NCBI GenBank assembly: GCA_015075305.1
Contig: JABTUS010000004.1
Span: forward strand, 1 to 64,000
Reading direction: 5' to 3'
Source of the DNA: Opitutaceae bacterium
Lineage (GTDB): Bacteria > Verrucomicrobiota > Verrucomicrobiia > Opitutales > Opitutaceae
Length of the DNA: 64,000 nucleotides
A program made the position numbers and the translations under genes. A model generated the notes under the pieces. The model searched no databases and was not told where the DNA came from. It saw nothing but the letters and a program-made list of their open reading frames with translations. Below, piece by piece: positions 1-64,000 of this stretch; within the stretch, counting starts at the first letter, position 1; each line of letters starts with the position of its first letter.

Positions 1-417
1 GAGATGGCCGGGCGCGTCGCCGGCAAGCACGGCTGGCGCGACACCCGCCTGGCGGCGGTGCATCAGACGGTGGTCGCCCTCGCCGAGGAGATGTTCAGCC
101 AGATGCGCAAGGAGGAGCTCATCCTGTTCCCCATCGTGCGGCAGATCGAGGCCGGGGCGGCCGACGGCAGTTTCCACTGCGGTTCGATCGCGAACCCCAT
201 CAGCGTCATGGAGGCCGAGCACGAGTCGGCCGGCAACGCGGTTGCGCGCCTGCGCGAGCTCACCGACGGTTTCGCTCCCGACGCCGAGAGCTGCAACACG
301 CATCGCGCCCTGCTCGCGGGCCTGGCCGAGTTCGAGGCCGACCTGCACCGCCACGTGCACAAGGAGAACAACATCCTCTTCCCGAAGGCGCTCGCTCGAA
401 TTCCCGCGGCGGTGTAG
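1..417 (+). CDS. Hemerythrin-like iron-sulfur cluster repair protein (C-terminal part)
   Basis: This is the C-terminal half of a RIC/ScdA/YtfE-type di-iron protein. That family repairs iron-sulfur clusters damaged by nitric oxide or oxidants in the cytoplasm. The reading frame is open from base 1, so the gene is cut by the window edge; the ATG at base 4 need not be the true start. Hemerythrin-domain iron ligands are recognisable as [14 protein letters not shown] and [13 protein letters not shown], which give the expected E/H pattern. The N-terminal DUF542 part with its cysteine, usual in full RIC proteins, lies outside the window. The gene runs the same way as the UDP-sugar gene 76 bases downstream, but no functional link is evident. 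Confidence 0.8.
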
Positions 418-493
418 GTTTGCAGCCGCGCATTGCGGTGCGACCGCTGGATTTGCTCGAAATCGGCCGGCTCTTGCTCAACGGTTCCGGCGC

Positions 494-1429
494 ATGCGCA
501 TTTTGGTCACCGGCGGCGCCGGATTTCTGGGTTCCCATCTCTGCGATCGACTGCTTCGGGACGGACACGAGGTGGTTTGTCTCGACAACTTCTTCACCGG
601 ACGGAAGGGGAACATCACGCACCTGCTTTCAAATCCGTTTTTCGAACTCGTGCGGCATGATGTGATCGACCCCTTCAAGGTCGAGGTGGACCAGATCTAC
701 AATCTGGCGTGCCCCGCCTCGCCACCGCACTACCAGTACAATCCCATCAAGACGACCAAGACTTCGGTGATGGGTGCGATCAACTGCCTCGGTCTGGCGA
801 AGCGGCTGAAGGCGCGGGTGTTTCAGGCGAGCACCAGCGAGGTCTATGGCGACCCCCATGTGCACCCGCAGACCGAGAGCTACTGGGGAAATGTCAATCC
901 GATCGGCCGGCGCTCCTGTTATGACGAGGGCAAGCGCTGCGCCGAGACGCTCTTCTTCGACTATCACCGCGAGAACAAGGTCGACATCCGGGTGGCCCGC
1001 ATCTTCAACACCTACGGTCCGCGCATGCACCCCAACGATGGCCGGGTTGTCTCGAATTTTGTCGTCCAGGCGATCCGAGGCGACGACATCACGATCTATG
1101 GCGATGGAACGCAGACGCGCTCGTTCTGCTATGTCGACGACCTGATTGAAGGTTTTGTGCGCTTGATGAATCAAACGGAAACCGTGGGACCTGTGAACCT
1201 CGGGAATCCCGGCGAATTCACAATGCTCCAGCTCGCGGAACTGACATTGAAGCTGGTCGGCGGCAAATCGAGGATCGTTCACAAGGCGCTTCCCCTCGAT
1301 GACCCCAAGCAGCGCCGCCCCGACATTTCCCTTGCACGCAAGACGCTGGCCTGGGAGCCGAAAGTGCCACTGGAGGATGGGCTTAAGCGGACGATCGAAT
1401 ACTTCCGCGGCCATCTGGCAACGACCTGA
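494..1429 (+). CDS. UDP-glucuronate decarboxylase (UDP-xylose synthase)
   Basis: An extended SDR-fold enzyme of 311 residues that converts UDP-glucuronate to UDP-xylose with NAD+ as a recycled cofactor. The N-terminus has the Rossmann motif [10 protein letters not shown], then the catalytic TSEVYGDP serine/threonine region and the YDEGK Tyr-x3-Lys dyad. The NTYGPRM and RSFCYVDD blocks are characteristic of the UXS subgroup. The ATG at 494 places the glycine-rich loop right at the N-terminus; an in-frame extension to 242 has no family resemblance and is rejected. No obvious ribosome-binding site precedes the start. UDP-xylose would feed surface polysaccharide or LPS synthesis. The length is normal for single-domain UXS. 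Confidence 0.93.
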
Positions 1430-1570
1430 AGTGCAGGTTGACCAGGAATGGCCTCCGCCTTCGGGCGCAGCGCAGCCCGGCCCAGCATGGCTGAACTGAC
1501 GTCACCCCCGGGCATGCGTATGCAGGTCCTCCGGCGATTTTCCCCGGATTGCCCGGCCATGATTTGCCAT

Positions 1571-1598
1571 TTGCCAACTCGATGAGGGTGTCTAGGAT
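1571..1598 (+). promoter_or_regulatory. Possible sigma70-like promoter for secA
   Basis: TTGCCA (1571-1576) and TAGGAT (1593-1598) are separated by 16 bases and match the -35 and -10 consensus at 5/6 and 4/6 positions. Transcription would start about 5 bases before the secA ATG at 1610, giving an almost leaderless mRNA. That fits the absence of a Shine-Dalgarno sequence there, but it is also a reason for caution. Confidence 0.3.
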
Positions 1599-1609
1599 CG
1601 ATTTCTTTC

Positions 1610-4585
1610 ATGCTATCGTTCCTCCTCAAAGGCTTTTCCGGCCGGCACTATCGTAAGTTCCTGGAGTCGGCCAGGCCGCTGGTCGCACGAATCAATGAGT
1701 TTGAGCTGTCCTATCAGTCGCTGAGCGACGAGCAGCTTCGTGCCAAAACCGACGAGTTTCGCAATCGGATCAAAGCTGGAGAAACTCTTGATCAGATTCT
1801 GCCCGAGGCATTTGCGACGGTAAAAAACGCAGCCCGCCGGCTGGTGGGACAGACGGTAGTCGTGTGCGAACACGAGCTGACCTGGGACATGGTGCATTTC
1901 GATGTCCAGCTCATTGGCGGCATCGCCCTGCACCAGGGAAAGATTGCGGAAATGGCGACCGGCGAGGGCAAGACGCTCGTGGCGACGCTGCCGCTGTACC
2001 TCAATGCGCTGACCGGTCGGAACACCCAGCTTGTCACCGTCAACGACTACCTGGCCCGCCGCGACTCCGAGTGGATGGGCTACCTCTATCGTTTCCTGGG
2101 GCTCACCGTGGGCTGCATCCAGCAGCAGATGCCGTCGGCCGAACGGCACGACATGTACGGCCGCGACATCACCTACGGCACGGCCTCGGAATTCGGCTTT
2201 GACTACCTGCGCGACAACGGCATGGCCACCCGCAAGGAGGACCAGGTCCAGCGCGACCACTGGTACTGCATTGTCGACGAAATAGACTCGATCTTGGTCG
2301 ATGAGGCGCGCACGCCGCTGATCATCTCCGGTCCCGCACCGATCGAGCGGGAACAGCCCTTCACCCGCGTCAAACCGAGCGTTGAGCGCCTGGTCTCGGA
2401 ACAGTTGCGGCTCGTCAACCGACTGATTGCCGAGGCTGAGGAGATACTTTCGAAGCCGGCGCTTACGAACGAAGACAAGCAGGCTGCCGCGCGCAAGATG
2501 CTTCAGGTCAAGGTGGGGCATCCCAAGAACAAGAAGCTGCTGCGCCTCCAGGAGACGCCCGAGTGGCGCAAGCTTCTGGACAAGGTGGAAACCGAACTGA
2601 GTTCCGACCTGCAGAAGGAGGAGCTCTATCGCCTCAAGGAGGAGCTTTTCTTCTCGATCGATGAACGCCAGCACCAGGCCGATCTCAGCGAGAAGGGCCG
2701 CCTGCGTCTGCGCCCTGACAATCCCGATGCCTTCGTTCTGCCCGATCTAGCCACCGAATACAGCGAGATAGACCGTGACACTTCGCTGACTCCCGAGAAA
2801 CGCGAGGAGCTGAAGCTGGCCTCGCAGCAGCGTTTCGCGGAAACGTCCGAGGAGATTCACACGATCTCCCAGTTGCTGCGCGCCTATTCGCTCTACGAGC
2901 GCGACATCGAATACGTGGTGCAGGACGGCAAGGTCCTGATCGTCGACGAAAACACGGGCCGCGTGATGCCGGGACGGCGCTGGTCGGACGGACTCCATCA
3001 GGCGGTTGAAGCCAAGGAGAATGTCGCCATCGAGCGCGAGACGCGCACGTACGCGACCATCACGATCCAGAACTATTTCCGCCTCTACCAGAAACTCGCC
3101 GGCATGACCGGCACGGCGGAAACGGAGGCCACGGAGTTCAACGACATCTACCGGCTTGCCGTGCAGGTCATCCCGACGAACAAGCCGTGCATCCGCGTCG
3201 ACAGGAACGACTCGATTTTCAAGACCCGCCGCGACAAGTACGCGGCCGTCGTCAAGGAGATCGAGGAGGCCAACCGCCGCGGGCAGCCGGTGCTTGTCGG
3301 CACGGTCTCCGTCGAGTCATCCGAGGTGCTGTCGCGCATGCTCAAACGCACCGGCATCGTTCATTCCGTGCTCAATGCGAAGTATCACCAGCAGGAAGCC
3401 GAGATCGTCTCCCGTGCCGGTCAGCGCGGCGCGGTGACCATCGCCACCAACATGGCCGGCCGCGGCACCGACATCAAACTCGGCGAAGGCGTTCGCGAAC
3501 TGGGCGGGCTCTTTGTGATCGGCACCGAGCGCCATGAGTCCCGCCGCATAGACCGCCAGTTGCGCGGCCGCTGTTCGCGCCAGGGCGATCCCGGACTCAC
3601 AAAATTCTTTCTCTCGCTCGAGGACGATCTCATGCGGCTGTTCCTTCAGGGCAATCTCGCGTCGCGCCTGATGGAGGGGTCGATGAAGGAGGGCGAGGAG
3701 CTTGAGCACCCCTGGTTGAACCGTTCGATCGAGAGCGCGCAGAAGAAGGTCGAGCAGCAGAACTATTCGCAGCGCAAGCGCCTGCTGCAGTACGATGACG
3801 TGCTCAATCAGCAGCGCGAGGTGGTCTACGGCATCCGCAATGGCGCGATTCACTCAGCGAGGCCGAAGGACATCATCGCCGAACAGGTTGAAGAAGAGGT
3901 CGCCACAAGACTCGAAAATGCCGGGGTGGGTGAGAAGGTCGGGGCGTCCCAGACTGCGATGGACAGCTTTATCGGATGGGCGAACGGCACGTTTCCCATC
4001 GGACTCAAGGCCGAGGATCTGGCCGGCAACGATGTCACGCGCCTGGCCACCACGGTTGTTGAAAAGATCCGGGCCTCCTATGCCGTCAAGGAGTCGGTTG
4101 AGGAGCCGGAGGCGCTGGCCGCGGTCGAACGCTACATTGTCATCAACGCGATCGACCAGCACTGGCAGGAGCACCTGACAGAGATGGAGGAGCTTCGCCG
4201 GTCCATCGGCCTTCGCAGCTACGGCCAGAAGGATCCGCTGGTGGAGTACAAGAGCGAGGCGTACAAGTACTTTGAGGAGCTGATGCAGAATGTGCGCCTT
4301 CAAATCTGCACCGGCCTTTTCAGGAGCGCCTCGAACCTGAATGCGTTCGAGAACATGCTCGCGATCCTGAGTCGCAGCGCAAAGTCAGTCGGGCCAGCCA
4401 GCACCGCCGCACCAGCCCAGTCCGCGCCGCGCGGCGAGACGCCGCAGGCTGCGCGAGCCTCCGGCGGCGATGACGAGATCCAGCTTCCCAAGGTGACGGT
4501 TCGCCGGGAGGTTCCCAAGGTCGGGCGAAACGAGCCTTGTCCGTGCGGAAGTGGAAAGAAGTTCAAGAATTGCCACGGTGCCTAG
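1610..4585 (+). CDS. secA: Preprotein translocase ATPase SecA
   Basis: The motor ATPase of the Sec pathway (991 residues) pushes unfolded preproteins through SecYEG at the inner membrane. Visible features are the Q-motif region, Walker A as GEGKT in [18 protein letters not shown], the DEAD-like box [20 protein letters not shown], and NBD2 motifs [13 protein letters not shown] and [10 protein letters not shown]. The C-terminal zinc-binding tail [15 protein letters not shown] has all Cys/His ligands. Compared with E. coli SecA there is extra sequence after the first ATPase half (around residues 265-400), an insertion seen in several other phyla. The gene stands alone between UDP-xylose synthase and lnt, with a possible promoter immediately upstream. 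Confidence 0.98.
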
Positions 4586-4699
4586 GTTGAAGCCTGCCCC
4601 TGCGATTTGCGTCAACTGTGCTCCGCGCGCAGAGAGGGTGGTGGCGTTGTCCGGCGTGGCGGCAGCGGCCTTGTTTGAGATCGATGTGATGCGGAGAGC

Positions 4700-6382
4700 A
4701 TGAACAACGCGGAGATCCTTTCGCTTGATCCGTATGATGCGCCTCCATCCTTCTGGAGTCGAAATGCCCATGCCCTGGCGGCGCTGGGTGTCTTTGCGGC
4801 AACAGTCCTATTGACTGTTGTTTCCTTCCCCCCCTGCAAGCTCCCGGAGGCCGGTTACGCCTTTGCGGTGCCGGCGATCTTCTGGGCCTACCGCAGGCCC
4901 TCCTGGAAACTCTATTCGCTGGTGGTCCTGGGCGCGTGCGTCGTTGCCTGGACACTGATTCTCTCCTGGCTTCACCATGTCTCGTGGATCGGGCTGCTCC
5001 TGCTTGGCCCGGTGATCGGGCTCTGGGTGGGATCGTGGTTTCTCGCGGTGCGGTGGACGATGCCGCAGCTGCTGGGCAGGCCGCCGCTGACCCGGATCCT
5101 GCTGGTGTTTGCTCTGGCTGCGCTGTGGGTGCTGAACGAATGGCTGCGGACGTGGCTCTTCTCCGGTTTTCCCTGGCTGCCGCTCGCGGCGAGTCAGTGG
5201 CAGCGCGTGAGCATCCTTCAGATTGCGGCATTCACCGGAGCGGGCGGGATTTCATTTGTGCTCATCGCGGTCAATCTCGGCTTCGGCGCCTATGCGCACC
5301 GGCTCCTCTGCGAAGGGAAACGAGGACTCAACCGGCGCAGCCAGGAATTTTTCGCCACCATGTTCCTGCTTGTTGTCTGCCTCAGCATTCAGATGCAGGA
5401 GACGATCAATCGCGGACAATACATCGTGGGCCTGGGAAAGGTGGCATTCGTCCAGCCCAACATTCCGTCGACGATCAAGTGGGACCCGGCGGAAGGTCCC
5501 GCGATAGTGGACACCCTGCAGACATTGACGCGACAGGCGGCGGCAAGCCGTCCCAACCTGATACTCTGGCCCGAGGCATGCACGCCTTGGGCGCTCAAGG
5601 GTGATGAGCAGACAAAAAACTGGACGGAGGAGCTGGTGGCTAAAGCGCGTGCCCCGCTCGTGCTGGGATCCCTTGCCATCGAGCATCCGGCCACACCTCA
5701 GGAGGCCTGGTACAATGCCGCGTTCCTGGTGGATCCTGTCAGCGGGGTTCAGCCGAATTACTACGCAAAACGGAAGCTTGTTCCCTTCGGGGAGTACGTT
5801 CCCTTCCGTCCCCTGCTCGGCTGGCTGCAGAAGGTCGTGCCGATCGGCAGCGATGATTTCATGCATGGGAGTGAACCCGGGCTCCTGCATACGACGCTGC
5901 GGAAGACCCCTGTTTCGATCGGTCCGTTGATCTGCTATGAGGATCTCTTTCCCCGATTGTCGCGGGAGAGTGTTCTGGCCGGCGCGGATCTGCTGGTGGT
6001 GATGACCAATGACGGCTGGTTTGGCGAGGATGGGGCGGCCTTCCAGCACGCGGCGCACAGCGTTCTCCGGGCGGTTGAGACGCGCCGTCCCGTGCTGCGC
6101 ATCGGCAACGGCGGATGGAGCGGATGGATTGACGAGTTCGGAGTCACAAAGGCCGTCGCGACCGATCCGGAACAGGGAATCTATTTCAAGGGGGTTCGCG
6201 TCGCGGAGGTGCAGCGGGATTTTCGCTGGGTGGGCAGGAAATCGTTCTACGTTCAGCACGGGGACTGGTTCGTCCTGTTCTGCGGCGTTCTAGTTGTTGG
6301 CGCGACTACCCTGCTGCGCATATCACCCAGGCCTGAGGCGGACGAATCGATCGCGGGGCCGGCTGATCCGCAAGATCCGTGA
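4700..6382 (+). CDS. lnt: Apolipoprotein N-acyltransferase
   Basis: An integral inner-membrane enzyme (560 residues) that adds the third acyl chain to the N-terminal cysteine of lipoproteins, the last step after Lgt and LspA. About six hydrophobic segments occupy the first ~230 residues, followed by a nitrilase-like catalytic domain. The Glu-Lys-Cys triad elements are visible as LILWPEACTPW, YAKRKLVPFGEYVPF and GPLICYEDLFP. A last membrane segment lies near the C-terminus (WFVLFCGVLVVGATTLL). GGAG about 5 bases before the ATG at 4700 supports the start. Its presence implies mature tri-acylated lipoproteins and a diderm envelope, consistent with lspA at 32.7 kb. Confidence 0.95.
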   Translation: MNNAEILSLDPYDAPPSFWSRNAHALAALGVFAATVLLTVVSFPPCKLPEAGYAFAVPAIFWAYRRPSWKLYSLVVLGACVVAWTLILSWLHHVSWIGLLLLGPVIGLWVGSWFLAVRWTMPQLLGRPPLTRILLVFALAALWVLNEWLRTWLFSGFPWLPLAASQWQRVSILQIAAFTGAGGISFVLIAVNLGFGAYAHRLLCEGKRGLNRRSQEFFATMFLLVVCLSIQMQETINRGQYIVGLGKVAFVQPNIPSTIKWDPAEGPAIVDTLQTLTRQAAASRPNLILWPEACTPWALKGDEQTKNWTEELVAKARAPLVLGSLAIEHPATPQEAWYNAAFLVDPVSGVQPNYYAKRKLVPFGEYVPFRPLLGWLQKVVPIGSDDFMHGSEPGLLHTTLRKTPVSIGPLICYEDLFPRLSRESVLAGADLLVVMTNDGWFGEDGAAFQHAAHSVLRAVETRRPVLRIGNGGWSGWIDEFGVTKAVATDPEQGIYFKGVRVAEVQRDFRWVGRKSFYVQHGDWFVLFCGVLVVGATTLLRISPRPEADESIAGPADPQDP

Positions 6383-6550
6383 TGGCAAGGTAGATTCATG
6401 GAGGATATGGTTCCCAGCGCCCGTCCACGCTCAGGCAGACTTCGATCCGGATGTCGCCAACTACGTTGATCGCTTGGTCGACTACCTGCCTGCGCGATTG
6501 AGGCGATGATCGGGTCTCGGGATGGTTGATACGACTGTTGACGGGCATGA

Positions 6551-6571
6551 CCCAAAGGTATTACCTTTGGG
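6551..6571 (+). promoter_or_regulatory. Perfect inverted repeat, likely AbrB/VapB operator
   Basis: Arms CCCAAAGGT and ACCTTTGGG are perfect reverse complements around a 3-base ATT centre. The site ends 2 bases before the proposed antitoxin ATG at 6574. AbrB-family antitoxins usually repress their own operon through such palindromes, so binding here would block transcription or early translation. Operator function is inferred from position and symmetry. Confidence 0.55.
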
Positions 6572-6573
6572 CC

Positions 6574-6807
6574 ATGGTAAGGACTACGATCACGAGCAAG
6601 GGGCAGACGACCGTGCCCGTGGAATTGCGCCGCATCTGGAAGACGTCCGGGGTGCTCTGGGAGGTTTGCGAGGACGGATCGGCGCGCGTGCGTCCTGCGC
6701 CGGACGTGATGACCTTGTTCGGGGCGGCAGGGGATGGAAGGGGCAGGGATCCCGACGAAATGGCGAAGGCTCGCCGGGCGATGGGGTGCCGAAAGCGGCG
6801 CACATGA
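6574..6807 (+). CDS. AbrB/VapB-type antitoxin
   Basis: A small protein of 77 residues whose N-terminus (TTITSKGQTTVPVELRRIW) is the classical swapped-hairpin AbrB/SpoVT DNA-binding motif. The rest (TSGVLWEVCEDGSARVRPAP) continues the domain, and the C-terminal ~25 residues would wrap and neutralise the toxin. The ATG at 6574 puts the motif at the N-terminus; starting further upstream would translate the palindrome. Its stop overlaps the toxin start by 4 bases (ATGA), typical of translational coupling in vapBC-like operons. The predicted role is repressor of its own operon and antidote to the PIN toxin. Confidence 0.85.
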   Translation: MVRTTITSKGQTTVPVELRRIWKTSGVLWEVCEDGSARVRPAPDVMTLFGAAGDGRGRDPDEMAKARRAMGCRKRRT

Positions 6808-7208
6808 AGCGGCTTCACGTCGATGCCAACGTGATCCTGCGGTTCCTTCGCAACGACGATGCGAAGCAATCGCCCCGGGCGAGGTCGCTCGTCGATTCAG
6901 CTCAGCGGGGTGAGACAATTCTGATCCTCTCTTCAACCACGCTGGCGGAGATATTCTACGCGCTGCGCGCATCCTATCGCATGTCCCGCACGGATGCGGC
7001 CGATCTATTGATCCGTTTGCTGCACACCGGTGTCTTTGAACTGGAGGACGAGAACCGTATGCTTGACGCACTCGCGCGAGTTGCGCGCGCCAATGTGGAT
7101 TTCGGAGACGCCCACCTGGCCGCCCTGGCCGTCTCGACTGGGGAGCCGATTGTGACCTTTGACCAGGACTTCAAGAAGTTTTCCGACGTCGTGATCCACG
7201 TGCCATGA
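6804..7208 (+). CDS. PIN-domain ribonuclease toxin (VapC-like)
   Basis: A 134-residue PIN-domain nuclease. The four acidic metal ligands are visible: Asp7 in LHVDANVIL, Glu49 in LAEIFYAL, Asp102 in FGDAHLAAL and Asp120 in VTFDQDF. VapC toxins cleave tRNA or rRNA with Mg2+ and stop translation when released from the antitoxin. The ATG overlaps the antitoxin stop, so the two are co-translated. All key residues are intact, so the toxin looks functional. The pair sits at the left end of an accessory island that also carries hipBA. Confidence 0.88.
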   Translation: MKRLHVDANVILRFLRNDDAKQSPRARSLVDSAQRGETILILSSTTLAEIFYALRASYRMSRTDAADLLIRLLHTGVFELEDENRMLDALARVARANVDFGDAHLAALAVSTGEPIVTFDQDFKKFSDVVIHVP

Positions 7209-7273
7209 TGCGGCTGCAGGTGATGGTTCTCAACTTGTCGATCATCCCGTCGATCGAAAGATCTGCAACTTTT

Positions 7274-7352
7274 GCTGCCGGGGCGGGAGTTGCTGAACCC
7301 GCGAAACGCCTAACCCGACTTGTGCGTGGTTGTCGATAGTCGTCACTGTGTG
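7274..7352. repeat. 79-bp imperfect direct repeat, copy A
   Basis: By hand alignment this matches 9647-9725 at 65 of 79 positions without gaps. Both copies contain the open tail LPGRELL..RNA followed by TAA, then the block GACTTGTGCGTGGTTGT. In copy B the downstream block forms the start of the DUF1080 gene; in copy A the ATG is lost and stops appear. Copy A therefore looks like a decayed duplicate. HipBA, the pglX stub and the sulfatase relic lie between the copies. The rest of the 300-base gap 7209-7508 holds only this repeat and the hipB control region. Confidence 0.7.
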
Positions 7353-7471
7353 CTCGCCCCCTCCGACGACTCCCACCCGCTGCGACGATCAAGGGGGAGC
7401 CGATTTCCCCCGGCGTCAGTTAGCGCTCCCTGCCAGGGAATGAGCATCGAAGCGGGTGTCAGATTAGATCG

Positions 7472-7520
7472 GGTATATCAGACGTAGGTTGACAAAACGT
7501 CAGGTATATTGGACGATAAA
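7472..7520 (+). promoter_or_regulatory. hipBA control region with two direct repeats
   Basis: Two copies of GGTATATnnGACG (7472-7484 and 7503-7515) are spaced 31 bases start to start, about three helical turns. That spacing suits cooperative binding by a HipB-type dimer. A perfect -35 hexamer TTGACA lies between them (7489-7494); the matching -10 is poor (GATAAA or GACGAT near 7512-7520). The second repeat overlaps the TTG start at 7509. Function is inferred from layout. Confidence 0.45.
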
Positions 7521-7838
7521 GCAGTGAGCCGCTCTCCTTCACTGCCACTTCCTGTCACCCACGCCCTGCGCAAGCTGGGCCGGGAACTCGCTTTGGCCCG
7601 GCGCAAGCGCGGGATATCGACCCGGGACATGGCGGACCGGCTCTTCGTGAGCCGCGACACCCTGTGGCGCATGGAACGAGGCGATCCCACCGTGGCCGCT
7701 GGCACGCTGGCGACGGCCGCATTCGTGCTCCAACTGCATGACCGGCTGGCCAACCTGGCCGCTCCGGGTGACGACGTGCTCGGACTGAGCCTCGATGAGC
7801 AGCGCCTGCCCAAGCGTATTCGGCGTCCCCGGGCATGA
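7509..7838 (+). CDS. hipB: HipB-like HTH antitoxin/repressor
   Basis: A protein of up to 109 residues with a Cro/C1-type helix-turn-helix (ELALARRKRGISTRDMADRLFVSRDTLWRMERGDPTV is the region, about residues 25-60). This is the usual HipB fold, which binds operators upstream and neutralises HipA. The start is uncertain. TTG at 7509 lies within a presumed operator repeat, and GTG at 7524 is an equally good choice that would make the mRNA nearly leaderless from the TTGACA promoter. The C-terminal tail ends in a basic KRIRRPRA. The stop overlaps hipA by 4 bases. Confidence 0.85.
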   Translation: MDDKAVSRSPSLPLPVTHALRKLGRELALARRKRGISTRDMADRLFVSRDTLWRMERGDPTVAAGTLATAAFVLQLHDRLANLAAPGDDVLGLSLDEQRLPKRIRRPRA

Positions 7839-9073
7839 GCATCGAGGTGCACATCGACTGGCAGGGCGTGACACATCCCGTGGGGCGGCTGCACACGGCG
7901 GAGCGCAACGCCGCAGTGACATTTGAGTATGACCGCGAATGGCTGGCTCGTGCCGGCGCGTTTTCGATTGATCCCACCAGTCTGCCGCTGGGCTCCGGCC
8001 CGATTCACGGCGCCTCGCTGTTCGGCGCGATGCAGGACAGCGGTCCGGACCGCTGGGGCCGGATCCTGATCGAGCGGGCCGTTCGCAAACGCATCTTGGT
8101 GCGAAAGCCCTACCGCGATATTGATTGCGTCCTCGCGCTCGACGACACGGCCCGCATCGGCGCCTTGCGGTTCCGCACCGAGCCTGCGGGACCCTTCCGC
8201 GCCGCGACCGCCGGCAAGCTGCCGCCCCTCGTGAGCCTGGCCGTGCTGCTGCGGGCCGCCGACGCCATCCACGGTGAAACCGAAACCGCCGCCGACCTCC
8301 GGTTTCTGCTCGGCGCCGGCTCGCCGCTCGGGGGCGCCCGCCCCAAGGCAGCGGTGACCCTGGAAGACGGCCGGCTGGCCATGGCCAAATTTCCCAAGCC
8401 CGACGACGTGCGTGACATCGCGGCCGGTGAAGTGCTCGCCCTCCACTTGGCGGGACTCGCCGGCATCAACGTGGCTGAATCCCGGCTAGTCACGGCAGGT
8501 GGGCGCGGCGTGTCGGTCCTGACCCGCTTTGATCGCGTCGGTGCGCACCGCCTTCCCTTTCTTTCTGCGAACAGCCTGCTCGGGTTGCTGCACGGCGAGC
8601 CCGGCGCCTACACGCTTCTCGCCGACGGCATCCGCCAGTTCGGTGACAACGTGGCCGGCGATCTCCGCGAACTCTGGCGACGCCTGGTGTTTTCGCTGCT
8701 TGCGAGCAACTATGACGACCACCTCCGCAACCACGGCTTCCTGATGCGCACCGCGGGCAAGTGGTCGCTCTCGCCAGCCTATGACCTGAACCCGGTGACT
8801 GAAATCGAGCGCGCCCAGATGCCCAAGACCGCCATCTCTGAGGACAACCCCGACTCCAGCATTGAGGCCGCCATGGAGGCTGCGCCGCGCTTCGGCCTGA
8901 AGCCGGCCGCCGCGAAAGCCATCGTCCGCGAAGTGCACGCCGCCGTAGCCGGCTGGCGCACGACTGCGAAGAAACTGCGCCTCCCGGCCCGCACCCTCGA
9001 CGCATACGCCTCGGCCTTTGAGCATCCACTGATGGCGGAGGCTGCCCGACTCCGCAGAACCTTCCCCCTGTGA
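7835..9073 (+). CDS. hipA: HipA-type serine/threonine kinase toxin
   Basis: A 412-residue HipA-family kinase; in E. coli HipA phosphorylates glutamyl-tRNA synthetase and induces persistence. It has an N-terminal HipA_N region followed by the kinase core. Visible are the Gly-rich loop GGARPKA, ATP-binding Lys185 in AKFPK, catalytic-loop Asp295 in NYDDHLRNHGF and metal-binding Asp317 in SPAYDLNP. All catalytic residues are present, so it should be active. The ATG overlaps the hipB stop (ATGA). Its own stop overlaps the next small reading frame by 4 bases (GTGA). The actual substrate cannot be told from sequence. Confidence 0.92.
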   Translation: MSIEVHIDWQGVTHPVGRLHTAERNAAVTFEYDREWLARAGAFSIDPTSLPLGSGPIHGASLFGAMQDSGPDRWGRILIERAVRKRILVRKPYRDIDCVLALDDTARIGALRFRTEPAGPFRAATAGKLPPLVSLAVLLRAADAIHGETETAADLRFLLGAGSPLGGARPKAAVTLEDGRLAMAKFPKPDDVRDIAAGEVLALHLAGLAGINVAESRLVTAGGRGVSVLTRFDRVGAHRLPFLSANSLLGLLHGEPGAYTLLADGIRQFGDNVAGDLRELWRRLVFSLLASNYDDHLRNHGFLMRTAGKWSLSPAYDLNPVTEIERAQMPKTAISEDNPDSSIEAAMEAAPRFGLKPAAAKAIVREVHAAVAGWRTTAKKLRLPARTLDAYASAFEHPLMAEAARLRRTFPL

Positions 9074-9258
9074 TTGATTCTCCGCTCCCGCTCGCAGTCC
9101 TCAAGGCTGAGGTGGGCAAGCTTGAAGACGACCTGCGGGCGCGATGCGAGGCGGACGCCGTAGATGGTGCGCCGCTGCAGGCACAGTATGAGGCGAGCTG
9201 GGTCCGCTCCCTGATGCTGAGCGCCACTCGGGTGATCGCTGTCGTTGCGCACGCATAA
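9070..9258 (+). pseudogene. Short stub resembling the N-terminus of BREX-type PglX methyltransferase
   Basis: A 62-codon frame opens with GTG overlapping the hipA stop (GTGA). Residues 8-45 (LAVLKAEVGKLEDDLRAR ... LQAQYEASW) recall the start of BREX-2 PglX adenine methyltransferases, which in my memory read LKxxVxxLEDDLRERV-[D/E]AxP...LRAEYxAA. The similarity then stops and the frame ends after an unrelated hydrophobic run. I read it as the 5' remnant of a pglX gene that once followed hipA, with the other ~1100 codons deleted. It could instead be an unrelated small protein; no other BREX genes are present. Confidence 0.45.
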
Positions 9259-9322
9259 AAGTGGATTGATGAAGTTTCTGTCTTTCGCTTGAAGTCGCAC
9301 CCCGGGAGAATCGTGGCGAATC

Positions 9323-9590
9323 ATGTCTGCGCGAGCGTCCTCGAATGTCATGAAATGCCTCATTCCGCTCGTTGCTGCAGTATTGATCATCCTGGCTGTT
9401 GATTCTTCATCCGCCCGCGCACGGTCAGCCCAGGGCGGAGGCGCATGATCCTCCCTTGCTCTTCGATCTTGGCTCAGATCCTGGCGAACAGTTTGACATC
9501 GCTTCGCAGCATCCCGACATCCTGGAAAAGATCCGGGCCGCTGTTGCGGCTCATCAACAGGCGATGATTCCGGGTAAGCCTCAGCTCTAG
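9323..9590 (+). pseudogene. Internally deleted arylsulfatase (signal peptide plus C-terminal tail)
   Basis: The frame from ATG 9323 (or 9350) encodes a clear signal peptide (MKCLIPLVAAVLIILAV, then SSARA) and ends at a stop at 9448. In the +1 frame, about 9425-9590 encodes the characteristic sulfatase C-terminus: EAHDPPLLFDLGSDPGEQFD, then IASQHPDILEKI and a stop. The catalytic middle, including the CxPSR formylglycine motif, is absent. I infer an internal deletion of roughly 1.2 kb or more with a frame change. Sulfatases of this kind desulfate glycans in the periplasm. No other gene is visible in the 9259-9678 gap. Confidence 0.65.
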
Positions 9591-9646
9591 AAATTTGCGA
9601 AGGTCGAAAGCGGCCAGGTATCACGGCCACTGCATTTGCCGCTTGC

Positions 9647-9725
9647 GCTGCCGGGACGGGAGTTGCTGGATCTGCGAAATGCCTAAGATGACTTGTGCGT
9701 GGTTGTGGACTGCCGTCGGTGTGTG
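9647..9725. repeat. 79-bp imperfect direct repeat, copy B
   Basis: Partner of copy A at 7274-7352 (65/79 identical by eye). It overlaps the end of a short open tail (LHLPLALPGRELLDLRNA, stop at 9683-9685) and the first codons of the DUF1080 gene. It marks the right edge of the hipBA/pglX/sulfatase segment. Confidence 0.7.
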
Positions 9726-11139
9726 CATCACTTCAATCTCTGTCTCCGGGGCGGTTTTCAGCGGCAATGCGGAGTTGAACCAGCTTGCGGATTTCAAGTC
9801 CGCCGGCTCCAACTGGAGCGAAGCCGGCGGCCTGGCGGGAGATCCACGCGAAGAAGGGGGATTCATCGCCCGCGCCGGGAAGGGTGTGATCGTGAATCAA
9901 CCCAGTGAGGCGGCCCGTTCCGATCTTTACACTGAGTGGGAGCACGCAGACATGGAGTTTGAAGGTGATTTCCTCCTTCCCAAGGGATCGAATTCGGGAG
10001 TCTATTTCATGGGCAGGTATGAGATCCAGCTGTTTGACAGCTGGGGCAGACGCACGCCCGGCGTTCAGGATCTCGGTGCCGTCTATCCGCGCTGGGATGG
10101 AACGCGAGGCAAGGGCCGGGAAAGTTTTGACGGAGTTGCACCGCTGGCGAATGCGGCGAGGGCGCCCGGCCTCTGGCAGCACCTGCGTGTGGTTTTTCGA
10201 GCGCCGCGATTTGACGGGCAGGGCCGGAAGGTGGAGAACGCGCGCTTTACGCTCGTCGAAGTGAACGGGTTTCCGGTGCAGGTCGACGCTGTTGCCACCG
10301 GACCGACGCGGGCCAGCCACTTCAAGACTGAAGCGCCGTTTGGTCCGCTGATGATTCAAGGCAGCCATGGCCCGGTGGCCTTCCGCGGTCTGCGATGCAC
10401 CGTGCCGAAGGCGTCTGCGGCGGTCTCAAACGGAAAACGCGGGCGCTCCGCGACGACTCCGATCATTCTTGAGGTCGGAGATCACGTGAGGATTCAGCGT
10501 GGGTTCGTGCCCTTTCAGCCTTACAAGCGCCTTTACGCCTGCTCGGTGGGGACACCGGAAGGAGGGAACTATGCCTACGATACCGAATCGTTTTCGGTGC
10601 TCCGTGTCTGGCGGGGTGGATTTGTCGACACGAGTGAAATGTGGGAGGACCGTGGGACCAGTCAGCTCGCCAAACCCGCAGGCCCCTTTCTGACCCTGAG
10701 TGGAGCTCCTGGCATCGCATTGATTGAGACGCCTGAATCTGACGGCTGGCCGACTGACCCCAGTCCCTTGTATGGGTTTGATGGATACCGGCTTGAGACG
10801 GACGGAACCCCGGTTTTCAGGGCACACCTCGCCGATTTGCGCCTGACGGATCGTGTGGCTCCCGCAAAGGAAGGAACCGGGCTGACACGCACGGTGCGGT
10901 GTGAAGGAAGGCTCCCCGGATGGAGCTGCTTTCTCCTTCTCGCGGAGTCCGATCAGATCACACCCGCGCCAGCTGGACGATCCGGTTTCATTGTGGGAGA
11001 TCGCGAGTGGTATGTCGATTTTCCAACCGGGACAGAGCACACCCCGCTTGTTCTGTCACGCGGCGGCCGGCAATGGCTGGTGGTGCCGCTGACCAAGGAC
11101 ACTTTGGACAAACCCGTTTCCTACACGCTCGTCTGGTAA
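9679..11139 (+). CDS. Secreted DUF1080 (3-keto-disaccharide hydrolase-like) protein
   Basis: A 486-residue protein with an N-terminal signal peptide (hydrophobic AWLWTAVGVCITSISVSGA). Residues ~50-235 form a DUF1080/LamG-like beta-sandwich with the usual landmarks: SDLYTEWEHADMEFEGDFLL, GSNSGVYFMGRYEIQLFDSW, APGLWQHLRVVFRAP and PFGPLMIQGSHGPVAFRGLR. DUF1080 enzymes are known to hydrolyse 3-keto-glucosides. The C-terminal ~240 residues are rich in beta strands and I cannot assign them; a DUF6797-like domain, common in PVC bacteria, is possible. The ATG at 9679 lies within repeat copy B; ATG 9688 is an alternative start. The next gene follows after 8 bases, so the two form an operon. Confidence 0.85.
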   Translation: MPKMTCAWLWTAVGVCITSISVSGAVFSGNAELNQLADFKSAGSNWSEAGGLAGDPREEGGFIARAGKGVIVNQPSEAARSDLYTEWEHADMEFEGDFLLPKGSNSGVYFMGRYEIQLFDSWGRRTPGVQDLGAVYPRWDGTRGKGRESFDGVAPLANAARAPGLWQHLRVVFRAPRFDGQGRKVENARFTLVEVNGFPVQVDAVATGPTRASHFKTEAPFGPLMIQGSHGPVAFRGLRCTVPKASAAVSNGKRGRSATTPIILEVGDHVRIQRGFVPFQPYKRLYACSVGTPEGGNYAYDTESFSVLRVWRGGFVDTSEMWEDRGTSQLAKPAGPFLTLSGAPGIALIETPESDGWPTDPSPLYGFDGYRLETDGTPVFRAHLADLRLTDRVAPAKEGTGLTRTVRCEGRLPGWSCFLLLAESDQITPAPAGRSGFIVGDREWYVDFPTGTEHTPLVLSRGGRQWLVVPLTKDTLDKPVSYTLVW

Positions 11140-11147
11140 CCTGAACC

Positions 11148-13175
11148 ATGAAACACATTCTCTCTGTCTCCTGGATCGGGATCATTCTCATCGCGGGCGC
11201 TGCCCGCACTGCGCTGGCGCAAAACCCCTCGGCGGCGGAGCGTTTCGCTCCACCGAATTATTTGCAGATCGAACGGGAGGAGCGCTACTGGAAACGAACC
11301 TCTCTGCCGGTGCCTGAAGGTATCGTGCTCGAGGTCAGCGGAATTCTCCCCGTCGCCGGACAGCGTCTCCTCGTTGTGACGCGCCGGGGTGAGATCTACT
11401 GGGTGGATGGCGCCTATGCCGCGCACCCCCGTCCGACCTACACCCTGTTCGCCTCCGGACTTCATGAGCCGCTTGGGATCTGCGCTGCTCCGAGCGGCGG
11501 CTACTACGTCGCCCAGCGACAGGAGATCACGCACATCGTGGATCGTGATGGAGACGGACGTGCGGATGAATTCGACACGGTGTGCAAATTTCCCCTGAGC
11601 GGGAACTATCACGAATACGCCTTTGGCCCGGTGATGGCTCCGAATGGAAACCTGAGGGTGACGCTGAATGTGGGCTTTGGCAGCCCGACGCAGAGTGCGG
11701 TTCCCTGGCGCGGATGGGCGCTGGAGGTGACACCGGACGGACAGATGATCCCGATTGCGGCTGGATTGAGATCACCTGCGGATCATCTGGTCACTTCGAA
11801 AGGACTCTGGCTCTATTCTGAGAACCAGGGTGAATGGGCGGGATCGGGTCGGGTGACTGAGATTCAGCCGGGCGATTTCATGGGACACCCGGCCTCGCTG
11901 GCCTGGTCGAAACTTCCGGGATCAACCGTATCCTTGCGCCCAGACGATGTCTCACGCACCGGTCAGCCGATGCAGGAGGTTCTCGGTTCCATGCCCGGTC
12001 TGAAGCGACCGACGGTGTGGCTGCCGCACACCATCCTTGGAATTTCAACGGCCGGTTTGGTGGAGGATCGCTCGGGAGGAAAGTTTGGACCCTTCAGCGG
12101 TCAGATTTTTGTCGGCGACCAAGGGCAGAGCAAGGTGATGCGCCTTTCCTTCGAAAAGGTGAAAGGTGTCTGGCAGGGCGCCGTCCACCCGTTCAAGGAA
12201 GGATTTGAATGCGGTGTGCTTCGCCTCGCGATGGCGGAGGATGGGGTGATGTTTTCTGGAGAAACCGCACGGGGCTGGGGATCCGTGGGTCCGAAGCAGT
12301 ATGGTTTGGAGAAGGTTGAGTGGACTGGAAAGGTGCCCTTTGAAATCCAGGAAATTCAGGCTCAGCCCGACGGGTTCATCCTTCGTTTTACCGAGCCGGT
12401 GGACCTGATTTCGGCTGAGAATCCGGCGAGCTACTCCGTTGCCGGCTTCACCTACAAGTACCATTACATTTATGGCAGTGCCCCCATCAATCGCCTGTCC
12501 TGCCCGATTCGGCGGGTCGAGGTTGCAGCGGATCGGAGGAGTGTTCGCATTGGCGCGATCTGTCTGCGCGAAGGCTATGTGCACGAGATCAAGGCGGCGG
12601 GAGTGAGATCGGCTGATGGAGCGGAGTCGCTGGTGCATGCTGTCGCCTACTACACACTGAACGAGATTCCCGATGGCGACCGATTGATCCCGGTGGAGAA
12701 GCAGGAGCGGGAATTTTGCGTGCCGCCCGTTCCTCCCTCCGCGAATGAGTGGACAAAAAAGCATCCGACCCTGAAGCCGGCTGCCTGGAAACAGTGGAGG
12801 GAAGATCAAGCGGTCATTCTGGGTACGCGTCCCGGAATGAAGTTTGACCAGGAGGAGTTGGTCGTCACGGCCGGAGAGCTGATTCAATTCGTGTTTCGCA
12901 ATTCCGACGACATGCTGCACAATGTGGTGATCTGCCGTCCGGGGACCGGGCAGAAAGTGGGCGCTGAGGCGATGGCCATGGGCATCGATGGTCCCGCGCA
13001 CAACTACGTGCCTGACACCGATGACGTGCTTTACCACACCGCGCTGACGCAGCCCGACAGCACCGACCGGATTTTCTTCGCGGTGCCCGAGGAGGTTGGA
13101 GACTACGACTACATCTGCAGTTTTCCAGGACATGCGGCGACGATGAAGGGCATTTTGCGAGTGCGAGCGCGTTGA
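11148..13175 (+). CDS. Secreted beta-propeller dehydrogenase-like protein with C-terminal blue-copper domain
   Basis: A 675-residue exported protein with signal peptide ending near ARTALA. Residues ~45-400 resemble the sorbosone/glucose dehydrogenase or 'membrane-bound dehydrogenase' six-bladed propeller of PVC bacteria (FASGLHEPLGIC, DRDGDGRADEFDTV, HEYAFGPVMAPNGNL, AGLRSPADH). A ~100-residue beta domain follows. The last ~110 residues are a plastocyanin/azurin-like cupredoxin with type-1 copper ligands His591, Cys657, His662 and Met666 (MLHN; YICSFPGHAATM). In related proteins a cytochrome c domain often accepts the electrons; here copper takes that place. The coupled DUF1080 gene suggests sugar oxidation followed by keto-sugar cleavage. 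The substrate is unknown. Confidence 0.8.
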   Translation: MKHILSVSWIGIILIAGAARTALAQNPSAAERFAPPNYLQIEREERYWKRTSLPVPEGIVLEVSGILPVAGQRLLVVTRRGEIYWVDGAYAAHPRPTYTLFASGLHEPLGICAAPSGGYYVAQRQEITHIVDRDGDGRADEFDTVCKFPLSGNYHEYAFGPVMAPNGNLRVTLNVGFGSPTQSAVPWRGWALEVTPDGQMIPIAAGLRSPADHLVTSKGLWLYSENQGEWAGSGRVTEIQPGDFMGHPASLAWSKLPGSTVSLRPDDVSRTGQPMQEVLGSMPGLKRPTVWLPHTILGISTAGLVEDRSGGKFGPFSGQIFVGDQGQSKVMRLSFEKVKGVWQGAVHPFKEGFECGVLRLAMAEDGVMFSGETARGWGSVGPKQYGLEKVEWTGKVPFEIQEIQAQPDGFILRFTEPVDLISAENPASYSVAGFTYKYHYIYGSAPINRLSCPIRRVEVAADRRSVRIGAICLREGYVHEIKAAGVRSADGAESLVHAVAYYTLNEIPDGDRLIPVEKQEREFCVPPVPPSANEWTKKHPTLKPAAWKQWREDQAVILGTRPGMKFDQEELVVTAGELIQFVFRNSDDMLHNVVICRPGTGQKVGAEAMAMGIDGPAHNYVPDTDDVLYHTALTQPDSTDRIFFAVPEEVGDYDYICSFPGHAATMKGILRVRAR

Positions 13176-13249
13176 AGGCGGTACCATCGCTGCGAGGCAG
13201 GCGTCGAGGCTGCGCTTCATCGGGGGAAGGGCTTCGCTAGCCATAGGTG

Positions 13250-13274
13250 CCACCGAAGGTTCGTTCCTTCGTGG
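13250..13274 (+). terminator. Hairpin after the DUF1080/cupredoxin operon
   Basis: CGAAGG and CCTTCG pair around a TTCGTT loop, extended outward by CCA/TGG with one bulge. It lies about 75 bases after the cupredoxin gene stop and before the oppositely oriented tRNA gene. There is no T-tract, so it may only stabilise the mRNA 3' end. Confidence 0.35.
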
Positions 13275-13327
13275 CTGATCTTCTGGGGTATTTTCACTAA
13301 CCGCTCACAGGCAGCATGTTATGAGGA

Positions 13328-13404
13328 TGGTGGACCTTACTGGACTCGAACCAGTGACCTTTTCCATGTCAAGGAAACGCTCTAACCAACTGAGCTAAAG
13401 GTCC
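13328..13404 (-). tRNA. tRNA-Val (anticodon GAC)
   Basis: A complete cloverleaf reads on the minus strand: acceptor GGACCTT/AAGGTCC, D-arm GCTC...GAGC, anticodon stem TTTCC/GGAAA with loop TTGACAT (anticodon GAC), and T-arm ACTGG-TTCGAGT-CCAGT. Discriminator A is followed by an encoded CCA. It decodes GUC (and GUU by wobble). It lies downstream of ribF on the same strand, with no obvious terminator between. Confidence 0.95.
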
Positions 13405-13461
13405 ACAAGCTGACGGTCTGCCACTAAGCAGGAAAGGGGAGGGAGGGTGCAAGTAAAAATC

Positions 13462-14424
13462 TCACGCTCCGGAATGGGTTGCGAAGTGGGTGATGCACCG
13501 ATCGCGATCAGCTGCGATTTGGGCTTTCAGCTGATCGACAGTTTCAAATCGCTTCTCTGGTCGCAGAAATGCCAGCCATTCTACAATCAGGCGATCACCA
13601 GCGTCGAAGTTGCATTGTCCGATGACGTGCGCCTCGAGGCGGGGTTCTGTCGCCTGCTCGACCGTGGGACGCAGCCCGTAGTTCGCAACTGCCGGGAACC
13701 AGGCGGCGTCGGCCTGCTCGGCGTCGCGGAGGCGCACGGCGTAGACACCGAACCGCGGTGCAAGGTCGGGATTCCAGGTCAGATTGAGCGTGGGGAAACC
13801 CAGGGTGCGACCGAGCTGTTTTCCAGGAACAACGACGCCTTCGGAGAAGTAGTTGTAGCCGAGCAGTGCGTTCACTTCGGCAATATCGCCTGCAACGAGG
13901 AGCGACCGGATGCGCGAGCTGCTGATGGCATCACCGTCGGCGTTCATTCTCGCTGTGCTGACCACATCGATGCCGAGCCGCGCGCCATCTTCCTGGAGAA
14001 ACGGAACGTCACCCGTGCGGCCCTTGCCGAAGCGCCAGTTGTCACCGACGTAAATGGCGCAAAGAGTGGGAAGCCACTCCTTCAGGGATGACAGAAACCG
14101 GTCCGCGGGGATTGACGCAAACTCCCGGGTGAAGGGTTGCGTGATGACGGCGTCGAGTCCCAGGGAAAACAGCCTGCGCTCGCGGTACGCAGGCGACTGC
14201 AACTGGCGCACCGGGTTGTCGGGGGTGAAGAGCCGGCTGGGATGCGGCCAGAATGTGAGCACGGCTGACAGGCCGCCCTGTCTGTGCGCGGCGGCGATCG
14301 CGCCATTGATCACCACTTGATGGCCGCGGTGCACGCCGTCGAACATGCCGATCGCGAGATGCAGCGCGCGATTGAGATACGGCGCGGCCTCCTGTGGACT
14401 GGCAAAGGTTCGCCTGGCGTTCAC
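13462..14424 (-). CDS. ribF: Bifunctional riboflavin kinase/FMN adenylyltransferase
   Basis: A 320-residue cytosolic enzyme that makes FMN from riboflavin and then FAD. The N-terminal adenylyltransferase domain has the nucleotidyl-transferase motif [11 protein letters not shown] and the SSSRIRSLL loop. The C-terminal flavokinase domain shows [16 protein letters not shown] and ANYGLRPTV. The GTG start at 14424 overlaps the truB stop by 4 bases (GTGA), which fixes the start; a longer frame has no family similarity. It is the last gene of the nusA operon, the common truB-ribF arrangement. No FMN riboswitch is seen, as expected for an operon-internal position. Confidence 0.95.
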
Positions 14425-15149
14425 AGGACAAATCCCGGTGGCACTGCGGACCTGGCCGGCAGGAGCCGGGATTCGATCTCCGAACGCGGCATGGCTTCGA
14501 GTTGCTCGATAGTGACAGCCTGTGCGACGTTGAAGGTGTGGGTGCCCGTGCGCCGAAGCGCACCGAGATGCGCCCCACAGCCTAGCTTCGCGCCGAGGTC
14601 GTGGGCCAGCGTGCGCACGTAGGTGCCCTTGCTGCATTTCAGGACGAAATCGAGCTCAGTCGGCGCAATGCGCGTGATCTCCCAGCTCATGACCCGGATG
14701 AATCGCGGCTCCCTTTCGACCTCCTCCCCCTTGCGCGCCGACTTGTAGAGCGGCACGCCGTCGATCTTGATGGCGGAAAACATCGGCGGCATCTGGTACT
14801 GGTCGCCGAGGAAGGTCTTCACTGCCGCGAGGATCTCCTCCTTCGAAAAGGCTGGCACGGGTCTGCTCTCAAGAACCTCGCCTTCGGCATCCTGGGTGTT
14901 CGTCACCGCACCGAGCTTGATCGTGCCGCTGTATTCCTTGTCGAGGCTTATCAGGTACTGCGAGGCACTCGTCGCCTTGCCGACAAGGATGATCATCAGG
15001 CCTGTCGCCATGGGGTCCAGCGTGCCGGCATGGCCGATGCGTTTCATGCCGAGCTTGCGGCGGACGCGGGCGACGACGTCGTGGGACGTGTGGTCGCCCG
15101 GCTTGTCGATCAGCAGAATGCCATCGAGGTCTTTTTGAATTCCGAGCAT
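14421..15149 (-). CDS. truB: tRNA pseudouridine(55) synthase
   Basis: Makes pseudouridine at position 55 in the T-loop of tRNAs. At 242 residues it is the short form, without a full C-terminal PUA domain. The catalytic Asp45 lies in [30 protein letters not shown] and [16 protein letters not shown] are conserved blocks. It begins 3 bases after the stop of the upstream DHH phosphoesterase gene and overlaps ribF at its end, so translation is probably coupled through the operon. Confidence 0.96.
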
Positions 15150-15152
15150 GGA

Positions 15153-16178
15153 TCAAGCCGCCTGATGCGTGCGCTTCACTTCGTCCATCCGGGCATTGAG
15201 GGCCTCAATGAGGCGTGCCCTGTATTCTTCAGGAGTTGCTCCCTTGAGAGTCAGCCCGGCCGCGCAGGCGTGACCTCCTCCGCCAAATTGGGTGGCGATC
15301 TGGTCGAGCCGGATGGCGGGATCCTTTCCGCGCAGGCTGGATTTCACAGCACCGACCTTTTCCTCAATCAACACGCCAACCTCCACTCCCGCTATGGAGC
15401 GCGCGTAGTCGACAAGCCCCTCGGTGTCCTCGAACAAGGCGCCCGTTTCTTCGAACACGCCCAGGGGCAGGACTCCGATGCAGATCCGTCCATCGCTCTC
15501 CATGCGCAGGGATGCGAGAAAACGCTGCAGCAGCCGCAGCTTTGCGGGGGATTCGTTGTCGAATATCGCTGTCCCGATGACCGAGGGTTGCGCACCCCGG
15601 GAGACCAGTTCGGCTGCGAGAAGAAACGTGTTTCGCGAGGTCGAGTTGAAACGGAACTGGCCCGTGTCGGTGGTGATTCCCGCGTAGAGCGCCTGGGCGG
15701 TTGTCCGGTCAATGGGCAGGCCGCAATCGAGGAAAATTCCCGCGAGCATCTCGCAGGTCGCGGCGGCGGTTTTTTCGACGAGGTTGTTCTCCGCGTAGTT
15801 GGTGTTGGAAAGGTGATGGTCGATATTGGCGAACGGGCGCGGGTAGCGCGCAGCCAGGACGTCACCGGGCCTCGCAACATCCGCGCAGTCGACAAATATC
15901 GCGATCGCATCGGCGGGAGCGTCGGCCGCCTTCAGGAACGGCATGTCGCAGGCTAGAAACTGCAGCACGCGCGGAACCCTGTCCACATTTGCACAGACGA
16001 CGGTATGCCCCAGGTTGCGGAGAACTGTCGCCAGAGCAACCTGCGAGCCGATGCAGTCGCCGTCCGGCTTTGCATGTCCGACGACGGCGACGGTCCGGCC
16101 CTTGAGGGCGGGCAGCAAAGCCGCAAAGGCTTTCGACTGGCTTGAGTAGGGTTGGGTGTTTGGTGTGTGTTTGTTCAT
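15153..16178 (-). CDS. DHH/DHHA1 phosphoesterase, NrnA-like oligoribonuclease/pAp phosphatase
   Basis: A 341-residue cytosolic enzyme of the NrnA family, which degrades short RNA oligonucleotides and/or 3'-phosphoadenosine-5'-phosphate. DHH motifs are in order: HAKPDGDCIGS (I), VDCADVARPG (II), NIDHHLSN (III) and GITTDTGQFRF (IV). The C-terminal DHHA1 RNA-binding motif is GGGGHACAAG. It sits between rbfA and truB, a widely conserved position. The start ATG at 16178 is 15 bases after the rbfA stop. Which of the two NrnA activities dominates cannot be told. Confidence 0.92.
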   Translation of the reverse strand: MNKHTPNTQPYSSQSKAFAALLPALKGRTVAVVGHAKPDGDCIGSQVALATVLRNLGHTVVCANVDRVPRVLQFLACDMPFLKAADAPADAIAIFVDCADVARPGDVLAARYPRPFANIDHHLSNTNYAENNLVEKTAAATCEMLAGIFLDCGLPIDRTTAQALYAGITTDTGQFRFNSTSRNTFLLAAELVSRGAQPSVIGTAIFDNESPAKLRLLQRFLASLRMESDGRICIGVLPLGVFEETGALFEDTEGLVDYARSIAGVEVGVLIEEKVGAVKSSLRGKDPAIRLDQIATQFGGGGHACAAGLTLKGATPEEYRARLIEALNARMDEVKRTHQAA

Positions 16179-16193
16179 ATATCAGTTTTAGGC

Positions 16194-16574
16194 TCACTCC
16201 GCCGCATCGCCTCCCTTGGAATCGCGGACTTTTCGATCCAGCTCCTCGATCTCATTCAGCGCGCGCAGGATGCGGGCGCCGCGCTCGCCGGAATCGTCGA
16301 GGACAAATTCCCAGCGTGGGTTCCATTTAAGTATCACCCGCCTGCCCATTTCGCGGCGGATCTCCTCGCCGTGTTTGCGAAGCCATCGAAGGCGGTCCGT
16401 GCAGTGCGCGTCATCGCCGATGACGCCGACAAAAACCCTGCCCGTTCGGAGGTCGGATGCCACCTCCACTGAGGTGATGGTCAGCGTGACCGCCTCCGAC
16501 TGGTGCTTTTTTCGAAGGTAGTCGCTCATTTCCCGCTGAACGAGCTCGTTGATGCGAAGGGTTCGATTGGACAC
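16194..16574 (-). CDS. rbfA: 30S ribosome-binding factor A
   Basis: A small KH-fold protein (126 residues from GTG 16574) needed for 16S rRNA maturation and cold adaptation. The family signature is NRTLRINELVQREMSDYL at the N-terminus, then ITSVEVASDLRTGRVFVGV and a terminal RILRALNEIEE. I choose the GTG giving SNRTLRINE because it matches the family N-terminus; the frame is open further upstream to a TTG at 16613. No clear Shine-Dalgarno sequence. It follows infB after a gap holding a strong hairpin. Confidence 0.9.
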   Translation of the reverse strand: MSNRTLRINELVQREMSDYLRKKHQSEAVTLTITSVEVASDLRTGRVFVGVIGDDAHCTDRLRWLRKHGEEIRREMGRRVILKWNPRWEFVLDDSGERGARILRALNEIEELDRKVRDSKGGDAAE

Positions 16575-16623
16575 GGTGAAAACGAAAGTGAAAGGGCTCC
16601 GCGATGACCGCAAGCGCCGGGAT

Positions 16624-16651
16624 GCCAGGACGGCGCGATGGCCGTCCTGGC
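16624..16651 (-). terminator. Strong 11-bp hairpin between infB and rbfA
   Basis: Arms GCCAGGACGGC and GCCGTCCTGGC pair perfectly around a 6-base loop. On the minus strand it lies 30 bases after the infB stop and about 50 before the rbfA start. There is no U-run, so it is more likely a partial terminator or RNA-processing/stability element that sets infB above rbfA expression. Confidence 0.45.
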
Positions 16652-16681
16652 GTTTACCGATGCAGGGGGCGGGGCTGGCGG

Positions 16682-19201
16682 CTAGAGCGACGCCCTGACC
16701 TTCTGTATCTCGAAGACCTCGATCACGTCGCCGATCTCGTAACCGTTGAAGTCGTCAAGCTTGATGCCGCACTCCAGGCCGGCGCGGACTTCGTTGGCGT
16801 CGTCCTTGAACCGCTTGAGCGTGTCAACCTTGCCTTCGTAGACGGAGTCCTTCTTGCGGCGGACGCGCGCGCGGGAGTTGCGTGTGACCTTGCCTTCGGT
16901 GACGAGGCATCCGGCCACGAAGCCCTTGGCGAGCGGGAACGTTGCGCGGACCTCGGCGGCGCCGGTGCGGACCTCCTTGATTTCTGGATCGAGGAGATCG
17001 GCCATCATGTCGCGCACCTTGTCGCCCAGTTCGTAGATGATGTCATAGGTCTCGACGCGGACCTTGTGGTGCTTGGCGAGGGGAGTGACGCCATTTTCGA
17101 GCTTCGTATTGAAGCCGATGACGACCGCTCCGGATGCTCCGGCCATCAGGACATCGTTCTTGGTGACGAGGCCCACGTCGGTTGAGACGATCTCGAGGGA
17201 GACCTTGGTGCTCTTGATTCCCTCGAGCACGCTACGCACGGCTTCGGACGAGCCGAAGACGTCGGTCTTGATGATGACCTTGAGCGTCTTGCTCTGGGTC
17301 GCCGCGATGTCGGCGAACAACTGCTCGACAGAGACATTTTTTGGCTGGGCAGCCTGGGTTGATGCCTCCTTGCGGGCTTCATGCCGGACCTCCTCGGCGA
17401 GTTTTTCGGCTTCCCGCGGATTCTTGACGGCGCGGAACTGTGAACCGCTTTCCGGCGTGCCTGACCATCCGATGATGCGCACGGGGGTTGACGGAGGAGC
17501 TTCCTTGAGGTTCCTGCCCTGATCATCGAACATGGCGCGGACCTTTGCCCAATGAGGACCGCAGACGAGGGCATCGCCGATCTTCAGTGTGCCGCGCTGA
17601 ACGATGACAGTCGCCAGGGGGCCGCGCCCCACGTCGACCTGGGATTCGATAATGACGCCCGTGGCGTCCGCCTTGGGATTCGCCTTCAGTTCGAGAACGT
17701 CGGCCTGCAACAGGACGTAATCCAGCAGTTCCGTGATGCCCGTGCCCTTGATTGCTGAAACAGGGACCGTGATGGTTTCGCCGCCCCAGTCCTCGGCAGC
17801 GATTCCGCGCTCCTGCATCTGGGTTTTCACGCGGTCAAGGTTGGCTCCCTTCACGTCCATCTTGTTGACGGCAACCATGAGGGTGACCTTGGCGTTCTGG
17901 GCATGGCTGAGCGCCTCGTCGGTCTGGGGCATGAAGCCGTCATCGGCGGCGACGACCAGAATGGCGATGTCGGTGACATTGGCGCCGCGCGCGCGCATCT
18001 TGGAGAAAGCCGCGTGGCCGGGTGTGTCGAGAAAGGTGATTTTGCGGCCGGAGTGCTCGATCTGGTAGGCACCGATGTGCTGGGTGATTCCGCCGGCTTC
18101 GCCCTCGGCGACATGGGCCTTGCGGATGGCGTCGAGCAGGGATGTCTTGCCGTGGTCGACGTGACCCAGGATGCACACGACCGGTGGCCGTGGAGCCAGA
18201 TTTGCCGGGTCATCGACGTCGGGCTTCTCCTGTTTGGCGCGCGCCTTTTCCTTGGCGGCCTGCTGGGTTGCGGCATCGCCGCGGTGCTTGATTTCCAGCA
18301 GGTAGCCGTGGTTCTCGGCAACCTTGGTGGCGACCGGTTCATCCAGGCTTTGCGTCATCGACGCAAAGATGCCCATTTCCATCAGTTCGGAGATGAGCTT
18401 GAAGGGCTTCAGCCCCAGCGCCGATGCGAAATCCCGCACAACAATCGGCGGCTTCATGTGGATGACCCTGATGTCGCCCTGCTGGGTGTACGTGGCTACG
18501 GGAAGGGCCGGTTGTGCCGGAGGAAACTGAGCGATGGGGGTGGACGGCGCTGGAATCCTTGGAAGTGAGGGCGGTGCGGCGGGGCGCGGAGGCACCGCGT
18601 GGGGTGGCGGAACGGGGGGTGGGCTGAACGCGGGTGGAGTTGGAGCGACAGCCGGTGCCCGCACGATCGGCGGAGGAGGGATGGGTGCGGACGGCGGCGG
18701 TGGCGGCATGCGCAGCGGCACGGAAGCGGGTGGAGGAACCGGATGGGGAGCGACCGGCGGAGCGATGGTGCCTCTCAAGGGCGCTGGGGGCGGGCGTGCG
18801 GGAAGCGCGGGTGGTGTTGAGAGCGGCGTTGGCGCTGGCACGATCGGAGGGGCTGTCGGCGTGGGAGCACTTGGAGCCGGCGAAGCGCTGGCCGCCGCGG
18901 CCGCGTTCCTGGCCTCCTCGCGCTCGCGGGCGATGTCCTCCTTTGTCTTTACGAAAATACCGAACGGAGCCTTGGCGGGTTCCGTCGCATCAACCGGCGC
19001 ATCCTCCACGGGCGCGGCAGGCGGTGCGTCGGCCGTCCTCGAGGCGAACTCCTTGTCGACCTCTTCCTCGTAGATCTTGCTGACCGTACTGGAAACCGAC
19101 CGGGTATTCGCGGACACGTAGCCACGCTCCTTTAGGAAGGCCAGCATCTCCTTGCCTTCCATGTTATGCCGCTTGGCTAGTTCGTGAATACGGATGCTCA
19201 T
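16682..19201 (-). CDS. infB: Translation initiation factor IF-2
   Basis: An 839-residue GTPase that delivers fMet-tRNA to the 30S subunit. The N-terminal IF2N module ([20 protein letters not shown]) is followed by a ~150-residue proline/alanine-rich linker (about residues 85-235), then a second IF2N-like domain and the G domain. GTPase motifs are [11 protein letters not shown] (G1), DTPGHAAF (G3) and NKMD (G4). Domains II-IV end normally ([24 protein letters not shown]). The linker replaces the charged linker found in E. coli. It lies 64 bases downstream of nusA in the same operon. Confidence 0.97.
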
Positions 19202-19265
19202 CGTGTGGTGCCGGGCGCGAGTGAATTAAGTGTGGTTGGACTGGGAGTTTCGTGAAGCCTGGGGT

Positions 19266-20498
19266 TCAGGAAGTTTGACTGTGCACGCGTGCCAGGATGG
19301 CCTCAGCCTCCTCGACGGTGAAGTTTGCGCTGACCAGATCGTCGGTTGCGATGCCTTCGAAGGCCGCTGGCGAGGTCACTCCGATCGCGACGAGCCTGCC
19401 GGCCAGAGCCTGATCGAATCCGAAGGTCGAAACCAGAGCATTGATGCCTGCCGTGCGCGGATCCGCGACCTGGGTCTTGAACTCCTCGACCTCGAGGCGC
19501 CAGCCGAGAAGCCGCGAGGTGAGGCGCACGTTCTTGCCTCCCTTGCCAATGGCGACGGCCAGATCGTCAGAAGCGACACGCACCAGGATTCGACGGTTCT
19601 TCTCGTCGAACTGGAGGTCGCGGGGCACAGCGGGGCGCAAAGCCTCAATGACCATTTGTTTCGGATCGGCGTAATAGTTGATGATGTCGATTTTTTCGCC
19701 ATTGAGCTCGCGCACAATGGTCTTCACACGGGCGCCACGTGCTCCGACGCAGGCCCCCACGGGATCGACCTTGGGGTCCTTTGAGGTGACGGCCATTTTC
19801 GTCCGGTACCCGGGCTCCCTCGCGAAGGACTCGATCTTGACGGTTCCGTCAGCGATTTCGGTGACTTCCACTTCGAATAATCGCCGGACAAAGCGTGGGG
19901 AGGACCTGCTGAGGACGAGTTCGGGACCACGCGGGCTGTTTTCAATCTCGAGCAACAGACAGCGAATGCGGTCGCCCGGCTGGTATTCCTCCGTCGGCAC
20001 CTGCTCCTTGCCAGGCAGGATTGCCTCGGCCTTGCCCAGGTCGATAAAGATGTCGTTGCGCTCCTTCCGCCTCACCGTGCCCGTCACGATGTTGCCGACC
20101 ATGTCCTTGAAATCGTCGTAGATGCGCTCCTTCTCAAATTGCCGAAGCCTCTGCATGACAGCCTGCCGTGCGGTCTGCGCGGCGATGCGGCCCAGCGTCG
20201 AAGGATCGATTTCCTTGTCGATGAACTCGCCGATCTGCACACCCGGCTGAACCGCCTGGGCCTTTTCAACGTGGATCTCCGTCCGGGGATTGCTGACGGA
20301 ATCGACAACCTTTAGCACTGACCAGGCCTTCAGCTGACCGTTTCGAGGATTGATCTCTATCTTCAGCTCCTGGCCGGAGTTAACTCCCTTGAGTGCGGCC
20401 GCCTTGATGGCATTCACGATCGCTGCTATCATGTCGGCACGACCGATCCCCTTTTCCTTCTCCATGTACTCGAGGACAGATAGAATTTCGTTGCTCAT
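19266..20498 (-). CDS. nusA: Transcription elongation/termination factor NusA
   Basis: A 410-residue RNA polymerase-binding factor that promotes pausing, intrinsic termination and antitermination. It has the N-terminal NusA domain ([19 protein letters not shown]), an S1 domain ([23 protein letters not shown]), two KH domains ([25 protein letters not shown] and [19 protein letters not shown]) and a short C-terminal helical tail ([19 protein letters not shown]) of the acidic-repeat type. The rimP gene that usually precedes nusA is not in this window. An intrinsic terminator lies 20 bases before its start codon, suggesting feedback control. Confidence 0.97.
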
Positions 20499-20518
20499 AG
20501 GGAGTGTAGTTTAAAGAG

Positions 20519-20545
20519 AAAAAAAAGGCGGGCCAAAGGCCCACC
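20519..20545 (-). terminator. Intrinsic terminator in the nusA leader
   Basis: On the minus strand GGTGGGCC pairs with GGCCCGCC (8 bp, one U-G) around a UUU loop and is followed directly by eight U residues. This is a textbook Rho-independent terminator. It ends 20 bases before the nusA ATG and reads in the nusA direction. No supported minus-strand gene ends upstream of it, so it most likely attenuates nusA itself. Confidence 0.75.
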
Positions 20546-20577
20546 TCATTTGAAAGTGACCGTGACTGGAAACGGGT

Positions 20578-20607
20578 TAGTTAGCCTGCCGCAAAAACCC
20601 TTGTCAA
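20578..20607 (-). promoter_or_regulatory. Possible promoter of the nusA operon
   Basis: A perfect TTGACA (minus strand, 20607-20602) is followed after 18 bases by TAACTA, a weak -10. It would start transcription near 20571, giving a leader of about 70 nt that contains the terminator hairpin. The weak -10 limits confidence. Confidence 0.3.
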
Positions 20608-20674
20608 GCCCTCGACCCCGCCGGAGCAGGGTGTGGTGGAAAGGGGGTGAAGTGGGTCGGTGAGAAATTGAACC

Positions 20675-20726
20675 GGCGTTGTGGCGCAACGCGCGAACCC
20701 TGGGCATGACAAAGCATGCCCCTCCA
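20675..20726 (+). repeat. 52-bp inverted repeat, left arm
   Basis: Reverse complement of 20924-20975 with a few mismatches. Shared blocks are GTGGCGCAACGCGCGA, CCCTGG and GCCCCTCCA. The arms lie about 200 bases apart, too far for a simple terminator. It looks like two copies of a mobile intergenic repeat in opposite orientation. Confidence 0.65.
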
Positions 20727-20825
20727 ACGGAGGGGAATGCTTGCGATGGGTGAGGGGCATGCGATGGGGAGTAGGCGGGTTGCAACCAAAGGGTCGATAA
20801 AATCAGAGGGAAACAAGAACAATGA

Positions 20826-20850
20826 TGGAGGGGCACGCTCCGTCGTGGCC
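20826..20850 (-). repeat. Partial third copy of the intergenic repeat
   Basis: The block TGGAGGGGCACGCTCCGTCG plus TG at 20826-20847 is identical to the first 22 bases of the 20924 copy, in the same orientation. It contains the small palindrome GGAG...CTCC. Confidence 0.6.
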
Positions 20851-20923
20851 TTGGGATGTACGATGAAATCGGAAGAGTTTCACGCGGAGACGCGGAGGAC
20901 GCGGAGAAGAATTTTGTGTAGTT

Positions 20924-20975
20924 TGGAGGGGCACGCTCCGTCGTGACCAGGGATCGCGCGTTGCGCCACAGCGCC
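20924..20975 (-). repeat. 52-bp inverted repeat, right arm
   Basis: Partner of 20675-20726. It is preceded by the 'acgcggag' run. Similar GGGGCACGCTCC units between genes are a known nuisance in Opitutaceae-like genomes, where they create spurious reading frames on both strands. Confidence 0.65.
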
Positions 20976-21220
20976 GGAAAAATTCCGCGCCGAGCCAGCG
21001 GCAAGGAGCCGGCTTGCTCGCCGTATATAGAAGAGAAATAGCATCGAATTGCAGGTCCCTGAAGTCGTGATTTGATCATGGATGATCATTCATTTTCCGC
21101 CCAGGCCTGCTTCCGCCGGAGCCCGGTGCTGACGCTGCTCATGCGACAGGATGCTGGAGAGAAAATATAGAATGGAATTATGCTTGATATGTACGTTGGA
21201 TCGATTTGCATATACAGCCT

Positions 21221-21616
21221 ATGCCATTCATTGATAAACTGAATCAGCTTGAGACGGCCCGCGCGAAGCTCGCGGAAATGGAAAGCACGATCACTGCGGA
21301 GCGGACCGCCGCGCTGGCCAGTCTGCCAGCCGACTTTGGGTACCCTGATCTGAATTCGTTCATACGCGCCTTGAAGCTGGCGCAGCGCTCGCGCGGTGGT
21401 CGCCGCAAGGGTGCGCGTTCGGCCAGGGCGGGAAAGTCCGGACGTCGTCCGCGGGCCAGGATTACAGATGAGACAAGAGCACAGGTTCGATCCATGGTCG
21501 AGGCGGGGAAGACGGGTTTGGAGATTTCGAAGGAACTCAGGATTTCCCTTCCAAGCGTCCAGAATATCAAGACGGCGCTGGGCCTCGTGAAGGCCAGGGG
21601 CGCGAAGGCAGGCTGA
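21221..21616 (+). CDS. Small coiled-coil/HTH DNA-binding protein
   Basis: A 131-residue protein with three parts. Residues 1-35 form an alpha-helical coiled coil (IDKLNQLETARAKLAEMEST). A basic Arg/Gly/Ala-rich linker (RSRGGRRKGARSARAGKSGRR) follows. The C-terminus is a Hin/resolvase-like helix-turn-helix (ITDETRAQVRSMVEAGKTGL, then EISKELRISLPSVQNIK). The layout recalls H-NS-like oligomerising nucleoid proteins and small Verrucomicrobial HTH regulators. The ATG at 21221 precedes the coiled coil. A terminator follows, so it is monocistronic. Target genes are unknown. Confidence 0.7.
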   Translation: MPFIDKLNQLETARAKLAEMESTITAERTAALASLPADFGYPDLNSFIRALKLAQRSRGGRRKGARSARAGKSGRRPRARITDETRAQVRSMVEAGKTGLEISKELRISLPSVQNIKTALGLVKARGAKAG

Positions 21617-21642
21617 GGATTTCGAAGTCCATTCAGACAACC

Positions 21643-21668
21643 TCCGTCGAAAACACGGATGTTTTTTT
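21643..21668 (+). terminator. Intrinsic terminator after the HTH gene
   Basis: TCCGT/ACGGA stem with a 7-base loop, followed by TG and seven T residues. The stem is short (5 bp) but the U-tract is good. It lies 27 bases after the stop of the HTH gene. Confidence 0.5.
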
Positions 21669-21708
21669 GCGTCTTGCGCGGGTGGAACCGGGGGCGCTGG
21701 ATTGCTGC

Positions 21709-22629
21709 ATGTCTTACGTGCAGGCCAATACGAATGGGCGGCTTCATCCGGCGGACGAGCCATCGATATCGCCGCTCAATAGAGGCTTCCTCTATGGCGA
21801 TGCCATTTACGAAGTCTGGCGAACCTATGAGAACGTCCTCTTTGCATGGGAGGAGCATTGGGTTCGACTGGAGCGTTCGGCATCCTCGCTCTTCATGACG
21901 ATTCCCGTCACCCGGTTGTCCCTGCTGGAGGAAGTCAGGAGGACGGTCTCGGCCTTTCGGGCGCGTGTGAAGGATGCTCCCGATGTATACGTGCGACTTC
22001 AAATCACCCGGGGCGGCGGAGCGATCGGGCTGGACACCCGGCTTGCTGACAAGGCTGACTATCTGATACTGGTGCAGGCCAATCCGAAGCTGACGCCGGA
22101 GAAGCTTCGAGCGGGTCTTTTCCTTTCGCTGGCGACTTCCCTGCGTCGGAATCCCCGGGACTCCCTCAATCCCGCGTGGAAAACCGGCAACTACCTGAAC
22201 AATATTCTTTGCCTGCGTGAAGCGCGTGCGAAGGGCGCTGATGAAGTGGTGATCTGCAATCTCGATGGAGAAATCACCGAGGCCGCGGTGAGCAATATTG
22301 CCTTTGTTAAGCATGGAATAGTCGTCACGCCTCCGGCCGAGTCGGGAATCCTGGAAGGGGTGACGCGACGAATCCTGATTTCCCATGTTGCCGCATCAGC
22401 GGGTGTCAGCATTGAACAATGTGCGATCAGGCCGGCAGAACTTGGTGAATTCGAGGAGTGCTTTCTAATGTCGACCACGAAGGATATCGTCCCGGTGCGA
22501 GCCATCGACGACTGTGCGTTTCACGTGGGGGACAATACCGTGACGATGACACTAAAGCGGGAATTCGCGAAGCATGTGGCGAATTATGTTGCCACGCACC
22601 AAACAGCCCTGTGGGTGCCCGAATCCTGA
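21709..22629 (+). CDS. Class IV aminotransferase (branched-chain or D-amino acid type)
   Basis: A 306-residue fold-type IV PLP enzyme. The family landmarks are SPLNRGFLYGDAIYEVWRTY at the N-terminus, the PLP lysine Lys158 in NPAWKTGNYLNNILC, EITEAAVSNIAFV and the late ESGILEGVTRRILI block. The sequence does not discriminate between branched-chain aminotransferase, D-alanine aminotransferase and aminodeoxychorismate lyase. The ATG at 21709 is the first credible start. It converges with the moeB-like gene on the other strand, 29 bases away. Confidence 0.88.
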   Translation: MSYVQANTNGRLHPADEPSISPLNRGFLYGDAIYEVWRTYENVLFAWEEHWVRLERSASSLFMTIPVTRLSLLEEVRRTVSAFRARVKDAPDVYVRLQITRGGGAIGLDTRLADKADYLILVQANPKLTPEKLRAGLFLSLATSLRRNPRDSLNPAWKTGNYLNNILCLREARAKGADEVVICNLDGEITEAAVSNIAFVKHGIVVTPPAESGILEGVTRRILISHVAASAGVSIEQCAIRPAELGEFEECFLMSTTKDIVPVRAIDDCAFHVGDNTVTMTLKREFAKHVANYVATHQTALWVPES

Positions 22630-22658
22630 CGGAGCAGCGGCTCCACGCCAGCGGTCGA

Positions 22659-23822
22659 TCAGTATCGACGCATGCCTGCTTCGATCCGTTCGGCCCAGGC
22701 ATCTATGCCACCGCGCATATTGCTGACGTTCGCAAATCCGCGACTCCGCAGAAATTCAGTCGCCCGAAGACTGCGCCCTCCGTGGTGACAGTAGATGAGA
22801 AGATGCCGGTCCGTTGCGAGGGACGCGAGGTGATCGGAAAGTTGTCGCAAGGGAATCAGCCTGGCGCACCCGATGCGGCAGATCTCCGCCTCGTAGGTTT
22901 CGCGAACGTCGATCAAGGCAATGCCCTCCGGATTCGTCCTTAACAGGTTGCTGACTTCCTCGACGCTTAGTTCAAGCGGTGCTTCCGCACTGGCGGCTTT
23001 CATGGGTGGTGTTGATTGATTGTTGCAGGCTTCTGGCTCGGCGGGAATGGGTTCCTGCAAGGACGCCCCGGGGCCGCAGGCACGGCAGGAAGGGCTCTTG
23101 GCCAGTCGCAGGCGTCGAAACTCCTGAGTCAGCGCGTCACAGGTGAGCACACTCCCGATCAGCGGAGTGCCGACGCCCGTGATGAGTTTGATCGCCTCCA
23201 TTGCCTGCAGGCTGCCGATAATGCCGCAGAGCGCGCCGAGCACGCCGGCTTGTTCGCACGTGGGCACTGTCCCGGACGGAGGAGGATCGGAAAACAGGCA
23301 CCGATAGCAGGGCCCTCCAAGGTGAGGTGCGAAGACCGAGACCGTGCCTTCGAAGCGGAAAATACTGCCGTGCACGAGCGGCCGCTGGGCCAGGACGGCT
23401 GCGTCATTGTTGAGGTAGCGAGTGGGAAAGGTGTCGGTGCCATCGACAATGACATCGTACTCGCTGAACAATGCCACGGCGTTGGAAGCGGTGACAGCGG
23501 TGGCGTGCTCATTGACGGTGATCAACGGATTGGCGGCGCGAAGTCGGGCTGCGGCGGACGCGGTCTTGAGCTCCCCGACCGTCGAATCAGTGTGAAGCAA
23601 CTGTCGCTGCAGGTTGTGCGGTTCCACCCGGTCAAAATCGACTATGCCCAGCGTGCCAACACCGGCGGCAGCCAGGTAGAGGGCGGCAGGGCTGCCGAGT
23701 CCGCCGGCACCGATCACGAGCACCCGGGAATTCTTCAATCGGGTTTGCCCGGATATTCCCATTTCCTCCAGGCGCAAGTGCCGGCTGTAGCGTGCAAGCT
23801 CCTCTGGAGTGAGACCGGTCAT
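22659..23822 (-). CDS. MoeB/ThiF-type E1-like adenylyltransferase with rhodanese domain
   Basis: A 387-residue two-domain protein. The N-terminal ThiF/MoeB domain activates the C-terminal glycine of a ubiquitin-like sulfur carrier (MoaD or ThiS) by adenylation. It has RYSRHLRLEEMGISGQ, the ATP loop VLVIGAGGLGSPAA and two CxxC zinc pairs (CYRC and CRAC). The C-terminal rhodanese domain has the persulfide cysteine in YCHHGGRS. This MOCS3-like fusion can both adenylate and thiolate the carrier for molybdopterin, thiamine or tRNA thiolation. ATG 23822 puts the RYSRH motif near residue 10. It is divergent from manC, 79 bases apart. Confidence 0.92.
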   Translation of the reverse strand: MTGLTPEELARYSRHLRLEEMGISGQTRLKNSRVLVIGAGGLGSPAALYLAAAGVGTLGIVDFDRVEPHNLQRQLLHTDSTVGELKTASAAARLRAANPLITVNEHATAVTASNAVALFSEYDVIVDGTDTFPTRYLNNDAAVLAQRPLVHGSIFRFEGTVSVFAPHLGGPCYRCLFSDPPPSGTVPTCEQAGVLGALCGIIGSLQAMEAIKLITGVGTPLIGSVLTCDALTQEFRRLRLAKSPSCRACGPGASLQEPIPAEPEACNNQSTPPMKAASAEAPLELSVEEVSNLLRTNPEGIALIDVRETYEAEICRIGCARLIPLRQLSDHLASLATDRHLLIYCHHGGRSLRATEFLRSRGFANVSNMRGGIDAWAERIEAGMRRY

Positions 23823-23901
23823 AGGAGGGAAGAAGGCCGCTTGGGGAACGTCTGCAATTGAAATTGCGCAGACGCGCGCACTCTTGCAGGTTTTTAGCGG
23901 C

Positions 23902-24990
23902 ATGTCCCAGAAATTTGTCGTGATCATCGCAGGTGGAAAAGGAGAGCGGTTCTGGCCCCAGAGCCGTGCGCATCGGCCGAAGCACCTGCTTCCCATCGTG
24001 GGAACGGAGCCCCTGCTCGCTCAAACACTGGCGCGAGTGCGGGCGATCGTTCCGGAGCGCAATACGTATGTCATCACGAGCGCGGCACAGGAGAAAGGCG
24101 TGCGCGCGTGCTGTGCGCAGTTGCCACGAGAAAACATCATTGTCGAGCCGATGGGGCGCGACACTGCGGCCGCAGTGGCACTGGCCGCGCTGTTGATTGA
24201 GGCCCGCAGTACCAGGGCCGCCTTTGCCGTTTTGCCTGCGGACCATGTCATTCACGATCAAGAGGCGTATGCTGCGGACTTGAACGCCGCCTTTGCGGCC
24301 GCAAGGGCGGGGAATGTGCTGGTGACGATCGGCATCAAACCGACGGAGCCGGCAACGGGATTCGGCTACATTGAACGCGGAGCGGTTTGGAAATCGTTTG
24401 ATCGCCGGCCTGTCTTCCGAGTGAAGCGGTTCGTCGAGAAGCCAACCGTGGAGGTAGCCAGGCAGTATCTCGAATCCGGCAACTACGTTTGGAATGCCGG
24501 CATGTTCGTCTGGAGTGTGCGCACCGTGGCTGATGCAATAAGGCGGCACGCGCCGGATTTGCGTGACGGACTTGCGCCTGTCTGGTCGGCGGTGGTGCAA
24601 CGAAAGCCGCTCACAAGCGCATTAAAGAAGGCCTATCCAGGTCTGCGAAAAATCTCGGTCGATTATGCCCTGCTCGAAAAGTCCGACAATGTGGTGATGC
24701 TTCCGGCATCCTTTGACTGGGATGATGTCGGTGCCTGGCCCGCCATATCGCGCCATCACGACAAGGATGCGAACGGCAATGTCTGCCGCGGGCGGGTCGT
24801 CATTGAACAGGGGGCCAACAACATTGTGTTCTCAGAGGGCGGGCACCTGGTTGCCGCGATCGGAGTCGATGACTTCATCGTGGTGCACACGGCGGATGCG
24901 ACACTCATCGCGCCCAAGGCGCGGGCCCAGGAGATCAAGGCGGTTCTCAAGCAAATCGAGTCCGCCAAGGATGGTGCGCGCTGGCTCTAG
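23902..24990 (+). CDS. manC: Mannose-1-phosphate guanylyltransferase
   Basis: A 362-residue single-domain enzyme making GDP-mannose from mannose-1-phosphate and GTP, the precursor of mannose- and fucose-containing surface glycans. Motifs are IIAGGKGERFWPQSRAHRPK at the N-terminus, LPADHVI, GIKPTEPATGFGYIERG, FVEKPTVEVA and the metal-site WDDVGAW. There is no C-terminal phosphomannose isomerase domain, unlike the ~480-residue bifunctional enzymes. ruvX follows after 65 bases in the same direction. Confidence 0.92.
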   Translation: MSQKFVVIIAGGKGERFWPQSRAHRPKHLLPIVGTEPLLAQTLARVRAIVPERNTYVITSAAQEKGVRACCAQLPRENIIVEPMGRDTAAAVALAALLIEARSTRAAFAVLPADHVIHDQEAYAADLNAAFAAARAGNVLVTIGIKPTEPATGFGYIERGAVWKSFDRRPVFRVKRFVEKPTVEVARQYLESGNYVWNAGMFVWSVRTVADAIRRHAPDLRDGLAPVWSAVVQRKPLTSALKKAYPGLRKISVDYALLEKSDNVVMLPASFDWDDVGAWPAISRHHDKDANGNVCRGRVVIEQGANNIVFSEGGHLVAAIGVDDFIVVHTADATLIAPKARAQEIKAVLKQIESAKDGARWL

Positions 24991-25055
24991 CTGGCGACTC
25001 GCATGCCTCCGGAGACTGGAGATGGATTGCAGCGACGTTCAGTGAAGGCTTGAAG

Positions 25056-25484
25056 ATGCGTTGTCTGGGCATCGACTACGGCTCCAGGCGGGTGGGGCTC
25101 AGTTATGGCGATGAAATCGGTGTGGCCACGCCGCTCCCCGCCATCGTGGAGCAGGATGAGCGCGAGCGCTGGAAACGCCTGCTGGAGATCATCCGCCAGC
25201 GCCGCGTGACTGACCTCGTCATTGGCTGGCCGTTGAACATGGATGACACGATCGGGCCCAAGGCCCGCGAAATGGAGGTGATTGCAGCAAGACTCCGAAG
25301 CGATACCGGGCTGCCCGTTCATCTGGTTGACGAACGGCTGACGTCGCACGAGGCGGAGGAGAGCATTCCGAAACAACGCCGGCGCGACCTCCGGGCAAGC
25401 GGCATCGTCGATTCACGGGCGGCAACAATCATCCTGCAGGACTTTCTCGACCAGCATCAGCCCCTGCCGCCGCCCTTGGAGTAA
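25056..25484 (+). CDS. ruvX: Putative pre-16S rRNA nuclease (YqgF/RuvX)
   Basis: A 142-residue RNase H-fold protein of the YqgF family, implicated in 5' processing of 16S rRNA. The first metal ligand is in LGIDYGSRRVGLSYGD; VIGWPLNMD, VHLVDERLTSHEAE and the final DSRAATIILQDFLD give the other acidic residues. GAAGG about 7 bases upstream supports ATG 25056 over the TTG two codons earlier. It lies between manC and truA. Confidence 0.92.
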   Translation: MRCLGIDYGSRRVGLSYGDEIGVATPLPAIVEQDERERWKRLLEIIRQRRVTDLVIGWPLNMDDTIGPKAREMEVIAARLRSDTGLPVHLVDERLTSHEAEESIPKQRRRDLRASGIVDSRAATIILQDFLDQHQPLPPPLE

Positions 25485-25586
25485 TTGAACCGGGCATTCC
25501 CATATTCCTGGCGCAATCGGGAAAATGCACGCCATGGCGCTGTCATGGCTTGCCGGCGTCTGTCCCACCGCAAGCATCCACTGAGA

Positions 25587-26390
25587 ATGTCGAAGGCTCA
25601 CCCAGAAAAACCGGATTCCGTGCGCTGGATGGCGATATGCGCGTATGATGGTTCCGATTTTGCGGGATGGCAGAGCCAGCCGGGAGGAAGATCCGTGCAG
25701 GATGTGATTGAAGCGCGCCTGGGACGGATAGCGGAACTGCCTGTGCGCATCCATGGCAGCGGGCGGACCGATGCGGGTGTGCATGCGAAGGCTCAGGTCT
25801 TTCATTTCGATCTGCGCTGGCGGCATGGGGCGCAACGCCTGCTGGCGGCGATGCGGGTCGGGCTGCCACCATCACTGCAGATTTGCAGCGTGCGCGAAAA
25901 GCGGCCGGATTTCCATGCCCGGTTCGACGTGGTTCGGAAGCGCTATGAATACCGGATTTTTCTTGGCAATCCGGATCCCTTCATCCGCCGGTTTGTCTGG
26001 GGGCTGGACCGCCCGGAGCCCCTTGATTTCAACGCCATGCACGCGGCTGTGCGCCACCTGCGGGGACGCCACGACTTTGCCGCTTTCTCCGCATTGAACG
26101 GAAGCGATCGGGACGACACTGTCAGGCGGCTCGATCGCTTAGAGATTCATCGCAAGGGCCGCAATCTGCGCATCGTGGCCGAGGCGGATGGATTTCTCTA
26201 CAAGATGGTGAGAACGCTTGTCGGTGCGCTTGTCGCGGTCGGCACCGGAAAGGCAACACCCGGGCGAATCCGCCAGATGCTTGTCGACGGGCTGCGCCCT
26301 CCGGAAGTGGAGACAGCGCCCCCACAGGGCCTCTGCCTCATGAAGGTTTGGTATCCGCTGTCGGCGAAAGGACCTGGCAAACGACCGTGA
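25587..26390 (+). CDS. truA: tRNA pseudouridine(38-40) synthase
   Basis: A 267-residue dimeric enzyme that modifies the anticodon stem-loop. The catalytic Asp62 is in HGSGRTDAGVHA; CAYDGSDFAGWQSQP and the RYEYRI and RRLDRLE blocks are conserved. ATG 25587 puts the first family motif at residue ~18; the longer frame from 25485 has no similarity. Its stop overlaps the GTG of the comF-like gene by 4 bases. Confidence 0.95.
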   Translation: MSKAHPEKPDSVRWMAICAYDGSDFAGWQSQPGGRSVQDVIEARLGRIAELPVRIHGSGRTDAGVHAKAQVFHFDLRWRHGAQRLLAAMRVGLPPSLQICSVREKRPDFHARFDVVRKRYEYRIFLGNPDPFIRRFVWGLDRPEPLDFNAMHAAVRHLRGRHDFAAFSALNGSDRDDTVRRLDRLEIHRKGRNLRIVAEADGFLYKMVRTLVGALVAVGTGKATPGRIRQMLVDGLRPPEVETAPPQGLCLMKVWYPLSAKGPGKRP

Positions 26391-27139
26391 ATGTCAGTGA
26401 TGGAGTTTTCGCATTGCGGGAGAGCATTCGATGCGCCGGCGATCTGATGTTTCCGCCGCTTTGCGTTGGGTGTGGAGGATTGGTTGAGGGCAACCCGCCG
26501 TTTCGCCATGTCTGTCGAGCATGCATCCCTGGGATTGTCAGAGTGAGCCCCCCCCATTGTACGGTGTGCGGGCACCCGTTTTTTGGGGAGGTGGAGGGGG
26601 ATCGCGTGTGTCCGCATTGCGTGGAGCTCACGCCCCGGTTTCGATCCGGACTCACGGCGGTTCTTTTGCGGGGACCCGCGCGGGCGATGATCATCGAGCT
26701 CAAGTACCATCACGGACTTCATGTGCTGCATGAAATCGAAATGATCGTGCGTCAGTCGCCTCACCTCCTGAGCCATCTGCGTGACGCCGTCCTCGTTCCG
26801 GTGCCTTTGCATCCGCGCAAGGAACGCGAACGTGGCTACAATCAGAGCCTGCTGCTGGCGGAGGTGTTTGCACGCGCGGCTGGGGGCGAAACGCGTGTGG
26901 ATTCTCTGCTGCAACGCGTCACGGATACCATGACGCAAACGGCATTCGATAGACGCAGTCGGCGGGAGAACCTGAAAAATGCCTTTGCACTGGCTCCGCG
27001 GTCCAGCATTCTGCCGAACCAGCATTACATCCTTGTCGATGACGTCTTTACCACGGGTTCCACTCTCAACAGCTGCGCAAGCGTGCTTCGCGATGCGGGG
27101 GTTGTGAAGCTCGACGTAGCGACGTTTGGTCACGGTTAG
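26387..27139 (+). CDS. ComF family phosphoribosyltransferase-like protein
   Basis: A 250-residue ComF/GntX-type protein. It has an N-terminal zinc ribbon with cysteine pairs in [27 protein letters not shown] and VCPHC, then a PRTase domain with the PRPP loop [13 protein letters not shown] and the [14 protein letters not shown] block. ComF proteins are linked to natural transformation and perhaps recombination, but the biochemical role is unsettled. GTG 26387 overlaps the truA stop (GTGA), which sets the start. All zinc cysteines are kept here, in contrast to the AccD gene immediately downstream. Confidence 0.88.
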
Positions 27140-27168
27140 GTCCGACTTCTATCGTCCTTCATCGAACC

Positions 27169-28038
27169 ATGGCGCTTTTCAGCAAGCCGAAGTATTCCAC
27201 CGTTGTTGTCAAAAAGAAGGACATCCCAAAGGGGTTGTGGACGAAGTGTCCGATTTCCGGGGAGATTGTTTTCAACAAGGAGCTGGAAGCCAACCTGATG
27301 GTGGTGCCGAAGAGCGGGTACCATTTCCCCATTGGGGCCCGGCAGCGGATCGCATCCCTGCTCGATCCCGGGAGTTTTGAGGAAGCGGATGCGGCCCTTC
27401 GATCGGCAGACCCCCTTGGCTTTGTCGATTCCCAGCCCTATCCGGAGCGAATCAAGAAGTACGAGCGTGAAAGCGGTTTGAATGAGGCGGTGGTTTGCGG
27501 AACGGGAAACATCGAGGAGATACCCGTTTCAGTGGCGGTGATGGATTTTCGCTTCTGTGGTGGCGCGATGGGGTCGGCGGTGGGCGAAAAGATCACGCGG
27601 GCCATTGAGGTTGCTCTCAAGAAAAGGATACCCTGCATCATTTTCAGCGCCTCGGGCGGCGCGCGCATGCAGGAGGGAATTTTTTCGTTGATGCAGATGG
27701 CAAAAACGAGCGCGGCGCTGGGTCGCCTGGCGGAGGCGAGGCTGCCCTACGTTTCCGTGCTCACACATCCCACCATGGGAGGTGTCACGGCCAGCTTTGC
27801 GACATTGGGAGATCTCAATATAGCCGAACCCGGGGCGTTGATCGGTTTTGCCGGTGCGCGAGTCATCAAGGAAACCACGAAACAAACGCTTCCGCCGGGA
27901 TTCCAAAGCGCGGAGTTTCTTCTGAAGCATGGATTGATTGACCAGATTGTCGGACGACTTGAAATGCGCAGCCATCTGCGCGACGTGCTGACGGCGCTGT
28001 TTCTGAAGCGCCGCGCACCCGGTGCGGCCAAGGCCTGA
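27169..28038 (+). CDS. accD: Acetyl-CoA carboxylase carboxyltransferase subunit beta, zinc ribbon degenerate
   Basis: The 289-residue beta subunit of the carboxyltransferase that makes malonyl-CoA for fatty-acid synthesis. The crotonase-fold core is intact: [56 protein letters not shown] and GFQSAEFLL. The N-terminal zinc ribbon normally reads C-x2-C...C-x2-C. Here it is Cys27, Ser30, Val46 and Ser49 ([19 protein letters not shown]), so zinc cannot be bound in the usual way. The surrounding fold residues are conserved, which suggests a natural variant and not decay. The partner accA is not in the window. Confidence 0.95.
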
Positions 28039-28072
28039 CCTGGGTGCCTGGATCGGCAAAGCCGCAATACGC

Positions 28073-29380
28073 ATGTCCGGAGTCATGCCGTTCACCGACT
28101 ATGAGTCGGTTCAGGACTATCTCTTTTCGCTGAAGGCGCGCGGAGTGAAGTTCGGCATCGACCGGATGAGGCTGCTGGTCGCGGAGCTGGGGCATCCCGA
28201 GCTTGTCGTGCCGACGATACACATCACGGGCACGAATGGGAAGGGGTCGACGGCGGCGATGCTGGACTCGATTTTTCGGAGGGAGGGATGGAAAGTGGGG
28301 CTCTACACTTCGCCGCACCTCGTTCGACTGGGAGAGCGCGTGCAGGTGAACCGTCGCATCCTTTCCGAGGAGGAAATAACGGCGTTCACGAACGAACTTC
28401 GGCCCGTGGCGGAGCGGCTGGCGCATGGTGCGCCGGAGGATCATGCGAGCTTCTTTGAGTTCATGACGGCCATGGCATTTCTTCAGTTCAAGAGGAAGCG
28501 TTGTGATCTCAGCATCGTGGAGGTTGGACTTGGCGGGCGGCTCGATGCCACGAATGTGGTTGATCCGTTGGTTTCAATCGTGACCTCCATCAGCCTCGAC
28601 CACTGCGAAATGCTGGGGGAAACGGTGGCGCGGATCGCCGCTGAGAAGGCGGGGATCATCAAACCCGGCAAGCCTGTCGTCATGGGCAGGGTTCCCCCGG
28701 AGGCGGAAAGGGTGATTCGCGAGGTGGCCGCGGCCCAGCGGTGTGCGGTTCATTCCGTGCGCGACGAGTTTGGCGAGGATCTTGCGCGGTATCCGTCCAC
28801 CAATCTGGAGGGAGACTACCAGCGGTGGAATGCGGCGACCGCGACCCTGGCGGCGCGCATCCTGGCGCCTGCATGGGAGCTCAGCAGCCAGCTCATTGAC
28901 GAGGGACTGCACCAGGTTGTCTGGCCTGGGCGCTGGCAGCGGGTGACGCTTGGTGGACGCACCCTGATCCTCGACGCCTCGCACAACCCCGAGGGAGCTG
29001 AAGTTTTGCGTTCCAACCTTGCGGCGCTCCATCGCGAGACCGGACGGAAGCCTGTCTTCATAACCGGGGTCCTTGGAGCCGCGCGGGCGGCGCCACTCCT
29101 CCACACGATCGCAGATTATGCGAGTGAGATCAACCTGGTCGCGCCGCATCAGGCCAGGGCGACACCTGTCGAGGAGTTGGAGAAACTCATACCGCCGGAG
29201 TATGCCGGCACGGTGAAGCGCGCATCCCTCGAAGCGCTCTTTCCTCAAGGCAGGCGATGCACGGCGGGAGGACCGGATGACATTGTCGTAGTCACCGGAT
29301 CCATTTACCTGCTTGGGGAGATCTTCGCGCTGATCGCGCCGGAAATGGGTGCCGGCGAAGGCCGACTCCAGGACTTCTAA
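28073..29380 (+). CDS. folC: Bifunctional folylpolyglutamate/dihydrofolate synthase
   Basis: A 435-residue Mur-ligase-type enzyme that adds glutamate to dihydropteroate and folates. It has the P-loop [30 protein letters not shown], the DATNVV and [15 protein letters not shown] metal/substrate blocks, and [11 protein letters not shown]. The C-terminal domain has [13 protein letters not shown]. The pairing accD-folC is common. ATG 28085 is an alternative start. It converges with purA, overlapping it by 4 bases at the stops. Confidence 0.94.
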
Positions 29381-30918
29381 AGACGGATCAGTTCGGACGT
29401 GGGCGGGACATCCTTGATGATCTGGGAGGGATCCGGACCCACGCCGAGGTAGCGGAGGTTCGGCAGGTGTTGCGGACGGCTGCCAGGGCCGCCGCCATGG
29501 GCCACATCGACCACGGCCCGCACCATCGCCGCCACATAGCGGCGGGCGTTGACAGGAAGGTCCGAGAAGTGGCGGACGCGGGATATGTCCTCGTGCCAGC
29601 CCGGGTGACGCGTGTACACCGGCCGCAGGGTTTTTCGCACGGCTTCGTTGCGAGGCACGTGGGAGTAGCGGCGCCCTGTCGAATCCTGGTAGGCGACGGC
29701 GATCTGGAGGTCGCCCTTCCACTCTCCCGAATGCGTGAGGGCGTCGGCCTTGTTGATCATGAGGTCCTGAAATCCGCCGTACCTGAGCACGTCCCCCTTC
29801 TCGACGGCATCGAACCAGCCGACCATGCGCTGGCGGCCCGTGCTGGTGCCGAATTCGAGCTGCTTCAGTTTTGCCGTGAGCGGGTGGTTCTCCTCCATTT
29901 CGGTCAGGAAGGTGTGCGTTCCGACCTTGGTGTCATAGGCCTTGGCCACACCGAACGTGTGAATCGGCTGCACAGGGATGCCGGCGCTCTCGAAAAACTC
30001 GGGCGTGAACGTGTGCGACGCGGTCACGTTGGGAGAGTAGCCGTGGCGCTTGTCGAGCCAGTAGGACTGGCCGAATTCACCGATGATCGTGCGACCGGCG
30101 GCCGTTTCGCGCAGCATGAGCTCGCGAACCTCCCCGATGTTGGCCGCGAGCGCGGTGCCCGCCCGCCAGTAGACCTCGGTGAGCATGTCGAGGTTGAGGG
30201 AGAACGGTCCGTCCCCGCGGAAGCGGTTGAAGTCGAATTCCTCCTTTGAAAACACGCCGAGTTCGATGCCCTCCGCATTGGCGCGAAGTTCCGCCGTGGA
30301 AAGCTTCTCGAAGAATCCGGCGAAAGTCTCGGGCTTCACGCGGCAGACATGCTCAATCGTGCGCAGCGCCCGGTCGCAGCGCTGGGCGAGCTTTCGCGCA
30401 AAGTAGTTCCTGCCAGCGAGGAAGTCGGAGAAAGTGATCTGCCACTGGCCGACCTCATCCAGGTAGGCTGGCGTGATGCCGCGGCCCGTCGAGCCTCGCG
30501 GCGCCTCCGCGAGGACATTGATGCGATAGTCCTCCCAGGCGAGATCCAGCAGGCGATGGGAGAGGTCGGAGACAAGCGTGCGCTCGTCGATCAGCAAACG
30601 TGAGTAGACCGCGTAGCCCTTTTTCTCCAGCGGGCGCGCCTCCCAGTGGACCTTCCGTGGATCGGCCACGACACCGCTGCCGATCGCGAGATGAGCGATC
30701 TCGCGTTCAACAACTCCCGAAGGGAGAAGGTTCAGCTTGATCCCCGCCGCCGTATGGCCCGAGTTGGCTCCGCCGTTGACCTTGAGCACGACCGATACGG
30801 GCGTGGGTGAGGTCGAAAGCTCGTGGGCGATCTCGGGGATCAGGCGGCCCTTGCCTTCGTCGCCGAAGGAAATGCCGGCATCGGCAATCAACTGACTGGT
30901 GAAAGGAAGGAGTGACAT
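29377..30918 (-). CDS. purA: Adenylosuccinate synthase, long divergent form
   Basis: Makes adenylosuccinate from IMP, aspartate and GTP, the first committed step to AMP. Motifs are present but variant: [14 protein letters not shown] (catalytic Asp20), NGGANSGHT (His55), [15 protein letters not shown], and [14 protein letters not shown] for the usual ATTGRxRRxGWxD. At 513 residues it is ~80 longer than E. coli PurA; extra sequence lies around residues 30-45 and in the C-terminal third ([20 protein letters not shown]). ATG 30918 places the P-loop-like region at the N-terminus. Lying directly after guaB, it joins both branches from IMP in one operon. Confidence 0.88.
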
Positions 30919-31019
30919 GGTTCCTGAGAGGCAACCGAGGTCCAACCCCTGTTGCCCGACAGTTGAAGCCGCCGTGCGGGGTCTGATGCAAACAGATTCT
31001 TTCGGTCGCACCAAAACCG

Positions 31020-32606
31020 CTAACCCTTGGGCTGGGTCTTGATTTCGACCACATCGTGCGGCGCGGCTTCCTTCTGACCGGCCGGACTGACGCGAATATA
31101 GCGTGCGCGCGCGCGGAGTTCGGGCAGGGTGCCCGCCCCCAGGTAGCCCATGCCGCTCTGAATGCCGCCGAGGAGGTTGGAAAGCACGTCATCGGCGGAT
31201 CCCGATACTTCCTTCAGGGCCTCAATGCCTTCAGCGGTCAATTTGCGGGAAGTGTCAGTCTTGTCGTGACCATAACGTGCCGCGCTTCCCGCCTTCATGG
31301 CGGCCACCGAACCCATGCCGCGATATTGCTTATAGAGTTTGCCATTGATTTCCATGATCTCACCGGGAGCCTCCCGGCAGCCGGCGAGCAGTCCGCCGAG
31401 AATCACGGCATCCGAAAGCGTCAATGCCTTCACCAGATCGCCGCTCTTCGTCAATCCGCCATCGGCAATGATTCTGACGCCGGAACCGGCGGCGGCGGCG
31501 CTTGCGACATAGAGTGCGGTGAGCTGGGGAATGCCCACGCCCGCGACGATGCGCGTCGTGCAGATGGATCCCGGACCCTGGCCCACCTTGATGGCGCTGG
31601 CGCCGCAGTCCGCGAGAAATTTCACGCCTTCGGCGCTGGTGACATTACCGGCGATCAGGGTGAGGCTCGGAAAGGCGTCGCGCAGCATCTTCACAATGTC
31701 ACCCACGCCGGCGCTGTGCCCATGCGCCGTGGACACCGCCACGGCATCGATGGATTCATCCATGAGGTGACCCACATGCGTGATCATGCGATCCCGGTCG
31801 AGAGAGCCGTCCGGTTTGCGCACAGGTGCGATGGCGGCTCCGACGACCAGTCGAAATTCGGAATCGCGGGCCGGCTTGCGGCGCGACTTCGCCTCCGCCG
31901 TGATGCGCTCGACATCTGAAAATGTCACGAGCCCCCGAAGGCGGTCATTGTCGTCCACGACGAGCATCTTGTGGATGCCGACATTCTCGGTAAAAAAGGC
32001 ATCCGCGGCGGCAATCGGATCAGGCTGGAGCGCGCGTTCGTGCACCGTGCGAATATCCTTCCGCGGCACCATGGCCTCCGAAACCTTCTTCGAACGGTAA
32101 CGTTCGCGCACCGTGGCGCCGGACAACAGGCCGACGAGTCTGCCCTGGGAGTCGAGCACGGGGAATGTGCGAAACTCGAAGCGCCGCTGATCGATCATGG
32201 CGAGGACGTCACCGAGGTGCTGATCCGGGGTCACCGTGATCGGATCCTGAATCAGCCCGTGAATGTGACGTTTGACACGGGCAACCTCCTTCACCTGGTC
32301 GCGGGCCGCCATGTTGTAGTGAATGATGCCCAGTCCGCCGTTCAGCGCCATGGCGATGGCCATGCGCGCCTCGGTGACCGTGTCCATGTCCGACGAAATG
32401 ATTGGAATGGACAACCGGAGGGATTCCGAAAGGGACGTGCCCGTGTCGGTATCGCGGGGAAGGACGTCCGAGTAGAGCGTGGCGAGCGAGACATCGTCAA
32501 ATGTCAGCGCCATGGGCAGATTGGCCCGGAAGAACTCCGCGGCGGGCTGGTAGAACTCCGCATCAATCGCGGAGGCGGTGGAGGGACGAATGGCAACCTC
32601 AGTCAT
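31020..32606 (-). CDS. guaB: IMP dehydrogenase
   Basis: Oxidises IMP to XMP with NAD+, the rate-limiting step to GMP. The 528-residue protein has the TIM-barrel start LTFDDVSL and [19 protein letters not shown], two CBS domains (about residues 115-235) that usually bind regulatory nucleotides, and the catalytic loop [21 protein letters not shown] with the nucleophilic Cys. The flap contains [12 protein letters not shown] and SARY. It reads 'SSDMDTVTE' for the typical 'SAxMDTVTE'. It is followed by purA and preceded by lspA. Confidence 0.96.
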
Positions 32607-32671
32607 GGTTGCCGGGAAGGAAGTAGAGCGTCCGGCGAGAAGCGCAAATGCTTTCTGCGGAAAGCGCCCGC

Positions 32672-33256
32672 CTATCGCGCGGATTCGGGATTCCGGAGCG
32701 ACCAGATCAGGTAGATTGCGACTCCGATGCAGATGCCGGAGTCGGCCACGTTGAAGGTCGGATAGATGTATCCGCCGAAATGAAAATCCAGGAAATCGAT
32801 GACGTGCTTGTGGATGATGCGGTCCACGAGGTTTCCCGCGATTCCTCCGCAGAGCAGGCCGAAGCTGAGCTGCACGGGCAGAGCCTTCAGGGATAGCGTA
32901 TGGCGCCAGAAGTATATGGCTGCGAGTGCGGCCAGGGCGAAGCAGGCGAGCAGCAGACTTCGTCCGGTGAACATGCTCCACGCGGCGCCGGTGTTTCCGA
33001 CATGAACAAGGTTGAAGAAACCATCGATGACGGTGATGGCGTCCGGTGGTCCGTAGGTGCCGAGCGGGAGTCGGTTGTTGATCCAGACCTTGGTGACCTG
33101 GTCGAGCGTGAAAAGGACTGCGGCAACAAACCAGAATGTGCGATAGGCGCGGATGCGCTTGCAGAACGCCGGAGGGGACGCAGGCGCCAGCGAGGTTGTC
33201 GCGTCATTCGAATCGGGAGACCGGCTTGAGCCGGCAATGGAAGGACCGGAGTTCAA
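32672..33256 (-). CDS. lspA: Lipoprotein signal peptidase (signal peptidase II)
   Basis: An inner-membrane aspartic protease (194 residues) that removes signal peptides from prolipoproteins. Four hydrophobic segments are visible. The catalytic aspartates are in [12 protein letters not shown] and [13 protein letters not shown] ~35-residue polar N-terminal extension (Ser/Ala/Pro-rich) precedes the first membrane helix. It lies close to ileS, the classic linkage, here with a DksA-like gene between them. Confidence 0.95.
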
Positions 33257-33289
33257 TCAGGGGTCGCCCAGCGTCGGGCTGAGGCCGGC

Positions 33290-34309
33290 CTATTCGTCAT
33301 CGCCGCCTCCGTCGCTGCTGATCGAGCCGCCTTCCTCGCCGGCTTCGCCGAAGAGACCGGCGCCGGTGCGGAGGCGGTAGCGGTTGCGTTCGATTTCCTT
33401 CTGGGCTTCGGCGGAATAGCGGGTGAAGGGCACGGCGAGCAGACGCTCCTTGGCGATGGGCTTTTGGGTTACCTCGCAAATGCCGTAGGATCCCGTCTTG
33501 ATCCGCTTGATCGCCGCCTCGATCTCCGAGAGAGCCTCCTGCTCACTCGATACCAGGCTCAGCGCAAAATCCCGGTCAAACGTGTCGGTTCCGGCATCGG
33601 CCATGTGCTGGCCGTAGCTCGACAGATCGCCCGCGTCGTCCTTGCTCGAACGCTTGAGCGTGTCCTCGCTGTGAAGATCCAGCCTGCCGGTGACATGATT
33701 GCGAAGATCGATCAGGAGCCGGTAGTACCGGCGGAATTTTTCCGGGATGTCCGAGTCGTCCGCTGGCTGTCTTGCCGGTTTGTGGGGATTGAAGCCCAGT
33801 ATGTCGGCGAGCGTTGCGGCCTTGACGTGATTCGGCTGGCTGGGTTTTGCGGCGGTCTTGGCCGCATGGAGCTTGGCGGCCTTTTGATTGTGGTTCGCGG
33901 TGGACGCCTTTTGGGCGACATCGGGATTTCTTGCAGCGATCGTCTTGGCGATTTCGCGCACTTCATCGAGGGAGAATGCGATGGGCTTGGAGGGCTTCTT
34001 GGCTCCGAGGATGCGGCTGCGCAGCGCCTCGCGAGCCTTGCCCTTCTCGACGGCCCTTGGCGACGGTTTGGGTGCCGCCGCGGGCGGGGGGGGAGGAGTG
34101 GCGACAACCGGCGCCGGAGCAGCCTTTTTCGCTGGAACCTTCGAAGCCGGAGCCTTTTTTTCGGCGGCAGCCTTGGCGGGCCCCGGCTTTTTCGGCGATG
34201 GCTTTGGTGAAGGGCGTTTCGCCGATGAAGCAGCGGATGGTTTCTTGGATGGTGCGGGCTTCCGGGAGGAAGATGCGGACTTCGGGGCGGACTTTTTGTG
34301 ACGGGCCAT
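33290..34309 (-). CDS. DksA/TraR-family protein with degenerate zinc finger and long basic N-terminal tail
   Basis: A 339-residue protein. Residues 1-~90 are a Lys/Ala/Pro/Ser-rich, histone H1-like tail (KKSAPKSASSS, KPSPKPSPKKPGPAK). Residues ~195-275 resemble the DksA coiled coil (EKFRRYYRLLIDLRNHVTG; DAGDLSSYGQHMADAGTDTF). The zinc-finger region keeps its framework (GSYGICEVTQKPIAKERLLAVPFTRYSAEAQ) but only one of four cysteines: Cys278, Thr281, Ser299 and Ala302 occupy the C-x2-C...C-x2-C places. DksA-like proteins act on RNA polymerase or, for other members, on DNA. The acidic C-terminus (SSDGGGDDE) is notable. It is placed between ileS and lspA in an operon, as in several other phyla. 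Confidence 0.85.
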   Translation of the reverse strand: MARHKKSAPKSASSSRKPAPSKKPSAASSAKRPSPKPSPKKPGPAKAAAEKKAPASKVPAKKAAPAPVVATPPPPPAAAPKPSPRAVEKGKAREALRSRILGAKKPSKPIAFSLDEVREIAKTIAARNPDVAQKASTANHNQKAAKLHAAKTAAKPSQPNHVKAATLADILGFNPHKPARQPADDSDIPEKFRRYYRLLIDLRNHVTGRLDLHSEDTLKRSSKDDAGDLSSYGQHMADAGTDTFDRDFALSLVSSEQEALSEIEAAIKRIKTGSYGICEVTQKPIAKERLLAVPFTRYSAEAQKEIERNRYRLRTGAGLFGEAGEEGGSISSDGGGDDE

Positions 34310-34320
34310 GTTTCTAGAAA

Positions 34321-37230
34321 TTAGGAATTTGCACAGGGATTGAGGGCATCGCGACAGCGCGGACAGACATCATTGCCCTGCACTGTCTTTTCGAGCGCGG
34401 GCACTGAACGCCAGCAGCGCGGGCAGCGGATGTATCCGAGTTCCTGCGCGTGACGGACAAGGATGGTGAGCGGCTCGGAGGTTGGTGTCGTGGTGCCGAC
34501 CTCCACATCCACATGGGAGACGATGAAGAGCTCTGGAAGAAAATCCCGATGTTTCTCCAGCGTGCGCGCGAGGGCGGTGTCCTGGGCGGTAAGCACGACG
34601 GCGGCATCCAGCGACTTGCCAAGTTTCCCGGCGGCGCGCAGGGGCTCGATCGACTCGTTCACCTGTCGCCGCACGTCGAGCAGCGCGAACATTTCGGCTT
34701 CAATTTCCGGTTGCGTCCAGCTCTCCGGCGCGACGGGCCAGTCCTGCAGGTGGACGGAGTTGCGCGAGCGGTGGGCGCCCTTGATTTGTTCCTCGGAGGG
34801 AAAATCCGACTGGAATTCGCCATGGCACCAGGCCTCGTCGGCGGTCAGAGTCAGGATGGGTGCGAGGATCCGGACGAGGGTCCGGAAGATGTGGTGGATC
34901 GCGTTCTGCGACGACCGGCGCAGGGGATGATCCGCGCGCAAGGTGTACAGGCGGTCCTTGAGGATGTCATGATAGACGGCTGAAAGCGTGGTCGCGCAGA
35001 ACTGATTGCAGAGCTGCTGGACCCGGTGGAACTCGTACGCGTCATAGGCTGCGGTGCAGTCGCGCAGAAGTGTCGCGGTCTGATGCAGCGCCCAACGGTC
35101 GAGCGTGTCGAGCTGTTCGGCGGGGACGGCGTCGCGGACGGGGTCGAAATCAAACAGCGTCGAGAGCTGGTACCTGAACGTGTTTCTAAACAGCCGGTAG
35201 GCCTCGGCGGCGTTGTTCAGGATCTTTTCCGAGATGGTGATGTCCTCCGTGAAATTCTGGGAGGCGATCCACAGCCTGATCACATCGGCGCCGTACTGAA
35301 CAATGTAGTTCTCAGAGGTCGGAGGCTTCTCGTACTGCCCCGACTTTGAAATCTTCCTGCCGTCCTCGCCGACAACGAAGCCATGGGTCAGCACGGCCCG
35401 GTAGGGAGCGGCACCGTAGGCCATGACGCTGGTCCAGAGAGATGATTGAAACCAGCCACGATGCTGATCGCTGCCTTCGATATAGAGATCGGCGGGCCAC
35501 TGTGTGCCGCCCTGTCCGCGCCTGAGCACGGCTGCGTGCGACGACCCGGAGTCGATCCAGACATCGAGGGTGTCGCGGCCGCAGGTCAGCGCGCGCGCAT
35601 CCGGCCAGCCTGCCGGCAGCTTGATTCCATCGAGAATTTCGGCGGCGGTGGAGTCGTACCAGAGATTCGTGCCACGGCTCGCGAACTTGTCTGCGACGGC
35701 GCGCACCACGGTTGCGTCAAGAAACGGAACCTTCTGTTCGTCGTAGAAGGCGACGATCGGCACGCCCCAGGAGCGCTGGCGGCTCACGCACCAGTCCGGT
35801 CTCGCCTCCACGGCTCCACGGATCCGGTTCTCGCCCCAGGCTGGCACCCAGTGCACGCCGGACAGTGATACCAGCGCTTCCTTGCGCGGGGAAGATGGCG
35901 CGTCCTTCGGTCCGTCGAGGCTGACAAACCATTGGTCGACGGCGCGGAAAATGATCGGTGTCTTGGAGCGCCAGCAATGCGGATACGAATGCGGGTGGCG
36001 CTGGCGCGCAAAGAGAGCGCCGGTGCTGGTCAGCAGACGAAGCACTGCAATGTTTGCCGGTGAAGTTCGTTTGGCTTCGAGGTCTTCAACCGTCTCAAGC
36101 GTCGTCAATCCGGCCAGTTCGGCGGGGATCTGACCGTCGGCGACATACTTCCCATCGTCGCCCACGGGGCAGTAAATGGGCAGCCCGTACCTGAGCCCGG
36201 TCAGGTAGTCCTCCGCACCATGTCCTGGGGCGGTGTGGACTGCGCCGGTGCCGCTTTCGGTTGTGACATAGTCGGCGAGAACAACGGGCGAAGGGCGGTT
36301 GATGAAGGGATGGCGCGTCGCCAGATGCTCCAGAGCGGTGCCTGCGACCTTCCGCTTGATTTCGGCTGTCGCCTCGATCTTGGCTGCTGCGAGAACCGAC
36401 GGGAGCAGGCGCTCGGCGACGATTATGCATTCCTCGCCGAGATCGGCCACCACGTAGTCGACCTCAGGATGAAGCGCGATCGCGAGGTTGGCGGGGATTG
36501 TCCATGGTGTCGTCGTCCAGATGACGATGCTCAACGGCTTGCCGGTGGGGAGTGAGTACTTGACAGCCTCGTTTTCGGGAATCGCGAACCTGACCCAGAT
36601 CGCTGGGGAGACATGGTCCTTGTACTCGATTTCCGCCTCAGCAAGCGCGGTCTCGAAGGGAATGGACCAGTACACGGGCTTCTTCGAACGATAGACCAGA
36701 CCCTTTTCGACAAAGGACGCGAAAGTGCGGACGATGTCGGCCTCAAAACCAGGATCCTTCGTCTTGTACTGATGGGGCCAGTCCGCAAGCACGCCGAGCC
36801 GTTTGAACTGCTTTGTCTGAAGAGCGATCCAGCTTTCGGAAAAAGCGTCGCAGCGCGCGCGCAGTTCGGCGGTGGAGACCGTCTCGTTTTTCGCCTGCAG
36901 ATCCCGGGTCACCTTCTGTTCGATGGGCAGGCCATGACAGTCCCAGCCCGGCACATAGGGCGTGCGGAATCCCCGCATGGACTTGTAGCGAAGCGTCAGG
37001 TCCTTGAGGGTCTTGTTCAACGCCGTGCCGATATGCACGTCGCCATTGGTGAAGGGCGGGCCGTCGTGCAGGATGAAGGCGGCATTGCCCTTTCTCTGCG
37101 CCTGAATCTCCCCGTAGAGTCCCATGCGTTCCCAATGCGCCAGGCGCGCGGGTTCCCGCTGGACCAGGTTTGCCCGCATGGGAAATCCGGTCTTCGGAAG
37201 CTGAAGAGTATCCTTAAGGTCTTGCGGCAT
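34321..37230 (-). CDS. ileS: Isoleucyl-tRNA synthetase
   Basis: A 969-residue class I synthetase that charges tRNA-Ile and edits valine. HIGH is present as DVHIGTALN near residue 65; KMSKS as GRKISKSGQ. The editing domain has TTPWTIPANLAI and GTGAVHTAPGHGAEDY. The C-terminal zinc ribbon is intact (CPRCWRSV ... CPRCRDAL). The ATG at 37230 is followed by the typical TLQLPKTGFPMRANL. No T-box leader is apparent in the ~100 bases upstream. It begins the ileS-dksA-like-lspA-guaB-purA run, or continues the hem cluster upstream. Confidence 0.97.
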   Translation of the reverse strand: MPQDLKDTLQLPKTGFPMRANLVQREPARLAHWERMGLYGEIQAQRKGNAAFILHDGPPFTNGDVHIGTALNKTLKDLTLRYKSMRGFRTPYVPGWDCHGLPIEQKVTRDLQAKNETVSTAELRARCDAFSESWIALQTKQFKRLGVLADWPHQYKTKDPGFEADIVRTFASFVEKGLVYRSKKPVYWSIPFETALAEAEIEYKDHVSPAIWVRFAIPENEAVKYSLPTGKPLSIVIWTTTPWTIPANLAIALHPEVDYVVADLGEECIIVAERLLPSVLAAAKIEATAEIKRKVAGTALEHLATRHPFINRPSPVVLADYVTTESGTGAVHTAPGHGAEDYLTGLRYGLPIYCPVGDDGKYVADGQIPAELAGLTTLETVEDLEAKRTSPANIAVLRLLTSTGALFARQRHPHSYPHCWRSKTPIIFRAVDQWFVSLDGPKDAPSSPRKEALVSLSGVHWVPAWGENRIRGAVEARPDWCVSRQRSWGVPIVAFYDEQKVPFLDATVVRAVADKFASRGTNLWYDSTAAEILDGIKLPAGWPDARALTCGRDTLDVWIDSGSSHAAVLRRGQGGTQWPADLYIEGSDQHRGWFQSSLWTSVMAYGAAPYRAVLTHGFVVGEDGRKISKSGQYEKPPTSENYIVQYGADVIRLWIASQNFTEDITISEKILNNAAEAYRLFRNTFRYQLSTLFDFDPVRDAVPAEQLDTLDRWALHQTATLLRDCTAAYDAYEFHRVQQLCNQFCATTLSAVYHDILKDRLYTLRADHPLRRSSQNAIHHIFRTLVRILAPILTLTADEAWCHGEFQSDFPSEEQIKGAHRSRNSVHLQDWPVAPESWTQPEIEAEMFALLDVRRQVNESIEPLRAAGKLGKSLDAAVVLTAQDTALARTLEKHRDFLPELFIVSHVDVEVGTTTPTSEPLTILVRHAQELGYIRCPRCWRSVPALEKTVQGNDVCPRCRDALNPCANS

Positions 37231-37330
37231 GCCAAAGAAGGGCGGCAGAGGCTATGTTGCGACCCCGGCTAGTCAAGGCAGGCGAGGGGAAAGACCTGAT
37301 TTTCCAAGGCAGCCCGTCGCGGGAAGCCTC

Positions 37331-38728
37331 TTATTCCAAGGTGGTGCCATCAAGGCACTTTGCAGCCGCTCCAAGACCTGAGAGCAGTGCAAGTGGCACT
37401 GAAATGCCTTCGTGCACGGGCCCGGCGACATGAAGGCCGGGATGCCGAGATTCAATATTTGAGATCAAGTCCTTAAAACGTTCGAATCCAATATTATATT
37501 GGGGAATGGCAGCGGGCCAGGTGCGTTGTCTGGAAAAGACGGGGCGACCCGTTATTCCCAGCAGTTGGCGAAGTTCTGTTTTCGCGAGGGACTGAATCTC
37601 GTCCTGAGGGAGGGCGCAAAGGGAGGATTGCCGGCTGCCGCCGATCATGACCGTGAGTGCGACATGTCCCGACGGCGCGCGCCCGGGAAAAAGGGACGAG
37701 ACGAAAATCACGCCGAGAATCCGGCGGTTTTCGCAGGCGGGAATCAGGATGCCAAAACCATCCAAGGGATGGGCTACGTCCTCGCGGCGGAATCCCAGGG
37801 AGAGGACCGTGATCGGAGAGTGCTGCATCCCGGCCAGTTCAGCAATGGCGGGCTCGGGTGGCGTGCCGATCTGGATCCTTTCCAGAGCGCGCGCGGGAAG
37901 AGCAAAAATGACCTGGCTGAATTTCTCAAAAAACGGAGAGCCGTCACGCTGTCCGTTCACTTGCCAGTCGTCCCCGACGCGGACAACCTGCTCGGCGCGC
38001 GCCCCGAATTGAAGGCTTCCGGCGGGAAGACTGCGGGCGAGTGCATCGGGAATGACCTGCAGGCCCTGGGCAAATGAAATGAGCTGCGGGCGTGGCTCGC
38101 CCCGGTGTCTGCGCTCCTTCGCCGATCGCATCATCCCGCGAATGAGCGATCCGCACGTCTGATCGTCCTGCCAGACCCGTGGAAATGCGTGTCTGGCGGA
38201 CAGGCGTGTGGCGTCGCCTGCGTACACGCCGCTGACAAACGGCTGCAGCGCGTAGTCCACAAACTCGCTTCCGAAATGTTCCTCCACCAGCGATGCGAGG
38301 CTCATGTCGGCGCTGCGCGCACGGGGCCGCCTGAACATCTCGGCTAGCACACGCAGCTTTGTTCCGGGCGAAAAGAGCGGCGAGCCGAGGAGCGCGGGCG
38401 GCGATGAGGGCGCGGCGACGGGTTTGCCTCTGCGCAGAATGTAGCGGTGTTTCGCTTCGGGTGCGGCAGGGAGGATATCGCGGGTGAGGCCGAGTTCGTC
38501 GATCAGCCGCCTGACACCGGGATCGTTCAGCAGCAGGGTGTGCGGACCGCTTTCAGTCTGCCATCCCTCGGGGGTTCGCTCGCTTTGAATGACGCCGCCG
38601 ACTCGAGACGATGCTTCCAGCACACGCACGGCACGACCGCGCTGCGCGAGCCTGAAGGCTGCGGCAAGCCCCGTAACGCCAGCGCCGATCACGGCGACGG
38701 GCAGCGTGGATTCGCCGCTCACTTCCAT
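37331..38728 (-). CDS. hemG: Protoporphyrinogen/coproporphyrinogen oxidase (FAD-dependent)
   Basis: A 465-residue flavoprotein that oxidises the porphyrinogen ring late in haem synthesis. The FAD-binding dinucleotide fold is VAVIGAGVTGLAAAFRL with LEASSRVGGVIQS; SGPHTLLLN and the C-terminal PGLHVAGPVHEGISVPLALLSG are family features. ATG 38728 overlaps the end of hemE by 10 bases, indicating translational coupling. Whether the substrate is protoporphyrinogen IX or coproporphyrinogen III cannot be told from sequence. Confidence 0.9.
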   Translation of the reverse strand: MEVSGESTLPVAVIGAGVTGLAAAFRLAQRGRAVRVLEASSRVGGVIQSERTPEGWQTESGPHTLLLNDPGVRRLIDELGLTRDILPAAPEAKHRYILRRGKPVAAPSSPPALLGSPLFSPGTKLRVLAEMFRRPRARSADMSLASLVEEHFGSEFVDYALQPFVSGVYAGDATRLSARHAFPRVWQDDQTCGSLIRGMMRSAKERRHRGEPRPQLISFAQGLQVIPDALARSLPAGSLQFGARAEQVVRVGDDWQVNGQRDGSPFFEKFSQVIFALPARALERIQIGTPPEPAIAELAGMQHSPITVLSLGFRREDVAHPLDGFGILIPACENRRILGVIFVSSLFPGRAPSGHVALTVMIGGSRQSSLCALPQDEIQSLAKTELRQLLGITGRPVFSRQRTWPAAIPQYNIGFERFKDLISNIESRHPGLHVAGPVHEGISVPLALLSGLGAAAKCLDGTTLE

Positions 38729-39750
38729 GTTGTGACGGTCTCCACAAGAGCCTCCATGCACTCAATGCGTGCCTGGGGCGTGATGCCGTGGCCGAGATTG
38801 AAGATGTGTCCTCGTTCGGCGCGCATGGCTTCGAGCAGTGCGCCCGCCTCGCGAGCGACGATTTCGGGCGTCGTCTGAAGCATCACTGGATCGAGGTTGC
38901 CCTGAAGTGCGACGTTGCCAGGCACGATGGCGCGTGCCACGCGAAGATCCACGGTCCAGTCGACGCTCAACACGCGCGCACCGGAAAAGCTCTGGTCGGT
39001 GAGCTGTGTGCCCGTGCCCTTGGCGTACAGGATCACAGGAAAATCCCGTGGAAGTGCGGCGACTATTTCGCGGATCCATCGCAGCGATGCCCCGGCATAG
39101 TCCTGGCCGGCAATGATTCCTCCCCAGGAATCGAAGATCTGTATCGCGTCCGCACCAGCGTCGATCTGGGCACGGAAGTACAGGATCAGGGCGTCGGTGA
39201 TCCTGCGCAGCAGCGATTCAAACAGTGCGCGCTCGGTGTAGTAGAGCATCTTGATGCGCTCGAACGATTCGGAACTGCCACCCTCGACCATGTAGGTTGC
39301 CAGGGTCCAGGGAGAGCCTCCGAATCCAAGCAGGGCCTTTGATTCGCCCAGTTCCTTCTTCAATCCGCGCAGGGCGTCCGTGACGTAGGAGAGTCTGCCA
39401 ATGGCATCCGCAGCGGGAATGAGTGCGTCAATCTGCGCCTGGGTTTCCATCCGGTAGGCCATGGCTATGCCACCCGCATCCCTGAACGCGTAGGGCTGGC
39501 CGAGCGCCTCCGGGATGACCAGGATGTCTGAGAACAGGATTGCGGCGTCGAGTCCGGGAAAACGGCGCAGAGGCTGGAGCGTGACTTCGATGGCGAGATC
39601 CGGCGTCTTGACCATCTCGAGAAAGGACGTCTTCGCCTTCAGGGCGCGGTACTCCGGCAGGTAGCGTCCGGCCTGCCGCATCACCCACAGCGGCGGACGA
39701 GGAAGCGGCTCGCAGCGGCAGGCGTCGAGAAATCGGGTGCGTGAAGTCAT
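38719..39750 (-). CDS. hemE: Uroporphyrinogen decarboxylase
   Basis: A 343-residue cytosolic TIM-barrel enzyme that converts uroporphyrinogen III to coproporphyrinogen III. The signatures are PLWVMRQAGRYLPEYR near the N-terminus, AAILFSDILVIPEALG with the catalytic Asp, FGGSPWTLATYMVEG and the DSWGG block. It overlaps hemG at its end and follows the D,D-carboxypeptidase gene after 30 bases. Confidence 0.96.
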   Translation of the reverse strand: MTSRTRFLDACRCEPLPRPPLWVMRQAGRYLPEYRALKAKTSFLEMVKTPDLAIEVTLQPLRRFPGLDAAILFSDILVIPEALGQPYAFRDAGGIAMAYRMETQAQIDALIPAADAIGRLSYVTDALRGLKKELGESKALLGFGGSPWTLATYMVEGGSSESFERIKMLYYTERALFESLLRRITDALILYFRAQIDAGADAIQIFDSWGGIIAGQDYAGASLRWIREIVAALPRDFPVILYAKGTGTQLTDQSFSGARVLSVDWTVDLRVARAIVPGNVALQGNLDPVMLQTTPEIVAREAGALLEAMRAERGHIFNLGHGITPQARIECMEALVETVTTWK

Positions 39751-39780
39751 TGCAAGGGTCCCGTGTCGCGTTCCCGGACG

Positions 39781-40821
39781 TCAACGCCGCGGCACAAAAC
39801 GGACGGTGGGCGTGGTGTCGTCCGTCGCACGCACGGGTGCGGGTGTGGATGCAGGCTCGGGTAGTGTTTTCACCGGTTGAATGACCGGCTCGGGTTGGGA
39901 CGCGCTCGAACGGGCGGTGCCACCGGCAGCGACGGGGCGAAGCGGAGAGGAGTCGGCGATGAACCTGGAGCCGGTGGGAAGCAGGGCAAATCCGCGCTCG
40001 ATCAATTCAGCCATCTTGATGTCGCGCGTCTTCTGGTCCGGACTCCCCATGATGACGGCAATGATGCGCCGGCCGTCGCGCTCGGCGGTGGCGGCGAGGC
40101 AGTAGCCCGCGCCACTGGTGAATCCGGTCTTCAACCCATCCACGCCGCGAACCTTTCCCATGACGTGATTGTGGTTTCGCATGATGATTTCCCGGGGCGC
40201 GGGCTGGCCGGGGCGGAAGACCCGCTCCTTCACCGCGGTGTAGCGCAGGATGTCGGTCTTGAGAAGCAGCTCGCGACTGAGCAGCGCCAGATCGCGGGGA
40301 GTCGTGAGATCGCCATCGGCGATCCTTCGATTGGACGGTGGCAGTCCGTGCGGCGTCCTGAACGTCGTGTGGGTCATGCCCAGACTCCGCGCACGCTCGT
40401 TCATCATCGCAACAAAGGCGTCGCGCGATCCCCCCACGGTGCGCGCCAGGGCATGCGCGCAGTCATTCGCGGACTGGATCAGCATGGCGTAGAGCAGTTC
40501 TTCTACACTGAATTTTTCACCCGCCTCGAGCCATACCTGCGTGCCCCCGATCCTTGAGTCCTCACGGGTCACGGTGACCTCGGTTGAAAGTGAAAGCGTT
40601 CCCGCGGCGATGCGGTCATGGACGATGAGAAACGTCATCAGTTTCGTGACGCTGGCCGGCGGGTTCACGACATCGGGATGATCCTCGATGAGGATCTTGC
40701 CGGATGCCGCGTCGACGACAATGGCGCCGCGGTAGGCGGGTGCGGGGGACTTTGCCGCGCGTGCTGCGAAGGGAAGGAGAACGACTGCGGAGACCAGCGC
40801 GAGGAAGTGGCGGACGGACAT
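39781..40821 (-). CDS. D-alanyl-D-alanine carboxypeptidase (PBP5-like)
   Basis: A secreted serine peptidase of 346 residues (signal peptide FLALVSAVVLLPFAARA) that trims the terminal D-Ala from peptidoglycan pentapeptides. The penicillin-binding motifs are Ser57-V-T-Lys60, Ser117-A-Asn119 and Lys231-T-G. After the catalytic domain comes a ~70-residue Pro/Ala/Thr-rich tail instead of the PBP5 beta domain and amphipathic anchor, so membrane attachment is uncertain. It lies between prfC and hemE on the same strand. Confidence 0.92.
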   Translation of the reverse strand: MSVRHFLALVSAVVLLPFAARAAKSPAPAYRGAIVVDAASGKILIEDHPDVVNPPASVTKLMTFLIVHDRIAAGTLSLSTEVTVTREDSRIGGTQVWLEAGEKFSVEELLYAMLIQSANDCAHALARTVGGSRDAFVAMMNERARSLGMTHTTFRTPHGLPPSNRRIADGDLTTPRDLALLSRELLLKTDILRYTAVKERVFRPGQPAPREIIMRNHNHVMGKVRGVDGLKTGFTSGAGYCLAATAERDGRRIIAVIMGSPDQKTRDIKMAELIERGFALLPTGSRFIADSSPLRPVAAGGTARSSASQPEPVIQPVKTLPEPASTPAPVRATDDTTPTVRFVPRR

Positions 40822-40848
40822 GAAGGGATGGATGCGGAGATGGCGGAA

Positions 40849-42501
40849 TTAATTGTGGTTTTCGGATTGGTCCAGCGGAAGATCGTGAAGTTTGAGTTCG
40901 GGATTCTTTTCCTTGAAATAGGCCATGGACCAGTCGTTGGGAAAGAGAACGACCGGCTGGTCAAACTTGTCGGCGCCAAAACTCACGCCGCTCGCGACGA
41001 TGATGCCGGACGGATTGGCGAGGCTTGGGTGCGGCTCAATCCACTTGAGCAACGACCATGGCGTGGTCTCGAGGCGGGATTCCGCACCGTATTCCGACTG
41101 CAGGCGGTATTGCACGACTTCGAACTGCAGCGGACCGACTGCCGCGAGCAGGGTTGATCCGGGCGGCGCATGGCGGGCGGAGAAGGACTGGACGACACCC
41201 TCCTGCAGCAGTTGATCCAGACCGGCGCGGAACTTTTTCGAGTCCGATGGGTTGGGATTTGAAATGTAGGTGAAGACCTCCGGCGGGAAGCGGGGAATTT
41301 CGTCGAAGATGATCGCGCGATCCTCGGTGAGCGTGTCGCCGATGCCAAAGGCATCGTGTCCCACGAGTCCGATGACATCACCCGGCCAGGCCTCATTGAC
41401 CGTTTCGCGTTCCTGTCCGAAGAGTTTGTGCGACGACGACAGGCGCACGGTTTTTCCCGACTGCTGATGCAGGACCGTCATGTCGCGAGTGAACTTTCCG
41501 GAGCAGATCCGCACAAACGCTATGCGGTCGCGATGCTTCGGATCCATGTTTGCCTGAATCTTGAAGACGAAGGCGGAGAACTTGGGATGGGTCACAGGCA
41601 CGATTTCCCCTGCGGGCGCCGGCACCGGGCGGTTTTTTGCGGCGGGGGACGTCACGGAGACCCGGCGCGGAGCGGGAGGAACGGAGCTTTGCAGGAATCC
41701 GTCGAGCAGGAGCTGAATGCCGAAATTGTTGACCGCGCTGCCGAAGTAGACGGGCGTCTGCCGGCCGGCCCGGATGGCGTCGAGGTCGAAGGGATGGCCC
41801 GCACCGTCGAGCATCTCCAGTTGTTCGCGCGTTTCGTTGAAGGTGTAGTCGTCGAGTTTTTCGCGGACCACCGGGTCTTCAAGCGAGGCGACGTTGACCG
41901 GCGAGTGATAGGCCCCTCCCGGAACGCGTTCGAACAGGTGGACTTCGCGGTTGCGACGGTCGAACACACCTCGGAATGAAGGCCCGTTGCCCAGGGGCCA
42001 GATGACGGGCGATGCCTGGATGCCAAGCACGCTCTCCAGTTCGTCGACAAGTGCGATGGGATTCAACGTGGGGCGGTCGCACTTGTTCATGAACGTGAAT
42101 ATGGGCACGCCCCGGCGCCGGCACACCTCGAACAGCTTGCGTGTCTGAGCCTGCACGCCTTTGCCGGCGTCGATGACCATCAGGGCGGCGTCGACCGCGG
42201 TCAGCACCCGGTAGGTGTCCTCCGAGAAGTCCTTGTGGCCCGGGGTGTCCAGGAGATTGACAGCGAAGCCCCGGTAGTCGAATTGCAGCACGGTTGAACT
42301 GATCGAAATACCGCGCTGCTTTTCGAGTTCCATCCAGTCCGAGGCGGTGGCCCGTTGATTCTTCCGGGCAGTGACGGTTCCCGCGAGGTGGATGGCATTG
42401 CCGTAAAGCAGGAATTTTTCGGTAAGCGTCGTTTTGCCGGCATCCGGGTGCGAAATGATCGCAAAGGTGCGGCGGCGGGCGATTTCTTCAGCGGCGGACA
42501 T
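40849..42501 (-). CDS. prfC: Peptide chain release factor 3
   Basis: A 550-residue class II release-factor GTPase that removes RF1/RF2 from the ribosome after termination. GTPase motifs are ISHPDAGKTTLTEK (G1), RGISISSTV (G2 region), DTPGHKDFSEDT (G3) and NKCDR (G4). Domains II and III follow (FAFVRI-like FVRICSGKFTRDM; VGPLQFEVVQYRLQSEYG). ATG 42501 matches the family N-terminus; the longer frame upstream is unsupported. It opens a minus-strand run into dac-hemE-hemG. Confidence 0.96.
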   Translation of the reverse strand: MSAAEEIARRRTFAIISHPDAGKTTLTEKFLLYGNAIHLAGTVTARKNQRATASDWMELEKQRGISISSTVLQFDYRGFAVNLLDTPGHKDFSEDTYRVLTAVDAALMVIDAGKGVQAQTRKLFEVCRRRGVPIFTFMNKCDRPTLNPIALVDELESVLGIQASPVIWPLGNGPSFRGVFDRRNREVHLFERVPGGAYHSPVNVASLEDPVVREKLDDYTFNETREQLEMLDGAGHPFDLDAIRAGRQTPVYFGSAVNNFGIQLLLDGFLQSSVPPAPRRVSVTSPAAKNRPVPAPAGEIVPVTHPKFSAFVFKIQANMDPKHRDRIAFVRICSGKFTRDMTVLHQQSGKTVRLSSSHKLFGQERETVNEAWPGDVIGLVGHDAFGIGDTLTEDRAIIFDEIPRFPPEVFTYISNPNPSDSKKFRAGLDQLLQEGVVQSFSARHAPPGSTLLAAVGPLQFEVVQYRLQSEYGAESRLETTPWSLLKWIEPHPSLANPSGIIVASGVSFGADKFDQPVVLFPNDWSMAYFKEKNPELKLHDLPLDQSENHN

Positions 42502-42692
42502 GGCGGAAGGTTCAAGGAAGGGTGCGGCATGCGAAGGGGGAAGCGTAAAGTACGGTAAATACGAATTCAGACCTTGACCCACGAGATAATTGAAGAATAA
42601 TGGCATTTGGCTTAATATATGCGTAATTCTGCGTAATAATCTTGCCCCGCGTGAAACTCCGATAAGTAGTTTCACCACCTCCTTTTTGCCTC

Positions 42693-42830
42693 ATGCTTAC
42701 CCTTTTGATTATTCTCGGCCTGGCCTCTGTCATTGGATTGGTTTTCCTGGCGACCGCAGTCTGGACAGCGCCTGATGGCTATCAGGATTCTGACGGTTAC
42801 CATTTCAACCAATCGTCGGACGTCCGTTGA
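42693..42830 (+). CDS. Small membrane protein, 45 residues
   Basis: An ATG-initiated frame with one strongly hydrophobic segment (MLTLLIILGLASVIGLVFLA) followed by a short polar tail rich in Asp, Tyr, Ser and Asn (TAPDGYQDSDGYHF). It is in the otherwise empty 418-base gap between divergent prfC and the RlmI-like gene, below an AT-rich stretch (42560-42660) that could hold promoters for both directions. No Shine-Dalgarno sequence is seen. The composition is that of a real single-pass protein, but there is no family recognition. Confidence 0.45.
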   Translation: MLTLLIILGLASVIGLVFLATAVWTAPDGYQDSDGYHFNQSSDVR

Positions 42831-42919
42831 GCGGCGCGATTTGACGCAAGGCCAGGGAACAGCGCACTCCCTGCGGTTTTTTGGTTTCTCCCGGCTGGCG
42901 GTGCCGTGATGCTGGGGCG

Positions 42920-44113
42920 ATGTCGACTCCGGTACCGACGCTAAAACTAAAGCCCAACGCCAGGCCGCGTGTGCTCCTGGGGCACCCCTGGGTGTTCGCC
43001 AATGAAACCGAGGTGTTGCTGCCCGGGGACTGGGATGGGGAGGTGGTGGAATGCCGGGACCGGACCGGGCGATTTCTGGGAACGGGCATCTACAATTCCC
43101 GCTCCCAGATCGTCTGGCGGCGTTTCAGCCGCGAGCGGACGGCCCTGGACCAGGCGTTCATCCGCGAGGCCGTGCGGCAGGCGATCGAGCGGCGCGACGG
43201 GCTGCGGGGGATGGCGGTGGCGGGGACTCCGACGCGGCGGTTGATCTGGTCGGAATCGGACGACCTTCCCGGCCTGGTGGCCGATCAGTTCGGGGATGTA
43301 GTGGTTGTACAGATACAGACGCTCGCGATGGAAAGGCGCGCCGCGATCATTGGCGATGTGCTGGACGAGATCCTCCATCCGGCGGAGATCATCTTTCGCA
43401 ACGACGCGACCATTCGCCGCCTCGAAGGGCTGCCCCTCGGCGTGCACACGCGATCGGGAAAACCCTGGGCCCCGCGATGGGTCGAAATCGGCGGACTTGA
43501 GTACTGGCTCGATCTGCAGGGCGGGCAGAAGACCGGGTTTTATCTCGACCAGCGCCTCCAGCATGCGGCTGTCGCGCGGTACTGCACGGGCCGGCGGGTC
43601 CTGGATGCGTTCTGCAATCAGGGCGCCTTCGGGCTTCAAGCCGCGAGGGCGGGTGCGAGCGAGGTGCTGGGCCTGGACAGCGCGCCGGAGGCGATCGAGG
43701 GGGCGCGGAGAAATGCCGGGCGCGCGGGGCTCAAGGTTTCGTTCGAAACGGTGAATGTCTTCGACTGGTTCAACGATGCCGCGCGGGATTCAGAGCCGCT
43801 GTGGGACGTGATCGTGCTGGATCCACCGCCCTTTGCAAAGTCGAGAAGCGCGCTTGAAGGCGCCCTGCGCGGTTACAAGGAGATCAACCTCCGCGCGATG
43901 CGCAGTCTGGCGCCCGGGGGAGTTCTCGCGACCTACACGTGTTCGCATCACATGCAGGACCTGGAGCTGCGCCGCGTGCTAACCGAGGCCGCTGTCGACG
44001 CGCGGCGCAAGGCGCGGGTGCTGGAGTTCGCGCATCAGCCTCCCGATCATCCCGTGCTTGTGACAATGCCGGAAAGCGAATACCTGCGTGGCTACATTCT
44101 GCGCGTTGACTGA
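42920..44113 (+). CDS. RlmI-like class I SAM-dependent rRNA methyltransferase
   Basis: A 397-residue protein with an N-terminal PUA-like RNA-binding domain (RVLLGHPWVFANETEV) and a Rossmann methyltransferase domain. SAM motif I is RRVLDAFCNQGAFGLQAARAGA; the base-binding motif is VIVLDPPPFAKS; TCSHHMQDLE follows. RlmI in E. coli methylates C5 of cytosine 1962 in 23S rRNA. ATG 42920 sits just before the PUA domain. The esterase gene follows after 35 bases. Confidence 0.88.
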   Translation: MSTPVPTLKLKPNARPRVLLGHPWVFANETEVLLPGDWDGEVVECRDRTGRFLGTGIYNSRSQIVWRRFSRERTALDQAFIREAVRQAIERRDGLRGMAVAGTPTRRLIWSESDDLPGLVADQFGDVVVVQIQTLAMERRAAIIGDVLDEILHPAEIIFRNDATIRRLEGLPLGVHTRSGKPWAPRWVEIGGLEYWLDLQGGQKTGFYLDQRLQHAAVARYCTGRRVLDAFCNQGAFGLQAARAGASEVLGLDSAPEAIEGARRNAGRAGLKVSFETVNVFDWFNDAARDSEPLWDVIVLDPPPFAKSRSALEGALRGYKEINLRAMRSLAPGGVLATYTCSHHMQDLELRRVLTEAAVDARRKARVLEFAHQPPDHPVLVTMPESEYLRGYILRVD

Positions 44114-44148
44114 AAACGCGCGCTATCTCAAGCAACATTCCCGATCCC

Positions 44149-44940
44149 GTGGCCTGGACAACCTTTCACTGGCGCAGCGAATTCATAGGAAAACAAACAA
44201 GTGCGGAAATCCTCCTGCCCGATCGCGGCGAGGGGCCCTTTCCGGTGCTCTATCTGCTGCACGGGCTTTCCGATGACGCCACGATGTGGATGCGGCGCAG
44301 CCGGATCGAGTTCTACATGGCGGGTCTGCCGCTGATCGTGGTGATGCCGGATGGCTATCGCGGCTTCTACACCGACAATGAGGACGGCCCTCCGTTTGCG
44401 CGTCATTTCGGAGAGGAGCTGCCGCGTGTTGTCGAGAGACACTTCCATGCGCGGCCTGCGCGGCGTGCCCGTGCCATCGGCGGGCTTTCGATGGGTGGAT
44501 ACGGCGCCCTGCGGGTGGGGCTGGGTTATCCCGATCGATTCTGCTCCATCAACAGCCACTCGGGCGCCGTCGGATGGGGCGACCGGCCGGGCGTGGCGGC
44601 CTACCGCAAGGCGGCGAAGGATCGCGGCTGGACCGATGCGTTTGTCCGGGAGATGGTGCGGGTGTTTGGCCGCTCTCCGCTGGGGACAGCCCATGATGTC
44701 GTCGAACTCGCGAGACGCGCGCGCCGGGCCGGACGGCTGCCGCGGATCCTGATCGACTGCGGAACGGAAGATTTTCTCATCGGCGAAAACCGCCGCCTGC
44801 ATGCCGATCTGGAGCGGGAACGCATACCGCACGAGTACCGCGAATTTCCCGGAGCGCACACCTGGGACTACTGGGACCTCCACATTCGCGACGCACTCGC
44901 CTTTCATTGTGCGAATTTGAGAGTCAAACCTGTCGGGTAG
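44149..44940 (+). CDS. Alpha/beta-hydrolase, esterase D/S-formylglutathione hydrolase-like
   Basis: A 263-residue cytosolic serine hydrolase without signal peptide. The oxyanion region is LYLLHGLSDDATMW, the nucleophile Ser114 lies in GGLSMGGYGA, and the acid and base are Asp208 (IDCGTEDF) and His237 (GAHTWDYW). The family includes S-formylglutathione hydrolases, acetyl-xylan and feruloyl esterases. The GTG at 44149 is the accepted start, with the family pattern beginning soon after. The substrate is not determinable. Confidence 0.82.
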   Translation: MAWTTFHWRSEFIGKQTSAEILLPDRGEGPFPVLYLLHGLSDDATMWMRRSRIEFYMAGLPLIVVMPDGYRGFYTDNEDGPPFARHFGEELPRVVERHFHARPARRARAIGGLSMGGYGALRVGLGYPDRFCSINSHSGAVGWGDRPGVAAYRKAAKDRGWTDAFVREMVRVFGRSPLGTAHDVVELARRARRAGRLPRILIDCGTEDFLIGENRRLHADLERERIPHEYREFPGAHTWDYWDLHIRDALAFHCANLRVKPVG

Positions 44941-45010
44941 GCGGCGCCTGTTTGAATGCGCATTTTTTGTTTGGACGGAAAATTCCGCGCGAGTTTCCTT
45001 GAACCCTCCA

Positions 45011-46522
45011 ATGGCCCCGCTCCTCGTCTTTCAAGGCATTCGAAAATCCTTCGGAGCCGTGCAGGCGTTGCGCGGGGTGGATTTTGAGCTGAGGCGGGGA
45101 GAGGTTCACGCGCTGCTGGGGGAAAACGGGGCCGGGAAATCGACGTTGATCAAGGTCGCCACGGGAGCGCACGCGCCGGATGCCGGCGCGCTCACCGTGG
45201 ATGGCAGGGCCCAGGGCAGGCTCACGCCGGCGCTGGCGCATGAACTCGGCATCGCCTGCATCTACCAGCAGCCCGCATTGTTTCCCGATCTGACCGTGAT
45301 GGAGAACCTGGGTCTGCGATTGGAGAAACCCTCTCCCTTTTCGCCGGTTCGCTGGAAAGAGCGCAGGCGGCGCGCGCTTGAATTGCTCGCCCGGGTGGGT
45401 GCCGAGGTGCGACCGGATGCAGTCGTGAGTGAACTGTCGATGCCGGAGCAACAGTTGGTGGAGATCGCCGCCGCCGTCGGCGCACGCGCGCGGATCGTGA
45501 TCATGGATGAACCCACGGCGTCGCTGACACAGCGCGAACAGGAGCGGCTCCACGGCATTGTCCGCGCGTTGAAGGCTGATGGCACCGGCGTCATATACAT
45601 TTCACACAGGCTCGAGGAAATTTTTGCGCTCGCGGATCGGGTCACTGTGCTGAGGGACGGAGCAAGCGAGGGAACGTTTGGCGCCAGGGACCTTTCGGAA
45701 AATGAGCTCATTCGCCTGATGGTGGGGCGGGAAGTGACGCAGCTCTACCCGCCGCCACTCGCGCAGCCGGGCGCCGAGCGGCTCAGGGTTGATCGCCTCT
45801 GCTGCGAGGCCTCCGGTGTGAGGCAGGTGTCGTTTTCGGTCCGCGCCGGCGAGATCCTTGGCCTTGCCGGCCTGGTTGGAGCGGGACGAACCGAGCTTGC
45901 ACGCGTTCTCTTCGGGCTCACACCGGCTGACAGCGGCACGGTGTGCATCGACGGAGAAGACGCCTCGATTGGATCTCCGGTGCGGGCGATTGAGCGGGGC
46001 ATTGCCTATGTGCCGGAGGATCGGCGGCGCCACGGCGTGGTCATGGAGATGCCGGTCGCGCAGAACATCACACTCGCCGCGGCGCGAAGATTTTTTCCCG
46101 GCGGCTGGCTGCGGGATCGCGTCGAGGCGCGAGCGGCTCGTGATTTTGTGCAGCGGCTTTCAATCAAGACCGCGGGCATTGAAGCTGCGGTGGCGAGCCT
46201 GAGTGGTGGGAATCAGCAGAAGGTGTCGCTCTCGCGCTGGCTCGCGACGGCACCGAAGGTGCTGATCCTGGATGAACCGACGCAGGGGGTGGACGTCGGG
46301 GCCAAGAGCGAGATTCACGCATTGATCCGCCGTTTTGCCGCGGACGGCATGGCCGTGATCCTGATTTCGAGCGATCTGCCCGAGGTGCTGGGAATGAGCG
46401 ATCGCATCGGCGTCATGCGGGGTGGTGAGCTGATCGGCATTCTCCCGCGGGGAAGTTCCGCACCCGAGGTCATGGCCGCAGCGCTTGGGCAGGGTGTCGT
46501 GAACGGAAAGGATGCCGCATGA
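45011..46522 (+). CDS. Sugar ABC transporter ATPase (CUT2, RbsA/LsrA-like)
   Basis: A 503-residue double-cassette ATPase that powers import through the two permeases encoded next. Cassette 1 has Walker A LLGENGAGKSTLIK, signature LSMPEQQ and Walker B IVIMDEPTAS. Cassette 2 has the degenerate GLVGAGRTE loop, the signature LSGGNQQKVSL and LILDEPTQGVD. This asymmetry is typical of CUT2 monosaccharide importers (ribose, rhamnose, AI-2). ATG 45011 is preferred; a TTG lies four codons earlier. It overlaps the next gene by ATGA. Confidence 0.93.
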   Translation: MAPLLVFQGIRKSFGAVQALRGVDFELRRGEVHALLGENGAGKSTLIKVATGAHAPDAGALTVDGRAQGRLTPALAHELGIACIYQQPALFPDLTVMENLGLRLEKPSPFSPVRWKERRRRALELLARVGAEVRPDAVVSELSMPEQQLVEIAAAVGARARIVIMDEPTASLTQREQERLHGIVRALKADGTGVIYISHRLEEIFALADRVTVLRDGASEGTFGARDLSENELIRLMVGREVTQLYPPPLAQPGAERLRVDRLCCEASGVRQVSFSVRAGEILGLAGLVGAGRTELARVLFGLTPADSGTVCIDGEDASIGSPVRAIERGIAYVPEDRRRHGVVMEMPVAQNITLAAARRFFPGGWLRDRVEARAARDFVQRLSIKTAGIEAAVASLSGGNQQKVSLSRWLATAPKVLILDEPTQGVDVGAKSEIHALIRRFAADGMAVILISSDLPEVLGMSDRIGVMRGGELIGILPRGSSAPEVMAAALGQGVVNGKDAA

Positions 46523-47472
46523 TGCTGGGTCGATACCGTCGGGAGCTGGCGATCGCCGCGGTGCTGGCGGGTGTCCTGTTCGGCCTGGCGATCTGGGCGC
46601 CGGCGTTTTACCGGGCGCAGCCGCTGCTGTCGCTGGCGACGCGGGAGGCGCCGGTGCTGATCGTCACCTGCGGCATGGTCCTCGTGATTCTGACCCGGCA
46701 GATCGACATTTCCGTCGGCTCCCTCTTCTCGATTTGCAGCGTTGTTTGTGGGCTGCTTGCCGCGAAAGGCTGGCCGGTCGTCTCCCTGCTCCCCGTGGGC
46801 GCGCTCATCGGAGCTCTCTTCGGAGCGCTGAATGGCGCACTCGTGGCGGGGCTCGGATTGCCCTCGATCGTCGTGACACTCGCGATGCTGGTGGCGCTGC
46901 GGCAGGGATTGAATCTTTTCCGACAGGGCGAGTTCGTCAATCTGCCGGATGGAGTGCAATGGTTCGGTCTGAACCAGGCGCACGGTCAGATCATTGTGCT
47001 CGTCGCCACACTGGTGCTGGTGGCGATCCTGGCCTGCTGCCTGCATGGCGTTGCGCTGGGACGACATTTTTATGCCGTCGGCAGTGATGCGGAAGCGGCG
47101 AGGCTGGCCGGGTTGAGACCGCGGTGGGTCACGTTTCTGGCGTTTGCGCTGCTCGGTGGGCTAACGGGGATTGCTGCGATCGTGAATGTGGTGCAGTCAC
47201 CCCAGGTGCAGCCGCTCACTGGAAACGGCATGGAGCTGAAAGTGATTGCGGCCGTCGTCGTTGGCGGAGTCGCCATTTCCGGCGGACGCGGCCACCTCTG
47301 GGGTGCCGTGATGGGGTTGTGCCTGCTGGCATGCATCGCGCCGGCATTGGTGCACCTGCGCATCGAGGCCTATTGGGAGAAGGCGATTCAGGGCGCGATC
47401 ATCCTGCTCGCCGTGCTTGCCGAGGGTTTTGGGGGAGGTCGCAACCGCGGGCATCGCCCGGCTCCGGCATGA
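46519..47472 (+). CDS. Sugar ABC transporter permease 1
   Basis: A 317-residue inner-membrane permease of the BPD_transp_2 family with 8-10 hydrophobic segments. The family motif LTRQIDISVGSLFSICSVV near residue 60 and GLNLFRQGEFVNLP, then VVVGGVAISGGRGHLWG, are typical of RbsC/LsrC. It overlaps both neighbours by 4 bases, so stoichiometric translation is likely. Confidence 0.93.
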   Translation: MMLGRYRRELAIAAVLAGVLFGLAIWAPAFYRAQPLLSLATREAPVLIVTCGMVLVILTRQIDISVGSLFSICSVVCGLLAAKGWPVVSLLPVGALIGALFGALNGALVAGLGLPSIVVTLAMLVALRQGLNLFRQGEFVNLPDGVQWFGLNQAHGQIIVLVATLVLVAILACCLHGVALGRHFYAVGSDAEAARLAGLRPRWVTFLAFALLGGLTGIAAIVNVVQSPQVQPLTGNGMELKVIAAVVVGGVAISGGRGHLWGAVMGLCLLACIAPALVHLRIEAYWEKAIQGAIILLAVLAEGFGGGRNRGHRPAPA

Positions 47473-48509
47473 GTTCCGCCCAGGGAGATTCGGTCTGCGG
47501 ACCAGTCTGGCGGCGTGTGCTGCTGCGCCATGAGGTGCTGCTTTTCGCTCTATTGATTGTCGAGTGGCTGCTGTTTCATCATTGCGGCACGACCACCAAT
47601 CGCCGCGGCATGACGGTGGGATTTGGAACGCTGGATCGCCAGTTCGACATTCTAAGACACTCCTGCGAGATCGGTTTGCTCGCGCTCGCCCTGACGCCCG
47701 TGATTCTGACGGCGGGCATCGATCTGTCGGTCGCCTCACTGCTGGCGCTCTGTGCAATTGTGTTTGGCCAGCTCACGCATGACGCCGGCCTGCCGGTGGC
47801 GGCTGCAATTCCGCTCACAGTTCTCGTGGGTGCGCTGGGAGGCGGACTCAATGCCTCGTTGGTGGCGGGCATGCGACTGCCGCCGCTCATTGTCACACTC
47901 GGCACGTATTCCCTGTTTCGCGGACTTGCTGAGGCGCTCACGGGGGGCGCTGTCACCTACACCTTGTTTCCGGCGGGGTTTCTCGCCTTGGGCCAGGGGC
48001 GGGTGTTCGGCGTTCCGGCGCAGGCGTGGATATTCTTCGCCGTCGCCATCGGCATGTGGGTGCTGGTGCATCGCACCATGCTGGGACGGTCGTTTCGCGT
48101 CATTGGATACTCCCCGGAGGGAGCGCGGTATGCGGGGCTGGGCACGGGGCGCTGCCTGACTTTCGTCTATGTGCTCGCCGGCGTCGTGGCTGCCCTGGCT
48201 GCGTTGATCTACACCGCGCGACTCGGACAGGCGAAGGCGGATGCCGCGGTCGGTTATGAACTTTTTGCGATCACGGCAGTGGTGCTCGGAGGAACCAGCA
48301 TTTTTGGCGGTGCGGGCAGTGTGACCGGCACGCTGCTCGGCGTGGCGGTCATTGCGGTGCTGAAGAACGGACTCGCCACGCTTCCCGTTGTCATCCGGAT
48401 GAATTCCGCGGAAGAGCTTTCGGGTCTGCTCACGGGGGTGCTGCTGCTGCTTGCGCTCGTGGTGGGAATGGTGCCGAAACTTCTTTCCGTTCTGCGTTCG
48501 CGTCGGTAG
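47469..48509 (+). CDS. Sugar ABC transporter permease 2
   Basis: A 346-residue BPD_transp_2 permease, paralogous to the preceding gene. It has LTAGIDLSVASLLALCAIV and VVLGGTSIFGGAGSVTGTLLG. Two different permeases plus a two-cassette ATPase is the arrangement of LsrACDB and RhaTPQS, unlike ribose systems with one permease gene. ATG 47469 overlaps the previous stop (ATGA). Confidence 0.93.
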   Translation: MSSAQGDSVCGPVWRRVLLRHEVLLFALLIVEWLLFHHCGTTTNRRGMTVGFGTLDRQFDILRHSCEIGLLALALTPVILTAGIDLSVASLLALCAIVFGQLTHDAGLPVAAAIPLTVLVGALGGGLNASLVAGMRLPPLIVTLGTYSLFRGLAEALTGGAVTYTLFPAGFLALGQGRVFGVPAQAWIFFAVAIGMWVLVHRTMLGRSFRVIGYSPEGARYAGLGTGRCLTFVYVLAGVVAALAALIYTARLGQAKADAAVGYELFAITAVVLGGTSIFGGAGSVTGTLLGVAVIAVLKNGLATLPVVIRMNSAEELSGLLTGVLLLLALVVGMVPKLLSVLRSRR

Positions 48510-48529
48510 GGGATTGGTTTCAAAACTCC

Positions 48530-49534
48530 ATGAACACCCTTCGCCTCCGCTTCCGTTTCATCGCAGTCACGCTTTCCGTTCTTCTCCTTTTTGCAGGTGC
48601 GTTTGCGCCTGCGGTGTCAGCCCAGGGCAGGCTGATGATCGCGCTGATGCCGAAGTCGAAGGGCAATGCCTATTTCATTTCCTGCAAGGCCGGCGCGGAA
48701 CAGGCCGCGAAGGAGCTTGGAGTTGAACTGCTCTTTGACGGGCCGGTCGATGCCAATGCCGCCAAGCAAAACGAGATTGTGGAGAACTGGATCACGCTTG
48801 GCGTCGACGCCATTGCGGTGGCGGCGGAAAACAAGGAGGGCATTTCGACGGCGCTTCGCAAGGCGCAGAGGGAAGGGATCAAGGTGATGACCTATGATGC
48901 GGATGCGCTCCCCGATGCCCGCAGCTTTTTTGTCAACCAGGCGACACCGGAGGGCATTGCGCGTGCGCTCATGGACGAGGCGGCCCGTCTGTGCGACTCG
49001 ACGGGTGAGTTCGCGATTCTCAGCGCCAGCCTCACGGCGGGGAATCAAAGGGAGTGGCAGATGCAGATCGAGAAGCGGCTGGCGGAAAAGTATCCCCGGA
49101 TGAAGCTTGTGGCGGTGCGTCCCTGCGATGACCTGAAGGATCGCGCGCAGTCGGAGGCGACGGCGCTGATGAGCGCCAATCCGTCACTCAAGCTGCTCAT
49201 GGCCATCTGTTCCCCGGCGGTTCCCGGGGCCGCCGAGGCCGTTAAGCAGGCGGGGCGGGTGGGGCAGGTCAAGGTGATCGGCCTGGGATTGCCGAATGAA
49301 AACCGTCGTTATGTGAAGGAAGGGGTCACCCAGACTGTTGTGCTGTGGAAAACGGAGGACCTCGGGTACCTCACCGTCTATGCCGCGGCGGCGCTCGTCA
49401 ACGGCGACCTCAAGCGCGGGGCGACCGCTTTCAAGGCCGGCAAGCTCGGCGAGTTTGCGGTCGACAAGGACCAGATCCTCCTCGGCACGCCCTTCCTCTT
49501 CAACAAGGCCAATATCGACGACTACGATTTTTGA
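48530..49534 (+). CDS. Periplasmic sugar-binding protein (LsrB/RhaS-like)
   Basis: A 334-residue binding protein with a signal peptide (cleavage near AVSA, residue 31) of type I periplasmic-binding fold. It resembles LsrB and RhaS throughout: MPKSKGNAYFISC, VMTYDADALPDARSFFVNQATPEG and the C-terminal FNKANIDDYDF. Of the LsrB residues I recall as contacting AI-2, the Lys (Lys42) and the first Asp (Asp123) have counterparts. The Asp-Gln pair appears replaced in SLTAGNQREW. A sugar such as rhamnose is therefore likelier than AI-2. It ends the importer operon. Confidence 0.88.
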   Translation: MNTLRLRFRFIAVTLSVLLLFAGAFAPAVSAQGRLMIALMPKSKGNAYFISCKAGAEQAAKELGVELLFDGPVDANAAKQNEIVENWITLGVDAIAVAAENKEGISTALRKAQREGIKVMTYDADALPDARSFFVNQATPEGIARALMDEAARLCDSTGEFAILSASLTAGNQREWQMQIEKRLAEKYPRMKLVAVRPCDDLKDRAQSEATALMSANPSLKLLMAICSPAVPGAAEAVKQAGRVGQVKVIGLGLPNENRRYVKEGVTQTVVLWKTEDLGYLTVYAAAALVNGDLKRGATAFKAGKLGEFAVDKDQILLGTPFLFNKANIDDYDF

Positions 49535-50208
49535 GAAAGCAGTGCCCGAGCGTTCCTTTCATTCAATCCAATCGCCCCGTGACCTTGGGTCCTCTTCCCA
49601 GTGTTCACCCGCATTGCGAAAGACCGCGACAATATTCTGAGAGGAAGATTCCGTGAATACGCGGTTACGACCTCTTTTTGGCTAGCGAATGAAATCCGGA
49701 ATGGGCGCTCGCTTGGGAATTTGCTGGCATCGGTTTCCCTCTGAGAGCGAACGTCAGGCTGACGTAATTTGCCTGACCGCGCCAGACGCGTTTCTGTTTT
49801 GGACAGCAGTGCTTGGAAAATGAATTCCGGTGCGATCCGGTACATCGCGGGTCGGAGTCAATGGCTCGAGCGGCTTATGCGGGCCGCCAATTCAGCCTGG
49901 ACGTGGTAATAGATCTCGACCGCATTTCAAAAAATGCGAAGCGGGATGAATCGGCGACGCCCGCAGGGGTGTATCGAGATGAGACGAACTGCGTTCGATT
50001 TCATGTACACGACTTCACGACGCTCCACTTAAGGGATCATTTCCGCTCTCAGATCAGAATTTCCAATTTCCCGACTCGGTTGGGAGGCTTTTTTCAAAAG
50101 AAACATTTGCATTGCCCGCAAAATCCAGCCTCGGCATCCCTGCGCCTTTCGTCCGCCCGCTCCAGCAATCTTGAATGCGCATCCGCAAATTTTCCGCCGC
50201 AACAATCC
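49535..50208. other. Gap with no recognisable gene
   Basis: 674 bases after the importer. A 47-codon open stretch (49601-49744, GTG start) has protein-like composition (RIAKDRDNILRGRFREYA) but no family I recognise. Longer frames here look non-coding. It is the eroded left border of the IS-rich stretch. No convincing terminator follows the importer. Confidence 0.4.
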
Positions 50209-50289
50209 ATGAATCCCGCTGCCTGCATCTCCCGCTTGATCGTCGCCGTACTCGGCTTCGCCACATTTTTTCCAAGTGCACGGGGCTGA
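50209..50289 (+). pseudogene. Orphan signal peptide cut short before IS remains
   Basis: MNPAACISRLIVAVLGFATF followed by FPSARG and a stop: a complete-looking signal peptide with nothing behind it. Within 40 bases begins IS3 transposase sequence. It is most simply the 5' end of a secreted-protein gene destroyed by insertion or deletion. The segment in between carries AGAAGTAAGGACTGACCCC, which looks like an insertion-element end. Confidence 0.5.
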
Positions 50290-50325
50290 TCTCTCCTACC
50301 ATTGAATGTTAGAAGTAAGGACTGA

Positions 50326-50758
50326 CCCCTTTGGGATCTCCCCAGGGCTGTTGGATGGGCTTGTGCTCCAACGATGGCCGCGAGCCTGGTCATTGCGGCG
50401 CTTGCCGATGCGATCAAGCGCCGTGCTCCGGCTCCCGGCCTGGTCCATCACTCCGCTCGTGGCAGTCAGTACGTCGATGCCGGACTCGCAGAGGCCCTTT
50501 CCAAGGCCGGTATCGCGCGAAGCATGAGCCGGGCCGGCAATTGCTACGACAACAGTAAAATCGAGTCGTTCTGGAGTTTCCTCAAGACTGAGACCGAGAT
50601 GGAAATCAAGCCCCCCCTCCAGGGCCGACGCAAGGCTTGCCATCTTTGACTATATCGAAACGTTTTATAACCCGAAGAGGCGCCACAGCTCCTTGGGCTA
50701 TCTTTCCCCTGTGGCATTCGAAAAAATCAACTCACACACTGACAGATTGACTGCCTAA
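50326..50758 (+). pseudogene. IS3-family transposase (OrfB) C-terminal remnant, frameshifted
   Basis: The frame AVGWACAPTMAASLVIAALA...HHSARGSQY...SMSRAGNCYDNSKIESFWSFLKTE is the C-terminal half of an IS3 rve integrase. Here the DDE Glu is in the SFWSFLKTE helix. After about 50610 the reading continues one frame over as ADARLAIFDYIETFYNPKRR, HSSLGYLSPVAFE to a stop at 50758. The shift maps near a run of seven C (50611-50617). The N-terminal half, the DDE first Asp and OrfA are missing. It is non-functional. Confidence 0.85.
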
Positions 50759-50902
50759 GCCACTGTCCATTTTTTCGAGGCAAGCCCACTCTCTCGTGGC
50801 GTCCATTTTGCAGACGCCGCTTCAATCTGTTCGCCCTCAAACTTTCTGCTCGCCTGCAGCTGCATGGTTTCCCCGGTCACAGTGCCGGGGGCGCGGGCTG
50901 GC

Positions 50903-50940
50903 GTTTATTAAGGCGTGCAAAATAATAGGGACATGTTAGG
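50903..50940 (+). repeat. IS630 left terminal inverted repeat
   Basis: Begins GTTTATTAAGG and ends near GGGACATGTTAGG. It mirrors 51964-52001 with 8 mismatches. Confidence 0.75.
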
Positions 50941-50949
50941 ATCGGGCAA

Positions 50950-51968
50950 ATGAAGAAAGTTCGCGATACGGATTGCCGCGGTCTTGGACACAAAACGCTG
51001 AGCGAATTGCGACGTCGGGCCGTTGAGGGTGCAAGAGGACAAAGCCGGAGGCGGTGGCGAAATCGTTGGGGATCAACCGGACGACGATATACGATTGGCT
51101 GGCGCTGTATCGGAAAGGCGGTTGGAGTGCCTTGGAGGCGCGCAAACGCGGCGGTCGCACGCCCAAGCTCGACGGTAAAACGCTGAGATGGCTCCATCGA
51201 ACGATCACGACGAAGAACCCGCTACAGCTGAAGTTTCCGTTCGCCTTGTGGACCTGCGAGATGATCAGGGAACTGATCAGGCGTCGATTCGGGGTGAAGC
51301 TCAGTCGCACCTCAGTCAATCGACTGCTCACCCAGTTGATTGAGCGCCCAACGTCCGTTGTGGCGGGCGTATCAACAAAACCCCGAGGCGGTGCGGCGCT
51401 GGATGCACGAGGTTCCCCGCAATCCGCGAGGAGGCGCGCAAGTGGAGCGGAAATCTTCTTCGAGACGAAGCCGGAGTGCGCTCTGATCATCACGCGGGCA
51501 CCACCGGGCAGCGAAGGGCAAGACTCCTGTCGTGACCGGCACAGGCGCCCGTTTCGGCTCAATATGGTCAGTGCGATCAGCGCCCGAGGGTCCCTGCGCT
51601 TCATGGTCGTCGAAGGTTCGGTGGGCGCGGCCACATTCATTGCTTTCCTCCGCTTGCTGCGTGACGTCAGCAAGCCGGTGTTCCTCGTCGTGGATGGGCA
51701 TCCCTCGCACAAGGCCGGGCTGGTCAGTCGATTCGTCGAGGCGACGAACGGTCGGCTCAAACTGTTTTTGCTCCCCGGTTACAGCCCGGAGCTGAATCCC
51801 GACGAGCTCGTGTGGAACAGTCTCAAAAACGGCGAACTCGGCCGGAAGATCCACACGACCAAGGAACAGATGAAGCGCACGGCCATCGCCCACCTGCGCA
51901 GACTCCAGAAACTCCCCAACATCATTCGGTCCTATTTTCAGAAACCAAGCACGGCATACGCCGCTTAA
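50950..51968 (+). pseudogene. IS630-family transposase, multiple frameshifts
   Basis: The start MKKVRDTDCRGLGHKTLSEL (ATG 50950) is in one frame, then the HTH part AKSLGINRTTIYDWLALYRK continues in another from 51054. Between about 51335 and 51535 the expected SAQRPLWRAYQQNPEAVRRW segment is out of frame, and the first catalytic Asp block (normally GDEAG) reads FETKPE. The second and third catalytic residues survive in VVDGHPSHKA and PELNPDELVW. At least three indels make it inactive unless frameshifting rescues it, which is unlikely. Confidence 0.85.
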
Positions 51969-52001
51969 AATGTCCCTTCTATTCTGGCCTCCTTAATAAA
52001 C
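51964..52001 (-). repeat. IS630 right terminal inverted repeat
   Basis: Read on the minus strand it begins GTTTATTAAGG and includes GGGACATTTTAAG. It overlaps the last codon and stop of the transposase frame, as is usual in compact IS630 elements. Confidence 0.75.
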
Positions 52002-52006
52002 CAAGT

Positions 52007-53695
52007 ATGTTCCGCTCCAAGCCTCCGCAGATGAAGACCCTCCCTCCTCTGGCCGCGTCCCTCGTCATTCGGCTCTGTGCGGGCCTGGCGGTCGCCGCCG
52101 CGCCATTTCTCCGAGCCGGGACCGCGACCTTCAACCTCACTTCCGCTAGCATTGACGAGGTGAACACCGCCATTGCTGCAGGTGCGCTCAACTCTGAAAA
52201 GCTGACGCGGCTGTTTCTCAATCGGATTGCCGCCTATGAGAAGGCCGGGCCCAGGCTGCATGCGATCATCACGCTCAATCCACGGGCCATCAACGAGGCC
52301 CGCGCGCTTGATGAGGAGCGCGAGGCGCGAGGCCCGCGGGGTCCGCTCCACGGCATTCCCGTCCTGCTCAAGGACAACATGGATGCCGTCGGCCTGCCCA
52401 CCACGGGGGGCTTTTACGGCTTGCGAAACTCCATTCCGAACAGGGACTCCGAGCAGGCCTGCCGCTTGCGCGCCGCTGGCTGCATCATTCTCGGCAAGGC
52501 CAATCTCAGCGAATTCGCCAGTGGCGCGGCGCTCTCCACGCTGGGGGGGCAGATCCTGAATCCGCACGCGCTTGACCACACGCCGCGAGGCTCGAGTGGT
52601 GGCAGTGGAGTGGGCGTGGCGGCTGGATTCACCATGTTTGCGTTGGGCACGGACACGGGCGGCTCCATTCGGCGGCCTTCGGCAGCGACGGGCATTGTGG
52701 GCCTGAAGCCCACCTACGGCCTGAATGGCCGCGGCGGGATCATTCCGCTCGCGCTCTCGCTGGACACGGTCGGCCCGATGGCGCGCCACGTGGCCGATGT
52801 AGCCGTGGTCTTGAATGAGATGGCGGGACCGGATTCCCGCGACCCCGCCACCAAGGATGTCTCGATCCGGCGCGTTCCCGATTACACGGCTGGCCTGAAG
52901 GCCGGTGCACTGAAGGGCGCGCGTTTTGGTCTGCTGCGGGATTGGATGAAGCTCGATCCCGGCGTCGATGCCGTCATTGAAACCGCCGTGGCAGTGCTCC
53001 GCAATCGGGGAGCCGAGGTCGTGGACATCAAGCTTCCACGCTACGTGCTCGGCCTCAGCGGCGGCTTGTATGACGCAATCCATGACACGGAATTCCATTA
53101 TCAAATCGAGTCCTACCTGGCCACGCTCCCCCGAGAGGACCAGAACACGCCCAGGACCATCGAGGACGTCATCAATCTCGTTGAAAGAATCGCCGAACCC
53201 ACCCCCGAAGGCTGGGTTCCGAACCCGAGCCGCCTGGCATCGCTCAAGCGGCAGGCTCGGTCGGGTACGCTGCAGGATGTACCCTACCAGGATGCACTCC
53301 ATGAGGCGCGGAAAATCGTCCGGGACAATCTGACCTGGATTCTAGATCGTGAGAAACTTGATGCGTTCATCGTCCCCACAAGCTCAACCCCTCCAGGACT
53401 GATCGCGGCGGAAGCCACCGGAGCCGTGGCGGTCCGGCCGTCTCCAACGCTTGCGGGGTCGGTGGATCAGGTCAGCAATATCACCGGCTGGCCGGATCTC
53501 GTCGTGCCCGCGGGATTCACGGGGGATCCCGCGTTGCCGGTGGGGCTCTCCTTTATCGGACCAGCCTTCAGCGAGGCCCGTCTGTTGGGTTACGGCTACG
53601 CCTTCGAAACCGCCCTGCCTGCTCGTCGTCTTCCCGTGTACACGCCGGTGCTTCCAGGGGAAATTTTCGACTATGAGACCAGCGCGAAGAAATAG
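52007..53695 (+). CDS. Secreted amidase (amidase signature family)
   Basis: A 562-residue exported hydrolase with a signal peptide (MKTLPPLAASLVIRLCAGLA region, ending near FLRAG). The Lys-Ser-Ser triad of amidase-signature enzymes is intact: Lys122 in PVLLKDNMD, cis-Ser197 in TPRGSSGGSG and nucleophile Ser220 in GTDTGGSIRRPS. The family hydrolyses small amides or acts on peptides; the substrate is unknown. Start ATG 52007 or 52031 (the latter begins at the signal peptide proper). The IS630 right end lies 6 bases upstream of ATG 52007, so the native promoter was probably displaced. Confidence 0.9.
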   Translation: MFRSKPPQMKTLPPLAASLVIRLCAGLAVAAAPFLRAGTATFNLTSASIDEVNTAIAAGALNSEKLTRLFLNRIAAYEKAGPRLHAIITLNPRAINEARALDEEREARGPRGPLHGIPVLLKDNMDAVGLPTTGGFYGLRNSIPNRDSEQACRLRAAGCIILGKANLSEFASGAALSTLGGQILNPHALDHTPRGSSGGSGVGVAAGFTMFALGTDTGGSIRRPSAATGIVGLKPTYGLNGRGGIIPLALSLDTVGPMARHVADVAVVLNEMAGPDSRDPATKDVSIRRVPDYTAGLKAGALKGARFGLLRDWMKLDPGVDAVIETAVAVLRNRGAEVVDIKLPRYVLGLSGGLYDAIHDTEFHYQIESYLATLPREDQNTPRTIEDVINLVERIAEPTPEGWVPNPSRLASLKRQARSGTLQDVPYQDALHEARKIVRDNLTWILDREKLDAFIVPTSSTPPGLIAAEATGAVAVRPSPTLAGSVDQVSNITGWPDLVVPAGFTGDPALPVGLSFIGPAFSEARLLGYGYAFETALPARRLPVYTPVLPGEIFDYETSAKK

Positions 53696-54473
53696 GCCGT
53701 CCGGATAGCACTGGAAAACGACTCGCGGCTGTCAGTATTCGAAAAGTGGTCGCAGCCGATTTGAGTGCGGAGGGAAAACCAAGCGAGACAGGGCGAAGCA
53801 GGCGTTTGAGGAGTGCCTGTCGGAAGCGGTGATCAGGTTCTGATTCCCGCATCGCACGCGGTGGTTTCCAGTCCCCTTGGTTGTGAAGTATGGACTGCCC
53901 TGTACGCCCGCTCCCAGGATCATACCTGCCACCACCACTAGCCCCCCATCGATCCGAAAGTCATAGCCGCGAATCTGCTGCGCCTAAAGCAGCAGAATCC
54001 GGACGCACCGAGTTCGATTATTCAGAATCCGAAGACAAGGGATGTCATCGTGGATCTTGTTACCTGGTCTTCAGACTAGTCATTCGCCGAGTTTAATGTC
54101 TTCAAGTGTTCCAAGAAGAAAGTCGGAGGATTGCTAGCGGAGCAATATGCCAGACGGGAGTAATGGGTCGACGGTGCAAGCGACGGGCAGGAGTACAACA
54201 GGTATTCGTATATCGCGAACAACCCGCTGGGAGGAACCGATCCCAGCGGGAACCGGAGAATGGCGGAAAGTCCAGCAATTGCTTGGGATTCTCCATGTGA
54301 TGCGGCCTTGCCGTTTGACAGACTGTCGATCCTTTCGGCTGACACTCGCGATCATTCCCCCCATTTCGGCATCCCCTCGATTGCCGTGCCGCTCGCCGGC
54401 CATGCGTCCAATGGGGATGTCGTGAACTCCTGCCCGCATGGGTTGATCGAGATCCAAGCCCGCTTCATCAACC
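53696..54473. other. Gap with eroded gene pieces
   Basis: 778 bases without an intact gene. Besides the Rhs relic, a 45-codon open piece (about 53942-54079) encodes IDPKVIAANLLRLKQQNPDA ... KTRDVIVDLVTWSSD and a stop. Its composition is protein-like and it looks like the 3' end of a lost gene, possibly an Rhs-associated toxin or immunity fragment, but I cannot name it. Confidence 0.5.
54164..54263 (+). pseudogene. Relic of an RHS-repeat core (polymorphic toxin) gene
   Basis: In one frame this encodes DGQEYNRYSYIANNPLGGTD followed by PSGN, the hallmark end of the RHS repeat-associated core domain (typically FNRYSYVxNNPLxxxDPSG). A stop lies immediately upstream at 54161-54163, and the following ~95 codons before the stop at 54559 are unlike a toxin domain and overlap the next gene's start. 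Only the core's last 25 residues remain. It shows that an Rhs locus, often carrying contact-dependent toxins, once lay here. Confidence 0.65.
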
Positions 54474-56390
54474 ATGCATCCAATCAAAATCTGTCTCACC
54501 GGCCTGGCATTCACTTCACTCGCATTTTCCGCTCCTCCAATTGCGGCGCTTTCCCGTGATCAGGTTTCCGTGAGAATTGACCGGACGCCGGCTGCGGCCG
54601 CGTTTTCGTCCAACATCACCATAGGCGAAGCGGAGGGCGCCTCCCGCCGCCTCCTGGTGACGATCTCCAATGATTCGAGGCAGGATGCCAGTCTGCAGGG
54701 ATGGCGGGTGGAGCTTCCATGGCTCGCATCCAACGCAGCTCCCGATCTTGTCTCGACGGGAGGCTGGGACATGGGCCGCACCGAGGCGCGCGTGTGGACG
54801 CCGGAGCAGGCGTCGAAGGTCGAGACGGGAAGCTACGTGCTCGCCAGGCAGGCGGGCGGCTATTCCATCGCCGGCTTCACGACCTGGCGGGTGTTCAATG
54901 CCAAACTCCGCTACGATTCCGGTCGGCTTGTTGTCACGGGGGATGGGGAGAACCGAATTGTCCGCCCCGGTGAGACGCTTTCGCTCGAGATCGTGCGCCT
55001 GGCGACCGGTAGCGACTGGCAGAACCTGCTGTTCGAGCACGCCGATGCCATTGCGCGGGAGAATCGCATCAAGCTCAACCGGCCCCGGCCGGACATTGGC
55101 TGGGCAACGTGGGACTACTATGGCCGCGGGTGGACCTTTGAACAAGCGGTGGCGAACATGGACAAGCTGCTGGAGGTCTGTCCCAAGGCGGACCTTGTTC
55201 AGATTGATGGAGGATGGTGGCCGCAACGGGGGGATTATACTCTGGTGCGCGAAAACCTCCGGCCCGACGGGATGAAGCGCCTCGGTCACCTCATCCGCAG
55301 CCACGGCCTGCATGCCGGCATACACCTCGATGGCATGCGCGGCGACAGCAAGGCGATCGTCGCCAAGGAGCATCCGGGCTTCTTTCTCAAGGATGCCAAG
55401 GGTGGCCTGCTCGTTCAATCGACACTGAATGCCGGCGAGAAGCTGGACAATACGTTCTTCGATTTCTCAAACCCTGCGACTGGCGACTATTTCCGCGGAG
55501 TCATGGGGACCATCCGGAAGGAGTGGGGATACGATTATTTCAAGGTGGATTTTCTCCGGTACGGCATCAACGAATTCATCCACAGTGCGGTTGGGGACGA
55601 AGTTGAAATCGTGCCGCATGACCGGTCGATGACGAGCGTGGAGCGCATCCACCGTGGATTGGCGGCCATGCGGGAGGGAATGGGGCGCGACGCCTATTTC
55701 CTTGGATGCTCGGCGGTGTTTGGACCCACCTTCGGGCACGTGGATGGGCTGCGTGTGGGAGCGGACATCAATCCCAGCATCAAGCAATACAGGAAGTGCG
55801 CGCTCGACACGTCTGGAAATTTCCACCTGCACGGCAAGGTCGTGTACAATGACGCGGACTACCTGGTTGTCCGCGCGCGTGAGGATCAGGATGAAACAAG
55901 GGTGAAGGCGCCAAACAAGGATGGACGGGATCTGACCCTGAATGAAGCTGAAATGTGGACCCACTATGTGGCGCTGTGTGGAGGGCCCCGGCTGAACAGC
56001 GACAATCTGCTCATCCTTCGCGAGGAACGTCGTGCGCTCTTTCGCTTTGCCGCGGGGTTCCCCACGGCGGAGCGCTTTGTGCCACTCGACTTCTGGGCGC
56101 ATGCCAGGGACGAGAGCGACGCTCCCACCGTCATTCTCACGCAGGCGAAGGGAGATGCGTATCTTGGAACATTCAACTGGAGTGATCAGGACAGGGACAT
56201 CGCCATCGAGGGATTCTCATCCACAGACCTGGCCGCTCTGGCCAAGGTTTCCGGCTCTGGTGAAAGCCGAATCTCCGGCGATACTGTAACCATCCGCCTT
56301 CCGGCGCGTCACTCGACGATATTCAAGCTCGGGAGAGGCAAGTTCGACCTCCTTCGCGCAGCCCTTCACGTCAGGCAGACAGTTCCATGA
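54474..56390 (+). CDS. Secreted GH36/clan GH-D alpha-galactosidase-like enzyme
   Basis: A 638-residue exported protein (signal peptide LTGLAFTSLAFSAPPIAA). An N-terminal beta-sandwich (~30-210) precedes a TIM barrel with the clan GH-D pattern: GWATWDYYGRGWTFEQAV, VQIDGGWWPQRGDY, DYFKVDFLRYG (nucleophile candidate Asp359) and LRVGADINPS (acid/base candidate Asp431). A short C-terminal beta domain ends the protein. Alpha-galactosidase is the best guess; related members act on other alpha-linked sugars. It overlaps the next gene by ATGA, so the two are co-expressed. Confidence 0.8.
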   Translation: MHPIKICLTGLAFTSLAFSAPPIAALSRDQVSVRIDRTPAAAAFSSNITIGEAEGASRRLLVTISNDSRQDASLQGWRVELPWLASNAAPDLVSTGGWDMGRTEARVWTPEQASKVETGSYVLARQAGGYSIAGFTTWRVFNAKLRYDSGRLVVTGDGENRIVRPGETLSLEIVRLATGSDWQNLLFEHADAIARENRIKLNRPRPDIGWATWDYYGRGWTFEQAVANMDKLLEVCPKADLVQIDGGWWPQRGDYTLVRENLRPDGMKRLGHLIRSHGLHAGIHLDGMRGDSKAIVAKEHPGFFLKDAKGGLLVQSTLNAGEKLDNTFFDFSNPATGDYFRGVMGTIRKEWGYDYFKVDFLRYGINEFIHSAVGDEVEIVPHDRSMTSVERIHRGLAAMREGMGRDAYFLGCSAVFGPTFGHVDGLRVGADINPSIKQYRKCALDTSGNFHLHGKVVYNDADYLVVRAREDQDETRVKAPNKDGRDLTLNEAEMWTHYVALCGGPRLNSDNLLILREERRALFRFAAGFPTAERFVPLDFWAHARDESDAPTVILTQAKGDAYLGTFNWSDQDRDIAIEGFSSTDLAALAKVSGSGESRISGDTVTIRLPARHSTIFKLGRGKFDLLRAALHVRQTVP

Positions 56391-58096
56391 AAAGCCTCAG
56401 TCTTACCATCGCCCTTGCAACGTTTGCCCTCGCTGCCGGTCTGCCCGCCGCTGAGCAAACGCTTCCACCTCATCCGTGGGGTGTCTATCCCTGGGGGCAG
56501 GGCAGGAACATGAAGATTCCGGCGGACATGCCGGTGCGGGGCATTCCCTTCACCTGGCGCTGGGCCGAGCTCGAGCCTGCGCGGGGCAGGTACGACTTTG
56601 ACGACGCGGTGCGCAGGCGGCTTGAGGAGGTGAAGGCGATGGGCGGGTACACGCACATCATGTTTCATGTCGCGCCGATCACGCCCGACTGGGTTTACGA
56701 GGCGGGTGTGCCGAGGGTCATCATGCCCGAACGGATCACGCCGGCGCGGAAACTGCAGAAACCGACGTACCCGTATTATTTCGATCCCCTGTACAAGGAG
56801 ATCCTGCACGAACTGGTGACGGCGTTGTCGAACTACATTGCCGCACTGCCTGAAGACTTGAAGAGCCGCATCATTTTCATTCAGGTGGCAGAGGGAGCGA
56901 CGGGAGACGGGCAACCCTACAAGGGCGTGCCTCTCGATGCGAAGTACCGCATCAGCGAGACTGCGTGGAATGACTACCGTCGGGAGACTTGGGCCTGCTA
57001 CCAGGCGGCGTTTCAGCGCGCGGATGGATCGCTCAATGTGCCGCTTCTGGTCAATGGTGATGCGAACACCGACGTCGAGAACCAATGGCTGCTTGACCAC
57101 ACGAAGGTCTTCGGGGTGAAGCAGGGCATGTTCAGCCATGGCTACCTCGTGAGTGACACGATCGACCGCCTTGCCCGCTGGGATGCGTTTCGCGCCAAGG
57201 CGATCGCAAGCGGCCACACGATGTTCACCCGGGGCGAGCAGGATGAGGAATGGCGCGTCTGCGGGTGGAGCAGTCAGAATCCTCCGCGGGCCTTCTATTG
57301 GTCGGCGCTGTTCGCGCTTCACTGCAAACTTGATGTATGGAACGTGCCGATCGATGCGCTGTCGACGCAGCCGATACGGGAGGCCGTCGTGACCTTCAAC
57401 CGGTATGCCGGCTACAATGAGCCGGAGGGCAGCCCGGGGGCATTCTGCGCGTTCCGGCGCGGACTCGACGCTTCCGACACGCGGGAGTTTCCGGAGGCTG
57501 AATTCGGAGAAGCGTCGAAGTCCAATGTCGATCGCTATTTGAAGATTGCGGCGGCCCATGCAAAATTCGGCGCCCGCCAGGGAGATCCAGCGAAGGCCAC
57601 GGGCGCAGGCATGCGAAACAGGCAGGCGGACGACCAGAACGATGTGGGCTGGAGAATCCTGCCGGGAAACTTCGAGCGGCATCTCTTTCAGTTGAATCCG
57701 GAGGCGACGAGTCTCGGGCTTTGGAACACCGGTCCCGCCGGGCATCCGTACGGTCTCTTTGCGCGCCGCTTCGACTCCGCGAGCGGACGGACGGCCATGG
57801 CGTTCAAGCTGGCGGACGGATTTTTTCCTGAACCGGCGGCGGAACACGCGGTGCGCCTGCGTATTGTCTATTTGGATACGGGGGCGGGCGGATGGCAGCT
57901 CGCCTATGCCACAACGAAGGGCGAACAAATTGCGCGCAGCGTCTCCCTGAAGAACAGTGGAAAATGGAGCGAGATCACGGTGACGCTGCCGAATGCCGTC
58001 TGGGATCATCGGCTGCCGGGTGGCGCGGATCTGATTCTTCGGCAATCCGGTGGCGGCGACACGACGTTTCATTTGATTGAACTCGCTCGCGAATGA
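56387..58096 (+). CDS. Secreted TIM-barrel glycoside hydrolase-like protein (GH42-like)
   Basis: A 569-residue exported protein (signal peptide IALATFALAAGLPAA). Residues ~30-400 look like a beta-galactosidase-type (GH42 clan A) barrel: IPFTWRWAELEPARGRYDFD matches the usual WxxxEPxxGxYDF opening. FIQVAEGATGDG and FTRGEQDEEW offer candidate catalytic glutamates. The C-terminal ~150 residues (WNTGPAGHPYGLFARRFD...) form a carbohydrate-binding-like beta domain. Exact family and substrate are uncertain. It is translationally coupled to the GH36-like gene. Confidence 0.7.
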   Translation: MKSLSLTIALATFALAAGLPAAEQTLPPHPWGVYPWGQGRNMKIPADMPVRGIPFTWRWAELEPARGRYDFDDAVRRRLEEVKAMGGYTHIMFHVAPITPDWVYEAGVPRVIMPERITPARKLQKPTYPYYFDPLYKEILHELVTALSNYIAALPEDLKSRIIFIQVAEGATGDGQPYKGVPLDAKYRISETAWNDYRRETWACYQAAFQRADGSLNVPLLVNGDANTDVENQWLLDHTKVFGVKQGMFSHGYLVSDTIDRLARWDAFRAKAIASGHTMFTRGEQDEEWRVCGWSSQNPPRAFYWSALFALHCKLDVWNVPIDALSTQPIREAVVTFNRYAGYNEPEGSPGAFCAFRRGLDASDTREFPEAEFGEASKSNVDRYLKIAAAHAKFGARQGDPAKATGAGMRNRQADDQNDVGWRILPGNFERHLFQLNPEATSLGLWNTGPAGHPYGLFARRFDSASGRTAMAFKLADGFFPEPAAEHAVRLRIVYLDTGAGGWQLAYATTKGEQIARSVSLKNSGKWSEITVTLPNAVWDHRLPGGADLILRQSGGGDTTFHLIELARE

Positions 58097-58196
58097 CGCG
58101 GTTGTGATCACGCTCTTCCCAAATCGCTCCCTGTCGTGCCCAACAGCGTCCGATGTACTCGGCGCGCCGCCGGGATTTATCGCATCCATTCAATCA

Positions 58197-58460
58197 TGAA
58201 CCACCTGTTTCGACTCTGCATTGTCTCGATTGCTCTCCCCATGGTTGGACTCGGTGCGCCTGAGCCGACACGCCGTTTTCTACAAGGGGCAGGGGCACGC
58301 ATTCTTCAATCGCAATCGAGACAACGGCAGATACTACCGGACAACACTCCTTGAAGTGGACAAATTTCTTGGGTCGTTGGGTTGGATTCAAGGTTCGCCC
58401 ACACTCGCCCCGGTCGAAGGTGTAGCGACCATTGATGGTGCGGTGGAAGTGGCTCGGTAG
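58197..58460 (+). pseudogene. Internally deleted secreted esterase (signal peptide plus C-terminal tail)
   Basis: ATG 58197 begins a signal peptide (MNHLFRLCIVSIALPMVGLG, then AP). After about base 58275 the meaningful reading is in another frame: VFYKGQGHAFFNRNRDNGRY, YRTTLLEVDKFLGSLGW, with a stop at 58460. That is the C-terminal end of a dienelactone-hydrolase/acetyl-esterase fold, including the catalytic His in GQGHAFFN. The middle, with the GxSxG serine, is gone. The same design occurs in the sulfatase relic at 9323. Confidence 0.65.
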
Positions 58461-58494
58461 ACGCGTGTTCTCCTGGACCGCCTGAAATTTTAAT

Positions 58495-60561
58495 GTGAAA
58501 ATCAAAACCATCCTTCCGACGCTTCTGTTCGTCCTGACGGCATGGAATTGTCAGGCGGCAGAATCGGCCAAACTTCCTGAAGCCTATATAGTCGACCATC
58601 GGCACAGCCCGTACGTGAAGCTGCGCCCGCTTCCCTATGAAGCGGTGAAGTGGACCCATGGATTCTGGGCGGATCGTTTTCACCAGACTGCCACCGTCAC
58701 CCTCGATGAATCCTGGCGGCTGATGGCGGACAAGAATGCGGGTCACGTTCTGGACAACTTCCGATTCGCCGCCAAACCCGGATCCGGAAAATATGCGGGT
58801 ACCACGTGGCAGGACGAATGGCTTTACAAGTGGATCGAGGCAGCATCCTGCATCTGGAGGGAGACAGGGAATCCATCGATTCTGGAAAGGATCAATGAAA
58901 GCATCGGCTTGATTGCGGCGGCACAGGAGCCCGATGGATACCTTGCCACGCGGGCGACGGCGGGCGGGCTCAAGCGGTTTGTTGAGCCGCGCGATCATGA
59001 GTTCTACAACATGGGGCACCTCCTCACCGCCGGGGTGATCCATCATCGCATGACCGGCGATGACCGCCTGCTGCGTGTGGCGGTCAAGACGGGCGATTTC
59101 ATTGTCGCGAATCTCGGAGTCACGGTGGAACCGTATTTTGCCCACAATCCATCGGCGATCATGGGGCTGATGGAGCTTTACCGCGAAACCGGAGATGCGA
59201 GGTATCTAGGCACCGCGAAACTCATCGTTGATCGCCGGGGGGAGAAGCCGAAGAAACAGACGCTCTTCACGATGATGCCTGGCATTGGCGGGACCGACAT
59301 CATTCAGGACCGGGTTCCCGTTCGCGAATCAACGGAGATCGTCGGGCACAATGTCTTTTTCACGTATCTCTACACCGGGGCGGGCGATGTCTATGCAGAG
59401 ACCGGGGACAGGCCGTTGATGGATGCGCTCAACCGCCTCTGGACCGACATGACCGAGCGCAAGATGTTCATCCATGGAGGGGTCAGCGCGAAACCGATGG
59501 GGATCTCCAATTTCGCGCCGGTGATCGAGGCGGCCGGACCGGCATACAATCTGCCGAATGAAGGCTGCTACAATGAAACCTGCGGGCAGATCGGCTGCCT
59601 GATGTGGGCCTACCGCATGCTGACGGAGGAGCCGGACGCCCGGTATGCCGACATCATGGAGCGGGAGATGTACAACGGTTTCCTTGGGGCGCAGAGCCTC
59701 GATGGCAGGTCATGGTTCTACAAGAACATCATTCGTCGCTATGATGAGAACCACAAGGCATCGGGGCTGAGTGACATGGCGCAGCGCAAGCAGCCGGGTC
59801 GAAACGCGATCTGCTGCCCTTCAAACGTGCTCCGCACGATGGCCGAGCTTTCCTCATATTTCTACAGCATGGATGACAGCGGCGTCTGGGTTCACCACTA
59901 TGGCGGCAGCAAGGTGAATGTCACGCTGGCATCCGGTCGCCCGTTCTCCTTTGAACAGGTGACGGAGTATCCTTGGAATGGAGAGGTGCGGATCGTCATT
60001 GCCGAAGCCCCGACTGCAGAGGTCAAACTGAGGCTTCGGATACCCGGTTGGAGTTCAGGCGCGACGATCGCGGTCAATGGTCAGCCAATGAATGCGGCCC
60101 CTCAGCACGGCTATGCGACCGTCGGTCGGGTCTGGCGTGCGGGTGACACCTTGACGCTTGTGATGCCGATGCAGTCCCAGTTGATCGTGGCGGATCCGCG
60201 GGTGGAGGAAACGCGGAATCAGGTCGCCGTCATGCGGGGCCCTGTGGTCTACTGTGTGGAATCGCAGGACCTGCCCAGTGGTGTGAAGGTGCCTGACGTG
60301 TATCTTTCACAGTATGCCACCTTCAAGCCCTCGCGCGGGCTGGCGGACTCGAAGGAACCACTCGCGGCGTCGGTCGTTTCGCTCAAGGGCAGGGGGCTCG
60401 GGCTTCAGAGTGACAATTGGACCTCGCTCTACCGCCCGCTTGGAAACGCGAGCCTGCGCGCATTCGATCTGACGCTGATCCCCTACTTTGCCTGGTCGAA
60501 TAGAGGCAAGTCGGCAATGAGCGTTTGGCTTCCCGTCGCATGGGATTCGAAGACCCAATGA
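58495..60561 (+). CDS. GH127 beta-L-arabinofuranosidase-like enzyme, secreted
   Basis: A 688-residue protein with a signal peptide (ILPTLLFVLTAWNCQAAES). The (alpha/alpha)6 barrel and C-terminal beta-sandwiches match family GH127 (HypBA1), which releases beta-L-arabinofuranose from arabino-oligosaccharides and plant glycoproteins. The zinc/thiolate site is intact: Glu361 and Cys363 in YNETCGQ, Cys440 and Cys441 in ICCPSN. Their spacing equals that of HypBA1 Glu338/Cys340/Cys417/Cys418, with the last Cys as nucleophile. The start is GTG 58495. GH146 is a related alternative. Confidence 0.9.
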   Translation: MKIKTILPTLLFVLTAWNCQAAESAKLPEAYIVDHRHSPYVKLRPLPYEAVKWTHGFWADRFHQTATVTLDESWRLMADKNAGHVLDNFRFAAKPGSGKYAGTTWQDEWLYKWIEAASCIWRETGNPSILERINESIGLIAAAQEPDGYLATRATAGGLKRFVEPRDHEFYNMGHLLTAGVIHHRMTGDDRLLRVAVKTGDFIVANLGVTVEPYFAHNPSAIMGLMELYRETGDARYLGTAKLIVDRRGEKPKKQTLFTMMPGIGGTDIIQDRVPVRESTEIVGHNVFFTYLYTGAGDVYAETGDRPLMDALNRLWTDMTERKMFIHGGVSAKPMGISNFAPVIEAAGPAYNLPNEGCYNETCGQIGCLMWAYRMLTEEPDARYADIMEREMYNGFLGAQSLDGRSWFYKNIIRRYDENHKASGLSDMAQRKQPGRNAICCPSNVLRTMAELSSYFYSMDDSGVWVHHYGGSKVNVTLASGRPFSFEQVTEYPWNGEVRIVIAEAPTAEVKLRLRIPGWSSGATIAVNGQPMNAAPQHGYATVGRVWRAGDTLTLVMPMQSQLIVADPRVEETRNQVAVMRGPVVYCVESQDLPSGVKVPDVYLSQYATFKPSRGLADSKEPLAASVVSLKGRGLGLQSDNWTSLYRPLGNASLRAFDLTLIPYFAWSNRGKSAMSVWLPVAWDSKTQ

Positions 60562-60603
60562 GGCAAGCGCTTCCTGTCAGATACAAGAGCCCGCATCTTC
60601 ACA

Positions 60604-60747
60604 ATGCGCACCCGGGATCTCCGAAATTGGTCAGATCCCGAGATCATGGCAGTCAAGGGGCCTGATGTTTCCAAGACGAAGAGCGATGCCAACGTAAATT
60701 CCGGTTGCAGCATTGTCATTGCCTGGAGTAAGGACCTGAAGAGCTGA
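60604..60747 (+). pseudogene. Possible GH43-like glycosidase remnant
   Basis: A 47-codon frame reads TRDLRNWSDPEIMAVKGPDV ... CSIVIAWSKDLKS. The two ends resemble phrases of GH43-type arabinosidases (DLxNWSxPExxxVKGPDV and WSKDLK). The middle joins abruptly, as after an internal in-frame deletion. No signal peptide is left. The identification rests on recalled motif phrases only. Confidence 0.4.
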
Positions 60748-60799
60748 GACTGGCCGGGGCGGAATTTACGTGTGCGGGTGGCGCCCGCGGAATGGTGCA

Positions 60800-62017
60800 T
60801 CAGGCCTTTGACAGGCGGTGCGCGACATCGCGGATTGCTTCGGCAACCATGTCGATGTAGGCTTCCGTCATCGCCTCGTTGATCGGGAGCGTGATGCAAT
60901 CGCCCAGTAACTCCTCCGCGATCGGACACCTGACCTTGGCATAGTCCATCGTGGTGGCGCCAAGTTCCCTTGCCGGCCAGGTGCCTCCGAAAAAATTGTG
61001 GTTGCGGAACACCCGGTAGCGATAGACCGGCATGGGCAGATACCCTGCGTTCGCCGCGACTCCCTGCCGCTTCAGCGCCTCGGCAAACTCATTTCGACCG
61101 ACTCGAAAGGCGGAGAGATTCAGGCGGAAGAGGTAGAACCAGTAGCTGTGGGTGTCGCCGCCTTTCGTCACCGGAGGAGTGATGCCAGGAACATCGGCGA
61201 GCTGCGCCGTCAGGCGGCTGCCCGCGTTGACACGGCGCGCGACGATGGATTCAAGCCGCGTGAGCTGGGCCGCGGCAACCGCGGCGAGGGGTTCGCCCAT
61301 GCGGTAGTTGGGGGCAAGGTCCTCCGGGTCTCGCGCGCCGGAGACGCGGTCATAGCATTTGTCGCCCCATTTGGTGAGTCCGTTTCCGAGATCTTCACGG
61401 TTCGTGCCGACGATGCCGCCGTCTCCGCAGGAGAGGTGTTTGAAGTCATTGAAGGAGTAGCAGCTGATGTCGCCGACCAGCCCGACCGGAGTGCCTTGGT
61501 GGCGTGCTCCCCATGACTGCGCGCAATCCTCGATCAGCGCGATGCCATGGGCGTTGGCAATGGCTCGCAGGGCGGTCAGATCGCAGGGGTTGCCGGCGAG
61601 GTGCACGGCCATGATTGCGCGCGTTTTCGGCGAGATCGCCCGGAGTGCCGCATCGGGATCGGAGTTGAAAGTATGAGGGTCAATGTCGGTGAACACCGGC
61701 ACCCCCTGCTGATAGAGTATCCCAATGACCGAACCCATGTCGGTGATGGGGGAGACGATCACTTCTTCGCCCGGTTTTAGCCGGAGGGAGGCGACTGCGA
61801 CGTGCAGCGCTGCGGTTCCCGAGGAGGTCGCAAAGAGATGCTTGAGGGGATAGTGCTTCCGGAATTCCTCAAGAAGCGCCGTGTTCTGCGGACCGTTCCA
61901 ATAGAAGAGGGATCGCTGCCCAACCATGGCCGCAAGGCGCTGGAGTTCGGCATCTCCCCAGCGGGAGAAGGATGGCACGGCTTCTTTGACAATGGGTGAG
62001 GCGTCTGGCGCTGTCAT
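60800..62017 (-). CDS. DegT/DnrJ/EryC1/StrS family PLP aminotransferase
   Basis: A 405-residue fold-type I aminotransferase. PLP sites are SSGTAALHVA, LIEDCAQSWGA with the ring-binding Asp, and the Schiff-base Lys193 in SFNDFKHLSCGDGG. The family usually transaminates keto-sugar nucleotides or cyclitols; relatives in PVC genomes are often near glycan-catabolic genes with unknown roles. 'NDFKHL' differs from the common 'xxxKxLTxGEGG' only slightly. It follows the GH140-like gene on the same strand after 210 bases, a gap with no gene. Confidence 0.9.
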   Translation of the reverse strand: MTAPDASPIVKEAVPSFSRWGDAELQRLAAMVGQRSLFYWNGPQNTALLEEFRKHYPLKHLFATSSGTAALHVAVASLRLKPGEEVIVSPITDMGSVIGILYQQGVPVFTDIDPHTFNSDPDAALRAISPKTRAIMAVHLAGNPCDLTALRAIANAHGIALIEDCAQSWGARHQGTPVGLVGDISCYSFNDFKHLSCGDGGIVGTNREDLGNGLTKWGDKCYDRVSGARDPEDLAPNYRMGEPLAAVAAAQLTRLESIVARRVNAGSRLTAQLADVPGITPPVTKGGDTHSYWFYLFRLNLSAFRVGRNEFAEALKRQGVAANAGYLPMPVYRYRVFRNHNFFGGTWPARELGATTMDYAKVRCPIAEELLGDCITLPINEAMTEAYIDMVAEAIRDVAHRLSKA

Positions 62018-62227
62018 GGATCAGGTGATTGGAAGTCGGAAAGTGGCAGGGATGCGGGCATGCAGATGGAGAAATTCAATAGGATCCGAATTTCGACTGC
62101 GAGTCGAATGCCGGCAGCAGGAACCCCGGCAGTTTTCATCGATTGGCTGCCGGCTCGATTGTGCTGCCTGCGAGCAATGTGGGGATTGTTGCGAACGTGG
62201 CGACAATCGGAGCAATTTCGCGTGTGC

Positions 62228-63868
62228 CTATGGCGACATCGTCAGGAGCAATACGGCGTCGTTCCAGTCGGAGGGTCGATGAAAGGTCGCCGCAGGCGTA
62301 GGCAAACTCAATGCGTCGCTAATGACGACAAATTTCCCTGTGACGGGATTGTACCAGCGCCCTGTCATCCCTGCTGGCGCCGCGCTCAAATCGACGACGA
62401 TCTCGGGATTGTCGGGAAGGTAGGCCACGAGCAGATCGCCGGAGGCTGATCGAGAAGCGGCCATGCGTTTCTGGGGATCGGCAGCTTGGTTGAGAACCAG
62501 TTCAGGTGCGGGCACCAGCCGCGTCCAGTCGATGACTGAGAAGAAATCGCGCAGGTGCGTCATCTGCGTCGCACTTGGCCAGGTGAGTGCGTTGCGCCAG
62601 TAGTCGTAGGTATCGGCGTCGGTGTTGAAACGCCACACGCCTCCCAAGCCGCCAGGCACCTTTGGGGGAATATCACCTGCGCCGTAGGTGTAGCCGCGCG
62701 AGCCGGACAGCCAGGCTATCCAGCCGAGTTTGCGGACATCCTGCTCGCGCCAGTTCGGCGCGTGGTCGTGTCCGTGGGCGTCATACATCGCCTCGATATT
62801 GATGACTGGCTTGATGGGCGGCCTCCTCCACAATTCGAGGGTCCAATCCGCCGCGGCTGCGTAGGCCTGGTTCAGACGCCCTGAGTGATGGCCGGACTGA
62901 AGGCCGCAAAAGTCCTCATAGTCGGCGTCGTGATAGCGTTTGGCCGTCTCGAAGTGCGTTCCGGGGTGCTGGGTGACCAGGTGCGTGGTGAGCTGATGGT
63001 AGGTTCTGGCGGCCTCCTCGTTTTGAAGATCGATTCGCTGATCGAAGCTTGGCGAGAAAATCACCATGTGACCGGCGAGCCTGCCGGCGACGTAGCGATG
63101 AAAAGCGAGTGGGCGCTGCTGGATCCCAAAGCCCGCAGGCGAATTGCCAAGTCCAGTAAGGAGCACCATCAGGCTTCGGTCGTTGGCGGAGGCCAGTTTG
63201 ACTTCAAGATCCCGCCAATAGAGAGGATTCGGGGAGTTGTCCTCGCGGAATGGAGCGTGACCGCTGGCGGGTGCCATGTTGCCGCTGCGCTTCACCATGG
63301 TGGCCACGGTCTGCAGCACGGTGAAGCCCTGGCGGGCACGCACGTCCATGTAGTCCTGAAATTCCGCCAGCGTGGCCTTCCAGATCGCATTCCAGCCGGT
63401 GTCACCCATCCAGAGGAAAGGCGTGCCGTCGGCATGGATCAGGTACCGCCTGTCGGGACTGACACGCAGATCTCCGTGGCGGTAGAGGGGATTGTCCCCG
63501 TCGTAGGCTTCGACGTGGACCTCCCCGGTGCGACCATGCAGGCCTGCGTCCGAGGGATCGCTGCAGGTCGTGGTCCAATGCCAGGTTCCCGTGCTCGGAA
63601 ACGCCGCTCGAAAGCGGAAGCCGCGTTCAGCGTCCCAGAAGGCGGGAACCTTGAAACTTGCGTTTCCCGGACCCGCGAAACGCACGTCGATTTGAACGTC
63701 CGAGTAGGGCTTGGCGTGCACCTTTTCCGCGGCCAGCGCGCCTTCCCAGCGCTGCCATTGGACGGCTTTGTCAGGTACCGCGTCTGCGCGGGCGGCGAGT
63801 TCGAGGCAGGCGACCAGTATCACTGATCGAATCCATGGAGTGAGGATTGACAATGCCTGGTTTTGCAT
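62228..63868 (-). CDS. Secreted DUF5060/DUF4038 glycoside hydrolase (GH140 apiosidase-like)
   Basis: A 546-residue exported protein (hydrophobic SVILVACLELAARADA). The N-terminal DUF5060 beta domain (VQWQRWEGAL, VRFAGPGNASFKVPAFWD) is followed by the DUF4038 apiosidase-like barrel: YLIHADGTPFLWMGDTGWNA, LEVKLASANDRSLMVLLTGL, VINIEAMYDAHGHDHAP (candidate catalytic Glu) and WIAWLSGSRGYTYG. The C-terminal ~90 residues match the putative collagen-binding domain that often ends such enzymes. Characterised GH140 members remove apiose side chains of rhamnogalacturonan II. Confidence 0.82.
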   Translation of the reverse strand: MQNQALSILTPWIRSVILVACLELAARADAVPDKAVQWQRWEGALAAEKVHAKPYSDVQIDVRFAGPGNASFKVPAFWDAERGFRFRAAFPSTGTWHWTTTCSDPSDAGLHGRTGEVHVEAYDGDNPLYRHGDLRVSPDRRYLIHADGTPFLWMGDTGWNAIWKATLAEFQDYMDVRARQGFTVLQTVATMVKRSGNMAPASGHAPFREDNSPNPLYWRDLEVKLASANDRSLMVLLTGLGNSPAGFGIQQRPLAFHRYVAGRLAGHMVIFSPSFDQRIDLQNEEAARTYHQLTTHLVTQHPGTHFETAKRYHDADYEDFCGLQSGHHSGRLNQAYAAAADWTLELWRRPPIKPVINIEAMYDAHGHDHAPNWREQDVRKLGWIAWLSGSRGYTYGAGDIPPKVPGGLGGVWRFNTDADTYDYWRNALTWPSATQMTHLRDFFSVIDWTRLVPAPELVLNQAADPQKRMAASRSASGDLLVAYLPDNPEIVVDLSAAPAGMTGRWYNPVTGKFVVISDALSLPTPAATFHRPSDWNDAVLLLTMSP

Positions 63869-63877
63869 GGTGAGAGA

Positions 63878-64000
63878 TCAATTTTTGCGGGCAAGGTCCC
63901 GGCCTTCATGACGGGGAACCTCCGGCAAATCCGGGCACGATCCCGCGAGGGCAATGAATCTTTGTCGTCGCTCCTCGAAGTTGGAGTCCAGCGGTTCAAG
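63878..64000 (-). CDS. C-terminal end of an unidentified protein
   Basis: An open minus-strand frame enters from the window edge and stops at 63878, 10 bases before the GH140-like start. The 40 visible residues (LEPLDSNFEERRQRFIALAG...RHEGRDLARKN) have a charged, helical, protein-like composition. The tight spacing suggests a gene upstream in the same operon. It is too short to name. Confidence 0.5.
   Translation of the reverse strand, partial: LEPLDSNFEERRQRFIALAGSCPDLPEVPRHEGRDLARKN

Follow-up and report, generated by a model that had tools for sequence, protein, structure and literature searches.

A 62-codon open reading frame directly behind a hipA toxin gene in an Opitutaceae bacterium starts with the N-terminus of PglX, the adenine methyltransferase of BREX-2 (Pgl) systems. 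The window is the whole stretch of 64,000 nucleotides that was analysed, and all positions refer to it. The frame (9070..9258, forward strand, GTG start) consists of two parts: 46 codons related to pglX (9070..9207) and a tail unrelated to PglX that runs to a TAA (9208..9258). The first part is very probably the 5′ stub of a BREX-2 pglX gene, now dead, whose remaining part was lost by deletion or rearrangement. The initial annotation had described a GTG-started frame that overlaps the hipA stop, resembles about the first 45 residues of a BREX-2 PglX and then ends. The frame is present as claimed, it shares 4 nt with hipA (GTGA, 9070-9073; the hipA stop TGA occupies 9071-9073), and the description of its content was accurate, the homology reaching residue 46 and the last 16 codons being foreign to PglX.

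The pglX stub and the end of its homology

Family libraries give faint matches to the N-terminus. The PADLOC PglX profile aligns with residues 1-43 of the stub at profile positions 1-43, i.e. in register (E 0.023). The NCBIfam model BREX_2_MTaseX (NF033451) aligns its positions 3-38 of 1185 with residues 8-43 (E 0.086; 10.5 bits, for a family cut-off of 400 bits). The stub is not listed when this model is run over the whole genome of the bacterium, and neither the stub nor any other frame of that genome gives a full-length match above 400 bits. Pfam (E 1) and PHROGs (E 0.1) contain no match to the 62 residues.

These library values would be insufficient by themselves. The assignment to PglX follows from two close relatives. 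In a genome of the same family (G064), a PglX of 1246 aa, encoded by an open frame of 1248 codons, is 52% identical to the stub over stub residues 2-47 (E 2.0e-8). It is the best match among the 149 other genomes of the family that were searched with the 62-mer (150 with the source genome included), the runner-up having an E value of 0.006. A search of 387 genomes of the phylum (E ≤1e-3) returned three matches: the source genome itself, G064 (55%, E 3.3e-8) and G292, a genome of the same order whose full-length PglX is 53% identical to the stub (E 2.2e-6). When the stub is aligned in translation with the G064 protein, the score is 116, compared with a mean of 29 and a maximum of 50 in 200 codon-shuffled controls. 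From these comparisons, the first 46 codons are taken to encode a true BREX-2 PglX N-terminus. The protein search against PglX families that the initial annotation had proposed thus yielded N-terminal matches, weak in the libraries and strong in G064 and G292, and its reading of the frame as a remnant of a BREX-2-type pglX is borne out by these two genomes. The 62-mer has no significant match in six of the nine other genomes listed for the genus and none in a viral contig collection or a plasmid collection.

Identical residues are frequently encoded by different codons (12 of 24 in the comparison with G064, 15 of 23 with G292). These synonymous differences fit past selection on the stub and are silent on when that selection ended. 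A single copy of the junction is known, so that its decay is not datable and selection on so short a frame is not measurable.

The homology ends abruptly. A frameshift-tolerant alignment to PglX covers residues 2-46 (9070-9207) and nothing further, by which a continuation of PglX past codon 46 in other frames was rejected. PglX residues 45-300 score 30 against 9208-9640, a value equalled or exceeded by 46 of 60 shuffles; for residues 45-160 the score is 28, which 37 of 60 shuffles attain. The GC content falls from 68% (hipBA) and 66% (stub) to 53% over 9208-9400, the window as a whole having 61%. The end of the alignment and the drop in GC identify 9207 as the breakpoint and the last 16 codons as derived from other DNA. 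The frame is readable over 62 codons today only because the first in-frame stop of this unrelated downstream DNA lies 17 codons on. Compared with a BREX-2 PglX, whose N-terminus its first 46 residues match in register, the stub lacks more than 1,150 of about 1,200-1,250 residues, including the entire methyltransferase domain. The nearly invariant PglX block at residues 233-244 lies far past codon 46; since the frame ends well ahead of this block, no methyltransferase domain is encoded.

The NCBIfam PglX model finds 11 matches in the source genome, all partial (best, 52 bits, E 3.3e-14). They lie in frames of 835-1435 aa, begin no earlier than model position 190 and stay below the 400-bit cut-off. 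The G064 protein matches five places in this genome, the stub being the best and the others lying in the same frames of 835-1435 aa. A second PglX piece akin to the stub elsewhere in the genome was therefore rejected, the other matches being partial and below the cut-off. A single PglY query, run without positive control, had no match in the genome, and neither PglW nor PglY was found below E 0.05 in the window. A locus that unites pglW, pglX, pglY and pglZ is not seen here, PglW and PglY being the components searched in the window.

The hipBA pair and the surroundings of the junction

In the HipBA family, HipA is a serine/threonine kinase, and HipB is its repressor and antitoxin. In the window, hipB (7509..7838, forward strand; TTG start at 7509, possible GTG start at 7524; HTH_31, E 1.1e-8) directly precedes hipA (7835..9073, forward strand; 412 aa; HipA_C, E 5.3e-45; Couple_hipA, E 8.9e-8). 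An HTH antitoxin gene followed by a Couple_hipA and HipA_C gene is the common layout of HipBA type II toxin-antitoxin (TA) modules. Chains of solved HipBA modules (HipA, 3tpd and 2wiu; HipT(Lp), 8ezr) match at E 3.3e-6 to 9.7e-6. The only oddity of the pair, in comparison with these modules, is its 3′ neighbour, the pglX stub. A close HipA relative (G454) is 65% identical and its HipB 69% identical; no PglX was found within 1.5 kb behind this hipA, so that hipBA of this type also stands alone.

Two putative HipB operator copies were found by pattern scan, GGTATATCAGACG (7472..7484, forward strand) and GGTATATTGGACG (7503..7515, forward strand). The pattern GGTATATNNGACG, picked post hoc, matches the window twice, before or at the hipB start, and has no match in 100 shuffles; these repeats are perhaps HipB operators. 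A consensus scan of 7200-9700 found no sigma-70-like promoter ahead of hipB. It returned one sigma-70-like site on the minus strand (7233-7205) and one terminator-like site (9437-9454), fewer than the shuffle average. The scan counts neither for nor against. Judged from its sequence, hipBA appears to be a normal TA pair of type II, with autoregulation, that would work without the stub.

The stretch that contains the pair is specific to this genome in comparison with two genomes of the same genus (G055 and G082). There, a 3-keto-disaccharide-hydrolase-like gene has different upstream neighbours, and the gene that follows lnt differs from that of the window. The window gene ending at 6382 is taken to be lnt, as named from its sequence. 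Because the neighbours differ at both places, the interval between lnt and the hydrolase-like gene (from 6383 on) is a junction absent from G055 and G082. From its annotated content, it appears to be made of scraps and two TA-like pairs. One scrap is a sulfatase C-terminal remnant (9426..9590, forward strand; 54 aa matched; Pfam Sulfatase_C, E 2.1e-13, profile positions 47-103 of 127) without catalytic body. The TA-like pair upstream of hipBA (6526-7208) consists of a small frame that weakly matches PrlF/MazE-type families (E 0.05 and 0.08) and, after it, a PIN-domain frame (E 5.5e-14).

A direct repeat of 93 nt (80% identity, spacing 2373) flanks hipBA and the stub. The upstream copy lies at 7261..7353 and the downstream copy at 9634..9726, both on the forward strand. 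At E 1 the genome has these two full copies and no other. The repeat was considered as the end of a mobile element and rejected: in G055 and G082, it is the 5′ end of the hydrolase-like gene to which the downstream copy aligns, and in the window this copy forms the start of that gene. The upstream copy is therefore better read as a partial duplication of that 5′ end.

Genes beside pglX and behind hipA in other genomes

Besides the remnant, the initial annotation had proposed that hipBA once formed an operon with pglX and that an intact HipBA-PglX cassette might exist elsewhere. The remnant stands. The cassette found no counterpart in the neighbourhoods read on either side, i.e. among 11 pglX loci and 28 hipA loci, a sample too small to decide against it.

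The gene directly before pglX was read in 11 loci. It is pglW or presumed pglW in seven, another gene in four and hipA in none. The pglW gene directly precedes full-length pglX in G064 (where a frame of 1260 aa behind pglX is taken to be pglY) and in G292. In G449 it lies 428 nt before pglX, with no frame of at least 150 aa between them. It also precedes pglX in Azospirillum, in Sphaerotilus (pglW split) and in one viral contig. In Rhodococcus, the preceding gene is annotated as a serine/threonine kinase and presumably is pglW. The four other loci are diverse. The BREX-2 locus on a plasmid of Candidatus Thiodictyon syntrophicum (pTs417, L107) has a TA pair between pglW and pglX (5196-5742), made up of a CopG-family gene and a toxin gene of the PemK/MazF family. 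An ATPase gene directly precedes pglX in Polaromonas, and three genes precede it in Streptomyces NBC_01334. In an Akkermansiaceae contig, a Shedu SduA gene directly precedes pglX, and the 4 kb read there show no pglW. Two loci, of G351 (L074) and G043 (L113), were left out of the 11; their PglX matches start at model positions 358 and 295. From these arrangements, the gap between pglW and pglX seems to be a place where accessory defence genes settle. Original adjacency of hipBA and pglX inside a BREX-2 locus is possible, as hipBA could once have preceded pglX in the way other modules do, including the MazF-type TA pair and the Shedu gene.

A HipA profile (30 sequences, that of the window included) applied to 16 PglX-bearing stretches of 13 loci and to window positions 7001-10000 recovered only the gene of the window. 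Full PglX matches 17 plasmid records, 6 of which cover at least 80% of the query; no HipA was found in the six plasmid stretches around those genes. No phage matches full PglX at E 1e-20, and a PglX alignment finds one viral contig, which has pglW upstream. A PglX N-terminal alignment in the genome contig scan finds two loci, one of which is that of G292. In the phylum sample (387 genomes), PglX is matched at E 1e-30 in 4 genomes, with three of the matches over the family cut-off. In the order sample, 3 of 372 genomes have a match at E 1e-60, with one addition, a partial PglX in G043. The pglX gene is in two pieces in two plasmids (L107, 6001-10157; L108, 6001-9791), so that broken pglX occurs elsewhere too.

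HipA has a match at E 1e-20 or better in 77 of the 387 genomes (76 without the source genome). The best-scoring 29 loci of other genomes were read. One of them (L059) was excluded as the contig ends before the hipA stop, and 28 were kept; the DNA available behind the hipA stop is at most about 1.5 kb, and 184 nt in one case. In none of these 28 does PglX or a homologue of the stub follow hipA. The stand-alone 62-residue homologue behind hipA that had been named as evidence against the remnant is thus absent from these loci, as is an intact pair of hipBA and full pglX. As judged by eye from their places, no listed HipA match is adjacent to any of the four PglX matches in the phylum sample. G449 and G351 carry both PglX and HipA matches, on different contigs.

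Origin and meaning of the junction

According to the preferred reading of a dead pglX stub, a BREX-2 locus, or part of one, would formerly have lain immediately downstream of the present hipA end. A deletion or rearrangement would have spared the pglX start codon and the first 46 codons and taken all that followed. The product of the stub, if translated by coupling to hipA, would lack the methyltransferase domain and is expected to be inert.

Two readings make the frame something other than a dead stub. Chance resemblance to PglX would agree with the weak library matches. It is already contradicted by two full-length PglX proteins that match in register from the start (E 2e-8 and 2.2e-6) and by an alignment score attained by none of the 200 codon shuffles, and is left with a vanishingly small probability. 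It is very improbable, too, that the 62 residues form a functional third component of hipBA, i.e. a small regulator or antitoxin recruited from PglX. The start-stop overlap hints at coupled translation, as such a component might require. Against this stand the lack of a homologue after hipA in the 28 relatives read (among the best 29), a C-terminus whose 16 residues are unrelated to PglX and the lack of a Pfam or PHROGs family match for the frame as a whole.

The abutment of hipA and pglX can itself be explained in two ways, both of which are variants of the dead-stub explanation. hipBA may have resided between pglW and pglX in a BREX-2 locus, translationally coupled to pglX through GTGA, pglX and the rest having been deleted later. 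Alternatively, illegitimate recombination may by chance have placed the pglX leader and start behind the 3′ end of an unrelated hipBA; HipA, its own stop lost, would then read a few codons of pglX leader up to the TGA within an NTGATT-form start. As the start itself would supply this TGA, the overlap would be functionally meaningless. The hipA end lies exactly at the pglX start, a coincidence that should be rare from two independent random breakpoints; a chance join requires one breakpoint a few codons from the native hipA stop and the other about 20 nt or less from the pglX start. It can be reasoned, on the other side, that an NTGATT-form start gives a stop in one of three frames. A tenant of the gap would agree with the 4 of 11 readable loci in which genes other than pglW immediately precede pglX (a TA pair, an ATPase gene, three genes and SduA) and with a GC content that is similar in hipBA and the stub and above that of the window. 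But no intact hipBA-pglX pair occurs in the 11 pglX loci or the 28 HipA loci (of the best 29), PglX is absent from the 1.5 kb behind the 65% identical HipA of G454 and no pglW remnant was found in the window. A chance join suits a region that is a junction of scraps. It would also account for the HipA tail, which has 15 residues after AFEH in the window and 7-12 in the 11 AFEH-bearing relatives among the best 29 loci, and for the last hipA codons (ACCTTCCCCCT before GTG), which are like the leader ends, rich in pyrimidines, of the four pglX genes read from Verrucomicrobiota (e.g. GACTCCC, CTTTTCC and TTTTTCCC before ATG). Both signs, however, are weak and post hoc, and among four other leaders, a pyrimidine-rich end is lacking in Polaromonas, Thiodictyon and Sphaerotilus at the least. 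The signs being weak both ways, the analysis leans slightly towards the later join, whose truth is evenly poised, over original adjacency, which is held as a tentative possibility.

Reports on BREX and hipBA provide some context. According to the accessible part of PMC12839542, auxiliary effectors, including PIN and HEPN RNases, are located within or next to the BREX core genes; HipA is not mentioned in the accessible main text, and in the window, unlike in these systems, the BREX core is gone. SXT/R391 ICEs carry hipAB and BREX on one mobile element. The consulted portion of PMC7251087 places HipA in VR1 and BREX in HS5, i.e. in separate regions, and names pglX as BREX-1, and that of PMC7606855 places hipAB in VRI of ICEs that also carry BREX genes. 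hipA/B and pglX are likewise reported on a single plasmid, in different numbered regions, in the available section of PMC6863613. As far as the open-licence PMC literature was covered by excerpts, it contains no description of hipBA adjoining pglX. PglX is the toxic part of the Pgl system and is checked by PglZ, according to the part of a Pgl review that was available (PMC11676413).

A broader proposal is that the pglW-pglX gap is a slot for TA or effector modules, that hipBA was one of its tenants and that the stub is the scar. HipBA may then have been a guard coupled to PglX, released once the methyltransferase operon was lost or hit, and have outlived the lost BREX-2 system. As a whole this is rather unlikely. 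The stub, for its part, is a pseudogene scrap, which suggests that the lineage once had a BREX-2-type pglX, a gene rare in its phylum. It hints at a lost link between hipBA and BREX, without proving one. The idea that TA modules take up residence between pglW and pglX is a testable lead. If this reading is true, HipA kinases would join the BREX-associated effectors, and there would be a testable reason for the presence of TA modules beside BREX genes.
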